From the NCBI RefSeq assembly GCF_025506355.1, contig NZ_JANZYP010000084.1, positions 1-35,852 on the forward strand: a DNA stretch of 35,852 nt, given 5' to 3'. Numbering within the stretch: the first letter of the stretch is position 1; each line of letters begins with the position of its first letter. A model generated the notes under the pieces. The model was not told where the DNA came from. It saw only the letters and a program-made list of their open reading frames with translations, and searched no databases. This stretch comes from Sphaerisporangium corydalis. Lineage in GTDB: Bacteria > Actinomycetota > Actinomycetes > Streptosporangiales > Streptosporangiaceae. The translations under genes were made by a program, and so were the position numbers. Positions 1-35,852 of this stretch are shown piece by piece.

Positions 1-300
1 ATCAATCTTCGTACCCGGACCGGTTCTGCCACCGCGCCTCCTCGCACCGATCGGACCTGTACACAACATCCAATCGGCACCGCGGGCTACACGCGAACCC
101 GGTGATCGTTTCCGGTCGCAGCACTAGTCGAAGTCACCGACGAGGGCGCCCGAACCATGCCCGGCGTCCCCGCGAACTCGGACGGCGACCTCCCCACCTC
201 CGGCCGTGGAGTCCACCTGATCCGAACCCTCTCCACCCGCTGGGGCTTCACCGAACAGAACCATCGCTGCACCGTATGGTTCGCCCTGCCCATGCCCGAC
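1..300 (+). pseudogene. Remnant of a histidine-kinase-like ATPase (anti-sigma-factor type), frame-broken
   Basis: The ATP-binding (HATPase_c) signature of RsbW-like regulatory proteins is visible but split between frames. Frame 2 reads TREPGDRFR at about 89-115 and then meets a stop at 125. Frame 1 reads VEVTDEGAR at about 130-156 (D-x-G, G1-box-like) and continues through GRGVHLIRTLSTRWG at about 205-249 (G2-box-like) into the last strand, VWFALP. A frame change near 110-125 would join them. The N-box region would lie at or beyond the left edge of the window, so the 5' end cannot be judged. Seen: the motifs and the stop at 103-105 in frame 1. Inferred: a decayed gene. A sequencing indel would give the same picture. 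Confidence 0.5.
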
Positions 301-612
301 GACGCGAATGCACCCGACACGCCCTCCACCACAGCGCCGTCACCGCCCACCCATCCAACCGGCGCACATGGTGGTCCGCACGAGCCAGGTCCGCTCCGGC
401 CACACGAGAATGTGACCGTGGATCCGGCGATCCGTGGCGGAGTGCCGGTGATCACTGGAACCCGGATTCCTTATGCAGAGGTCGCGGCTCTGCTGCTGGA
501 CGGCGTGCTTCCTGAACGGATCCGCGACTACTACCCAAACGTAACGGCCGTGGCCGCGATGGACGCGGCCGAATTCATCGATCACATCGACGGTGGCGAA
601 CCTTGCGCCTGA
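157..612 (+). CDS. DUF433 domain protein, fused in frame behind an ATPase tail
   Basis: The last 66 residues, from NVTVDPAIRGG to the end, match the DUF433 pattern: a VDP..-GG-P.I.GTRIP strand-turn, then an ERIRDYYPN helix. DUF433 proteins are small winged-helix, antitoxin-like proteins often paired with a DUF5615 PIN-like toxin. The preceding residues are the C-terminal end of an RsbW-like ATPase joined by a Pro/Thr/His-rich linker. DUF433 proteins are usually about 70-80 aa, so translation may really begin at GTG 412 or GTG 418, leaving the upstream part as read-in from the ATPase remnant. No ribosome binding site clearly decides between these. No DUF5615 partner is recognisable downstream. 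Confidence 0.6.
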   Translation: MPGVPANSDGDLPTSGRGVHLIRTLSTRWGFTEQNHRCTVWFALPMPDDANAPDTPSTTAPSPPTHPTGAHGGPHEPGPLRPHENVTVDPAIRGGVPVITGTRIPYAEVAALLLDGVLPERIRDYYPNVTAVAAMDAAEFIDHIDGGEPCA

Positions 613-723
613 AAGAACCGAGCACTGTTTCACTTGACCAGACCAGCGTCCTTCCTCGGCCTGGGGGCATGGATCTCCGCGACCGGCGCCACATGGGTCT
701 CGTCTCTTCCTCATTCTGTAACT

Positions 724-742
724 CCCAGCCTTGTCAGCTGGG
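724..742 (+). promoter_or_regulatory. Inverted repeat upstream of the toxin-antitoxin pair
   Basis: CCCAGC (724-729), a 7-nt spacer, and GCTGGG (737-742) form a perfect 6-nt dyad. A TTGTCA hexamer lies within it (731-736), followed 18 nt later by TGTGAT (755-760), a weak -35/-10 pair. The ribosome binding site GGGAGAGG follows at about 762-769, before ATG 778. Antitoxins usually repress their own promoter through such dyads, so this is a candidate autoregulatory operator. That role is inference. Confidence 0.4.
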
Positions 743-777
743 CTCGGTAGGCTCTGTGATGGGGAGAGGGGACCAAC

Positions 778-1110
778 ATGACAGCGCAGCCACAGGACTT
801 CACACCAGCCGGCCCGTCCATGCCGGAGAAGAACCTGCGAGCCATCCGCGCCGCCCTGGTCATACGCCAGGACCGCGAGGCGTTCGACGCTGGGCTCAAG
901 GCGGTCCTCGATGAGGTGCGGGTGAGTCTGGATCTCGGAGCCCTGAACGATTTCGTTCACCGCTGGTGGATCTCCGCGTGCGACACGGTGAAAGACCCCG
1001 GAGGACGCCGCCAGATGCACGTAAGGGCCGAGCAGATCCTTACCGGCGAGCCGGTCCCCCAGGGAAGGCCATGGCGAGAGATCCTCGCCGCTCGCGGAGT
1101 CGAGCTGTAG
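778..1110 (+). CDS. DUF6247 family protein, probable antitoxin
   Basis: A 110-aa acidic, helical protein. The region from KNLRAIRAALVIRQDREAFD to the W-W pair near residue 60 fits the actinobacterial DUF6247 family (AIRAAL...DR.AFDA....L..A..SLDL..L......W). It ends with TAG at 1108-1110 and the next gene starts at 1111 with no gap, a toxin-antitoxin-like arrangement. ATG 778 has a good ribosome binding site (GGGAGAGG). The biochemical role of DUF6247 is not established to my knowledge. Assigning it as the antitoxin rests on its position before a RelE-like protein. Confidence 0.75.
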   Translation: MTAQPQDFTPAGPSMPEKNLRAIRAALVIRQDREAFDAGLKAVLDEVRVSLDLGALNDFVHRWWISACDTVKDPGGRRQMHVRAEQILTGEPVPQGRPWREILAARGVEL

Positions 1111-1356
1111 GTGTACCTACTCGTACTCGACCCGGTCGCCGAGGACCAGATCGCCGCGGTTCCCGAAGAGGCCCTGCGTCCGCTCGCCGAACTGTTCACG
1201 CTGCTGGAGACCGCGCCGTGGAGTGGCCGACCGTATGACCCGGCCAACCCTAAAGCCAACAAGCTCACCCACACTTTTGGCGAGCGTGGTCTCGCGACCT
1301 ACGTGGTGATGGAGGAACAACGCGAGGTGTATCTCATCCGCGTCGAGTGGCCATGA
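1111..1356 (+). CDS. RelE/ParE-superfamily toxin-like protein
   Basis: An 81-aa protein starting with GTG directly after the upstream stop. It has the compact RelE-fold order: a beta strand (YLLVLDPVAEDQI), two helices with LPxx-like Leu/Ala spacing, a loop (PWSGRPYDPANP), then three strands ending TYVVMEEQREVYLIRVEWP. RelE-family toxins usually cleave mRNA on the ribosome and ParE-family toxins poison gyrase. The sequence does not say which applies. Its length and position after DUF6247 support a type II toxin-antitoxin module. The C-terminal basic catalytic residues of classical RelE are not obvious. Confidence 0.72.
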   Translation: MYLLVLDPVAEDQIAAVPEEALRPLAELFTLLETAPWSGRPYDPANPKANKLTHTFGERGLATYVVMEEQREVYLIRVEWP

Positions 1357-1533
1357 TCCACGTCTCAAATGCGTGCCGGACAGGCGGGGCTTTGATGCGA
1401 CCGGCATAGGACCGTACCGACGGCTGACCTTCGCCTCCGTCGCCTGGTCGGCCGTAATTCCGGGGGTCCACCTCGAATCAGCCGCCCGCACCGACCTGGC
1501 CGGGCCTTGCGAGCGGCTGTCCTCGTCGTTTGG

Positions 1534-2331
1534 CTAGTGGTATTTGTACAGTCTGGTGGCGGCGCGGTGGTTGTGGTCGAAGAGTGAGGCGCGGTATTTG
1601 CTCACGGGGAGGTCGCCGTGTTCGGCCTTTCCGCAGGTGTTGTAGCCGGCCAGTTGGTGGATCTCGTAGCGGGCCGTCGGGTCGCCGCCGACGAAGTATT
1701 CGGCGCGTGCCTGGTGGCCGTCGGCGCCGGTGTCGCAGGCGAAGACGACCGTGTCCTTGTCGGCGAAGCACATGGTGGCGGCGCCCTTGGTCGACGTGCA
1801 GACCTCGGACCGTGCCCGCGCCGCGGACGGGGTGACATGGGTTTCCCGTTTGACGGGGTACTTGGTGTCGCTGCGGACCGTCTTCCACCGGCCGAACTTG
1901 ATCCGGTGGTTCCCCTTGTAGACCGCCGCCCTGAACGTCACGGTCGTACCGATTTCGCGGTCGCCCCGGATCCCGCCCTGGCCGCCGAGGTTGTGGATGA
2001 CGTATTTCGTGCCCAGATAGCCGTTCAGGTAGAACTCGACCGTGGCGTGGAACCGGTCGGACTCGGTGTCCTCGATCGAGATCCCCGGCCGGTCGCTCCC
2101 GTCCGGGCCGACGCACGCAGCCGCGCCCCGGATGCGGGCGCACGTGGGCTTGTCTTCGGCGGTGGCGGTGACGGTGGGCGCCGCCGCTGTGGCGAGCGCG
2201 GCGGGGGAGGCGTCGCCGAAGGCGGGGGTCGACGCGGTCACGGCGAGGGCGGGTGTCGAGGTCAGGACCATCGTGGCAGCGGCTACCGCGGTCACGGAGA
2301 TCAGGACCCATCCTGGGATTCTCTGCTCCAT
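1534..2331 (-). CDS. Secreted protein with two tandem copies of an uncharacterised domain
   Basis: A 265-aa protein with a signal peptide (hydrophobic VLISVTAVAAATMVL, Ala-x-Ala near residues 28-30) and an Ala/Thr-rich stretch. Two homologous segments follow, at roughly residues 64-145 and 178-263. Matching landmarks are FHATVEFYLNGYLGTKYVIHNLGG in the first copy and HQARAEYFVGGDPTARYEIHQLAG in the second, each preceded by a GAA-containing Cys segment and followed by a basic strand-rich tail. Cysteines at about 64, 73, 178, 188, 199 and 223 could form disulfides outside the cell. I do not recognise the family. The start at 2331 has a short AGGA just upstream. It is transcribed in the same direction as the P-loop gene, with about 60 nt between them. 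Confidence 0.7.
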   Translation of the reverse strand: MEQRIPGWVLISVTAVAAATMVLTSTPALAVTASTPAFGDASPAALATAAAPTVTATAEDKPTCARIRGAAACVGPDGSDRPGISIEDTESDRFHATVEFYLNGYLGTKYVIHNLGGQGGIRGDREIGTTVTFRAAVYKGNHRIKFGRWKTVRSDTKYPVKRETHVTPSAARARSEVCTSTKGAATMCFADKDTVVFACDTGADGHQARAEYFVGGDPTARYEIHQLAGYNTCGKAEHGDLPVSKYRASLFDHNHRAATRLYKYH

Positions 2332-2394
2332 GTTCCTTAGATGCCGGTCGGCCCGAATATGTTGGCCCCGAAATCAACCTCGACGCACGCCCCG

Positions 2395-2922
2395 TCAGGC
2401 GCTTGGCGTGACGGCTTTGAGCCATCGGTCGGCGGCCTTGGGGGAGGGGAGGCGGATCAGGTGGAGGTGGGCGTGCGCGGGGTCGGCCAGGCGGCGGCGC
2501 ATCTCGGCGCGGCGGGGGCGGTACTCGGCCCATGCCGACCACAGGGGGTGGTCCCGGCCGAACCACTCCCGGGCGGTCTCGACGTTGCCGTTGAAGATCT
2601 GCTCGCGGCGTGTGGTGCGGAGCAGTGAGCGCCAGAGGAGCCTGCGGGTCACCAATGTGAACGAGAAGTCCAGCCAGACCACGGTGTCGGCGCACGACCA
2701 CAGGCGGTCGCGGACCCGGCGGTCGCCCCAGGAGTCGAAGATCCACGCCTCCGACTCGGAGAGACGGACGACGTCGGCCAGGTATTCGGGCCGTTCACGC
2801 CATCCGGACAGGAAGGCGAGTTCGTCCAGCTGGTGGAAGGGCAGCCCGGTCGCCTGGGCCAGCCGCCGGGCCATGGTGGTCTTCCCGGCGCCCGTGATGC
2901 CCGCCACCAGCACTCGCCTCAT
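2395..2922 (-). CDS. Small P-loop NTPase, adenylate-kinase/FlaR-like
   Basis: A 175-aa protein. Residues 8-16 (GITGAGKTT) form a Walker A loop right after the first strand (RRVLVAG). An LPFHQLDELAF segment and an EAWIFDSWGDRR segment follow, and then R-rich lid-like helices (RRLLWRSLLRTTRREQIFNGN). This order fits the AAA_17/AAA_18 'topology modulation protein' family, adenylate-kinase-like enzymes that often lack an assigned substrate. The N-terminus lies directly on the Walker strand, so ATG 2920-2922 is very probably the true start. It has no ribosome binding site but has a TAGCAT hexamer 6 nt upstream. Confidence 0.75.
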   Translation of the reverse strand: MRRVLVAGITGAGKTTMARRLAQATGLPFHQLDELAFLSGWRERPEYLADVVRLSESEAWIFDSWGDRRVRDRLWSCADTVVWLDFSFTLVTRRLLWRSLLRTTRREQIFNGNVETAREWFGRDHPLWSAWAEYRPRRAEMRRRLADPAHAHLHLIRLPSPKAADRWLKAVTPSA

Positions 2923-2928
2923 CGGCCG

Positions 2929-2934
2929 ATGCTA
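2929..2934 (-). promoter_or_regulatory. Candidate leaderless -10 element for the P-loop gene
   Basis: On the minus strand TAGCAT (TANNNT type) is followed by six bases (CGGCCG) and then the ATG at 2920-2922. There is no Shine-Dalgarno sequence in between. This geometry is typical of actinobacterial leaderless mRNAs. No convincing -35 is visible. Confidence 0.35.
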
Positions 2935-3226
2935 TCCGCCCTGCGCAGACCGTCCCTGTGCCGGCCTGCGCCATGGTGGGAGCGCTCTCCCGAGGTGGGG
3001 GTGAGGGTTGACGGGCTGGTGGCTTCCTGGGAACAATGTGGCGCAGTAGCTACTCGCGCGACACCGGTCGGCACACCGGCGAGCGTGGTGGTGTTCCCGC
3101 TCGTCCTTCTTTGGCTCTTTAGTTCACCTATATGACGTGGTCGGCGCACGTGTCCGGTACCTGAGAGGATCGACCCTGCGCTCGTCCCGACGCACCCCGT
3201 TCCGCCCCGTCCCCGCTCCGGCCGCG
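2935..3226. other. Intergenic stretch between divergent genes, with a LacI-type operator-like palindrome
   Basis: No gene is supported here. At 2977-2992 the sequence TGGGAGCGCTCTCCCG closely resembles actinobacterial LacI-family operators (CebR/CelR type, TGGGAGCGCTCCCA) with one extra base. No sugar gene or LacI regulator lies nearby in the window. An AT-richer patch around 3107-3135 (TTTGGCTCTTTAG ... CTATATGA) may hold the promoter of the CopC operon, but no clear -35/-10 pair stands out. Confidence 0.35.
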
Positions 3227-4237
3227 ATGGTGAGTGGCGCCGTGCGATGGTCAAGCCGACTGCTCCTGCTGGTACTCCTCGGTGGTCTCGCGATGACCGC
3301 CGTCGCCACGCCCGCGTCGGCGCACGGGCAGCTCGCCCTGTCGACGCCCGCCGCGGGGAGCACGGTGAACGAGCCGATGGAGTCGCTCGCGCTCTACTTC
3401 ACCGAGCAGCCCACCCCCAACGCGTACTTCACCGTCAGCACGCCCAGCGGCAAGCGGGTCGACCGGCACTGGTCGCCGGGTGAGCCGAAGCGCCTGGACA
3501 AACCGGTCCAGGAGTACCACCTGGTCGACGGCACGTGGGAACCCCGGCTGTACCACCTCGGGTACCCCGCGAAGGTCCCGGTCGCGTACTGGCCTGAGCA
3601 GGGCGTTTACGTCGCCCGGTACCAGACGATCGCCTCCGACGGCGAGCCGGTGCGGGGCGAGGTCCGGTTCACGTACAAGGGGAAGATGTCGGCGCCGCCC
3701 AAGGGATGGCACGCGCCGACCGACAAGCCGGACCCGGCGCTGGCGGCGGACCATGCCGCAGGTCCCGTGACCGCCCAGCCGTCGCCGGGGAGCACTCCTG
3801 GCGCGACCGGGCCGCAGGTCGCGGGCCCCACGGCCGCTCCCCTGCCGGGCGCCACGACCACGGCGCCGAACGGCACCGGCACTGTGCCTGAGACGGGTAG
3901 CGGCACGGTTCCTGAGACCGGTGGCGGTACCGTGCCCGAGACGGGGGGATCGGGCGGTGCTGGGCAGAGTCCGCCGGGTACGGCGGCGCCGGCCGGGTCC
4001 GAGAGTGGTGTGCTGGTGTGGGTGGTGCCGGCCGTCCTGGTCGCCGGGGTGGGCTTCATGGTGATCCGGGCCGCGCGCAGGCCGCCGGCCACTGACGCCC
4101 CTGGTAGCAAGCCCGCCGCCGCGCGGCCGGGCAAGCCGTCCGGCAGGTCGGGGAACCCATCGGCGCGAGCGGGGAAGCCGCCGGCGAAGGCCGCCCCGCG
4201 CAAGGAACCGCGCCCCAAACCGGCCAAGCGACGCTGA
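3227..4237 (+). CDS. CopC-domain copper-resistance-like protein with C-terminal membrane anchor
   Basis: A 336-aa protein if it starts at ATG 3227, where a positive n-region (VRWSSR) and hydrophobic core lead to the ATPASAHG cleavage site. The mature N-terminus HGQLALSTPAAGSTV carries the conserved CopC N-terminal His, a Cu(II) ligand in this family. The CopC/YcnJ-like beta-barrel runs to about GEVRFTYKGK. A Pro/Thr/Gly linker follows, with three GTVPETG-type octad repeats, then one helix (VLVWVVPAVLVAGVGFMVI) and a very basic Ala/Pro/Lys tail. The protein should be anchored with its copper domain outside. In-frame starts further upstream give no signal peptide at the N-terminus. It leads the three-gene set to 6066. 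Confidence 0.85.
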   Translation: MVSGAVRWSSRLLLLVLLGGLAMTAVATPASAHGQLALSTPAAGSTVNEPMESLALYFTEQPTPNAYFTVSTPSGKRVDRHWSPGEPKRLDKPVQEYHLVDGTWEPRLYHLGYPAKVPVAYWPEQGVYVARYQTIASDGEPVRGEVRFTYKGKMSAPPKGWHAPTDKPDPALAADHAAGPVTAQPSPGSTPGATGPQVAGPTAAPLPGATTTAPNGTGTVPETGSGTVPETGGGTVPETGGSGGAGQSPPGTAAPAGSESGVLVWVVPAVLVAGVGFMVIRAARRPPATDAPGSKPAAARPGKPSGRSGNPSARAGKPPAKAAPRKEPRPKPAKRR

Positions 4238-4357
4238 CCCGCCCCCACGCCGCGCATTACTCCAAGTGACCCGCCCTCGCCGTCCCCACTCCAAATCACC
4301 CTCCCCTGCTTCCTCTCACCCACCCCCGCGCCGTCGCCCGCTCCAGGAGAACGCCCC

Positions 4358-4735
4358 ATGACGTCCGCCCCCGCCCGCCGCCGTTCGTTTTTCGCGGCTC
4401 TCGTTTTCGGGGTGGTCCTGCTCATGGCCACCGCCTGTGGCACGTCGAGCGCGTCGGCGCCGGGCGCCGCGGGCGTCAAGGACATCGCGGTGACCATCAC
4501 CGGCCGTGACGTGTCGCCGCCGCCGGGACGGGTGGAGGTCGCCAAGGGTCAGACGGTACGGATCACGGTGACCGGCGACGTCGCCGACGTCACGCACGTG
4601 CACGGGTACGACAAGAAGGTCAACCTGCTGCCGCACCTGCCGGTGAAGATCGAGTTCGTCGCCGACCAGACCGGCCTGTTCGAGGTCGAGACCCACGGCA
4701 CGGGCCTGCAGCTCTGCCAGCTCCTGGTGCGCTGA
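4358..4735 (+). CDS. Cupredoxin-like lipoprotein
   Basis: A 125-aa protein with a lipobox ending LMATAC (Cys about residue 27), hence a membrane-anchored extracellular lipoprotein. The rest is a small Greek-key fold: VTITGRDVSPPPGRVEVAKGQTVRITVTGDVADVTHVHGY, then FVADQTGLFEVETHGTGLQLCQLLVR, the pattern of the cupredoxin_1 family. His residues in the THVHGY and ETHGTG segments and the late Cys are possible metal ligands, though the classical His-Cys-His-Met set is not complete. AGGAG sits just before ATG 4358. The stop (4733-4735) overlaps the next ATG by one base, so translation is coupled to the membrane protein. Neighbouring CopC supports copper handling. Confidence 0.8.
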   Translation: MTSAPARRRSFFAALVFGVVLLMATACGTSSASAPGAAGVKDIAVTITGRDVSPPPGRVEVAKGQTVRITVTGDVADVTHVHGYDKKVNLLPHLPVKIEFVADQTGLFEVETHGTGLQLCQLLVR

Positions 4736-6066
4736 TGGGTTGGGGGGTCGGGGTGCTCGCGCATGGGATCGGGGGGCGGCAGGATTTGCCCATTCCGTTC
4801 GCGGGGGCGTTGGCGGGGGCGGTCGTGGCGTTGGTGGTGTCGTTCGGGGCGCTTGGAGCGTTGTGGACCGAGCCTCGGCTGGGGGGTGCGCTTCAGCGTG
4901 TTCGGCCGCTGTCCGTGGTGGTGCAGCAGGCGGTGTCGGCGTCGGCGTGGCGGTGGGTCTGGCGGGTCGCCGGGCTGGTCGCGGCGGCGTACTTCTGTCT
5001 GGGGCTGATTTTCGGGCCCGATCAGGTTGAGAACCCCACCGCGGGTGTGGTGTACGTCCTGTTCTGGGTGGGACTGCTGCCGCTCTCGCTGCTGTTCGGC
5101 CCGGTGTGGCGCACGCTCAACCCGCTGCGGACGGTTCACCTGCTGGCGTGCATGGCCCTGCGGCGCGACGCCGAGACCGGCCTCCGGCCGTTGCCGCCCG
5201 GCCTGGGGTACTGGCCCGCCGCCGCCGGCATCCTTTCCTTCGTCTGGCTGGAGCTCGTCGCCCCCGAACGGACCACCCTGCCCGTCATCACCGTCTGGCT
5301 CGTGGCCTATGTCGTGATCATGATGGCCGGGGCGGTGGTCTTCGGGTCGCGCTGGTTCGACAAGGGGGACGCGTTCGAGGCCTACAGCGATCTGGCCGGC
5401 CGGCTCTCTCCCCTGGTGCGGCGCCGGGACGGCGTCGTGGCCTGGCGCAATTCGCTGGACGGGATGGCGGGGCTGCGCCCGGCGCCGGGGCTGACGGTCC
5501 TGGTGGTGGTGCTGCTCGGGTCCACCATGTACGACAGCCTGTCCAACGCCCCGGTCTGGGTGCGGTTCGTGCAGGAGAGCCCGGTGCCGGCGCCCGTGAT
5601 GGGGACGACGGGCCTGCTCACGGTCATCGGCGTGGTGCTCGCCGCCTACCTCGGCGCGACGACGCTGGCCGGGCGCTGGGGGGCGGCCGAACCGGGAACG
5701 ACGCCGGGCGAGCTGGCCCACGCGGTCGTGCCGATCGCCGTCGGGTACATGGTCGCCCACTACTACACGCTGCTCCTGCTCGAAGGGCAGCGGACGGTCT
5801 CCCTGCTCTCCGACCCGCTCGTGATCGGTGCGAACTGGCTGGGCACCGCGGGCTGGAAGGTCAGCGCGGCCGGTACGACCCCCGCCGGGATCGCGATGCT
5901 GCAGGTGACGGTCATCGTCATCGGCCACCTGGTCGGCACGGTGCTCGCGCACGACCGCGCGCTGGTGTTGTTCCCCCGGCGTACCGCCGTGGTCGGGCAG
6001 ATCCCTCTGCTCTTGCTGATGGTGGCCTATACCGTCGTGGGCTTGCTTCTCATGTTCGCCGCCTGA
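4735..6066 (+). CDS. Polytopic membrane protein of the CopC/cupredoxin operon
   Basis: A 443-aa protein with roughly eleven or twelve hydrophobic segments and short loops. A conserved-looking soluble loop (RWFDKGDAFEAYSDLAGRL, about residues 207-225) and His-containing helices (VAHYYTLLLLEGQ; IGHLVGTVLAHDRA) are candidates for metal or substrate contacts. Related actinobacterial proteins are, as far as I recall, sometimes labelled 'fenitrothion hydrolase'; I would not rely on that name. Overlap with the lipoprotein gene and synteny with CopC suggest a copper uptake or delivery complex: CopC and cupredoxin binding outside, this protein in the membrane. That is inference. The stop codon lies in the first unit of a 10-bp tandem repeat. 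Confidence 0.75.
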   Translation: MGWGVGVLAHGIGGRQDLPIPFAGALAGAVVALVVSFGALGALWTEPRLGGALQRVRPLSVVVQQAVSASAWRWVWRVAGLVAAAYFCLGLIFGPDQVENPTAGVVYVLFWVGLLPLSLLFGPVWRTLNPLRTVHLLACMALRRDAETGLRPLPPGLGYWPAAAGILSFVWLELVAPERTTLPVITVWLVAYVVIMMAGAVVFGSRWFDKGDAFEAYSDLAGRLSPLVRRRDGVVAWRNSLDGMAGLRPAPGLTVLVVVLLGSTMYDSLSNAPVWVRFVQESPVPAPVMGTTGLLTVIGVVLAAYLGATTLAGRWGAAEPGTTPGELAHAVVPIAVGYMVAHYYTLLLLEGQRTVSLLSDPLVIGANWLGTAGWKVSAAGTTPAGIAMLQVTVIVIGHLVGTVLAHDRALVLFPRRTAVVGQIPLLLLMVAYTVVGLLLMFAA

Positions 6067-6120
6067 GCCCGCCTGAGCCCGCCTGAGCCCGCCTGAGCCC
6101 GCCTGAGCCCGCCTGAGCCG
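6061..6120. repeat. Six tandem copies of a 10-bp unit starting at a stop codon
   Basis: The unit GCCTGAGCCC is repeated five times perfectly and a sixth time with a final G. The first unit contains the last Ala codon and TGA stop of the membrane protein gene. Because 10 is not a multiple of 3, successive copies place TGA in all three reading frames. It probably arose by slippage. Confidence 0.95.
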
Positions 6121-6161
6121 TACGAGCCGCCTGAGTCCCCGGCTCGCCGTGGGCCAGGGGG

Positions 6162-6764
6162 TCAGGAGGACCAGGTGTGGATGAGGGGCAGCAGGACGCG
6201 GTCGACGCTGTGGGTGGTGAAGGCGTCGTCGAGGGGGCGGCCGGTGAAGAAGACGCGCCGGTAGGCGAGGGCCTCGGCCACCGGGAGGATTTCGGCCGGA
6301 TCCACGGGCGAGGGCAGGTCGCCTCGCTCGCGGGCCCGGTCGAGCAGGATGCTCACGCCGCTCAGGTCCTGGCTGGGCAGGTGCGCCCGCAGCGTGTTCG
6401 CGAGTTCGAGATCCGACAGCAAGGTGGGGAGCAGCCCGACGATCAGGTCGTGCTTGCGTTCGAGCGCCCGGCAGAACGCGGCGAAGACGGCCACCAGGTC
6501 ACCGCGAAGCGTGCCGGTGTCGGGCGGTTCGGCGGTGTCGGGGTCGAAGCGCCTGCAGATGACGTCGACGACGAGCTCGGACTTGCCCGACCACCGGCGG
6601 TAGATCGTGGCCTTGCTCGCGCCGGCCCGCCGCGCGATCTCGTCGACGGACATCCGGTCGTACCCGAGCTCGGCGAGCAGCTCGAGGGTGGCGTCGATGA
6701 TGGCCCGTTCGCGGTCCTGGCTGAGCCGCCGGGGCCTGAGCGCCTGGTCGTCCTCAGCGCCCAT
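6162..6764 (-). CDS. TetR family transcriptional repressor
   Basis: A 200-aa protein. The N-terminal helix-turn-helix is clear: RAIIDATLELLAELGYDRMSVDEIARRAGASKATIYRRWSGKSELV (about residues 19-64). The C-terminal helical ligand-binding half contains GTLRGDLVAVFAAFCRAL and has the TetR_C pattern of the AcrR-like group. ATG 6764 has a strong AGGAGG that overlaps the end of the upstream SDR gene, 15 nt away, so the two form an operon. It is the obvious candidate to bind the palindrome at 7671-7693 and repress both genes. The inducer is unknown but may be the substrate or product of the SDR. Confidence 0.9.
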   Translation of the reverse strand: MGAEDDQALRPRRLSQDRERAIIDATLELLAELGYDRMSVDEIARRAGASKATIYRRWSGKSELVVDVICRRFDPDTAEPPDTGTLRGDLVAVFAAFCRALERKHDLIVGLLPTLLSDLELANTLRAHLPSQDLSGVSILLDRARERGDLPSPVDPAEILPVAEALAYRRVFFTGRPLDDAFTTHSVDRVLLPLIHTWSS

Positions 6765-6779
6765 TCGTTCTGCCTCCTG

Positions 6780-7658
6780 TTACACGCGCTGCTTGAACTC
6801 CTCGAATCGTACGCCGGTGAGGTCGGCGGACAGTTCCCAGAGCCGCCGGGCGTCCGCCTCGTCGCGGGCACGGGCGGACATCTTCAGCTTCTTCAGCTTC
6901 GGTCCGATGAAGTCGCCCGGCTGGATGTCCGGCGAGGTCGCCGCGTACAGGGAGGGTTCCGCGCCCTGCTCGGCCGTGTACGCGAACAGGCCGGTGATCG
7001 CGCGCACCGGGCCGGTGAGCACTCCCATCTGGAGGAAGTTGGTGGCCGTCATGCCGGGATGCGACGCCACGCTGAGCAGGTCCGCCCCGGCGGCGCGGGC
7101 ACGCCGTCCGAGCTCCAGGGTGAACAGCAGGTTGGCCAGCTTGGAGCGGGCGTAGGCGGACATCCGTCCGTAGCCCTTCTCCAGGGTCAGGTCATCGAAG
7201 TCGATCTTCCCCAGGTTGTGGGCGTCGCTGGAGACGGTGACGACGCGGGCCCCCGGCCTGGCCAGGAGCAGCGGGAGCAGCAGCCCGGTCAGCGCGAAGT
7301 GCCCGAAGTGGTTGGTGCCGAGCTGGGTCTCGAACCCGTCGGCCGTGAAGCCGCGCGGGATGAGGCCGATTCCGGCGTTGTTGACGAGCAGGTCGAGCCC
7401 GCCGAGGCGGCCGGTCAGGCCTGCGGCGAAGGCGCGGACGGACGACAGGTCGGCCAGGTCGAGCGAGGCGAGCTCGACCTGGGCGCCCGGGGCGCGTTCG
7501 AGGACCTGCCGCACGGCCGCCTCGCCTTTGGCCCGGTCGCGGCTGGTCAGGATGACGTGCGCTCCGTGGGCGGCCAGCCTGGCCGCGGTGGGCAGGCCGA
7601 TTCCGCTGTTCCCTCCGGTGACCACGGCGGTGGACCCGGACAGGTCGGGGATCTTCAT
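6780..7658 (-). CDS. Short-chain dehydrogenase/reductase (SDR)
   Basis: A 292-aa protein. TGGNSGIG near residues 14-21 is the cofactor-binding glycine motif, LDLADLSSV the adenine-contact region, and LLVNNAGIG the NNAG motif. The catalytic set is Ser in VSSDAHNLG and Tyr/Lys in SAYARSKLAN. The YGRMSAYARSKLANLLF and SVASHPGMTATNF landmarks match the retinol-dehydrogenase/WW-oxidoreductase-like subgroup, which uses NAD(P)H on varied lipophilic carbonyls. The start has AGGAG seven bases upstream and lies only 12 nt from a palindromic operator. It is cotranscribed with the TetR gene that follows. Confidence 0.9.
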   Translation of the reverse strand: MKIPDLSGSTAVVTGGNSGIGLPTAARLAAHGAHVILTSRDRAKGEAAVRQVLERAPGAQVELASLDLADLSSVRAFAAGLTGRLGGLDLLVNNAGIGLIPRGFTADGFETQLGTNHFGHFALTGLLLPLLLARPGARVVTVSSDAHNLGKIDFDDLTLEKGYGRMSAYARSKLANLLFTLELGRRARAAGADLLSVASHPGMTATNFLQMGVLTGPVRAITGLFAYTAEQGAEPSLYAATSPDIQPGDFIGPKLKKLKMSARARDEADARRLWELSADLTGVRFEEFKQRV

Positions 7659-7670
7659 TTCAGTCTCCTA

Positions 7671-7693
7671 GTGTACGACACCGTTTCGTACAC
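7671..7693 (-). promoter_or_regulatory. TetR-type palindromic operator of the SDR-tetR operon
   Basis: A perfect 8-nt dyad, GTGTACGA (7671-7678) and TCGTACAC (7686-7693), is separated by CACCGTT, itself partly symmetric (AC-n-GT). The 23-bp element sits directly before the ribosome binding site of the SDR gene and must overlap its promoter; TACACT on the minus strand is a possible -10. Size and form are typical of AcrR/TetR operators. Confidence 0.8.
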
Positions 7694-7731
7694 CACGATA
7701 ACCCACACTCGCGGGCAATGCGCGGACATGA

Positions 7732-7767
7732 GGAACGGCCACCCCGGCGTGCGGGAGTGGCCGTTCC
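7732..7767 (-). terminator. Strong hairpin terminator after the molybdopterin oxidoreductase gene
   Basis: Perfect 11-nt arms GGAACGGCCAC (7732-7742) and GTGGCCGTTCC (7757-7767) enclose a 14-nt GC-rich loop. It lies downstream of the minus-strand gene ending at 7851 and upstream of the SDR promoter, so it insulates the two units. There is no T-tract, as is common in actinobacteria. Confidence 0.75.
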
Positions 7768-7780
7768 CCGGCGACTGAAG

Positions 7781-7860
7781 GCCGGGCCGATCAGGCGGAT
7801 GTCGAGCCGGCCAGGCGGAGATCGGGCCGATCAGGCAGAGGCGGGGGCGGTCAGGCGGAG
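7781..7860. repeat. Four imperfect 20-bp tandem units spanning a stop codon
   Basis: Units begin at 7781, 7801, 7821 and 7841 and share a core like GNCGGGCCGATCAGGCGGAG. The last unit contains the TGA stop (minus strand, 7851-7853) of the molybdopterin gene. The complement of each unit carries a TGA-type end (CNGCCTGA or CGCCTGG). The period of 20 shifts the frame at every copy. Confidence 0.8.
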
Positions 7861-10073
7861 GCCGGGGCGGGGATGCGGCCGTCGATCGGCGTGTCGCCCA
7901 GGATGTCGATGGGGCTGACCGTGACCGGTACGCCGTTGAAGACGGCGTTGCCGGACGGGACGTCGATCACCGACTCGTCGGTCAGCGCGTTCGCGTTGAC
8001 GCCCGCCTCCACCGACGCGAGCCGCTGCGGGGTGCCCGCGTGCCCCCACCCGTGGGGCAGGCTCACGACCCCCGGCATGATCATGTCGGTGGGTTCGACC
8101 GGCACGACCAGCTCGCCGTTGGCCGAGCGGACGACCACCTCGTCGCCGAGCCCGAGCCGGGTCACGTCGTCCGGGTGGATGTGCAGGGTGCACTGGTTGG
8201 ACCCGCCGCGCAGGGTGGGCACGTTGTGCAGCCAGCTGTTCAGGGAGCGAAGCTGGCGGCGCCCGATCAGCACCATCTCCGGCGCCGGCGTGGCCAGCCG
8301 TTCGAGCATCCGGCCGGTCTCCTCGGCCATCCCCGGCGGGGCCAGCTCCACCTTGCCCGAGGCCGTGGACAGCAGCTCGGCCAGCCTGGGCCCGAGCGGG
8401 CCGAGGTCGATGCCGTGCGGGTTCTCCCGCAGCTTGGCCAGCGACAGGCCGTACGGGCCCATCCTGAGCATGGCGTCCAGCATGAGTTCGGGTCCGCTGT
8501 CGCCCTCGAGTGAGGCCCGCAGCTCGGCCACGTCCATGCCCTCGACCGGCGAGCCCGGCATGCTGGTGCCCCCGGCGAGCATGCCGCCGAGCATCATCTC
8601 GTCGACCGCGGAGGGGTCGGCGTCCGGCCCCTGCCCCTGGGCGATCAGCATGAGCCTGCCCATGATCGCGGCCTCGGACGGCTGCCCCGGCTCCAGCTCC
8701 CGGATGGCCGGGGAGTACCGGGTGTAGTTCCGCACCGTGACGGTCAGCAGCAGGAAGTCGTAGTGCGGCATCTGCAGGATCCGCGGCGGCGGCAGGATGA
8801 CGTGGGCGTACTGCGTGGTCTCGTTGAGGTAGGGGTCGACGCAGACCATGAACTCCAGGTCGGCGAGGGCCCGCGCCAGCCGGGGCCCGCCCGGCGCCGA
8901 CAGCACCGGGTTGCCCGCCACCGACACCAGCGCCCTGACCTGGCCCTCTCCGGGGGTCTCGATCTCGTCGGCGAGCGTGGCCACCGGGAACTCCCCGAGC
9001 GACTCCGGCAGCCCTCGTACGCGGCTGTGCCAGTGCCCGGTGGCGTACGGCTCGTGCCAGGGGCCGATCCCGCCCGCGGCGATCCGGGTGAACATGACCC
9101 CGCCGGGCCGGTCGAGGTTCCCGGTCAGGGTGTTGATCACGTCGACCAGCCACTGCGCGGCCGTACCGAACTCGACGGTGCAGGCGCCGATGCGGGAGTA
9201 GACGGCGGCGGTGGGGGCCGCGGCCAGCTCACGCGCCAGCCGGACGATCTTCTCGGCGGGCACCCCGCAGATCGGGGACACGGCTTCGGGGGCGAAGTCC
9301 TCGGCCAGCCGCCGCAGGTCCTCGACGCCCTCCACGTCGACGCCGATCGCGGTGAGGTTCTCCGCCAGCAGGGTGTGCACGATGCCGTACAGCAGGAAGG
9401 CGTCGGTGCCCGGCCTGATGAACAGGTGCTCGTCGGCGAGGTCGGCGGTGCGTGTGCGGCGCGGGTCGACGACCACGAGTCTGCCGCCGCGCTTGCGCAG
9501 GTCCTTGAGGCGGGCCGGGAAGTTCGGGGCGGCGCACAGCGAGCCGTTGGACTCCACGGGGTTGGCGCCGAGCACAAGCAGGTAGTCGGTGCGGTCCAGG
9601 TCGGGCACCGGGATGGCCATCGGGTTGCCGAACATCAGGCCGCAGGACACGTGCTTCGGCATCTGGTCGATGGTGCTGGCGGAGTAGATGTTGCGGGTGC
9701 CGAGCGCCTGGCCCAGCGGCCCCCGGTACAGGGGTCCGGCCATGGTGTGGAAGGTGGGGTTGCCGAAGTAGGCGGCGAGGCTCTCGCGCCCGTGGGTGTC
9801 GATGACCTTGTTCAGGCCCTCGTCGACGACCCGGAACGCCTCGTCCCAGGAGACCTCGTGCCACTCGCCGTCCCTGCGGACCATGGGGACGCGCAGCCGG
9901 TCAGGGTCGGCGTCGAGGTGGCCGAGGCTGGCGCCCTTGGGGCAGATGTACCCCTTGGAGAACGGGTCCTCCGGGTCGCCCTTGACCGACGTGACCTGCC
10001 CGGCGTCGTCGAGGGTGAGCCGCAGGCCGCAGACGGCGTCACAAAGGGGGCAGGTCCGGTGCACGGTTCTCAT
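7851..10073 (-). CDS. Molybdopterin-dependent oxidoreductase (formate-dehydrogenase/nitrate-reductase superfamily)
   Basis: About 740 aa. Near the N-terminus a C-x2-C-x3-C ... C set (CPLCDAVC, then CPKG about 29 residues on) binds a 4Fe-4S cluster, as in bis-MGD enzymes. Further motifs: YRGPLGQALGTRNIYSAS, DQMPKHVSCGLMFG (the Cys may ligate Mo), DYLLVLGANPVESN, VVVDPRRTRTADLADEHLFIRPGTDAFLLYGI, and the C-terminal molybdopterin-dinucleotide domain (STASGKVELAPP ... SWLHNVPTLRGG, LPHGWGH). Overall it resembles the stand-alone mycobacterial Rv0197-type oxidoreductases. No Tat signal is visible, so it is probably cytoplasmic. AGGAG lies five bases before ATG 10073, favouring this over the GTG two codons earlier. 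The substrate is unknown and no electron-transfer subunit is adjacent. Confidence 0.88.
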   Translation of the reverse strand: MRTVHRTCPLCDAVCGLRLTLDDAGQVTSVKGDPEDPFSKGYICPKGASLGHLDADPDRLRVPMVRRDGEWHEVSWDEAFRVVDEGLNKVIDTHGRESLAAYFGNPTFHTMAGPLYRGPLGQALGTRNIYSASTIDQMPKHVSCGLMFGNPMAIPVPDLDRTDYLLVLGANPVESNGSLCAAPNFPARLKDLRKRGGRLVVVDPRRTRTADLADEHLFIRPGTDAFLLYGIVHTLLAENLTAIGVDVEGVEDLRRLAEDFAPEAVSPICGVPAEKIVRLARELAAAPTAAVYSRIGACTVEFGTAAQWLVDVINTLTGNLDRPGGVMFTRIAAGGIGPWHEPYATGHWHSRVRGLPESLGEFPVATLADEIETPGEGQVRALVSVAGNPVLSAPGGPRLARALADLEFMVCVDPYLNETTQYAHVILPPPRILQMPHYDFLLLTVTVRNYTRYSPAIRELEPGQPSEAAIMGRLMLIAQGQGPDADPSAVDEMMLGGMLAGGTSMPGSPVEGMDVAELRASLEGDSGPELMLDAMLRMGPYGLSLAKLRENPHGIDLGPLGPRLAELLSTASGKVELAPPGMAEETGRMLERLATPAPEMVLIGRRQLRSLNSWLHNVPTLRGGSNQCTLHIHPDDVTRLGLGDEVVVRSANGELVVPVEPTDMIMPGVVSLPHGWGHAGTPQRLASVEAGVNANALTDESVIDVPSGNAVFNGVPVTVSPIDILGDTPIDGRIPAPASA

Positions 10074-10079
10074 CGGCAC

Positions 10080-10418
10080 TCCTGAGATCGTCGATTGGAC
10101 TCATCATGAGCAGGTACCGGAGACAAGGGGAACCCCAGGAAATCCGGTTCTAGGGGTTGATCCGCGGCCGAAAACCCGTCTCGCCTTACGGGACCGGAAG
10201 CTCATACGTGACCAAATTTCGTTTTCGTCCCGTACCGTGGGAGACCGGGGGTTTCCGACGTGACATCGCGGGCAGTGCGGACTGGTTCGTGCCGGCCGAT
10301 CAACCGTCCGAAAAGGGATGTGTTCGTCCGCCATAGGACGCCTGCTCGGGCGTCGTGGGGTGGGGGCGGCCGTCTCGGCCGATGACGATGCGTTTTGGAC
10401 CACGGGAAGAAGGTCGTG
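10080..10418. other. Long intergenic region between divergent genes
   Basis: No coding region is supported. It holds the promoters of the minus-strand molybdopterin gene and the plus-strand small gene. Visible structure: CTCATCATGAG (10100-10110, a perfect dyad around a central C), GGGGAACCCC near 10128, and a CCCGT ... ACGGG hairpin (10175-10192). An AT-richer patch (ACCAAATTTCGTTTTCG) lies near 10208. None matches a regulatory family I can name. Confidence 0.4.
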
Positions 10419-10712
10419 ATGACGTACGAGGTCAGCGAAGGCAAGGCCGCGGCACGGGAGCTGGCGGCGCGGCTGCCCGGATGGTCGGTCTGGTACGGCC
10501 AGCACACCGGGCGCTTCTGGGCCATGCCCCGGAGCGTGGCGCAGGGTGGCGGACGGCTCGTCGAGGGGGAGACGCCCGAGCAGCTTGAGGACGCGGTGCG
10601 ACGCCTCGCGGGCGGGCCCCGGCAGGGCGAGCAGCCGCAGGACGCTCCGCGCGCCGACCAGACGCAGATGGACGCGCAGTACCGCCGCGAACCGGTGGGC
10701 ACCAGGAACTGA
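10419..10712 (+). CDS. Small actinobacterial protein of unknown function
   Basis: A 97-aa soluble protein with the order LAARLPGWSVWYGQHTGRFWAMPR, then an acidic LVEGETPEQLEDAVRRL helix and a Gln/Arg/Asp-rich tail. The WxVWYG-x-HTGRFWA pattern looks like a short protein found in many actinomycetes without assigned function. I recall it only as hypothetical. GAAGAAGG lies just before ATG 10419, which I prefer over TTG 10395 and GTG 10416. It is followed by a 23-bp tandem repeat. Confidence 0.65.
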   Translation: MTYEVSEGKAAARELAARLPGWSVWYGQHTGRFWAMPRSVAQGGGRLVEGETPEQLEDAVRRLAGGPRQGEQPQDAPRADQTQMDAQYRREPVGTRN

Positions 10713-10717
10713 CCGAC

Positions 10718-10786
10718 CTCGGCGGGCGCCTCAGGCAGCGCTCGGCGGGCGCCCCGGGTCACGCTCGGCGGGCGCCTCACGCCACG
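10718..10786. repeat. Three 23-bp tandem units after a stop codon
   Basis: CTCGGCGGGCGCC starts at 10718, 10741 and 10764 with exactly 23-bp spacing; the remainder of each unit is less conserved. It begins six bases after the upstream stop codon (TGA 10710-10712). GGCG/CGCC content allows hairpins, so a role in termination is possible but not shown. Confidence 0.85.
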
Positions 10787-10894
10787 CCGCACCGGGGCGA
10801 CTTTACGTGAGTTAGCTGTTCAACCGCTTGCATGGCTGAAATCGTCATAACTGTGTCATTGCAGCCATGACCAGCACTTCGAGAGCATGGACGC

Positions 10895-11860
10895 ATGGCA
10901 GAGCGCCGCGTCGTGTTCGTCGTCTTCCCTGACTTCCAGATCCTCGACCTGACCGGACCTCACGAGGTCTTCACGCAGGTCGGACGGCTGACGCCCGGCT
11001 ACCTGATCCAGACGGTGGCGGCGGCCCCCGGCACCGTCACGGCACGCGGGGGGCTCACCGTCACCCCCACGATGGTGATCGACGAGTGCGAGGGGCCCGT
11101 CGACACCCTCATCGCGGTCGGCGGGCGGGGGACGACCGCCGCCCGCGACGACGCCCGCCTGATGGACTGGCTGGCCTCGGCCGCGCGGCGCTCGCGGCGC
11201 GTCGCGTCGGTGTGCACCGGGGCGTTCCTGCTGGCCAGGGCCGGCCTGCTGGACGGGCGCCGGGCCGTGACGCACTGGTCAAGTTGCGACCTGCTGGCCC
11301 GCCTCCACCCGGAGGTCACCGTCGATCCCGACCCCATCTTCGTCCGTGACGGCCAGGTGTGGACGTCCGCGGGGGTCACCGCCGGCATGGACATGGCGCT
11401 GGCCATGGTCGAGGAGGACCACGGCGCCGACATGGCACGGCGGATCGCGCGGCAGCTCGTCATGTTCGTGCAGCGCCCGGGCGGGCAGGCCCAGTTCAGC
11501 ACCCAGCTCGCCGCGCAACGGCCCGCGCGGGCGCCGCTGCGCGAGGTACAGGAGTGGATCGCCGAGCACCTGGCGGCGGACCTGACCGTCCCCGTGCTCG
11601 CGGCCCGCGCCGGGATGAGCGAACGCAACTTCGCGCGCGTCTTCACCGCGCAGGCCGGGCTGACGCCCGCCGCCTACGTGGAGTCCGCCCGCGTCGAGGC
11701 CGCGCAGCGGCTGCTGGAGACCACCGACACCACAGTGGACGCCATCGCGCGGGCCTGCGGGTTCGGCACGGTGCAGACCATGCACCGCTGTTTCAAACGG
11801 GCCCTCCGGGTCACCCCGGGGCAGTACCGGGGCCATTTCAGCGCGCACGGCCCCGGCTGA
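10895..11860 (+). CDS. GlxA-type transcriptional regulator (DJ-1/PfpI domain plus AraC HTH)
   Basis: A 321-aa protein. Residues about 5-170 form a DJ-1/PfpI amidotransferase-like domain (VVFVVFPDFQILDLTGPHEVF; nucleophile-elbow Cys107 in SVCTGAFLLA; His in THWSSCD). Residues about 215-315 are an AraC-type double helix-turn-helix (LREVQEWIAEHLAADLTVPVLAARAGMSERNFARVF ... VDAIARACGFGTVQTMHRCFKR). Such regulators, like GlxA, ArgR and CdhR, sense small nitrogenous or carbonyl compounds. The gene for a free-standing DJ-1 enzyme follows 44 nt downstream and is its likely target or partner. ATG 10895 follows a GAGAG element, a weak ribosome binding site. Confidence 0.9.
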   Translation: MAERRVVFVVFPDFQILDLTGPHEVFTQVGRLTPGYLIQTVAAAPGTVTARGGLTVTPTMVIDECEGPVDTLIAVGGRGTTAARDDARLMDWLASAARRSRRVASVCTGAFLLARAGLLDGRRAVTHWSSCDLLARLHPEVTVDPDPIFVRDGQVWTSAGVTAGMDMALAMVEEDHGADMARRIARQLVMFVQRPGGQAQFSTQLAAQRPARAPLREVQEWIAEHLAADLTVPVLAARAGMSERNFARVFTAQAGLTPAAYVESARVEAAQRLLETTDTTVDAIARACGFGTVQTMHRCFKRALRVTPGQYRGHFSAHGPG

Positions 11861-11904
11861 CGCCGGCCGCGCGACACGGCCACACCCACTGGAAGGAACC
11901 CATC

Positions 11905-12528
11905 ATGCGTATCGTCATCCCGCTGTACGAGGGATTCACCGCGCTGGACGTGGTCGGGCCGTACGAGGTGCTGCGGATGCTGCCCGGCGCCGAGGTGGTG
12001 CTGGCCGCGTCCGCCGAAGGGCCGGTGCGCGACGGCGTGGGCGCGCTTGCCCTCACGGCCGACGCGACGCTGGACGCCATCGAGTCCTGTGACATCCTGC
12101 TGGTCCCCGGCGGCCCGGGCTCCAGGAGGCTGGTGTCCGACGAGGGGTTCGCGGCCTGGATCCGGCGGATGGACGCGGGGACCACGTGGACGACGTCGGT
12201 CTGCACGGGTTCCCTGCTCCTCGGCGCCGCCGGGCTGCTCCGGGGGCTCCAGGCCACGTCCCACTGGAGTGCCACCGACCTGCTGGAGTCGTTCGGCGCC
12301 ACCTACACCGCCGAACGCGTCGTGTTCCAGGGCAAGGTGGTGACGGCCGCCGGCGTCTCCTCGGGCATCGACATGGCGCTCGCGCTCGTCGCGCGGATCG
12401 CCGATCGGACCACCGCCGAGGCGATCCAGCTCGCCATCGAGTACGACCCGCAACCCCCGTTCGACTCCGGGTCGCTGGCCAAGGCCCCGGAGGCCGCCAG
12501 GGAACTCCTCATGTCCGGCCGCGTCTGA
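11905..12528 (+). CDS. DJ-1/PfpI family enzyme, isonitrile-hydratase-like
   Basis: A 207-aa single-domain protein: IVIPLYEGFTALDVVGPYEVL (conserved Asp15), ILLVPGGPGS, the nucleophile elbow TSVCTGSLLLGAAGLL with Cys100, TSHWSATDLL with His about 120, and VTAAGVSSGIDMALAL. These landmarks match the isonitrile hydratase (InhA) subgroup of DJ-1 proteins, which hydrate isocyanides to N-formamides, but related proteins have other substrates. GGAAGGAA precedes ATG 11905. It is cotranscribed with the GlxA-type regulator and is probably the enzyme that regulator controls. Confidence 0.85.
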   Translation: MRIVIPLYEGFTALDVVGPYEVLRMLPGAEVVLAASAEGPVRDGVGALALTADATLDAIESCDILLVPGGPGSRRLVSDEGFAAWIRRMDAGTTWTTSVCTGSLLLGAAGLLRGLQATSHWSATDLLESFGATYTAERVVFQGKVVTAAGVSSGIDMALALVARIADRTTAEAIQLAIEYDPQPPFDSGSLAKAPEAARELLMSGRV

Positions 12529-12550
12529 CCTGCCGCGAGCCACGTCCTGC

Positions 12551-12595
12551 GGCCTCGGAACCGGCGGTCTCGGAATCCAGGGCCTCGGAACCGGG
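12551..12595. repeat. Three 15-bp tandem units at a convergent gene junction
   Basis: Units start at 12551, 12566 and 12581 (GGCCTCGGAACCGG, GGTCTCGGAATCCAG, GGCCTCGGAACCGGG). They lie between the ends of the plus-strand DJ-1 gene and the minus-strand HNH gene. The outer copies are nearly identical and the middle one has diverged. Confidence 0.85.
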
Positions 12596-12615
12596 AGCCG
12601 CGCGGCCGGGCGTCG

Positions 12616-13317
12616 TCAGCGGCACTGGGCGAGCATCGATGCCTTGTCGGCCCTGGTGACGGGCAGGTCGTACTTGACCGCGACCTGCGCGAACCTGGCG
12701 ACGTACGCGCAGCGGATCCGCCGTACCGGCGGGAGCCAGGACGCCGGCCCCGCGCCGCCCTTGGCCTCGTTGGCCGGGCCGTAGACCGGGATCAGGTTGA
12801 GCGGGTCGTTGGCGATGCGGACCCGCTTCGCCTTGGACCACCTCGACGCGCCCATCCGCCACTCGTAGGACAGCGGCACCACGTGGTCGACCTGGACACG
12901 GTCCGCGTCGCCCTTGACCCACCGGATCTTCCTGCCGGTGTACGGGTCCTTCAGCGTCATCGCGATGACGACGCATTTCGAGCCGACACGGTACCTCAGG
13001 TCCTCGCCGTCGCGGGCCAGCAGGTCGTCCCGGGTGCGGCACCCGTTGCGCGCGTACGGGACGCCTTTGGCGCTGTCGGCCCAGTTCACGCCGAATCGGG
13101 TGCGGGTGTAGCCCCGCTTGGAGCCCTGGGCGCCGACCCGGACCTTCCTGATGAGCTTGACCGCGGCGCCCCGGTCCGGGCGGGAGGTGAGCGGGACCAG
13201 CCCCGGCTTCGTCCCGTCCGGGTTCTCCAGCGGCTTGGCGCGGGCGACGACCGACGCGGGGGCGTGCGAGACGTCGCGGGCGGCCAGCGAGACGAGCAGC
13301 ATGGCCCCTGCCACCAC
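12616..13317 (-). CDS. Secreted HNH endonuclease family protein (DUF1524/GmrSD C-terminal type)
   Basis: About 233 aa. The C-terminal part carries VDHVVPLSYEWRMGASRWS, VRIANDPLNLIPVYGPANEAKGGAGPASWLPP and RIRCAYVARFAQV: the D-H-V-V-P-L metal-binding strand, N-L and N-x-x-K-G of secreted actinobacterial HNH/DUF1524 nucleases. Cys residues (GCRTRDDLL, KCVVIAM, IRCAYV, LAQCR) suggest extracellular disulfides. The annotated GTG start gives a hydrophobic N-terminus without a basic n-region. A CTG at 13341-13339, five bases after GGGAGG, would add STRGTVA and give a more normal signal peptide, so the true start may be CTG 13341. Likely roles are nucleic-acid scavenging or competition. Confidence 0.82.
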   Translation of the reverse strand: MVAGAMLLVSLAARDVSHAPASVVARAKPLENPDGTKPGLVPLTSRPDRGAAVKLIRKVRVGAQGSKRGYTRTRFGVNWADSAKGVPYARNGCRTRDDLLARDGEDLRYRVGSKCVVIAMTLKDPYTGRKIRWVKGDADRVQVDHVVPLSYEWRMGASRWSKAKRVRIANDPLNLIPVYGPANEAKGGAGPASWLPPVRRIRCAYVARFAQVAVKYDLPVTRADKASMLAQCR

Positions 13318-13410
13318 GGCGACGGTCCCCCGCGTGCTCAGCGCCGCCTCCCTGGCGAAAACGGGTGAAAGGTCACGATGATGATTTCCATGAACGGCCC
13401 ATCTGACACC

Positions 13411-14220
13411 TTACCGGGCGATCACCTCGTGCAGGCGCTCGGCGAACTCCACCGGGTGACCGAGGTAGCCGACGTGGTCGCCGGGGAACTCCTCGACCGT
13501 GGCGCCGAGGCGTGCGGCCAGCTCGGTGACGGCCAGGTAGGGCATCTGCCCGCGCGACTCCCGCCCGCCCGCGGGCACGACCGGGGCCGCCCGCAGCGCG
13601 GCCACGTCGGGCAGATAGGTGGCGAAGGACCGGACGTCGTAGGCGAAGAAGGGCTCCATGTTGGCCATGACCCTGGCGATCAGAGCCCGCGCCTCCGGTG
13701 GCAGCTCCTGGCCCGAGTCGAACTGCGGCTTCTGGCCGAGTTCTTCGGCGAACTTCTTCAGCGCGGGCGTCAGGCCCTCCTGGCGGTAGGTGGCCTGCAC
13801 GTCCGCGAGGAACGCGTCCCATCGTCCGGCGTCGGGCAGCAGCCGGATGGCGGGCGGCTCGTGCGCGACGAGGGTGCGCACGAGCCCGGGGTGGCGGGTC
13901 ACCAGTTCGAGCCCGGTCTGCGCGCCGGAGCTGCTGCCGAAGACGTACGCGGGCTCGCCGCCGACCTCCTCCAGCAGCAGGCGCGCGTCCTGCGCGAGCG
14001 TCTCGATCGTCAGCACGCCGCGCGGGCCTTCGACCGTGCTGCGGGAGTTGCCCCTCGGGTCGTAGGTCACCACCGTGTAGCGGTCGGCGAGCACTCGTGC
14101 CACCTGGGTGTACGCGGTGGCGTCGCTGCCGCCGCCGGGGATGAGCAGCAGCGCCGGGCCCGAGCCCCACACCTCGTGGTAGATGGTCGCGCCGGGCACG
14201 TCCAGGGTCGATGTCCTCAT
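13411..14220 (-). CDS. Alpha/beta hydrolase
   Basis: A 269-aa cytoplasmic protein. It has an LLLIPGGGSDATAY oxyanion-hole region and YDPRGNSRS. The nucleophile elbow GSSSGA has Ser in the expected place, the candidate acid lies in the late strand region, and the catalytic His is in EFPGDHVGYLGHP. The pattern matches actinobacterial hydrolases acting on unknown esters or epoxide-like substrates. ATG 14220 is preceded by AAGGCGG, and sequence upstream of it is not hydrolase-like. It has its own promoter overlapped by a dyad (14261-14291), suggesting ligand-controlled expression by a regulator encoded outside this window. Confidence 0.88.
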   Translation of the reverse strand: MRTSTLDVPGATIYHEVWGSGPALLLIPGGGSDATAYTQVARVLADRYTVVTYDPRGNSRSTVEGPRGVLTIETLAQDARLLLEEVGGEPAYVFGSSSGAQTGLELVTRHPGLVRTLVAHEPPAIRLLPDAGRWDAFLADVQATYRQEGLTPALKKFAEELGQKPQFDSGQELPPEARALIARVMANMEPFFAYDVRSFATYLPDVAALRAAPVVPAGGRESRGQMPYLAVTELAARLGATVEEFPGDHVGYLGHPVEFAERLHEVIAR

Positions 14221-14260
14221 GTGAGCCGCCTTCGATCGGGGGTCTTCGCCTGCTGATGTC

Positions 14261-14291
14261 AATGTAAGTTGACACCTTGGGCGGTGTCAAC
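14261..14291 (-). promoter_or_regulatory. Promoter with overlapping operator for the alpha/beta hydrolase
   Basis: On the minus strand TTGACA (complement of 14285-14290) is a perfect -35, followed after 18 nt by TACATT (complement of 14261-14266). The -35 is embedded in a perfect 9-nt dyad, GTTGACACC (14268-14276) and GGTGTCAAC (14283-14291). Outer GTCAA and TTGAC half-sites lie near 14258-14262 and 14297-14301. A bound repressor would block RNA polymerase directly. Confidence 0.7.
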
Positions 14292-14340
14292 CAAATTTGA
14301 CGGTTATGGACGAACGCCCAGCTCAGGAACCCGAGAGCGC

Positions 14341-15150
14341 TCAGAGGGAGACGAAGGTCAGGCCACGGTCCTTCAGCCGGGGAATCACCATGCGCAGCGC
14401 GTTGAGCGTCTCCGAACGGTCGCCGCCGCCGTCGTGGCACAGCAGGATCGCGCCCGGCCCGCACGCCAGCATGCTCTCGGCGATGTGCCGGCTCCCCGGC
14501 CGCGACCAGTCGCGCGGGTCGACGTCCCAGTCCACCGGGATCATGCCGTGGGCGTCCGCCGCGCGGACCACGCGGCCGGACCAGGAACCGCCGGGCGCGC
14601 GGAAGAACCGCGCGGCCACGCCGGTGGCGTCCTCGATGCGCCGCTGCGCCTCCACGATCTCGGAGGTGATCCGCCGCGCCGACAGCAGGTTGAACGGGAT
14701 GGGATGGCGCATCGTGTGGTTGCAGAGCTGGTGCCCCGCCCTGACGATGCGCTCCGCCAGCCGGGGGAACCGCTCCACCTGCATGCCGATCAGGGAGAAC
14801 GTCGCCCGTATCTCGTGCTCCGCGAGCAGGTCGAGCATCCTCGGCGTCCACTCCGGATGGGGGCCGTCGTCGATCGTGAGGGCGATGGCGTTCCCCGGCG
14901 CGGCGGGGGCGAGGTCCCGCAGGCTGTGCACGGGCTGGTGGCGGGCCCGGAGCGACGCCGGCGTCCACACGTCCTCGGCGGCACGCCGGACGGCCGCGTG
15001 CGGGCGGACCCGGCGTCTCGGACGCGCGACCGGCGCCATGACCGGCACGCGCAGGGTCGGGCGTACGGCGTCGCCCACCAGCAGGGACGCGAGGGTCAAC
15101 GTGCCCAAAGCCCACAGCGCCCGGCGACGGCCGACCTCGCTCTCCTCCAC
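14341..15150 (-). CDS. Polysaccharide deacetylase (NodB homology, CE4 family)
   Basis: About 269 aa from GTG 15150; the frame stays open to an ATG at 15249, so the start is uncertain. A basic n-region (VGRRRALWALGTLTLASLLVG) forms a signal anchor or signal peptide. The NodB domain shows ALTIDDGPHPEWTP (catalytic Asp and metal Asp), CNHTMRHP (H-x(4)-H metal motif), FFRAPGGSWS (motif 3), PVDWDVDPRDWSRPG (motif 4) and ILLCHDGGGDRSETL (motif 5). All five motifs are present, so it should be active. Expected function is removal of N- or O-acetyl groups from peptidoglycan or another surface glycan outside the membrane. No good ribosome binding site separates the start options. Confidence 0.87.
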   Translation of the reverse strand: MEESEVGRRRALWALGTLTLASLLVGDAVRPTLRVPVMAPVARPRRRVRPHAAVRRAAEDVWTPASLRARHQPVHSLRDLAPAAPGNAIALTIDDGPHPEWTPRMLDLLAEHEIRATFSLIGMQVERFPRLAERIVRAGHQLCNHTMRHPIPFNLLSARRITSEIVEAQRRIEDATGVAARFFRAPGGSWSGRVVRAADAHGMIPVDWDVDPRDWSRPGSRHIAESMLACGPGAILLCHDGGGDRSETLNALRMVIPRLKDRGLTFVSL

Positions 15151-15263
15151 AGGCTCACGGTATCGACCGGCCCCGCCGATTCGCCGGACCGACAGCAGCC
15201 ATGACGGTAACCATGCGGTATAAGCGTCTGAAGGGGTCATGGCATGCATGCCCGTATACGTGC

Positions 15264-15281
15264 CCGCCCGGGATCGGGCGG
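15264..15281 (-). terminator. GC hairpin just after the CPBP protease gene
   Basis: CCGCCCG (15264-15270), loop GGAT, CGGGCGG (15275-15281): a perfect 7-bp stem directly downstream of the minus-strand stop at 15283-15285. There is no T-tract. Probable terminator between the CPBP and deacetylase genes. Confidence 0.5.
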
Positions 15282-15282
15282 T

Positions 15283-16071
15283 TCACGGCAGCCAGGCGAC
15301 GTGGCCGCGCAGCAGCCCGTAGCCCACGAAGGCGACGGCGTCGATCAGCGTGTGCGCGACGATCAGCGGCATCGCCCGCCCCCACCGCTGGTACAGGCGC
15401 CCGAACAGCACGCCCATCGCCAGGTTGCCGACGAAGCCGCCGAAGCCCTGGTACAGGTGGTAGGACCCGCGCAGCAGCGCCGACACCGCGACGGCCGTCC
15501 ACGGTCTCCAGCCCAGCCGGGCCAGGCGGTGCAGCAGGTAACCGCTGACGATCACCTCTTCGAGCACGGCGTTCTCCAGCGCGGCCAGCAGCAGGACGGG
15601 CACGCGCCACCACACGTCGGGAAGCTGGTCAGGGACGACGTTGAGGTTGACCCCGGCGCCGAACGCGAGCAGGTAGAAGGCCAGCCCGGTGCCCCCCACG
15701 ACGGCCGCGAGGACCGCGCCCCGCAACGCGTCCCGCCCAGGCTCGCGCAGGTCGGCGCCGATCGTGCGCAGCGACTCGCCGGACCGGGCCAGCAGGTAGG
15801 CGACCAGCGCCACGGGCGCCACCGTCACCGCGATGCCGACGAGCTGGTAGGTGAGATCCAGCCAGGGGCGTCCTGGCGCCATCGTGCCGACGAGGACGGC
15901 GTGCTGGCCCTTCAGCGCCTGCGGCGCGGTCAGCGAGCCGACCAGCGACACCAGGGATCGCAGGGCGCTGGCGCCGAGCGACACCGCGAACACCACGATG
16001 ATCTCGCTGCCGATGAGCCGCGGGGTGAACGGCCGCGTTTCGACGGATTCCTCCGGCCGGGAGTCACGCAT
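15283..16071 (-). CDS. CPBP family intramembrane metalloprotease homologue
   Basis: About 262 aa with roughly eight hydrophobic segments. The abortive-infection/CPBP signature is recognisable: LENAVLEEVIVSGYLLHRLARLGWRPW (the EE pair), SYHLYQGFGGFVGNLAMGVLFG (His of motif 2), and PLIVAHTLIDA (His/Asp of motif 3). In the usual EExxxR motif the Arg position is Ser here, so activity may differ. Family members process prenylated proteins or membrane peptides, and some are tied to bacteriocin immunity. ATG 16071 is chosen by similarity; an in-frame ATG at 16110 would add 13 residues. Neither has a clear ribosome binding site. It is divergent from the kinase operon. Confidence 0.8.
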   Translation of the reverse strand: MRDSRPEESVETRPFTPRLIGSEIIVVFAVSLGASALRSLVSLVGSLTAPQALKGQHAVLVGTMAPGRPWLDLTYQLVGIAVTVAPVALVAYLLARSGESLRTIGADLREPGRDALRGAVLAAVVGGTGLAFYLLAFGAGVNLNVVPDQLPDVWWRVPVLLLAALENAVLEEVIVSGYLLHRLARLGWRPWTAVAVSALLRGSYHLYQGFGGFVGNLAMGVLFGRLYQRWGRAMPLIVAHTLIDAVAFVGYGLLRGHVAWLP

Positions 16072-16127
16072 GTGTCGCAGCGTAGACGCGTCCGGGGAAC
16101 AGGGTGTCATGGAGGTTCGGCACGTCC

Positions 16128-16133
16128 TATGAT
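16128..16133 (+). promoter_or_regulatory. -10 element of the kinase operon, leaderless geometry
   Basis: TATGAT (5 of 6 to TATAAT) is followed by CAAAA and then ATG 16139. Transcription would start at or next to that ATG, giving a leaderless 14-codon ORF. No good -35 is seen at 16-19 nt. This placement also argues against using ATG 16129 as the kinase start, since that codon lies within the -10. Confidence 0.5.
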
Positions 16134-16138
16134 CAAAA

Positions 16139-16183
16139 ATGACATCGCAAGCGGGCGAACTCCACATGGAGCGCGGCGAATGA
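16139..16183 (+). CDS. Leader ORF (14 codons) coupled to the first pseudokinase gene
   Basis: ATG 16139 opens a 14-codon frame encoding MTSQAGELHMERGE, with its TGA stop at 16181-16183. The stop overlaps the pseudokinase ATG at 16180 in an ATGA junction. It lies five bases after a good -10, so it would be the first ORF on the transcript. The GGAG inside it (16168-16171), eight bases before ATG 16180, can serve the kinase. A translated leader with termination-reinitiation would set the amount of the downstream proteins. Nothing in the peptide suggests amino-acid attenuation. That it is translated is inference. Confidence 0.35.
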   Translation: MTSQAGELHMERGE

Positions 16184-18084
16184 CCGAGACAGTTTCCCTC
16201 GGCCGATCCGACCCAAGGGAAATCGGAGAGTACACACTTGTAGCGCGCCTCCACGAGGACGACCAGGTCTGCGTGTACCTCGCGGACGACCGGTCGGGCG
16301 AGCGGGTCGAGGTCGTGTGGCTGCGCGAGGGCGTCGGCGGCGACGAGGACTCCACCAGGATCACCGAGGCGACCACCAAACTGGCCTCGGTGTCGGTGTC
16401 CTCCATCGCGCAGACCATCGCCTCCGGCGTGCAGGACGGCCGGCCGTACGTCGTCGTCGAGCACGTCGAGGGCGTCAGCCTGCGCGCGGCCGTCGAGCGG
16501 AGCGGGCCGCAGTCCGGGGCGGCGCTGCACCGGCTGGCCATCTCGACGATGACCGCGCTAGTCGCCCTCCACCAGGCCGGGGTCGCGCACGGCGACCTGC
16601 ACCCGGGGAACGTGCTGCTCGGACCCGACGGCGTGCGCGTCGCGGGGGCCGCGATGGCGCGGGTGGTGCCGTCAGGCGGCGACATGGCGACCCGCGCGCT
16701 GACCTCGCTCGCCTACCTTTCGCCCGAACGGCTCGGCGGGACCGGCGCGGAACCGCCGGGCGACATGTTCGCCTGGGCCGCCACGCTGGTCTTCGCGGCG
16801 ACCGGGCACGACCCCTTCGAGGGCGGCTCGACGTCGGCCACGATCAACCGCGTGCTCCGGGACCAGCCCGACCTGACGGCGCTGGACGAGCATCTGCGCA
16901 TGGTGGCGGCCGCCTGCCTGTCCAAGGATCCGGCCGACCGGCCCGAGGCGGCCGACGCCCTGCTCGGGCTGGTCGGGCACACCCTGCTGCCCGTCGGCGT
17001 GGACCTGCCCGTCTACACCGAGCCCTCGGCCGCGAACCCCGGGGTGTGGCGCAGGAGGCTGCTGACCGGGGCCGGCGCGGTGCTCATCGCCGTGGCTGGC
17101 ACGCTCGGCGGCCATTTCGCCGCCGCCCGCTCGGGACAGGCCGCCGCGCCCCCCGCCCCCCGCGTGAGCCCCACCCCCTCGCTCAACCTGACCGCGACCG
17201 TGCCCCGGCCCGCCGCTCCCCCGCCGGCCACCACCAAGGTGGCCGCGCCCGGCCTGGACATGACGCTGCACGAGAACCCCGCCGACCCGTGGCGGTTCGC
17301 CGCCTACCGCACGTCCAAAGTGAGCTACATGCGGACCCCCGGGACCGCCGAGTTCACCTCCGCGGGGATGGTCTCGGACGACGTGGCGGCCTCGCCCGAC
17401 GGAATGTGGGTGGCGCTCCTGACCACGACCAAGAAGACCGGCACGGTCACGTTCGTCCCCCGCACCGGAGGCGAGCGGTTCACCGTCGCCGTGCCGCCGT
17501 CCGCGTACCGCCCCACCTGGGACCCCCGCGGTACGCGCCTCATGTTCACCCTGCACAGCGGCGAGAAGAAGGTGCCCACGGGCTTCGTGCTCGTCGACGT
17601 GGCCGGCCGCTCGGCCGCCGAGGTCGACACCGACGACGAGAAGCGGCGCGGCGAGGGCTACTACGTGTGGCTGCCCGACGGCGCCCACGTCGCCGTGTCC
17701 TACCAGACCGAGGACGACGACTACGGCATGCGGTTCCGCGACCTGACCGGGAAGGAGATACGGACCATGGACTGGGTCGGGTACATCGCGGGCCGCCGGT
17801 CGTTCTCCCCGTCCGGCAAGCAGTTCACCACCCTGTGCCCGAGCGGTGGCACCCTGTGCGTCTGGGAGGCCGACACCGGCGTCCGCCGCGCCTCGATCGC
17901 GATCACCTACGTGGGCTCCGAGTTCTGGGGGTGGTACGACGAGAACCACGTCGTGGTGCTCGACCCCCGCAAGGACCCGTACAAGCTCGTCGTCGTGGAC
18001 ATGCTCGGGCGGCCTGGACGGGTGCTGGCGACGGTGGCCAAGAAGGACTACTCCGACCTGTACATGTCCGTGGCGAAGAGGTGA
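16180..18084 (+). CDS. Receptor-like pseudokinase 1 with beta-propeller-like ectodomain
   Basis: A 634-aa protein. Residues about 17-265 have the Hanks kinase fold, close to its neighbours, but key residues are gone. The Gly loop is LHEDDQVCV. The beta-3 Lys position is Val46 (VEVVWL). The catalytic loop is HGDLHPGN (Asp139 and Asn144 kept, Lys replaced by His141). DFG is replaced by GAA (156-158). The SPE of the activation segment and a GDMFAWAATLVFAATG helix remain. One membrane helix (about 284-304) and a Pro/Ala linker lead to an outer domain of about 290 residues with the motif HENPADPWRF, repeated SPxG/W-D-G strands and a C-x6-C pair. It is predicted to be unable to transfer phosphate. 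ATG 16180 has GGAG eight bases upstream. It overlaps the next gene by GTGA. Confidence 0.85.
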   Translation: MTETVSLGRSDPREIGEYTLVARLHEDDQVCVYLADDRSGERVEVVWLREGVGGDEDSTRITEATTKLASVSVSSIAQTIASGVQDGRPYVVVEHVEGVSLRAAVERSGPQSGAALHRLAISTMTALVALHQAGVAHGDLHPGNVLLGPDGVRVAGAAMARVVPSGGDMATRALTSLAYLSPERLGGTGAEPPGDMFAWAATLVFAATGHDPFEGGSTSATINRVLRDQPDLTALDEHLRMVAAACLSKDPADRPEAADALLGLVGHTLLPVGVDLPVYTEPSAANPGVWRRRLLTGAGAVLIAVAGTLGGHFAAARSGQAAAPPAPRVSPTPSLNLTATVPRPAAPPPATTKVAAPGLDMTLHENPADPWRFAAYRTSKVSYMRTPGTAEFTSAGMVSDDVAASPDGMWVALLTTTKKTGTVTFVPRTGGERFTVAVPPSAYRPTWDPRGTRLMFTLHSGEKKVPTGFVLVDVAGRSAAEVDTDDEKRRGEGYYVWLPDGAHVAVSYQTEDDDYGMRFRDLTGKEIRTMDWVGYIAGRRSFSPSGKQFTTLCPSGGTLCVWEADTGVRRASIAITYVGSEFWGWYDENHVVVLDPRKDPYKLVVVDMLGRPGRVLATVAKKDYSDLYMSVAKR

Positions 18085-20105
18085 GCACGTTGCGTCCCGC
18101 GGATTCGCCCCCCGCCGACGGCCCCGCCGAGATCGGCCCCTACCGCGTCGTCCGCGTCCTGTCGTCGAGCTGCTGCTCGGTCACGACCTACCTCGCCGAG
18201 ACCGCGTCCGGCGAACGGGTCGCGTTGCGCCACTACGCCGATCCTTCGCTGCGCCGACCGTCCGGCCTGTCCGAACTTGAACGGTTACGCGACGCCCCCG
18301 CCGCCGGCACGGTGCACGTGCTCGACGTCCAGGCCGGGTACATCGTCAGCGAGTACGTCGACGGGCCCGACCTGGCCGGGGAGATCGAGCGCCAGGGGCC
18401 GCTGGCGGGGGCGGCGCTGCAACGCCTGGCGATCAGCACCGTCACCGCGCTGGCCGCCCTGCACCGGTCCGGGGCCGCCCACGTCGGGATCCGTCCCGAC
18501 CGCGTCCTGCTCGGCCCCGACGGCCCCCGGCTGATCTACCGGGGCCCGGAGCGGCACGACATGCTCGGGCCCGCCCACGAGACCAACCGCGTGGACGCCA
18601 CCGTCCTCGCGTGGCACACGCCCGAGGAGCTGGCGGGCGACCGGCCAGGCCAGGCCGCCGACCTGTTCACCTGGGCGTCGGTGATCGCCTACGCGGCGAC
18701 CGGCCGCGACCCCTTCGACGGCGAGTCGATCACCGAGTCGACGCGGCGGCTGTCGACCGCGGCGGCCAGCCTCGGCCGGCTGGAGGAGGGCCCGCTGCGC
18801 GACGCGCTGGCCGACTGCCTGGCCAGGGAGCCGGACGACCGGCCGACCGCCGAGGACACCCTGCTCAGGCTGCTCGGGCACTCCCAGGTCCTCGACACCG
18901 CCCTGCCCGACGCCCTCCCTCCCGGGACCGCGCCCCGGCGGCGATCCGCGCCGCGCCGTGTCCTGGTACTGGTCGCCGCGGGCGTCGCCATCGCGCTGGT
19001 CAGCAGCGGGATCTCCGCCGCCGTCACCCTCCGGGCCGCCGAGCGGCCCGCCGCCCCCGCTCCCGCGACCTCGGCTCCGGCCGTCGCGGGCTCCTGGACG
19101 CCGCGAGCGGTGCCGTCCGCCACCACCACGGCGCTCCCCCCAAAGGTGGACAAGGGCGTGGCCCTCCCCGGGAACCTGGGCACGCTGTACGAGCACCCGG
19201 CCGACCCGGTCCGCCTCAGCGCCATCCGGGTCAGCAAGACCCACGACAACGGCCGCACCGACATCTACGCCCGCGATCCGAGGAGCGGCACGTTCGAGCG
19301 GGCCGGCTCGACCAACACCGTGGCGGAGCTCTCCCCCGACGGCCGCTACCTGGCCACCATGGACACGCTCTACCTGGCCACCTCGCAGCAGTTGTCCGTG
19401 CAGTTCACCGACCACCTCACCGGCGCCAAGTTCGGCATCCCGACGCTGCGCAGCCCGTACGTGTCGTTCGGCATGGCCTGGTCGCGGCAGAGCGACAGCA
19501 TCGTGGTCAGCGCGCTCCGCAGGGAGAAGGTCGGCAAGGACACCCACGTCTACACCGCGGGATTCGTGATCGTCGACGTGGCCGCGCGCAGCTCGGTGTT
19601 CGTGCCCACCACCGACGCCGAGGACGTCAAGGTCGCCGGCACGGCCGTCCAGCCGGAGAGCTTCATCTCCTTCTACCGCTGGGCGCCGGACGGCCGCTCG
19701 GTCGCCGCGCGCTACCTCACCGCCGAGTGGGGCAACGGCCTGCGCTTCCGCGACCTGGCGGGGCAGCCGCTGCGGCTGATGCACTGGGTGGGCTCCCCCA
19801 CCGGCAACGGCGACTGGTTCTCCCCCTCCGGCGACACCTTCGTCACCAGCGGCTGCGAGAAGGTCATCTCGCTCTGCGTGTGGCGGACCACCACCGGGGA
19901 GCGGGTCGCCACCATCCCGGTGTCCCCGCAGGGGGGAGCGCTCATCGGCTGGTACGACGACCGGCACATCATCGAGGTCCATTCCGTGACGAAGGACCTG
20001 CAGCGGGTGGTGTTGCGCGACTTCGCCGGCCAGGAGGTCCGGGTGCTCGCGGACCTCAACGCCCCCGTAGGCGGACTGGTCGACATCCGCTACACGCGAG
20101 GCTGA
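18081..20105 (+). CDS. Receptor-like pseudokinase 2 with beta-propeller-like ectodomain
   Basis: A 674-aa protein starting at GTG 18081, inside the GTGA overlap with pseudokinase 1. The kinase fold is recognisable from IGPYRVVRVL, YIVSEYVDGPDL, ALQRLAISTVTALAALHRSG and WHTPEELAGDRPGQAADLFTWASVIAYAATG. It is the most degenerate of the three: Gly loop LSSSCCSV, beta-3 Lys to Arg50, catalytic loop HVGIRPDR (Asp to Gly136, Lys to Arg138, Asn to Arg141), DFG to YRG (153-155). A membrane helix (VLVLVAAGVAIALVSSGI) leads to an outer domain with YEHPADPVRL, W-x-PDGR strands, LRFRDLAGQPLRLMHWVG and a C-x6-C pair (CEKVISLC). It is probably a purely structural or allosteric partner of its neighbours. 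Confidence 0.85.
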   Translation: MSTLRPADSPPADGPAEIGPYRVVRVLSSSCCSVTTYLAETASGERVALRHYADPSLRRPSGLSELERLRDAPAAGTVHVLDVQAGYIVSEYVDGPDLAGEIERQGPLAGAALQRLAISTVTALAALHRSGAAHVGIRPDRVLLGPDGPRLIYRGPERHDMLGPAHETNRVDATVLAWHTPEELAGDRPGQAADLFTWASVIAYAATGRDPFDGESITESTRRLSTAAASLGRLEEGPLRDALADCLAREPDDRPTAEDTLLRLLGHSQVLDTALPDALPPGTAPRRRSAPRRVLVLVAAGVAIALVSSGISAAVTLRAAERPAAPAPATSAPAVAGSWTPRAVPSATTTALPPKVDKGVALPGNLGTLYEHPADPVRLSAIRVSKTHDNGRTDIYARDPRSGTFERAGSTNTVAELSPDGRYLATMDTLYLATSQQLSVQFTDHLTGAKFGIPTLRSPYVSFGMAWSRQSDSIVVSALRREKVGKDTHVYTAGFVIVDVAARSSVFVPTTDAEDVKVAGTAVQPESFISFYRWAPDGRSVAARYLTAEWGNGLRFRDLAGQPLRLMHWVGSPTGNGDWFSPSGDTFVTSGCEKVISLCVWRTTTGERVATIPVSPQGGALIGWYDDRHIIEVHSVTKDLQRVVLRDFAGQEVRVLADLNAPVGGLVDIRYTRG

Positions 20106-20111
20106 CCGGAC

Positions 20112-22028
20112 ATGCCAGGCACCACCCCGCTGCGTCCCAGCGACCCGGCCACCGTCGGCGACTACCGGATCGTCGGCCGACTCGGGTCGGGCGGCCAGGG
20201 CGTCGTCTACCTGGCCGAGCCGCCGGAGGGCGAACCCGTCGCGATCAAGATGCTGCACGCCTCGCCGGACACCCTGTCGGCGATGCGGTTCCGCCGCGAG
20301 TCCGAGGTGCTGCCCAAGGTCGCGTCGTTCTGCACCGCGCAGGTGCTGGAGACCGGCTTCGCCGGGACCGTGCCGTACATCGTCAGCGAGTACATCGACG
20401 GGCCGACCCTCCAGGAGGCGGTGGCCCAGCGCGGCCCGCTGCACGGCCGCGAGCTGCACCGGCTCGCGGTGGGCACGATCACCGCCCTGGCCGCGATCCA
20501 CCGCGCCGGGGTGGTGCACCGCGACTTCAAGCCGGCCAACGTCCTGCTGAGCCGTGACGGACCCCGGGTCATCGACTTCGGCATCGCCCGCCAGGCCGGC
20601 GGGGACGTCACCGAGGGCGGCCCGATCGGCACCCCGTCGTACATGGCCCCCGAGCAGCTCGGGGACACCCCGGCGGGTCCCCCCGCCGACATGTTCGCCT
20701 GGGCCTGCACCATGGTCTTCGCCGCCACCGGGCGCCCGCCGTTCGGCGCCGACTCGCTGCCGGCGATCCTGAACAGGGTCCTGCACTCCGACCCCGACCT
20801 CGGCGGGCTCGAAGGCGAGCTGGGCGACCTGGCCACCGCCTGCCTGGCGAAGGATCCGAGGGCCCGGCCGATGAGCAGGCAGGTGCTGCTCCAGCTCCTC
20901 GGGCGGCCCGCGGCCGCGCCGACCGGGGCGGCGGGCCAGGAGGAGCTCGCTGCGGGCAGCTCGTACGCCGACCGGCCCACCGCGACCCGGCGGCCGCGCC
21001 GGCTCGCCGTCGTGCTGGTCGCCGCCTGCCTGCTGGTGGGCGCGGGGCTGGTGTACCGGGTCCTGCCCAAGGGCTCCACCACGGCCACGCCCAGGCCCAC
21101 GCCCTCGGTCGCCGTCTCGACCGCCACCGCGGGGCCGCTTCCGACGACCGCACGCGAGGTCGCGATCCCCGACCTCGGGGCGAAGGTGTACGAGAACCCC
21201 GCCGACCCGCTGCGGCTCACCGCGTTCATCCACACCGACTCCAACCTGATCTTCACGGCCGCGTGGCGCTCGCCGGACGGCGCCTTCCACGACGTCGAGG
21301 AACGGATGATGTTCCAGGTCTCCCCCGACAGGACGGGCATGGCGGGCGTCCAGGAGTTCCCGCAGTACGCCCAGGGGGACGGCAACGAGGTGCACTTCGC
21401 CGGCCGCCTCCACGAAGACGAGTTCCGGGTCCCCACCGTCGCGCGCCCGCTCGCCGTGCGCGGCATGATCTGGTCGGAGGACAGCCGCCGGGTACTGCTG
21501 ACCACGTACGACGCGACCGCCAGCACCGGCGACAGCGTGGGGTTCGCCATCGTGGACCGCGAGACCCGGAAGACCACCGTCGTCAAGGTCGACGGCGCGG
21601 GCACCGGGCGGTCGAACTTCGTGTGGGCGCCCGGCGACGCGGGAGTCGTGAGGGCGGTGGGCAAGAACGCCGAAGGCGTCCGGTTCTACGGTCTGGACGG
21701 CAGGCTCCAGCGCACGCTCAAGGGGCTCCGCGTCCCGGAGGACAGCGTTCCCGTGGTGTCCTCCAAGGGCCGGATGGCCGCGCTGTGCCCGGGGAAGCGG
21801 CACGCCGCCTGCGTCGTGGACCCGGCCACCGGCGCCCGTCAGGCGACGGTCCCGCTGCCCAAGGACTCCCTGCTCTGGTTCTGGTTCGGCCAGGACCATC
21901 TAGGCATCTACGACAAGTCAGCCAAACGCCCGCAGCTCCGGGCCCTGGACCTGACCGGGCGGACGGTCCGTGTGCTCGCCGACTTCACCCCGGGCACCAC
22001 GTGGCTGGTCCACTGGAGCAGCGGCTGA
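20112..22028 (+). CDS. Serine/threonine protein kinase with beta-propeller-like ectodomain, intact active site
   Basis: A 638-aa protein. The kinase domain (about 18-265) has every catalytic element: GSGGQG loop (25-30), VAIK with Lys46, HRDFKPAN with Asp138, Lys140 and Asn143, DFG (155-157), GTPSYMAPE (172-181). One helix spans about 298-316. The outer half begins YENPADPLRL, the same entry motif as pseudokinases 1 and 2, and ends with WFWFGQDHLGIYDKSA. A C-x7-C pair (CPGKRHAAC) matches theirs. It follows pseudokinase 2 by six bases. Together the three genes look like one receptor complex in which this protein phosphorylates and the others sense or regulate. Substrates are unknown. The 69-nt gap before the glycosyltransferase holds a second promoter candidate. 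Confidence 0.92.
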   Translation: MPGTTPLRPSDPATVGDYRIVGRLGSGGQGVVYLAEPPEGEPVAIKMLHASPDTLSAMRFRRESEVLPKVASFCTAQVLETGFAGTVPYIVSEYIDGPTLQEAVAQRGPLHGRELHRLAVGTITALAAIHRAGVVHRDFKPANVLLSRDGPRVIDFGIARQAGGDVTEGGPIGTPSYMAPEQLGDTPAGPPADMFAWACTMVFAATGRPPFGADSLPAILNRVLHSDPDLGGLEGELGDLATACLAKDPRARPMSRQVLLQLLGRPAAAPTGAAGQEELAAGSSYADRPTATRRPRRLAVVLVAACLLVGAGLVYRVLPKGSTTATPRPTPSVAVSTATAGPLPTTAREVAIPDLGAKVYENPADPLRLTAFIHTDSNLIFTAAWRSPDGAFHDVEERMMFQVSPDRTGMAGVQEFPQYAQGDGNEVHFAGRLHEDEFRVPTVARPLAVRGMIWSEDSRRVLLTTYDATASTGDSVGFAIVDRETRKTTVVKVDGAGTGRSNFVWAPGDAGVVRAVGKNAEGVRFYGLDGRLQRTLKGLRVPEDSVPVVSSKGRMAALCPGKRHAACVVDPATGARQATVPLPKDSLLWFWFGQDHLGIYDKSAKRPQLRALDLTGRTVRVLADFTPGTTWLVHWSSG

Positions 22029-22085
22029 TCCCCGCCGGGCGCGGTCGTGCAAGGGTGCGTCAAGCCGCTTGCAGGTGGCATGCCC

Positions 22086-22091
22086 GATAAT
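22086..22091 (+). promoter_or_regulatory. Candidate leaderless -10 for the glycosyltransferase gene
   Basis: GATAAT is followed by six bases (GCGCGC) and ATG 22098, with no ribosome binding site between. This is the same layout as CATAAT before GTG 25222. No -35 is clear. Confidence 0.4.
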
Positions 22092-22097
22092 GCGCGC

Positions 22098-22889
22098 ATG
22101 ACGACGTACGGACTCGCCTCGACCCAGGGCAAGTACACCCGGGTCAGCGATGACCTGGCCATCGGGGCCACGGTCACCGTGGTGGTTCCCGCCATGAACG
22201 AGGCGGAGAACCTGCCGCATGTGTTCGCCACCCTGCCGCACTGGATCGACGAGGTCGTCCTGGTCGACGGCAACTCCACCGACGAGACCGTGGCCGTCGC
22301 GAAGGCCTTACGCCCTGGGCTGCGCGTCGTCACGCAGAGCGGCCGGGGCAAGGGGAACGCGCTCACCGAAGGCTTCGCCGCCGCGACCGGCGACATCATC
22401 GTCATGATCGACGCCGACGGCTCCACGGACGGCCGCGAGATCATCCGCTTCGTGTCCGCGCTGGTCGCCGGGGCCGACTTCGCCAAGGGCTCGCGCTACG
22501 CCTCCGGCGCGGGGTCGGACGACATCAGCTTCACCCGCTCGTTCGGCAACACGGTGCTGACCACGCTGACCAACATGCTGTACGGCACCCGCTACACCGA
22601 CCTCTGCTACGGGTACAACGCGTTCTGGGCGCGCCACCTCGACGTCCTGGCGCTCGACTGCGACGGCTTCGAGATCGAGACGCTGATGAACGTGCGGGCC
22701 GCCCAGGCGGGGCTCTCCGTGCACGAGGTGCCGAGCCACGAGCACTGCCGCATCCACGGCACGAGCAACCTGCACGCCGTGCGCGACGGCTGGCGCGTCC
22801 TGAAGACCATCGTCCGCGAGCGCGCCCGCCGCACCGTCCTCGAACCGATCCAGCAGGTCACCCCGCTGTCCGAGCACGTCGCCGCCTGA
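22098..22889 (+). CDS. Family 2 glycosyltransferase
   Basis: A 263-aa protein with the GT-A fold: VTVVVPAMNEAENLPHVFATLP (nucleotide-binding N-terminus), EVVLVDGNSTDETV, GKGNALTEGF, and the metal-binding DxD in VMIDADGSTDG. The later part contains GSRYASGAGSDDISFTRSFGN and DLCYGYNAFWARH, resembling polyprenyl-phosphate-glycosyltransferase-like GT2 proteins, but without C-terminal membrane helices. It probably transfers a sugar to a lipid carrier or surface polymer at the inner membrane face. It lies 69 nt after the kinase operon and could be cotranscribed with it or use its own leaderless promoter. ATG 22098 is chosen for that reason; ATG 22080 is in frame. Confidence 0.85.
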   Translation: MTTYGLASTQGKYTRVSDDLAIGATVTVVVPAMNEAENLPHVFATLPHWIDEVVLVDGNSTDETVAVAKALRPGLRVVTQSGRGKGNALTEGFAAATGDIIVMIDADGSTDGREIIRFVSALVAGADFAKGSRYASGAGSDDISFTRSFGNTVLTTLTNMLYGTRYTDLCYGYNAFWARHLDVLALDCDGFEIETLMNVRAAQAGLSVHEVPSHEHCRIHGTSNLHAVRDGWRVLKTIVRERARRTVLEPIQQVTPLSEHVAA

Positions 22890-22952
22890 CGTCTTGCTTT
22901 CGTTCGCGTCCTTCGTGTCGCGCGGTCAAGGGTTGGCATGTCATTCGAACTC

Positions 22953-22964
22953 CTCTTCGAAGAG
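22953..22964. other. Perfect 12-bp palindrome in the 22890-23062 gap
   Basis: CTCTTCGAAGAG is a perfect palindrome. A second one, CGCTAGCG, lies at 23020-23027. The gap carries no gene. Both may be regulator sites for the small membrane protein gene at 23063, but nothing ties them to a specific regulator. Confidence 0.35.
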
Positions 22965-23062
22965 TAGCCCATGGTGTGCGGGTTCGGTTGCGGAGTCCAC
23001 GAGAAGTTGATACTGCTTGCGCTAGCGAGCCCCCGATGATCTTTTGGTGGGGGGTGGGTCGC

Positions 23063-23410
23063 GTGGCCAGGTCCAGGCAGGCGCGGGTGGTGCGGAGGCT
23101 GGAGGACGCCTCCAAGGTCGTCAGGGCCACGTCCGGGCTGCTCAGGCACACCTCGGGGCTGCTTCGCCAACTCGTCATGATGGTCGGCTGGCTGGTCCTG
23201 CTGGCCGGTTCGGTCCGCCTGCTGCTCGACCCTCCCGCCGCGCTCTCCCTGGCCCACTTCCTCACGCCCGGCGCCGGGGCGGTGGCGGTCGTCCAGGGCC
23301 TTCTCCGGCCGCCGGCCCGCTGGTGGCCGCCGGAGCCGCCCGCCCCCGCCCTCACCCTGGCCGAGACCCGCCCGGACCACGACTCCGCCCGGCCGGGCGG
23401 CAGGTCATGA
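23063..23410 (+). CDS. Small membrane protein of unknown function
   Basis: A 115-aa protein from GTG 23063, chosen because a G-rich ribosome binding site (GGGGGGTGGG) ends four bases before it; ATG 23036 is in frame upstream. The basic N-terminal helix (ARSRQARVVRRLEDASKVVRA) and a short repeat (SGLLRHTSGLLRQ) precede one hydrophobic segment (LVMMVGWLVLLAGSVRLLL) and a weaker second one. The tail is Pro/Arg-rich. I do not recognise the family. It is followed 137 nt later by the PadR gene. Confidence 0.5.
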   Translation: MARSRQARVVRRLEDASKVVRATSGLLRHTSGLLRQLVMMVGWLVLLAGSVRLLLDPPAALSLAHFLTPGAGAVAVVQGLLRPPARWWPPEPPAPALTLAETRPDHDSARPGGRS

Positions 23411-23511
23411 GGCGGTACCCCCGGTGGTGGTCGCCCACTCGCCGTTGGCCGGCGGGGCACCGACTTCGGCGGACGGCGTCCAGAGGCGGGGGTTCCAGGT
23501 CGGCCGTCGCG

Positions 23512-23541
23512 TTGCGCCTACTAACTCTATATAGGTAGCGT
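23512..23541 (+). promoter_or_regulatory. Candidate promoter and palindrome of the PadR operon
   Basis: TTGCGC (23512-23517) and TAGCGT (23536-23541) are 18 nt apart. The latter is six bases before GTG 23548, consistent with a leaderless transcript. Between them lies CTATATAG (23527-23534), a palindrome in an otherwise GC-rich setting and a plausible PadR binding site for autoregulation. Confidence 0.45.
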
Positions 23542-23547
23542 TATCGC

Positions 23548-23865
23548 GTGACCCGAGTCAGGCGCCCGTCTCCGCAGACCATCGCCGTCCTGTCCGCTCT
23601 CGCCGCCACCCCGGCCGAGTGGCGGTACGGCTACGAACTCGGCCGGGAGATCGGGCTCAAGGCCGGCTCGCTCTATCCGATCCTCATGCGGCTGGCCGAC
23701 CGGGGGATGCTGGAAACCTCCTGGGAGACCGGCCCGCCGCCAGGACGCCCACCCCGGCACCTGTACCGGCTCAGCGGCGCGGGCCGCGCACTGGCCGCCG
23801 AAACCGCCACGCCCGCCACGGCCGCTCCGCGCACCAGCCGAGGCAAGCTGCGGGGTGCGTGGTGA
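23548..23865 (+). CDS. PadR family transcriptional regulator
   Basis: A 105-aa protein. The winged helix is complete: PQTIAVLSALAATPAEWRYGYELGREIGLKAGSLYPILMRLADRGMLETSWE, then RPPRHLYRLSGAGRALAAE, which forms the wing and the start of the dimerisation helix. This short form without a long C-terminal domain belongs to the PadR-s1 group, which usually represses an adjacent membrane-protein or transporter gene. Its stop overlaps the following GTG in a GTGA junction, so the two are coupled. It likely autoregulates through the palindromic promoter just upstream. Confidence 0.9.
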   Translation: MTRVRRPSPQTIAVLSALAATPAEWRYGYELGREIGLKAGSLYPILMRLADRGMLETSWETGPPPGRPPRHLYRLSGAGRALAAETATPATAAPRTSRGKLRGAW

Positions 23866-25040
23866 ACGGCCCATCCGTAGGGACCGGCGCGGCGGGCCGG
23901 CTCCTCGCCCTGGCGACCTGGCTGCTGCCCGCCGCCCGCCGCGAGTGGGGGCTGGCCATGCGGGCCGAGTTCCTCCAGGTCGAGGGCCGATCGGCACGCA
24001 TGCGCTTCGCCCTCGGCTGCGTACGGGCGGCACTGCTGCAACCGGCGGTGCTACGCCCCATCGGCTTCCTCGCGGGCACCACCACCGCGGTCTGCCTGGT
24101 GCTGGCCGGTGGCATCGTCCACACCGGCGCCCGGATCGTGATCACCACCCTGGTCCTGGTCCTCGCGTCACTGGCCTGGCTGGGCGGCCGGCCCGGCCTG
24201 CTCGGTCCGGCGGGACCCTCCCGGACGGACCTCGCGGTGCGGGCCGGCGGCTTCGCCGCAGCGGGGGTCTACCTGCTGGTGGCCGTCCTGGACAACCGTG
24301 GCCCCCAGTACCTCCGCCCCGAACTCGGCGTACCGCTCGGCATGATCCTTCTCGTGCTGTACGTCGTCGTCATGCTGGCCATGACGGCCCGAGGATCGAC
24401 CGTCGCGCCCGCCGCTCCGGCCTTCGGCATAGGCGCCGGCCTCCTCGCGGGTGCGGCCTGCTTCGCCGTCATGCCTTTCGAACGCGTCCTGCCGCCCCTG
24501 GCGGACGGCCTGCCGGGGCACGGCCTGTGGCTGGTGGCGATCGTCGCCGGCGCGCCGGCCCTGGCGATGGCCGAGGTGGGCCGGCGCACCGACAGCCCAC
24601 GGCAGGCCCTCCTAGCCGCGCTGATCGGCGGCGCCGTCTGCGCCGCTGTGGTCGCCGTGCTCGGCGACGGGGCGTGGCTGGTCTTCCCCGACCGGATGCC
24701 GAGCATCGTCCCGCAGAACGCGGGGCCGGCCGCCGTCCGGCACGCGCTGAACCGGCTCGAAGCCGGGGACGCCTACGTGGAGGCCATGATCTGGGGCGCG
24801 CTGCTCGCCGGGGTGACGGCCGCCATGATCCGCCCGGCCGTCCGTTCCTGGACCGTCGTCCTGCGCGCGACGACCGTCGCCGGCGGCGTCCTCGCCTTCG
24901 CCTGCGCCGAGACCGGCAACGTGGACCTCGCCGTGCTGACCGTCCTCGCCGCCCTTGTTTGCGGCCTCCTCACCCTGGCCACCGCCCCCCGCCGTACCAC
25001 CCCACCGCCGGTCACGGAACCCGCGACCGGCACACCGTGA
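23862..25040 (+). CDS. Polytopic membrane protein partnered with PadR
   Basis: A 392-aa protein starting at GTG 23862 in the GTGA overlap. Its N-terminal cytosolic segment (LLPAARREWGLAMRAEFLQVEGRSARMRFALGCVRAALLQ) is a conserved element of actinobacterial proteins encoded after PadR genes. About nine or ten hydrophobic helices follow, then a Pro/Thr tail. No transporter ATPase or catalytic motif is seen. It may be the sensory or effector partner of PadR, for instance in envelope stress, but that is inference from position alone. Confidence 0.7.
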   Translation: MNGPSVGTGAAGRLLALATWLLPAARREWGLAMRAEFLQVEGRSARMRFALGCVRAALLQPAVLRPIGFLAGTTTAVCLVLAGGIVHTGARIVITTLVLVLASLAWLGGRPGLLGPAGPSRTDLAVRAGGFAAAGVYLLVAVLDNRGPQYLRPELGVPLGMILLVLYVVVMLAMTARGSTVAPAAPAFGIGAGLLAGAACFAVMPFERVLPPLADGLPGHGLWLVAIVAGAPALAMAEVGRRTDSPRQALLAALIGGAVCAAVVAVLGDGAWLVFPDRMPSIVPQNAGPAAVRHALNRLEAGDAYVEAMIWGALLAGVTAAMIRPAVRSWTVVLRATTVAGGVLAFACAETGNVDLAVLTVLAALVCGLLTLATAPRRTTPPPVTEPATGTP

Positions 25041-25209
25041 GGCACCAACCGGCCTCCCTGAAACGTCCGTCACCGGCCACCGAGGCCCTCCGGCGGGCGC
25101 GGCCCGAGGCGCGCAGCGGCCTCCACCTCAAACGGCCCGGCGGACTTTCGCGAACGACCCGCCCCTCCCCGCGTCCGGCGGAAGCGTGGCCTGGTATGCG
25201 AAAGATCGC

Positions 25210-25215
25210 CATAAT
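25210..25215 (+). promoter_or_regulatory. Candidate leaderless -10 for the fourth kinase gene
   Basis: CATAAT is followed by ACGGGC and then GTG 25222. There is no ribosome binding site. The spacing is the same as at 22086-22098. Confidence 0.4.
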
Positions 25216-25221
25216 ACGGGC

Positions 25222-26877
25222 GTGGCTGAGACGCGTCGGATCGGACCGTACACGCTCGTGCGCACGCTCGGCGAAGGCGGCATGGGCATCGTCCACCTCG
25301 CCCAGGCCCCGGACGGGAGCCTGGTCGCGCTCAAGGTGATGCGTCCCGAACTGGCCACCCGGGAGGACTTCCGGCGCAGGTTCCGCAAAGAAGCGCAGGC
25401 CGCGCAGCGGGTCGCCCGGTTCTGTACCGCTCCCGTGCTCGACGCCGACATGGACGGCGAGGTGGCCTACCTCGCCACCGAATTCGTCGACGGACCCGAC
25501 CTCGGCTCGGTGATCGCCGCCCAGGGGCCGATGGACGGCGCCGACCTGGAGGCCCTGGCCGTCGGGGTCGCCGCGGCGCTGACCGCGATCCACCGCGCGA
25601 ACGTGGTCCACCGCGACCTCAAGCCGTCCAACATCCTGCTCAGCCCGTTCGGCCCGCGAGTGATCGACTTCGGCATCGCCCAGCTCGCCGACACCCTCAC
25701 CGCGCAGACCGCCACCCTGATCGGCACACCCCAGTACATGGCGCCCGAGCACGCGAACGGCACGACCGTGGGGCAGGCGGCCGACGTGTTCGCCTGGGGC
25801 TCGGTGATCACCTACGCGGGCACCGGCAGCCCGCCGTTCGGCTCGGGGGCCGTGCCGGAGGTGCTCTACCGCGTGGCCCACCACGCGCCCAAGCTCGACG
25901 GCCTAGACGAGAGCCTGCGTCCCCTGGTGGAACGTGCCCTGGACAAGGACCCCACCCGCCGCCCCACGGCCCAGCGCCTCCTGGACCACCTCGTCGGCGG
26001 AGAACAGGTAGAAATCGCCGCCGCCACCCGAATAGTCAGCGAAATCTGGTCCACAACCACCCCCCACAACCCCCCACCGCCGTCCTCCCCACCCACCCCG
26101 CCAGAGGTCTCGCCTCCCACCCCACCGGCGACCACGCCGTCCGCCGCCAGGCGCCTGCGGACGCCCGCCATCATGGTGTCGGCCGCCCTGGCCGTGACCG
26201 CGGGACTCACGCTCGTCGTCTGGCATCCATGGTCCGGCGGGACCTCCACGTCACAGCCCGCCCAGCCGAAACAGGAAGCCGGATGGCGACTCGTGAAGGC
26301 GAACGAGAGGATCGTCATCCGTCCCCCGGCCACCGAAGGCGACGCCACCGCCGACTGCGCGCTGGCCCGGTCGACCTTCCTCAACGCGGACGGCCTGACG
26401 ATCACCTCCGAGGCCCTCCATGGCGGCTACATCGGCCCCGACGAGACCTTCGAGTACATGAACTGCGGCCAGGGCGGCACCGCGCTCGGCAGCGGCCTCA
26501 GACTTCTCGACAACAGGGGCCTCATGGGCTCGGTCGACCACCAGGACGTCACCCCCACGGAATGCCGCGACGCCGCACGCGAGTCCAACCTGCCCAACCC
26601 GATCACGATCCCGCAGATCCAGCACGACACGATCCTCAAACCCGGCACCGGCATCTGCATCGAAACCAGCAAAAAGAACGTAGACCTCCTCTGGATCCTC
26701 CGCGCCGACAAACACCCCGAAAACCACAACCTCCGCACTTACCTAATCTCCGCCACCCAGTGGATCCCGACGAGCACGGCCGGCAGTGCTCCTGGCCCGG
26801 CGGCGATCATGGTTCGAGAGGTCGTCGGCCGGTTCCTTGGGGGTGGGATCGGCCGACGGCGCTCAGGTTGGGATTAG
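25222..26877 (+). CDS. Serine/threonine protein kinase with a Cys-containing ectodomain
   Basis: A 551-aa protein from GTG 25222. Active-site elements are complete: GEGGMG (17-22), VALK with Lys38, HRDLKPSN with Asp132, Lys134 and Asn137, DFG (149-151), GTPQYMAPEH. A Pro/Thr/Ser linker after about residue 275 precedes one helix (IMVSAALAVTAGLTLVVW). The outer region, about 215 residues, shows no similarity I can see to the propeller-like exteriors at 16180-22028. It has four Cys (ATADCALARS, YMNCGQGG, TPTECRDAA, GICIETS), probably two disulfides, and a WIL/TYLISATQW end. Its ligand is unknown. It ends only 20 nt from the convergent propeller protein gene. Confidence 0.9.
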   Translation: MAETRRIGPYTLVRTLGEGGMGIVHLAQAPDGSLVALKVMRPELATREDFRRRFRKEAQAAQRVARFCTAPVLDADMDGEVAYLATEFVDGPDLGSVIAAQGPMDGADLEALAVGVAAALTAIHRANVVHRDLKPSNILLSPFGPRVIDFGIAQLADTLTAQTATLIGTPQYMAPEHANGTTVGQAADVFAWGSVITYAGTGSPPFGSGAVPEVLYRVAHHAPKLDGLDESLRPLVERALDKDPTRRPTAQRLLDHLVGGEQVEIAAATRIVSEIWSTTTPHNPPPPSSPPTPPEVSPPTPPATTPSAARRLRTPAIMVSAALAVTAGLTLVVWHPWSGGTSTSQPAQPKQEAGWRLVKANERIVIRPPATEGDATADCALARSTFLNADGLTITSEALHGGYIGPDETFEYMNCGQGGTALGSGLRLLDNRGLMGSVDHQDVTPTECRDAARESNLPNPITIPQIQHDTILKPGTGICIETSKKNVDLLWILRADKHPENHNLRTYLISATQWIPTSTAGSAPGPAAIMVREVVGRFLGGGIGRRRSGWD

Positions 26878-26896
26878 TTGGGGTGGCGGGTTGGGG

Positions 26897-27889
26897 TCAG
26901 GGGGTGGGGAGCCAGCGGATTTTGAAGGGGAGGTTCGGGGGCTGGCCGGACTGGAGGCGGAGGACCTGGCCCTCGGTCACGTAGAGGCCCCGGGGCGTCT
27001 TCACCACGGAGGTGGGCTGGTCGAGGGTGCTGTTCGCCACCGTCACGGTGCCGGCGCGCGTGTCGACGACGTCCAGGCGGCCCGGGTTCTCGGCGACCAG
27101 CAGGTGGGTGCGGTCGAGCATCCGGATGCCGTCGGGGTTGACGAAGTGCTGGCCGAAGTCGAGCAGCTTGGCCGGCCGGGCCGATCCGTCGGCGGCGATG
27201 TCGACCTGGAGGAGGTCTCCGCTGGCGTAGTTGGTCGTGTAGAACGAGCGCACGCCGTCGAACGCGATGCCGTTGATCTGCAGCCCCGGTCCGTTCGTGA
27301 ACAGCGGGTCGCTCGACCACACCGAGAGCGTGCCCCCGGTGGCGGTCACCGGGCTGGGCGTGGTCAGCCGGAGGATGCGTCCGGGCGCCTGCGGGCTGGC
27401 CGTCGGGTTGGTCGTGTCGGTGAGGTAGACGGCGCCACGGGCCAGCGTGAGGTCGGCGCAGACGCCGCCGTCCGGCAGGGTGTACCCGGCGACCAGTGCC
27501 CCGGTGGACAGGTTGAACGCCTTCAGGACGGTGGGCGTCTGGAACGAGAGGTCGATCGCGCACGCCCACAGGACGTTGCGTCCCGGGTCGGCGAGCACCC
27601 CGGCGGTGCCGATGTTCACCCCGGCCGGCACGAACGTCTGGGCCGTCGCGGAACCCGCGGGGACCCGGTCGATCTCGCCGGTCACGATGCTCGAGACGAA
27701 CAGCGTGCCCCCGGGCGTCGCCGCGATGCTCTCCGGGTAGTAGTCATCGCCGGGAATGACGACGTCGGACGGCTGGTGCCGCGCGGCGGCCGCGTCCTGC
27801 TCGCCGGCCAGCGCCGCCGAGGCGGGACCGACGGCGGCCAGAACGCTCAGGCACAGCGCGAGGAAAAGGGTACGAGGCAGAGGCCTCAT
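26897..27889 (-). CDS. Secreted beta-propeller protein (SMP-30/NHL-like)
   Basis: A 330-aa protein. ATG 27889 has a near-perfect AGGAGG, which excludes the ATG ten codons earlier. The signal peptide is RPLPRTLFLALCLSVLAAVGPASA. Repeating strand units follow, such as PESIAATPGGTLFVSSIVTGEIDRV, GTAGVLADPGRNVLWACAI, CADLTLARGAVYLTDTTNP, INGIAFDGVRSFYTTNYASGDLLQV and NPDGIRMLDRTHLLVAENPGRLDVV, giving a six-bladed propeller of the SMP-30/gluconolactonase-like superfamily. Metal ligands typical of lactonases are not all evident, so it may be a binding protein. It is convergent with the kinase gene at 25222. Confidence 0.8.
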   Translation of the reverse strand: MRPLPRTLFLALCLSVLAAVGPASAALAGEQDAAAARHQPSDVVIPGDDYYPESIAATPGGTLFVSSIVTGEIDRVPAGSATAQTFVPAGVNIGTAGVLADPGRNVLWACAIDLSFQTPTVLKAFNLSTGALVAGYTLPDGGVCADLTLARGAVYLTDTTNPTASPQAPGRILRLTTPSPVTATGGTLSVWSSDPLFTNGPGLQINGIAFDGVRSFYTTNYASGDLLQVDIAADGSARPAKLLDFGQHFVNPDGIRMLDRTHLLVAENPGRLDVVDTRAGTVTVANSTLDQPTSVVKTPRGLYVTEGQVLRLQSGQPPNLPFKIRWLPTP

Positions 27890-28008
27890 GCCACCTCCTG
27901 GAAACGACGACGGCTCCACCCTGGCGCCGTCCGAAGTTGATCATAGGAGGCGGAACCCATCCGTAAACGACCTTTCGGACAAGCCACATGGAACCCCTGT
28001 GCGGGCGA

Positions 28009-28599
28009 TCAGCCCCGAAGGCTCTCGACCAGCCGCCAGACGCCGGTGGAGGGGTTCCTCAGCGGATCGCGGCCGTCCGGGTCGAGCTTTCGCGCCCTGC
28101 GGCAAGCGGCGTCCACACGGCCGGAGAAGTCGGCGAACCTGGTGTTGCCTTCGCTCCAGGTGGGGAGCACCTCCTTCAGCCTCCGCTTGGCGTCGTCGGC
28201 CGACTGGAAAGGCCTCGCGCAGTCGGCGTGATGGAGGATCAGCCATAATTCGAAACTCGGCGTCGACAGGCCGAGTTCGATCGGGCCGTTCTTCGCCTCC
28301 TTCACCAGGTCACACGTGAGCGATTCGTTCAACTCGGTGTCCACGACGCACCAGACGCCGTCGTATTCGTCCGATGCCCGGCTCACGGCTTCGCGGACCT
28401 TGGCGAGGTGGTCCCCTTTGGGAATGTCGACATCGAGTTGCGGACCACGCCGGGAGCGCATACCAACGAAGTAGTCTTTCTCGGTTTTTCCCTCACACAA
28501 AATCAAGAAGCTGCGACGTTCTTCTCGCGTGCCACCCTTGTTCCGCGCGAGGTTCGTTTCAGGGCCGACCTTCCTGGTCGTACGCTCCCGAGAAGCCAT
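28009..28599 (-). CDS. RloB-like Toprim-fold protein of a defence pair
   Basis: A 196-aa protein. The RloB family landmarks are in order: a basic N-terminus (RTTRKVGPETNLARNK), FLILCEGKTEKDYF (acidic Toprim residue), GVWCVVDTEL (acidic strand), and STPSFELWLILHH (the S-x-P-x-FE-LW-L-LHH motif), then a helical tail. RloB pairs with an AAA ATPase in phage-exclusion systems such as lactococcal AbiL and in restriction-linked loci. The Toprim-like fold suggests a nuclease activity released by the ATPase. ATG 28599 has GGGGG just upstream and overlaps the end of the ATPase gene by 41 nt. Base composition is visibly less GC-rich than in surrounding genes. Confidence 0.85.
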   Translation of the reverse strand: MASRERTTRKVGPETNLARNKGGTREERRSFLILCEGKTEKDYFVGMRSRRGPQLDVDIPKGDHLAKVREAVSRASDEYDGVWCVVDTELNESLTCDLVKEAKNGPIELGLSTPSFELWLILHHADCARPFQSADDAKRRLKEVLPTWSEGNTRFADFSGRVDAACRRARKLDPDGRDPLRNPSTGVWRLVESLRG

Positions 28600-29899
28600 C
28601 GTCCCCCTCTTCACGCGTTGACAGAGCCGCGGCAAAGAGCTCGTCATTGACGATAGGGACAGCACCATAGCGCCCGGCCAGGTATCTCCGCTCCCGGTTC
28701 TCGTCTCGGCGCGGATTGAAATCCGACAAGGGGAATATTTCGGTCGCACCACATTCGTTCTTCTCGGTGAACCAGATGTGGTCCCGATGAAGAACCTCCG
28801 CGCCCTGGATCCGACCGAGCAATGTCGGATCGTGACTGGTGAAGATGAGCTGGGCTCCCAAGGGATTCGTCGCGGAATCCGTGAACAACCGGATGATTTG
28901 CGCTGACAGGTAGGGATGCAGGCTCGAATCTAGCTCGTCCACGATCAGTGAGCTTCCCTGGTCGAGCGAGATAAAGACCGGCAGGCCCATCTCGTAGAGG
29001 GCGCGCGTCCCGAGAGACTGGTCGCGCAGCCCCAGGGCGAAAGTTCCCGTCTCCCCTCGATGCCGGAATACGAGATGCTTGCGCCGTTTTCCCCGCCTGC
29101 TGATTTCCGCCAGGCGAACGGCCCGGCCGGTGGCCGTCCGAGATTCATCGAGCCCGTCGAGCCGGGCGGCACGCTCGGCGAACTCGGCATCCGTCTCCTC
29201 GATCAGCTCCGCTGATTCGATCCCGGTGTCGGCGGCCTGGAGCAGGGTCGTCAGCCGATCGAAATAGCCGAATCTCTCCAACGCCTCCGCCGTCATGACC
29301 GCAGGACGAAGGGAACCGGCAACCAGAGGCTTGCGGTCCTGGATATCAGCGAACCAGTCGTAGACCGGCCGGACGAGAACCTGCCTCGATCTGGCCGCGA
29401 CGGACAGGAAGAGCACGTTCGACTCCGTGATCTCCTCCACCTGCCGCATGGAATCCGGAGAATCCCCGAAGGAGTATTCGTCCAGCGCCCTACGGAAGAT
29501 CAGGCGTTTCCGCTTCTGCGGATAGCTGTACATCCACTCCTCGGTCACCTGCGCGTCGTCGACCGAGAAGCCGTAGGTGTACTGAACCCGCTCCAGCATC
29601 AGATCGACCACGAAAGTGGACGGCTCATCGCGAGCGGCGATGCCCAGGGCGAAGGGTTGACGCCGGACACCGGCACCCGGTTCGCTCTCACGCAGAGAGC
29701 CGAGCACCAGGTCCCGCATGTAGACCATCGCGTCGATGACGTTGGACTTACCCGAGGCGTTGGGACCGAACAACCCGACTACGGGAACGCCCTCCCAATC
29801 GACGTCGGACGGGCCGTCGGCGCGGTAACTGGGGGTGAGCAGAAGTTGTTGCTCGCTGCGAAGCGATCGATGGTTGGCCACGCGGAAACTCAGCAACAT
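28559..29899 (-). CDS. RloA/AbiLi-like AAA family ATPase
   Basis: A 446-aa protein of the AAA_15/AAA_21 (SMC/OLD-like) group. It starts LLSFRVANHRSLRSEQQL, the usual first strand. Walker A is GPNASGKSN (about 45-53). The middle region is family-specific. The signature-like and Walker B region SLIVDELDSSLHPYLSAQII lies near residue 320 and the H-loop IFTSHDPTLL near 353. A GAGGAGG ribosome binding site lies upstream of ATG 29899. With the overlapping RloB gene it forms a two-gene abortive-infection-type system. In related systems (PARIS, OLD/Gabija-like) the ATPase holds a Toprim effector until a phage trigger is sensed; applying that here is inference. A/T-ending codons are more frequent than in neighbours. 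Confidence 0.85.
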   Translation of the reverse strand: MLLSFRVANHRSLRSEQQLLLTPSYRADGPSDVDWEGVPVVGLFGPNASGKSNVIDAMVYMRDLVLGSLRESEPGAGVRRQPFALGIAARDEPSTFVVDLMLERVQYTYGFSVDDAQVTEEWMYSYPQKRKRLIFRRALDEYSFGDSPDSMRQVEEITESNVLFLSVAARSRQVLVRPVYDWFADIQDRKPLVAGSLRPAVMTAEALERFGYFDRLTTLLQAADTGIESAELIEETDAEFAERAARLDGLDESRTATGRAVRLAEISRRGKRRKHLVFRHRGETGTFALGLRDQSLGTRALYEMGLPVFISLDQGSSLIVDELDSSLHPYLSAQIIRLFTDSATNPLGAQLIFTSHDPTLLGRIQGAEVLHRDHIWFTEKNECGATEIFPLSDFNPRRDENRERRYLAGRYGAVPIVNDELFAAALSTREEGDDGFSGAYDQEGRP

Positions 29900-30095
29900 C
29901 GGCCTGCTGCCTCCTCGTCCACACGGTTTCTACCCCCGGCCGTGTGGAAGAACCGCACGGACGGGCGTCGGCAACATTACGCGACCATCCGTCCGGCGTA
30001 CTGGAGGAACCCTGGTATTTTGCCGCCCAGCCAATCCAGTAAACCCGACATATTTCTCATCTATTACTAAACATCCGCGTGCGTTCGGCACAACG
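29900..30095. other. AT-rich intergenic patch upstream of the defence pair
   Basis: Around 30015-30080 the sequence drops to a much lower G+C level (TATTTTGCC ... CATATTTCTCATCTATTACTAAAC), unlike almost all other gaps here. It carries the promoter region of the minus-strand ATPase gene, but no single -35/-10 pair stands out. Such patches often mark insertion boundaries of acquired defence modules. Confidence 0.45.
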
Positions 30096-30713
30096 TCAGG
30101 GCTGTGGCGGATTGTCAGGGGAAAGGCCGCGGATCAGGGCGTTGAGGGCGTAGTGGAAGCGGGACTCGTGGTCTTCGGGGGTGCCCAGGCCGGCGTGGAT
30201 GGCGGCCAGGGCGTTGGGGAAGTCGGACGGGTCCATGTCGGGGAGTTTCGGTGGGGGACTGCCGGGGGGGTCGACCTCGGCGAGGCACTGGCCGGTGGTG
30301 AACATGGCGACGGTGTTGACCACGTGGAAGGCCTCACGCAGGCCGAAGCCCGCCTCTCTGAGGATGACCACGATCGCCTCCAGCATGCGCATGGCGTCGG
30401 GGGTGGTCACCGGACGGGTGGCGACCAGTTGCACGACGCCCGGGTGTGCCAGGAGTTCGCGCCGGAAGGAGACGGCGAAGTCGCGGATCAGCCGGCGCCA
30501 GTCGGGGTGGGGGCTGACCACGAACGCCCGGGTCATGATCCGCTCGACGAGGCCGTCGAGGACCGCGTCCTTGTTGGGCACGTAGTAGTAGATCGTCATG
30601 GCCTCTACGCCGAGCGCGGCGCCGAGCCTGCGCATGGACAGGCCGCTGACGCCCACCTGGTCGACCAGGTCCAGCGCGGCGTCGAGCACACGCTCGCGGG
30701 ACATCCTCGTCAT
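30096..30713 (-). CDS. TetR family repressor of the divergent SnoaL-like gene
   Basis: A 205-aa protein with N-terminal helix-turn-helix RERVLDAALDLVDQVGVSGLSMRRLGAALGVEAMTIYYYVPNKDAVLDGL and a TetR_C-type (tetracycline-repressor class) C-terminal domain containing LLAHPGVVQLVATRP and EAFHVVNTVAMFTTGQ. The MTIYYYVPNKD recognition helix is typical of this class. Start is ATG 30713 or the ATG three codons later. The divergent promoter region contains two copies of a 15-bp palindrome that is almost certainly its operator, implying control of itself and of the gene at 30786. Confidence 0.9.
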   Translation of the reverse strand: MTRMSRERVLDAALDLVDQVGVSGLSMRRLGAALGVEAMTIYYYVPNKDAVLDGLVERIMTRAFVVSPHPDWRRLIRDFAVSFRRELLAHPGVVQLVATRPVTTPDAMRMLEAIVVILREAGFGLREAFHVVNTVAMFTTGQCLAEVDPPGSPPPKLPDMDPSDFPNALAAIHAGLGTPEDHESRFHYALNALIRGLSPDNPPQP

Positions 30714-30728
30714 CGCACCCCTTGACTT

Positions 30729-30743
30729 TCTTACGCCGTAAGA
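30729..30743. promoter_or_regulatory. TetR operator copy 1
   Basis: TCTTACGCCGTAAGA is a perfect dyad with arms TCTTAC/GTAAGA and a 3-nt centre. It directly follows TTGACT (30723-30728), a good plus-strand -35, so a bound repressor would cover the promoter. Confidence 0.8.
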
Positions 30744-30759
30744 TACATGATGACGCTCG

Positions 30760-30774
30760 TCTTACAGCGTAAGA
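30760..30774. promoter_or_regulatory. TetR operator copy 2
   Basis: TCTTACAGCGTAAGA has the same arms as copy 1. Its centre is 31 bp from that of copy 1, about three helical turns, so two dimers would sit on the same face of the DNA. It lies just before the ribosome binding site of the gene at 30786. Confidence 0.8.
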
Positions 30775-30785
30775 GAGAGGCCGGA

Positions 30786-31205
30786 ATGGACAACAAGCAG
30801 ATCGTTCGAGGACTGTTCGACGCGACCAACGAGCGCAGGCTGGACGACCTGCCCACCTACGTGGCACTCGACGTCGTCGACCACAACAAGATCATTCACG
30901 GCGAGCCGGACGAGCCAGGGGCGGCGTTCGACGCCATCCGGATGCAGCTCGACGCGTTCGACCCGTTCCTCATGCACGTCGAGGAGCTCATCGCCGAGGG
31001 CGACAAGGTGGTCGCGCGGCTGACCATGTCCGGCACGCACAGCGGTGCCCACCCCCGCATGCCCGAACCGACGCGGCGGGACTTCCAGAACGAGGCGATC
31101 TTCGTGTTCACGCTGGCCGACGGGAAGATCAGCGAGATCCGCGCCGTCAGCGACCGCCTCGGGCTGTTCCTGCAGCTCGGCTGGGACTGGCCCACGACCG
31201 ACTGA
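30786..31205 (+). CDS. SnoaL-like (NTF2-fold) ester cyclase family protein
   Basis: A 139-aa protein. QIVRGLFDATNERRLDDLPTYVALDVVDHNKI, HVEELIAEGDKVVARLTMSGTHSGA and FQNEAIFVFTLADGKISEIRAVSDRLGLFLQLGW follow the SnoaL-like polyketide-cyclase/ester-cyclase pattern (cone-shaped alpha+beta barrel). Most stand-alone members have no known substrate. ATG 30786 follows AGAGAGG, and in-frame upstream starts would run into the operator. It is controlled by the divergent TetR gene, so it probably acts on, or protects from, the compound sensed by that regulator. Confidence 0.85.
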   Translation: MDNKQIVRGLFDATNERRLDDLPTYVALDVVDHNKIIHGEPDEPGAAFDAIRMQLDAFDPFLMHVEELIAEGDKVVARLTMSGTHSGAHPRMPEPTRRDFQNEAIFVFTLADGKISEIRAVSDRLGLFLQLGWDWPTTD

Positions 31206-31342
31206 CCGAAGCCCAAGGGGTGCCGGCGGCGTATGTGGTGGTGTGCCGCGCGTCCGTGGCGATTCGTCGCGGGGAAGACTGCGCGAAGTCTCTCGTTCGC
31301 CTTCGTGACACGCTCCCCTTTCGCGGGTTCGGCGGGGTCGCC

Positions 31343-31348
31343 TAGGGT
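31343..31348 (+). promoter_or_regulatory. Candidate -10 for the kinase-WD40 gene
   Basis: TAGGGT, close to the actinobacterial TAGGAT/TANNNT -10, lies about 30 nt before GTG 31380. A GGGAGG ribosome binding site follows it, so this transcript would have a leader. The -35 region is weak. Confidence 0.3.
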
Positions 31349-31379
31349 CGGGAGGCAGCGGGTCGCCGGGAGGTGGGGA

Positions 31380-34016
31380 GTGCCGGGAAGCCGTCCGTTA
31401 CGGCCGGGTGAGATCGAGTCGATCGGCGCGTACCACCTGGTCGGCCTGCTCGGGGAGGGCGGCCAGGGAACGGTCTACCTGGCGGAGTCCACGGACGGGA
31501 CGCCCGTGGCGATCAAGGTGCTGCACGCCCGGCTGGTCGACGACGCGGACGCGCGGATGCGGTTCCTGCGCGAGATCGACCTGGCCAGGAGGGTCGCCGA
31601 GTTCTGCACGGCGCGGGTGCTGGACGCCGACGTGACCCATGACCGGCCGTACATCGTCAGCGAGTACGTCGAAGGCGAGTCGCTCGACCAGCTCGTGCGC
31701 CGGGAGGGTCCCCGCGACGGCGGGCCGCTCGACCGGCTGGCGGTGAGCACGGTGACCGCGCTGGCGGCGATCCACCGGGCGGGCATCGTGCACCGCGACT
31801 TCAAGCCGAGCAACGTGCTGCTGGGCACGGACGGCCCGCGCGTGATCGACTTCGGGATCGCTCGGATGATGGACGTCGCGGCGACCATGGCGAGCAAGGT
31901 CCAGGGCACGCCGTCGTACATGTCGCCCGAGCAGCTCCAGGGCTGGCAGCCGGGACCGGCGTCGGACGTCTTCAGCTGGGCGGTGCTGATGACGTTCGCC
32001 GCGACCGGCCACCCGGCGTTCGGCAGCGACAGCATCCCCGCGGTGATGAACCGCATCATGACCCGCGAACCCGACCTTACGGGCGTGCCGGAACGGCTGC
32101 GCGACCTGCTCGCGGCCTGCCTGACCAAGGACGCGCGTCGGCGGCCCAGCGCCGGGCAGGCGCTGTTCGCGCTCGTGGAGAGGGACGGGGAGGCGACCCA
32201 GCCGAGCGAGATCCCGGCCGCGGGGCGCGGGGGTGGTAAGCCGGATGGGACGTCCGCGTACGTACCGGAGCGGGAGGGGATGTCCGCTCATGTACCTCTC
32301 GCGTCTTCTCAGGGTGCCGAGCCGGGTGCTCGGCTTGTCGGGCCGGATGCACGGCTTGTCGGGCCGGGTGAACGGTCTGCCGATGCCGGGGTGGGCGGAC
32401 GGCCCGTCGATGCTGAGCGGGGTGGAGGGCCTGGTGTTGCCGGAGCGGGCGGACGGCCTGACGGTGGCGGCGGGGCGGGCGGACGGCCGGGCGAACGGCC
32501 TGGCGGCGGTGAGGCGGGTGGGGGTTCGTCGGGTAGGACGGGGGTGAGCGGGAGGGGGTCACGTCAGGACCGGCGCGACGGGGCCGGATCCAGCGGGATC
32601 GAGGTCGTGCCGGACGGCGGGTCGCCGGGCTCACCGGTCGACGGCGGGGCGCCGGGCGCGACGGGTTCGGGTGAGACTGCGGCGGGTTCGGGTGAGACCG
32701 CGGCGAGTGCGGGCGAGGCCGCGCAGGGGTTGGGTGGGACCGGGCCGGGTTCAGGCGGGACCGGGCCAGGTTCAGGTGGGATCGCGTCAGAGTCGGGTGG
32801 GATCGGGCCGGGGTCGGGTGGGACCGCGTCCGGGTCGGGTGGGACCGCGCCGTCGGAGAGTGGGTCCGGCGGTGCTGGAGGGGTGACCCGGCCGACGCGC
32901 TCGAGACCGCCTCGCGGGGTGCTCGCCGTCGTGTCCTTCGGCGTGGCGGTGGCCGTGGCCGGGGGGTCGTTCGCGGTGTTCAGCAGGGAGCGGCAGCCGT
33001 CCGTGCCCCGGCCGGGGGCGTCGGGGACGACGGCGGCGGTGGTGGTGGTTCCTTCGGTCGGCCCTGGATTCGGCGCTCCGCTCGGCGGGCCGTTCACCGG
33101 GCGGACCACGGACGTGCTCGCGGTCGCGGCGGCCGAGGTGGACGGGCGGCCGGTGACGCTCTCCGCCGGTCGCGACAGTGTGATCCGGATGTCGGAGGCC
33201 GGCACCCGCGAGGCGTCCCGGCGGTCGTTCAAGGTGGGCACGCCGTACGTGTCGTCGCTCGCGGTAGGGCAGGTGAAGGGGCGGCCCGTGGTCGTCTGCG
33301 GCGGGTTCGGCGGCGGGGTGTGGGTGTGGGACCTCACGACGGGCGCCATGCTGGGCCGCCCGTTCCGCGGACATCGCGGGGACGTGCTGGCGGTCGCGCC
33401 GTTCGAGCTGGATGGGCGTGGTGTCGTGGTGTCGGGCGGGCATGACGGGCTGCGGGTCTCCGACGCGGCCACCGGACGTGAGGTCGCCTCGCCGCTGCGT
33501 GGCAAGGGCGGCGAGATCACGTCGGTGACCGTCGCCGCGCTGGACGGGCGGCCGGTCGTGGTCTCCGGCGGCGTGGACGGCACCGTCCGGGTGTGGGACC
33601 CGGCCGGCGGGCGGCTGCTCGCCGGGCCGTACCGCGACGGCGGCACGGCGGTCGCCACGCTGGCCGTGGGCGAGTCGGCCGGGCGTCCGGTGATCGTCTC
33701 CGGCGGGGACAGGACGGTGCGGGTGCGCGACCTGCGCACCGGCCGGGCGGTCGGGCAACCGTGGAAGGGGCACACCGACCGCGTGGTGACGCTGGCGGTC
33801 ACGAAGGTCGACGGCCGTCCGGTGGTCGTCTCGGGGAGCTGGGACCGGACCGTCCGGGTATGGGACCTTGCCACGGGCACGCCACTCGGCCATCCGCTCA
33901 CGGGACCTGCGGGCTGGATCAGCTCGGTGGCGGTGACCAGGGTGAACGACACCCCTGCGGTGGTCGCGGGCACCAACGACGGCGAGATCTGGACCTGGAG
34001 CCTGGACCCCCGCTGA
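31380..34016 (+). CDS. Serine/threonine protein kinase with seven-repeat WD40 ectodomain
   Basis: An 878-aa protein from GTG 31380, preceded by GGGAGG; frames open further upstream give no kinase-like sequence. Active-site elements are complete: GEGGQG, VAIK with Lys46, HRDFKPSN with Asp140, Lys142 and Asn145, DFG (157-159), GTPSYMSPEQ. A very long Gly/Ser/Pro linker (about residues 280-505) contains nine heptapeptide repeats. One helix (GVLAVVSFGVAVAVAGGSFAVF) precedes seven WD40-like units, each about 40-47 residues with GRPVVVSGG-x-DGTVRVWDL-type cores, enough for one closed propeller. The propeller is on the outer side if the helix is a single span. The kinase domain is closest in look to the active kinase at 20112. 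Confidence 0.92.
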   Translation: MPGSRPLRPGEIESIGAYHLVGLLGEGGQGTVYLAESTDGTPVAIKVLHARLVDDADARMRFLREIDLARRVAEFCTARVLDADVTHDRPYIVSEYVEGESLDQLVRREGPRDGGPLDRLAVSTVTALAAIHRAGIVHRDFKPSNVLLGTDGPRVIDFGIARMMDVAATMASKVQGTPSYMSPEQLQGWQPGPASDVFSWAVLMTFAATGHPAFGSDSIPAVMNRIMTREPDLTGVPERLRDLLAACLTKDARRRPSAGQALFALVERDGEATQPSEIPAAGRGGGKPDGTSAYVPEREGMSAHVPLASSQGAEPGARLVGPDARLVGPGERSADAGVGGRPVDAERGGGPGVAGAGGRPDGGGGAGGRPGERPGGGEAGGGSSGRTGVSGRGSRQDRRDGAGSSGIEVVPDGGSPGSPVDGGAPGATGSGETAAGSGETAASAGEAAQGLGGTGPGSGGTGPGSGGIASESGGIGPGSGGTASGSGGTAPSESGSGGAGGVTRPTRSRPPRGVLAVVSFGVAVAVAGGSFAVFSRERQPSVPRPGASGTTAAVVVVPSVGPGFGAPLGGPFTGRTTDVLAVAAAEVDGRPVTLSAGRDSVIRMSEAGTREASRRSFKVGTPYVSSLAVGQVKGRPVVVCGGFGGGVWVWDLTTGAMLGRPFRGHRGDVLAVAPFELDGRGVVVSGGHDGLRVSDAATGREVASPLRGKGGEITSVTVAALDGRPVVVSGGVDGTVRVWDPAGGRLLAGPYRDGGTAVATLAVGESAGRPVIVSGGDRTVRVRDLRTGRAVGQPWKGHTDRVVTLAVTKVDGRPVVVSGSWDRTVRVWDLATGTPLGHPLTGPAGWISSVAVTRVNDTPAVVAGTNDGEIWTWSLDPR
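32664..32852 (+). repeat. Nine 21-bp repeats coding for a heptapeptide linker
   Basis: Nine in-frame 21-bp units encode GSGETAA (twice), SAGEAAQ, GLGGTGP, GSGGTGP, GSGGIAS, ESGGIGP, GSGGTAS and GSGGTAP. The period keeps the reading frame, so copy number can change without disrupting the protein. The units lie in the cytosolic linker just before the membrane helix. Confidence 0.9.
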
Positions 34017-34025
34017 TCCGCCGGG

Positions 34026-34730
34026 TCAGTGAGTGAGGGAAGCGAAGACGATCACGTTGTCGACGTAGTGGCCGGTGTGGGTGTCGAACGCGCCGCCGCA
34101 GGTGATGAGCCTGAGTTGGGGGTCGGGGGTCGCGCCGTAGACGTCCCTGGTGGGGAAGGCCGCCTTGGTGGTGACGCGTACCGAGTCGACCTGGAAACGG
34201 ACGCTGGTGCCGTCGGCGCGGCCGATGGCGATCTGGTCCCCCGCGCGGAGCCGCTGCAGTTCGGCGAAGACCGCTGGTCCGGTCCTGCTGTCCACATGAC
34301 CTGCGATGACGGCCGGCCCGGTGTCGCCCGGCCGGACCCCCGCCGCGTACCAACCGGCCCGGCCGGGGTCGCGTGGCGGGGTGAGCTCCCCTGCCGGGCC
34401 GATCGCGAGCCTTTCCAGGCCGCCGCTGATCCTGAGGGCAGGCACGGCGAGCGTGACGGGCTCCGCGTGCCGCGCGGGCGCGGTCGCCGTGGGCGGCACG
34501 GCCACCTGCCCGGGCACCGCGGACCATACGGGCCGGGGTCCGGGCGTACTGGGGGTACCTGATGTACCAGGCGTGTCCGATCTGATGGGCGTACCGGGTG
34601 CGCCAGGGCTGCTACCGGAAACCGCCGCGCATCCCGTGAGTAGGCACGCGCATATGAGGCTCGCGCCGAGGAGCGGGATTCCGCGCAGGGTGGTGCGCAC
34701 CGAGGAGACCGGCCTGTCAGCCGGCGCCAT
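34026..34730 (-). CDS. Class F sortase
   Basis: A 234-aa protein. The N-terminus has a hydrophobic segment ending LICACLLTGC, which could be a lipobox or signal anchor. A Gly/Pro/Thr linker follows, then the sortase barrel: LRISGGLERLAIGPAGEL, GWYAAGVRPGDTGPAVIAGHVDS (catalytic His), VFAELQRLRAGDQIAIGRADGT, and LRLITCGGAFD (the TLxTC-like Cys motif), ending HYVDNVIVFASL. Class F sortases in actinobacteria usually accompany a DUF4397 protein, as here. The start overlaps the end of the DUF4397 gene by 14 nt. The catalytic Arg normally follows the Cys strand; the present sequence after it (FDTHTGHYVDN) shows none in the usual place. Confidence 0.88.
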   Translation of the reverse strand: MAPADRPVSSVRTTLRGIPLLGASLICACLLTGCAAVSGSSPGAPGTPIRSDTPGTSGTPSTPGPRPVWSAVPGQVAVPPTATAPARHAEPVTLAVPALRISGGLERLAIGPAGELTPPRDPGRAGWYAAGVRPGDTGPAVIAGHVDSRTGPAVFAELQRLRAGDQIAIGRADGTSVRFQVDSVRVTTKAAFPTRDVYGATPDPQLRLITCGGAFDTHTGHYVDNVIVFASLTH

Positions 34731-35658
34731 TACCGCGCCTGGCGCGCCTCACCAGGACAAGGGTCATGACCATCCCAGCGACGAGCACTCCCGCCGCGAC
34801 GGGGCCGATGCCGGACGAGCCACTCGCGATCGGCTCGTCAGCCGTGGAGGCCAGGCCGCCGAGGCCGGTGTTGATGCCGCCTTTGGGGGTGATGCCGGGG
34901 CCGGCGGCGTCGCGGGTGTCGAGCAGGGTCAGGCCGTTCTTGCCGTCCAGGACGATGATCGTGTGCAGGGCGCCGGAGGTCAGGGCGACGCGCGCTCTGG
35001 CCGACTCGCCGCCCTGGCCCTTGGCCGTGACGACGAGCGGGCCGGCCGGGTGGGCGCGGTAGGCGGACGCCGTGCCGAAGCGAAGCCGGGGTTCCAGGAC
35101 GACGCCGCCCGCCCCCAGGCGCAGCGCCCGGCTCTTGAGGGAGGCCGCGACGAACCTGATGCCCCCCTTGCCTGCGGGCATACGCGCGGTGTCGGGCAGC
35201 ACCGACAGCCGGATGCTCTTGAACGGCCCCGTGCCCGCGACGGTGTACGCCTCGCCGGCGGTGACGCGCACGTTGGTGGAGAGCACGGGCGGGGTCGACG
35301 CCTTGGCGCCCGCCGCGCGCATCGCCACGGTGTACTGCCCCGCGGACAGCTTCTGGTACGGCGACAGCGCGCCGTACGGGACGTGCTTGAGCACCAGCTT
35401 CGGCGTCTCGCCACCGAAGTCGTACAGGTAGACGTCCACGGCGGGCGTGTCCGGGGAGAAGTGCGCGAGCCTGACATATCCGGCGGCTGATCGGGAGACG
35501 GCCAGGGCCGGAGCGGCAAGGGCGGGCACGGCGACGGCGGGCACGGCGACGGCTGAAGCGGTGAGCGCCGGGGCAGCGGCGGCCGGGGCGGCGTGAAGCG
35601 TGGCCGGGCTTGTCAGTAGTAACGCCAGCAGGGCTACCAGCGGACGAGGCGTCTTCAT
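34717..35658 (-). CDS. DUF4397 domain-containing surface protein
   Basis: A 313-aa protein with a signal peptide (RPLVALLALLLTSPATLHAAPA), an Ala/Val/Pro repeat stretch, and a DUF4397 domain from AGYVRLAHFSPDTPAVDVYLYDFGG to about GKNGLTLLDTRD. The pattern VRLAHxSPDxPAVDVY, YGALSPYQKLSAGQYTVAMR is diagnostic. A Gly-rich stalk and one helix (GPVAAGVLVAGMVMTLVLV) with RRARR end the protein. No LPxTG-type sorting motif is evident before the helix, although the next gene is a sortase. The ATG overlaps the stop of the upstream partial gene in an ATGA junction. The function of DUF4397 is unknown. Confidence 0.88.
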   Translation of the reverse strand: MKTPRPLVALLALLLTSPATLHAAPAAAAPALTASAVAVPAVAVPALAAPALAVSRSAAGYVRLAHFSPDTPAVDVYLYDFGGETPKLVLKHVPYGALSPYQKLSAGQYTVAMRAAGAKASTPPVLSTNVRVTAGEAYTVAGTGPFKSIRLSVLPDTARMPAGKGGIRFVAASLKSRALRLGAGGVVLEPRLRFGTASAYRAHPAGPLVVTAKGQGGESARARVALTSGALHTIIVLDGKNGLTLLDTRDAAGPGITPKGGINTGLGGLASTADEPIASGSSGIGPVAAGVLVAGMVMTLVLVRRARRGNGAG

Positions 35659-35852
35659 GTGAGGTCGTCTCCAGGGGGTGGGTGAGCGCGGAGGAGAGGG
35701 AGGACGTTGGGCGCCGGGGAGGAGATGGGCTCGGCGTCCAGCAGGGGTGAGTACTCGTGGAGGAGCTGGGTGACGTTGTGCGCGACAAAGGAGATCGGCG
35801 CGCCCGTCCAGCGGGGGCTGGTGGTTGTGGAGGAGAGGGGGTGGTGGTGTGG
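35655..35852 (-). CDS. 3' end of an unidentified gene, cut by the window edge
   Basis: On the minus strand an open frame enters from the right edge and gives 65 residues ending SFVAHNVTQLLHEYSPLLDAEP ... PLLRAHPPPGDDLT. Its TGA stop (35657-35655) overlaps the DUF4397 ATG (35658-35656) as ATGA, the coupling seen elsewhere in this DNA, which supports it as coding. It has no start within the window. I do not recognise the protein. It is probably the first or an earlier gene of the DUF4397-sortase operon. Confidence 0.55.
   Translation of the reverse strand, partial: PHHHPLSSTTTSPRWTGAPISFVAHNVTQLLHEYSPLLDAEPISSPAPNVLPLLRAHPPPGDDLT

Follow-up and report, generated by a model that had tools for sequence, protein, structure and literature searches.

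Why would a bacterium encode two kinase-like receptors with incomplete catalytic sets directly upstream of a paralogue that has every catalytic residue? The question is raised by three adjacent plus-strand genes of Sphaerisporangium corydalis, contained in the window analyzed here (the whole 35,852-nucleotide stretch of contig NZ_JANZYP010000084.1). K1 (16180-18084, ATG start, 634 amino acids) and K2 (18081-20105, GTG start, 674 amino acids) encode predicted pseudokinases and occupy the first and second positions of the triad (T1 and T2); K3 (20112-22028, ATG start, 638 amino acids), in the third position (T3), encodes an intact PknB-type Ser/Thr kinase. The GTG of K2 and the stop codon of K1 share letters in the sequence GTGA (18081-18084), which suggests translational coupling, and six nucleotides (20106-20111) separate the K2 stop from the K3 start. 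The initial annotation of this DNA had described this adjacency, overlap, and gap, and the open reading frames were found as it had given them. The start of K1 is uncertain; an in-frame ATG at 16129 lies 17 codons upstream of the ATG at 16180. Just 5' of K1, a stretch of the plus strand (16104-16133) matches the consensus of a sigma-70-like promoter; this was the one match between 15900 and 22200, compared to a mean of 0.2 in shuffled sequences.

In the motif alignment, K1 has HEDDQV at the Gly loop, VEVV at beta-3, HGDLHPGN in the catalytic loop, and GAA at the DFG position; the Gly loop, beta-3 Lys, and DFG are missing, and the catalytic Asp and Asn are retained. K2 (SSSCCS, aligned as SSSCSV; VALR; HVGIRPDR; YRG) lacks the same three features and also the catalytic Asp and Asn, while K3 (GSGGQG; VAIK; HRDFKPAN; DFG) has the full catalytic set. 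The initial annotation had assigned these losses in the same way. K3 thus has the residues of an active Hanks-type Ser/Thr kinase, and K1 and K2 do not; judged from their sequences, the latter two are pseudokinases that retain the kinase fold without its catalytic residues. Every match to the K2 structure model listed by Foldseek and VIA was a kinase chain, which is consistent with a retained fold. Among the relatives described below, the Gly loop, beta-3 Lys, alphaC Glu, HRD Asp, Asn, DFG Asp, and APE Glu are each present in all 16 T3 proteins; Lys, Asp, Asn, and DFG Asp were used to define a kinase as active, and their invariance in the live kinases is by construction. The beta-3 Lys is replaced by Arg in 14 of 18 T2 proteins, K2 among them, and by Val in K1 (a gap at this position was scored as loss in three T2 proteins). 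The HRD Asp position of T2 proteins holds Ala, Gly, or Arg. The activation loop is short in K1 and in K2. Compared by eye, the alignment gave no clear result for the residues of the PknB back-to-back dimer (R10, L33, and D76), whose retention in K3 is not evident.

All three proteins share the architecture that had been proposed for them, in which a kinase fold is followed by a single candidate membrane helix and then by a propeller, here WD40/TolB-like. Pfam Pkinase scored above its cut-off in each (73, 40, and 136 bits for K1, K2, and K3, respectively). On the plus strand, the kinase folds span approximately 16222-16977, 18120-18890, and 20160-20894; the hydrophobic helices approximately 17071-17127, 18960-19016, and 21009-21065; and the propellers approximately 17170-18048, 19095-20060, and 21081-21989. 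The hydrophobic windows (residues 298-316 in K1, 294-312 in K2, and 300-318 in K3, scoring a weak 1.60, 2.39, and 2.39) each follow an Arg-rich stretch, which suggests that the propeller is outside and the kinase inside the cell, the arrangement of a propeller receptor kinase with a single, in K1 weakly hydrophobic, membrane helix. Further windows scored barely above 1.5 at residue 260 of K1, within the predicted kinase domain, and at residue 490 of K2, within the predicted propeller. A profile of 61 ectodomains matched WD40 and TolB structures (best 3.7e-33). Pfam PD40 was found in 22 and the THOC3 propeller in 15 of these ectodomains, which matched 11 Pfam families at E 0.01; the PQQ_2 domain, which is also propeller-like, was not among the 11. 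The Pfam search of the K1, K2, and K3 proteins returned no propeller family, and neither did a separate search with the K2 ectodomain. K3 differs from PknB and related Hanks-type kinases in having a propeller in place of external PASTA domains and in being encoded with two pseudokinase paralogues. The ectodomain profile also matched the WD40 structure 5yzv of PkwA, the WD40 kinase of Thermomonospora curvata (PMC6113231), at 2e-13; this match covers only the propeller, and the passages on PkwA in that source mention no pseudokinase partner.

Absence of the triad from related genomes had been named as evidence against a functional unit; instead, its order is conserved across several genera of Streptosporangiaceae. 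Including the one in the window, there are 15 complete pseudokinase-pseudokinase-kinase cassettes, so that the pairing of two pseudokinases with one live kinase, as the initial annotation read the motifs, recurs in 14 further loci. Two more triads are truncated by contig ends, and 17 loci are pseudokinase-kinase pairs (dyads). The live kinase is the last gene in 33 of 33 mixed cassettes. A total of 55 pseudokinases were counted, excluding that of locus L129, whose loss looks like a broken frame, with kinase and ectodomain in different frames. A candidate start lies between -4 and +7 nucleotides from the upstream stop in 16 of 18 first and 14 of 16 second triad junctions, in keeping with the matched expression that had been predicted, and open frames are long throughout all complete cassettes. 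The loci were collected by likeness to K2 (80 of 87 were kept in one round), and the counts of lone kinases are not a fair census. With this proviso, 30 active kinases with the same ectodomain stand alone, among them L084 at a contig edge, and a further locus (L079) pairs two intact kinases; a pseudokinase partner is therefore not obligatory for the family. Another gene (L083) stands alone, with beta-3 Lys to Arg as its sole scored loss. Within the genus, the triad has a patchy distribution. Across 10 congeners, the best P0002 match, by E-value rank among the matches listed and with about the best 8 candidates scored per genome, was 39% identical; the six congeners whose loci were examined have dyad-class genes, in one case (L089) a lone pseudokinase with no kinase after it.

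The T1, T2, and T3 genes form one clade per position in both trees, each spanning several genera. The trees (104 rows for the kinase tree and 105 for the other) were calculated with a "quick" method and have SH-aLRT support only, which for the T1 clade in the kinase tree is just 74. Sampling included 14 of the 30 lone kinases and left out L115, L129, L155, and four loci marked "?". Catalytic columns were included in the kinase tree and may contribute to its separation of dead and live domains, and the long branches of the pseudokinases could attract one another. Because the pseudokinases group together, the rule of order may reflect few independent events.

Given that the order of the trio is kept in related genera, K1 and K2 appear to be functional partners with a regulatory role instead of degenerating copies. 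We consider it probable (roughly 0.6) that the three genes are a self-contained, co-inherited cassette in which two pseudokinases are specialized non-catalytic subunits and the third protein is the sole catalyst of a predicted membrane heteromer. The most likely function is that of a co-expressed surface sensor, whose pseudokinases would sense, scaffold, or switch the single kinase. Three paralogous receptor chains, each with a cytosolic kinase fold, one membrane helix, and an external propeller, would be made from one coupled and probably single transcript and would assemble at the membrane. The propellers may read an external signal, such as a cell-wall component or a small molecule; the pseudokinase domains may hold or allosterically set K3, act as phosphorylated docking platforms, or both; and K3 would phosphorylate itself and its partner chains. 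Against the heteromer speaks Herbidospora yilanensis (L113), which retains T1 and T2 without T3; the best-scoring match to a Herbidospora T3 in its genome is just 45% identical. Further points on that side are the lone genes L089 and L083, the active kinases that have no pseudokinase partner, and the PknB dimer residues that are not evident in K3, together with the limits of the order rule and of the kinase tree and the higher dyad omegas. In named strains of several genera, each of these pseudokinases adjoins a probable live partner, and the existence of versions with one and with two makes the role of bacterial pseudokinases directly testable.

HER3-type receptors of animals pair a dead-kinase chain with a live paralogue. 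The triad may follow the same logic, and we offer it as a bacterial parallel to animal pseudokinase co-receptors; it differs in having two pseudokinases per kinase and a propeller ectodomain, and as an analogy it is plausible and no more, an MviN-like phospho-scaffold fitting the same data. In its bolder form, which we hold tentatively and at somewhat under even odds, an independent HER3-type system arose in bacteria as an ancestral propeller-kinase was duplicated to give a pseudokinase-kinase pair and then a triad, a fixed-order, stoichiometrically coupled hetero-oligomer whose dead chains are obligatory co-receptors and switches of the live kinase.

Rather than switching K3 allosterically, the pseudokinases could be its substrates and serve as platforms: K3 would phosphorylate juxtamembrane or activation-loop Thr residues, and FHA-domain proteins would be recruited. 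The juxtamembrane motif GHSxxLDTALP of K2 holds a candidate acceptor, Thr273 (18897-18899, plus strand); the residue at this position is Thr or Ser in 16 of 18 T2 proteins, yet the motif is absent from two Nonomuraea T2 proteins (L101 and L102) and from the database relatives P0012, P0014, and P0015. The activation-loop inserts of six of seven Herbidospora T1 proteins contain one to four acidic motifs of the type DPDATARV each, which fit the pT-x-x-V kind of motif favored by FHA domains. These loop motifs were seen in Herbidospora only; a looser pattern matches once in L117 and once in the K1 of the window, the latter outside the loop. A precedent is the actinobacterial pseudokinase MviN, described in passages of PMC12599244 as a substrate of the live kinase PknB that recruits FhaA. 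MviN is a membrane protein of peptidoglycan synthesis, and its operon, as given there, names no kinase gene; unlike MviN, K1 and K2 are receptors paralogous to the product of the adjacent kinase gene. We regard this scaffold as a real but lesser possibility.

It is unlikely that the pseudokinases, made first, restrain a growth-arresting or otherwise costly K3 as an upstream antitoxin would, until a signal sets it free. The last position of the live kinase in every mixed cassette and the tight start-stop spacing agree with such a brake, as does the fact that none of the 14 lone kinases in the trees (of 30 in all) falls within the T3 clade; the loss of T3 alone in H. yilanensis is expected if pseudokinases are harmless by themselves. 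However, the 30 related active kinases do without a pseudokinase partner, and nothing points to a toxin-like function of K3. Many matches to PD-T4-6 and related entries were obtained from a defense library, but mainly over the generic kinase domain; they are no evidence for a role in phage defense.

We consider it very unlikely that the three are independent receptors that share only a promoter. Each chain has its own propeller, and the K2 ectodomain is only 37% identical to that of K1 and 27% to that of K3 in the window; however, two of the three seem, from their motifs, unable to signal alone by phosphotransfer. In the flanks of 12 triad loci, non-kinase genes are clearly shared across genera only between NEAU-GS5 and Herbidospora; the other cross-genus matches are kinase frames and weaker, putative matches of L101-window frames. 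The glycosyltransferase gene after K3 matched only itself in these flanks, some of which are short. Gene order and spacing persist across several genera while the flanks mostly change, which counts against independent receptors.

For the triad pseudokinase domains, the median omega is 0.17-0.39, indicating purifying selection; the dyad values are higher (D1 0.52, D2 0.40), all being rough Nei-Gojobori counts in high-GC genes. The notion that K1 and K2 are inactive duplicates of K3 in the course of being lost draws on the variation of catalytic lesions by lineage and on the patchy triad with its distant congener matches, but is extremely improbable and already largely refuted by omega well below 1 at both pseudokinase positions, the long open frames, the conservation of fold residues where catalytic columns vary, and the single clade per position.

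In the open-licence literature, the best-ranked matches included no description of a bacterial kinase-pseudokinase receptor operon, which is weak evidence of absence; the operon passages of PMC12599244 name none, and the word "tandem" does not occur in that review. Bacillus subtilis PtkA is a BY-kinase that shares an operon with its transmembrane activator TkmA, and it has been suggested that PtkB and MinD may be pseudokinases, either recruiting substrates or activating PtkA (PMC4205851, in part). BY-kinases have another fold than K1-K3 (PMC12599244, in part), and the co-encoded activator is not described as a dead kinase paralogue in those passages of PMC4205851.

The pseudokinase families ActPs1, ActPs2, and ActPs3 were considered for K1 and K2 and not adopted; some defining features are missing (PQQ_2 for ActPs1; HRD Asn with a loop insert for ActPs2), and others, those of ActPs3 among them, give no clear assignment. 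According to the passages on these families in PMC12599244, ActPs1 is mainly actinobacterial, has all three canonical residues substituted, and often carries a C-terminal PQQ_2 domain. In the bacterial kinase tree, its place is next to Act1. The triple substitution is true of K2, whereas K1 retains the HRD Asp. ActPs2 has the beta-3 Lys changed to Arg; K2 and most T2 proteins have Arg there and K1 has Val, which gives no clear assignment. The HRD Asp to Asn change and activation-loop insert of about 250 residues are found in neither T2 proteins nor K1 or K2. The G-helix is missing in approximately 60% of ActPs1 members (PMC12599244, same passages), a loss that is not universal there; the K2 model shows a helix (217-225) that by eye is at the place of alphaG. 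The motifs of ActPs3, which includes MviN, are degraded; the activation loop carries a deletion, and many members have a membrane region (PMC12599244, in part), with a C-terminal membrane helix as a mark of ActPs3/MviN. The corresponding loop of K2 is short too, a likeness of length and not of directly compared profiles, and its residues 162-172 are modeled at pLDDT <50.

The initial annotation described three adjacent paralogues of shared architecture, and this description holds. The two pseudokinases K1 (16180-18084) and K2 (18081-20105) and the intact PknB-type kinase K3 (20112-22028) lie head to tail. Each contains a kinase domain recognized by Pfam (73, 40, and 136 bits, respectively), a single candidate membrane helix C-terminal to an Arg-rich stretch (weak in K1), a Pro/Ala/Thr-rich linker, and a propeller-type C-terminal part. 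In the structure models of K2 and K1 (mean pLDDT 80.9 and 81.4; pTM 0.53), the linker is disordered and the C-terminal part is all-beta except for a few short helices. A profile of 61 aligned ectodomains (A1) matched WD40 and TolB propeller structures, including PkwA; Pfam recognizes only part of these ectodomains (PD40 in 22 of 61). K1 probably leads its transcript, since a CAAX-protease-like (Rce1) gene (15283-16107, minus strand) is oriented divergently to it. A family 2 glycosyltransferase gene (22047-22889) begins shortly 3' of K3 and may share its transcript; it was unmatched in the other triad flanks compared. Further downstream are two more intact PknB-type kinases (25240-25989 and 31422-32165), neither of which matched the ectodomain profile.

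We searched K2 (P0002) against 149 relatives and retrieved the stretches around selected matches. Scanning genomes with six K2 orthologues (A2) yielded 80 named loci, the 80 of 87 that were kept. The 112 loci examined (the window, L061-L091, and L101-L180), minus seven repeats and 29 without such an ectodomain, left 76. With P for pseudokinase and A for active kinase, these comprise 15 P-P-A, 17 P-A, 30 A (loci were fetched by likeness to K2, which biases this count), one A-A, two P-P, four P, one ?-P-A, one ?-A, one ?-fragment, and four unreadable loci. Conserved synteny of the triad, which the initial annotation had proposed as a check, was thus found in 15 loci across several genera: Herbidospora, Acrocarpospora, Nonomuraea, Thermocatellispora, an unclassified Streptosporangiaceae, and Sphaerisporangium itself. 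S. flaviroseum has a K2 relative (64%). Another K2 relative, P0006 (72%), and the K1-like P0019 (70% to K1, with K1's lesions) probably adjoin, because each is listed with a 10,511-base contig. The window's genome also holds a second cassette of this family, the pseudokinase-kinase pair L061 on contig C113.

An intact kinase lies further along the cassette for 48 of 55 pseudokinases (L129, with a frame break, was excluded). Behind the two pseudokinases of L101 lies a kinase frame cut off by the contig end, and L076 stops 67 bases short of a contig edge. No kinase follows the remaining four: L089, L083, and the two of Herbidospora yilanensis (L113). In L113 both pseudokinase genes are present and the third gene is absent from its place after 9232; the best-scoring match to the third protein elsewhere in that genome was only 45% identical. 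The sole scored loss in L083 is Lys to Arg, and this sequence groups with active kinases. L079 is a pair of intact kinases. In L155 (Nonomuraea longispora), a large gap interrupts the kinase domain of a kinase of the ectodomain family that adjoins another family member at the contig edge; for contrast, this is possibly a case of real decay.

In the ectodomain phylogeny (105 rows), the first, second, and third triad proteins (T1, 18; T2, 18; T3, 16) form single clades with support of 99, 99, and 100. Dyads (pseudokinase-kinase pairs, D1-D2) split into two main classes, with L085 separate on a long branch, and the clustering of the pseudokinase ectodomains has a support of only 85. The kinase phylogeny (104 rows, catalytic columns included) also recovered T1, T2, and T3 as clades (74, 85, and 98) and separated 50 active-side rows (99). 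T1, T2, and T3 distances are concordant (Mantel r 0.76-0.94; none of 5000 permutations as high). In the simplest history, a pseudokinase arose once within a pair, a second pseudokinase was added later, and the set was passed on as a unit. Weak L101-window frames aside, only NEAU-GS5 and Herbidospora have common non-kinase flanks across genera; these flanks otherwise differ between genera, and therefore the cassette itself is the conserved unit. At 16 of 18 T1-T2, 14 of 16 T2-T3, and 15 of 17 dyad junctions, the distance between the upstream stop and a candidate start is -4 to +7 nt; no start was placed at the others.

Fold columns are retained nearly throughout in every group, and T1, T2, and D1 have scrambled catalytic columns. 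T2 has lost the HRD Asp, the Asn, and the DFG Asp in 18 of 18 sequences and the beta-3 Lys in all 15 aligned; the DFG Asp is gone from all 17 readable T1 sequences. Live kinases have these four scored residues by definition, and they also keep the alphaC Glu and catalytic-loop Lys (47 of 47), neither of which was used to define activity. The lesions in D1 are less severe and often affect one or two residues; some dyad "pseudokinases" may therefore retain activity. Median omega values of the kinase domains, rough for such high-GC genes, are 0.23, 0.18, and 0.15 (T1, T2, T3) in Herbidospora, 0.17, 0.39, and 0.24 in Acrocarpospora, and 0.52 and 0.40 (D1, D2) in class I dyads; ectodomain values are 0.23-0.60 in triads and 0.62-0.66 in dyads.

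A heteromeric receptor would be the best explanation for the coupled synthesis, under selection, of matched chains of which two are dead and one is live. Coupled synthesis would produce the three matched chains, the live kinase would provide the output, and the dead chains would sense, scaffold, or switch. Pseudokinases in bacteria, kinases with propellers, and pseudokinase co-receptors all have precedents, and co-encoded activators exist for B. subtilis tyrosine kinases, according to PMC4205851. Among the best-ranked matches in the open-licence literature, we found no description of a fixed pseudokinase-pseudokinase-kinase receptor operon.

Phosphorylated docking on the pseudokinases is a serious rival, or complement, to the heteromeric receptor. 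It would fit the Thr (18897-18899) of the juxtamembrane GHSxxLDTALP motif, where 16 of 18 T2 proteins have Thr or Ser; two Nonomuraea lack the motif. It would also fit the acidic T-x-x-V motifs of six of seven Herbidospora T1 proteins (L068, L105, L106, L108, L111, and L113), whose activation-loop insert carries a variable number, one to four, of the DPDATARV type; L110 T1 has none. Pseudokinases acting as a brake also fit: they are always placed first, and loss of T3 is seen, whereas the T3 clade contains no treed lone kinase.
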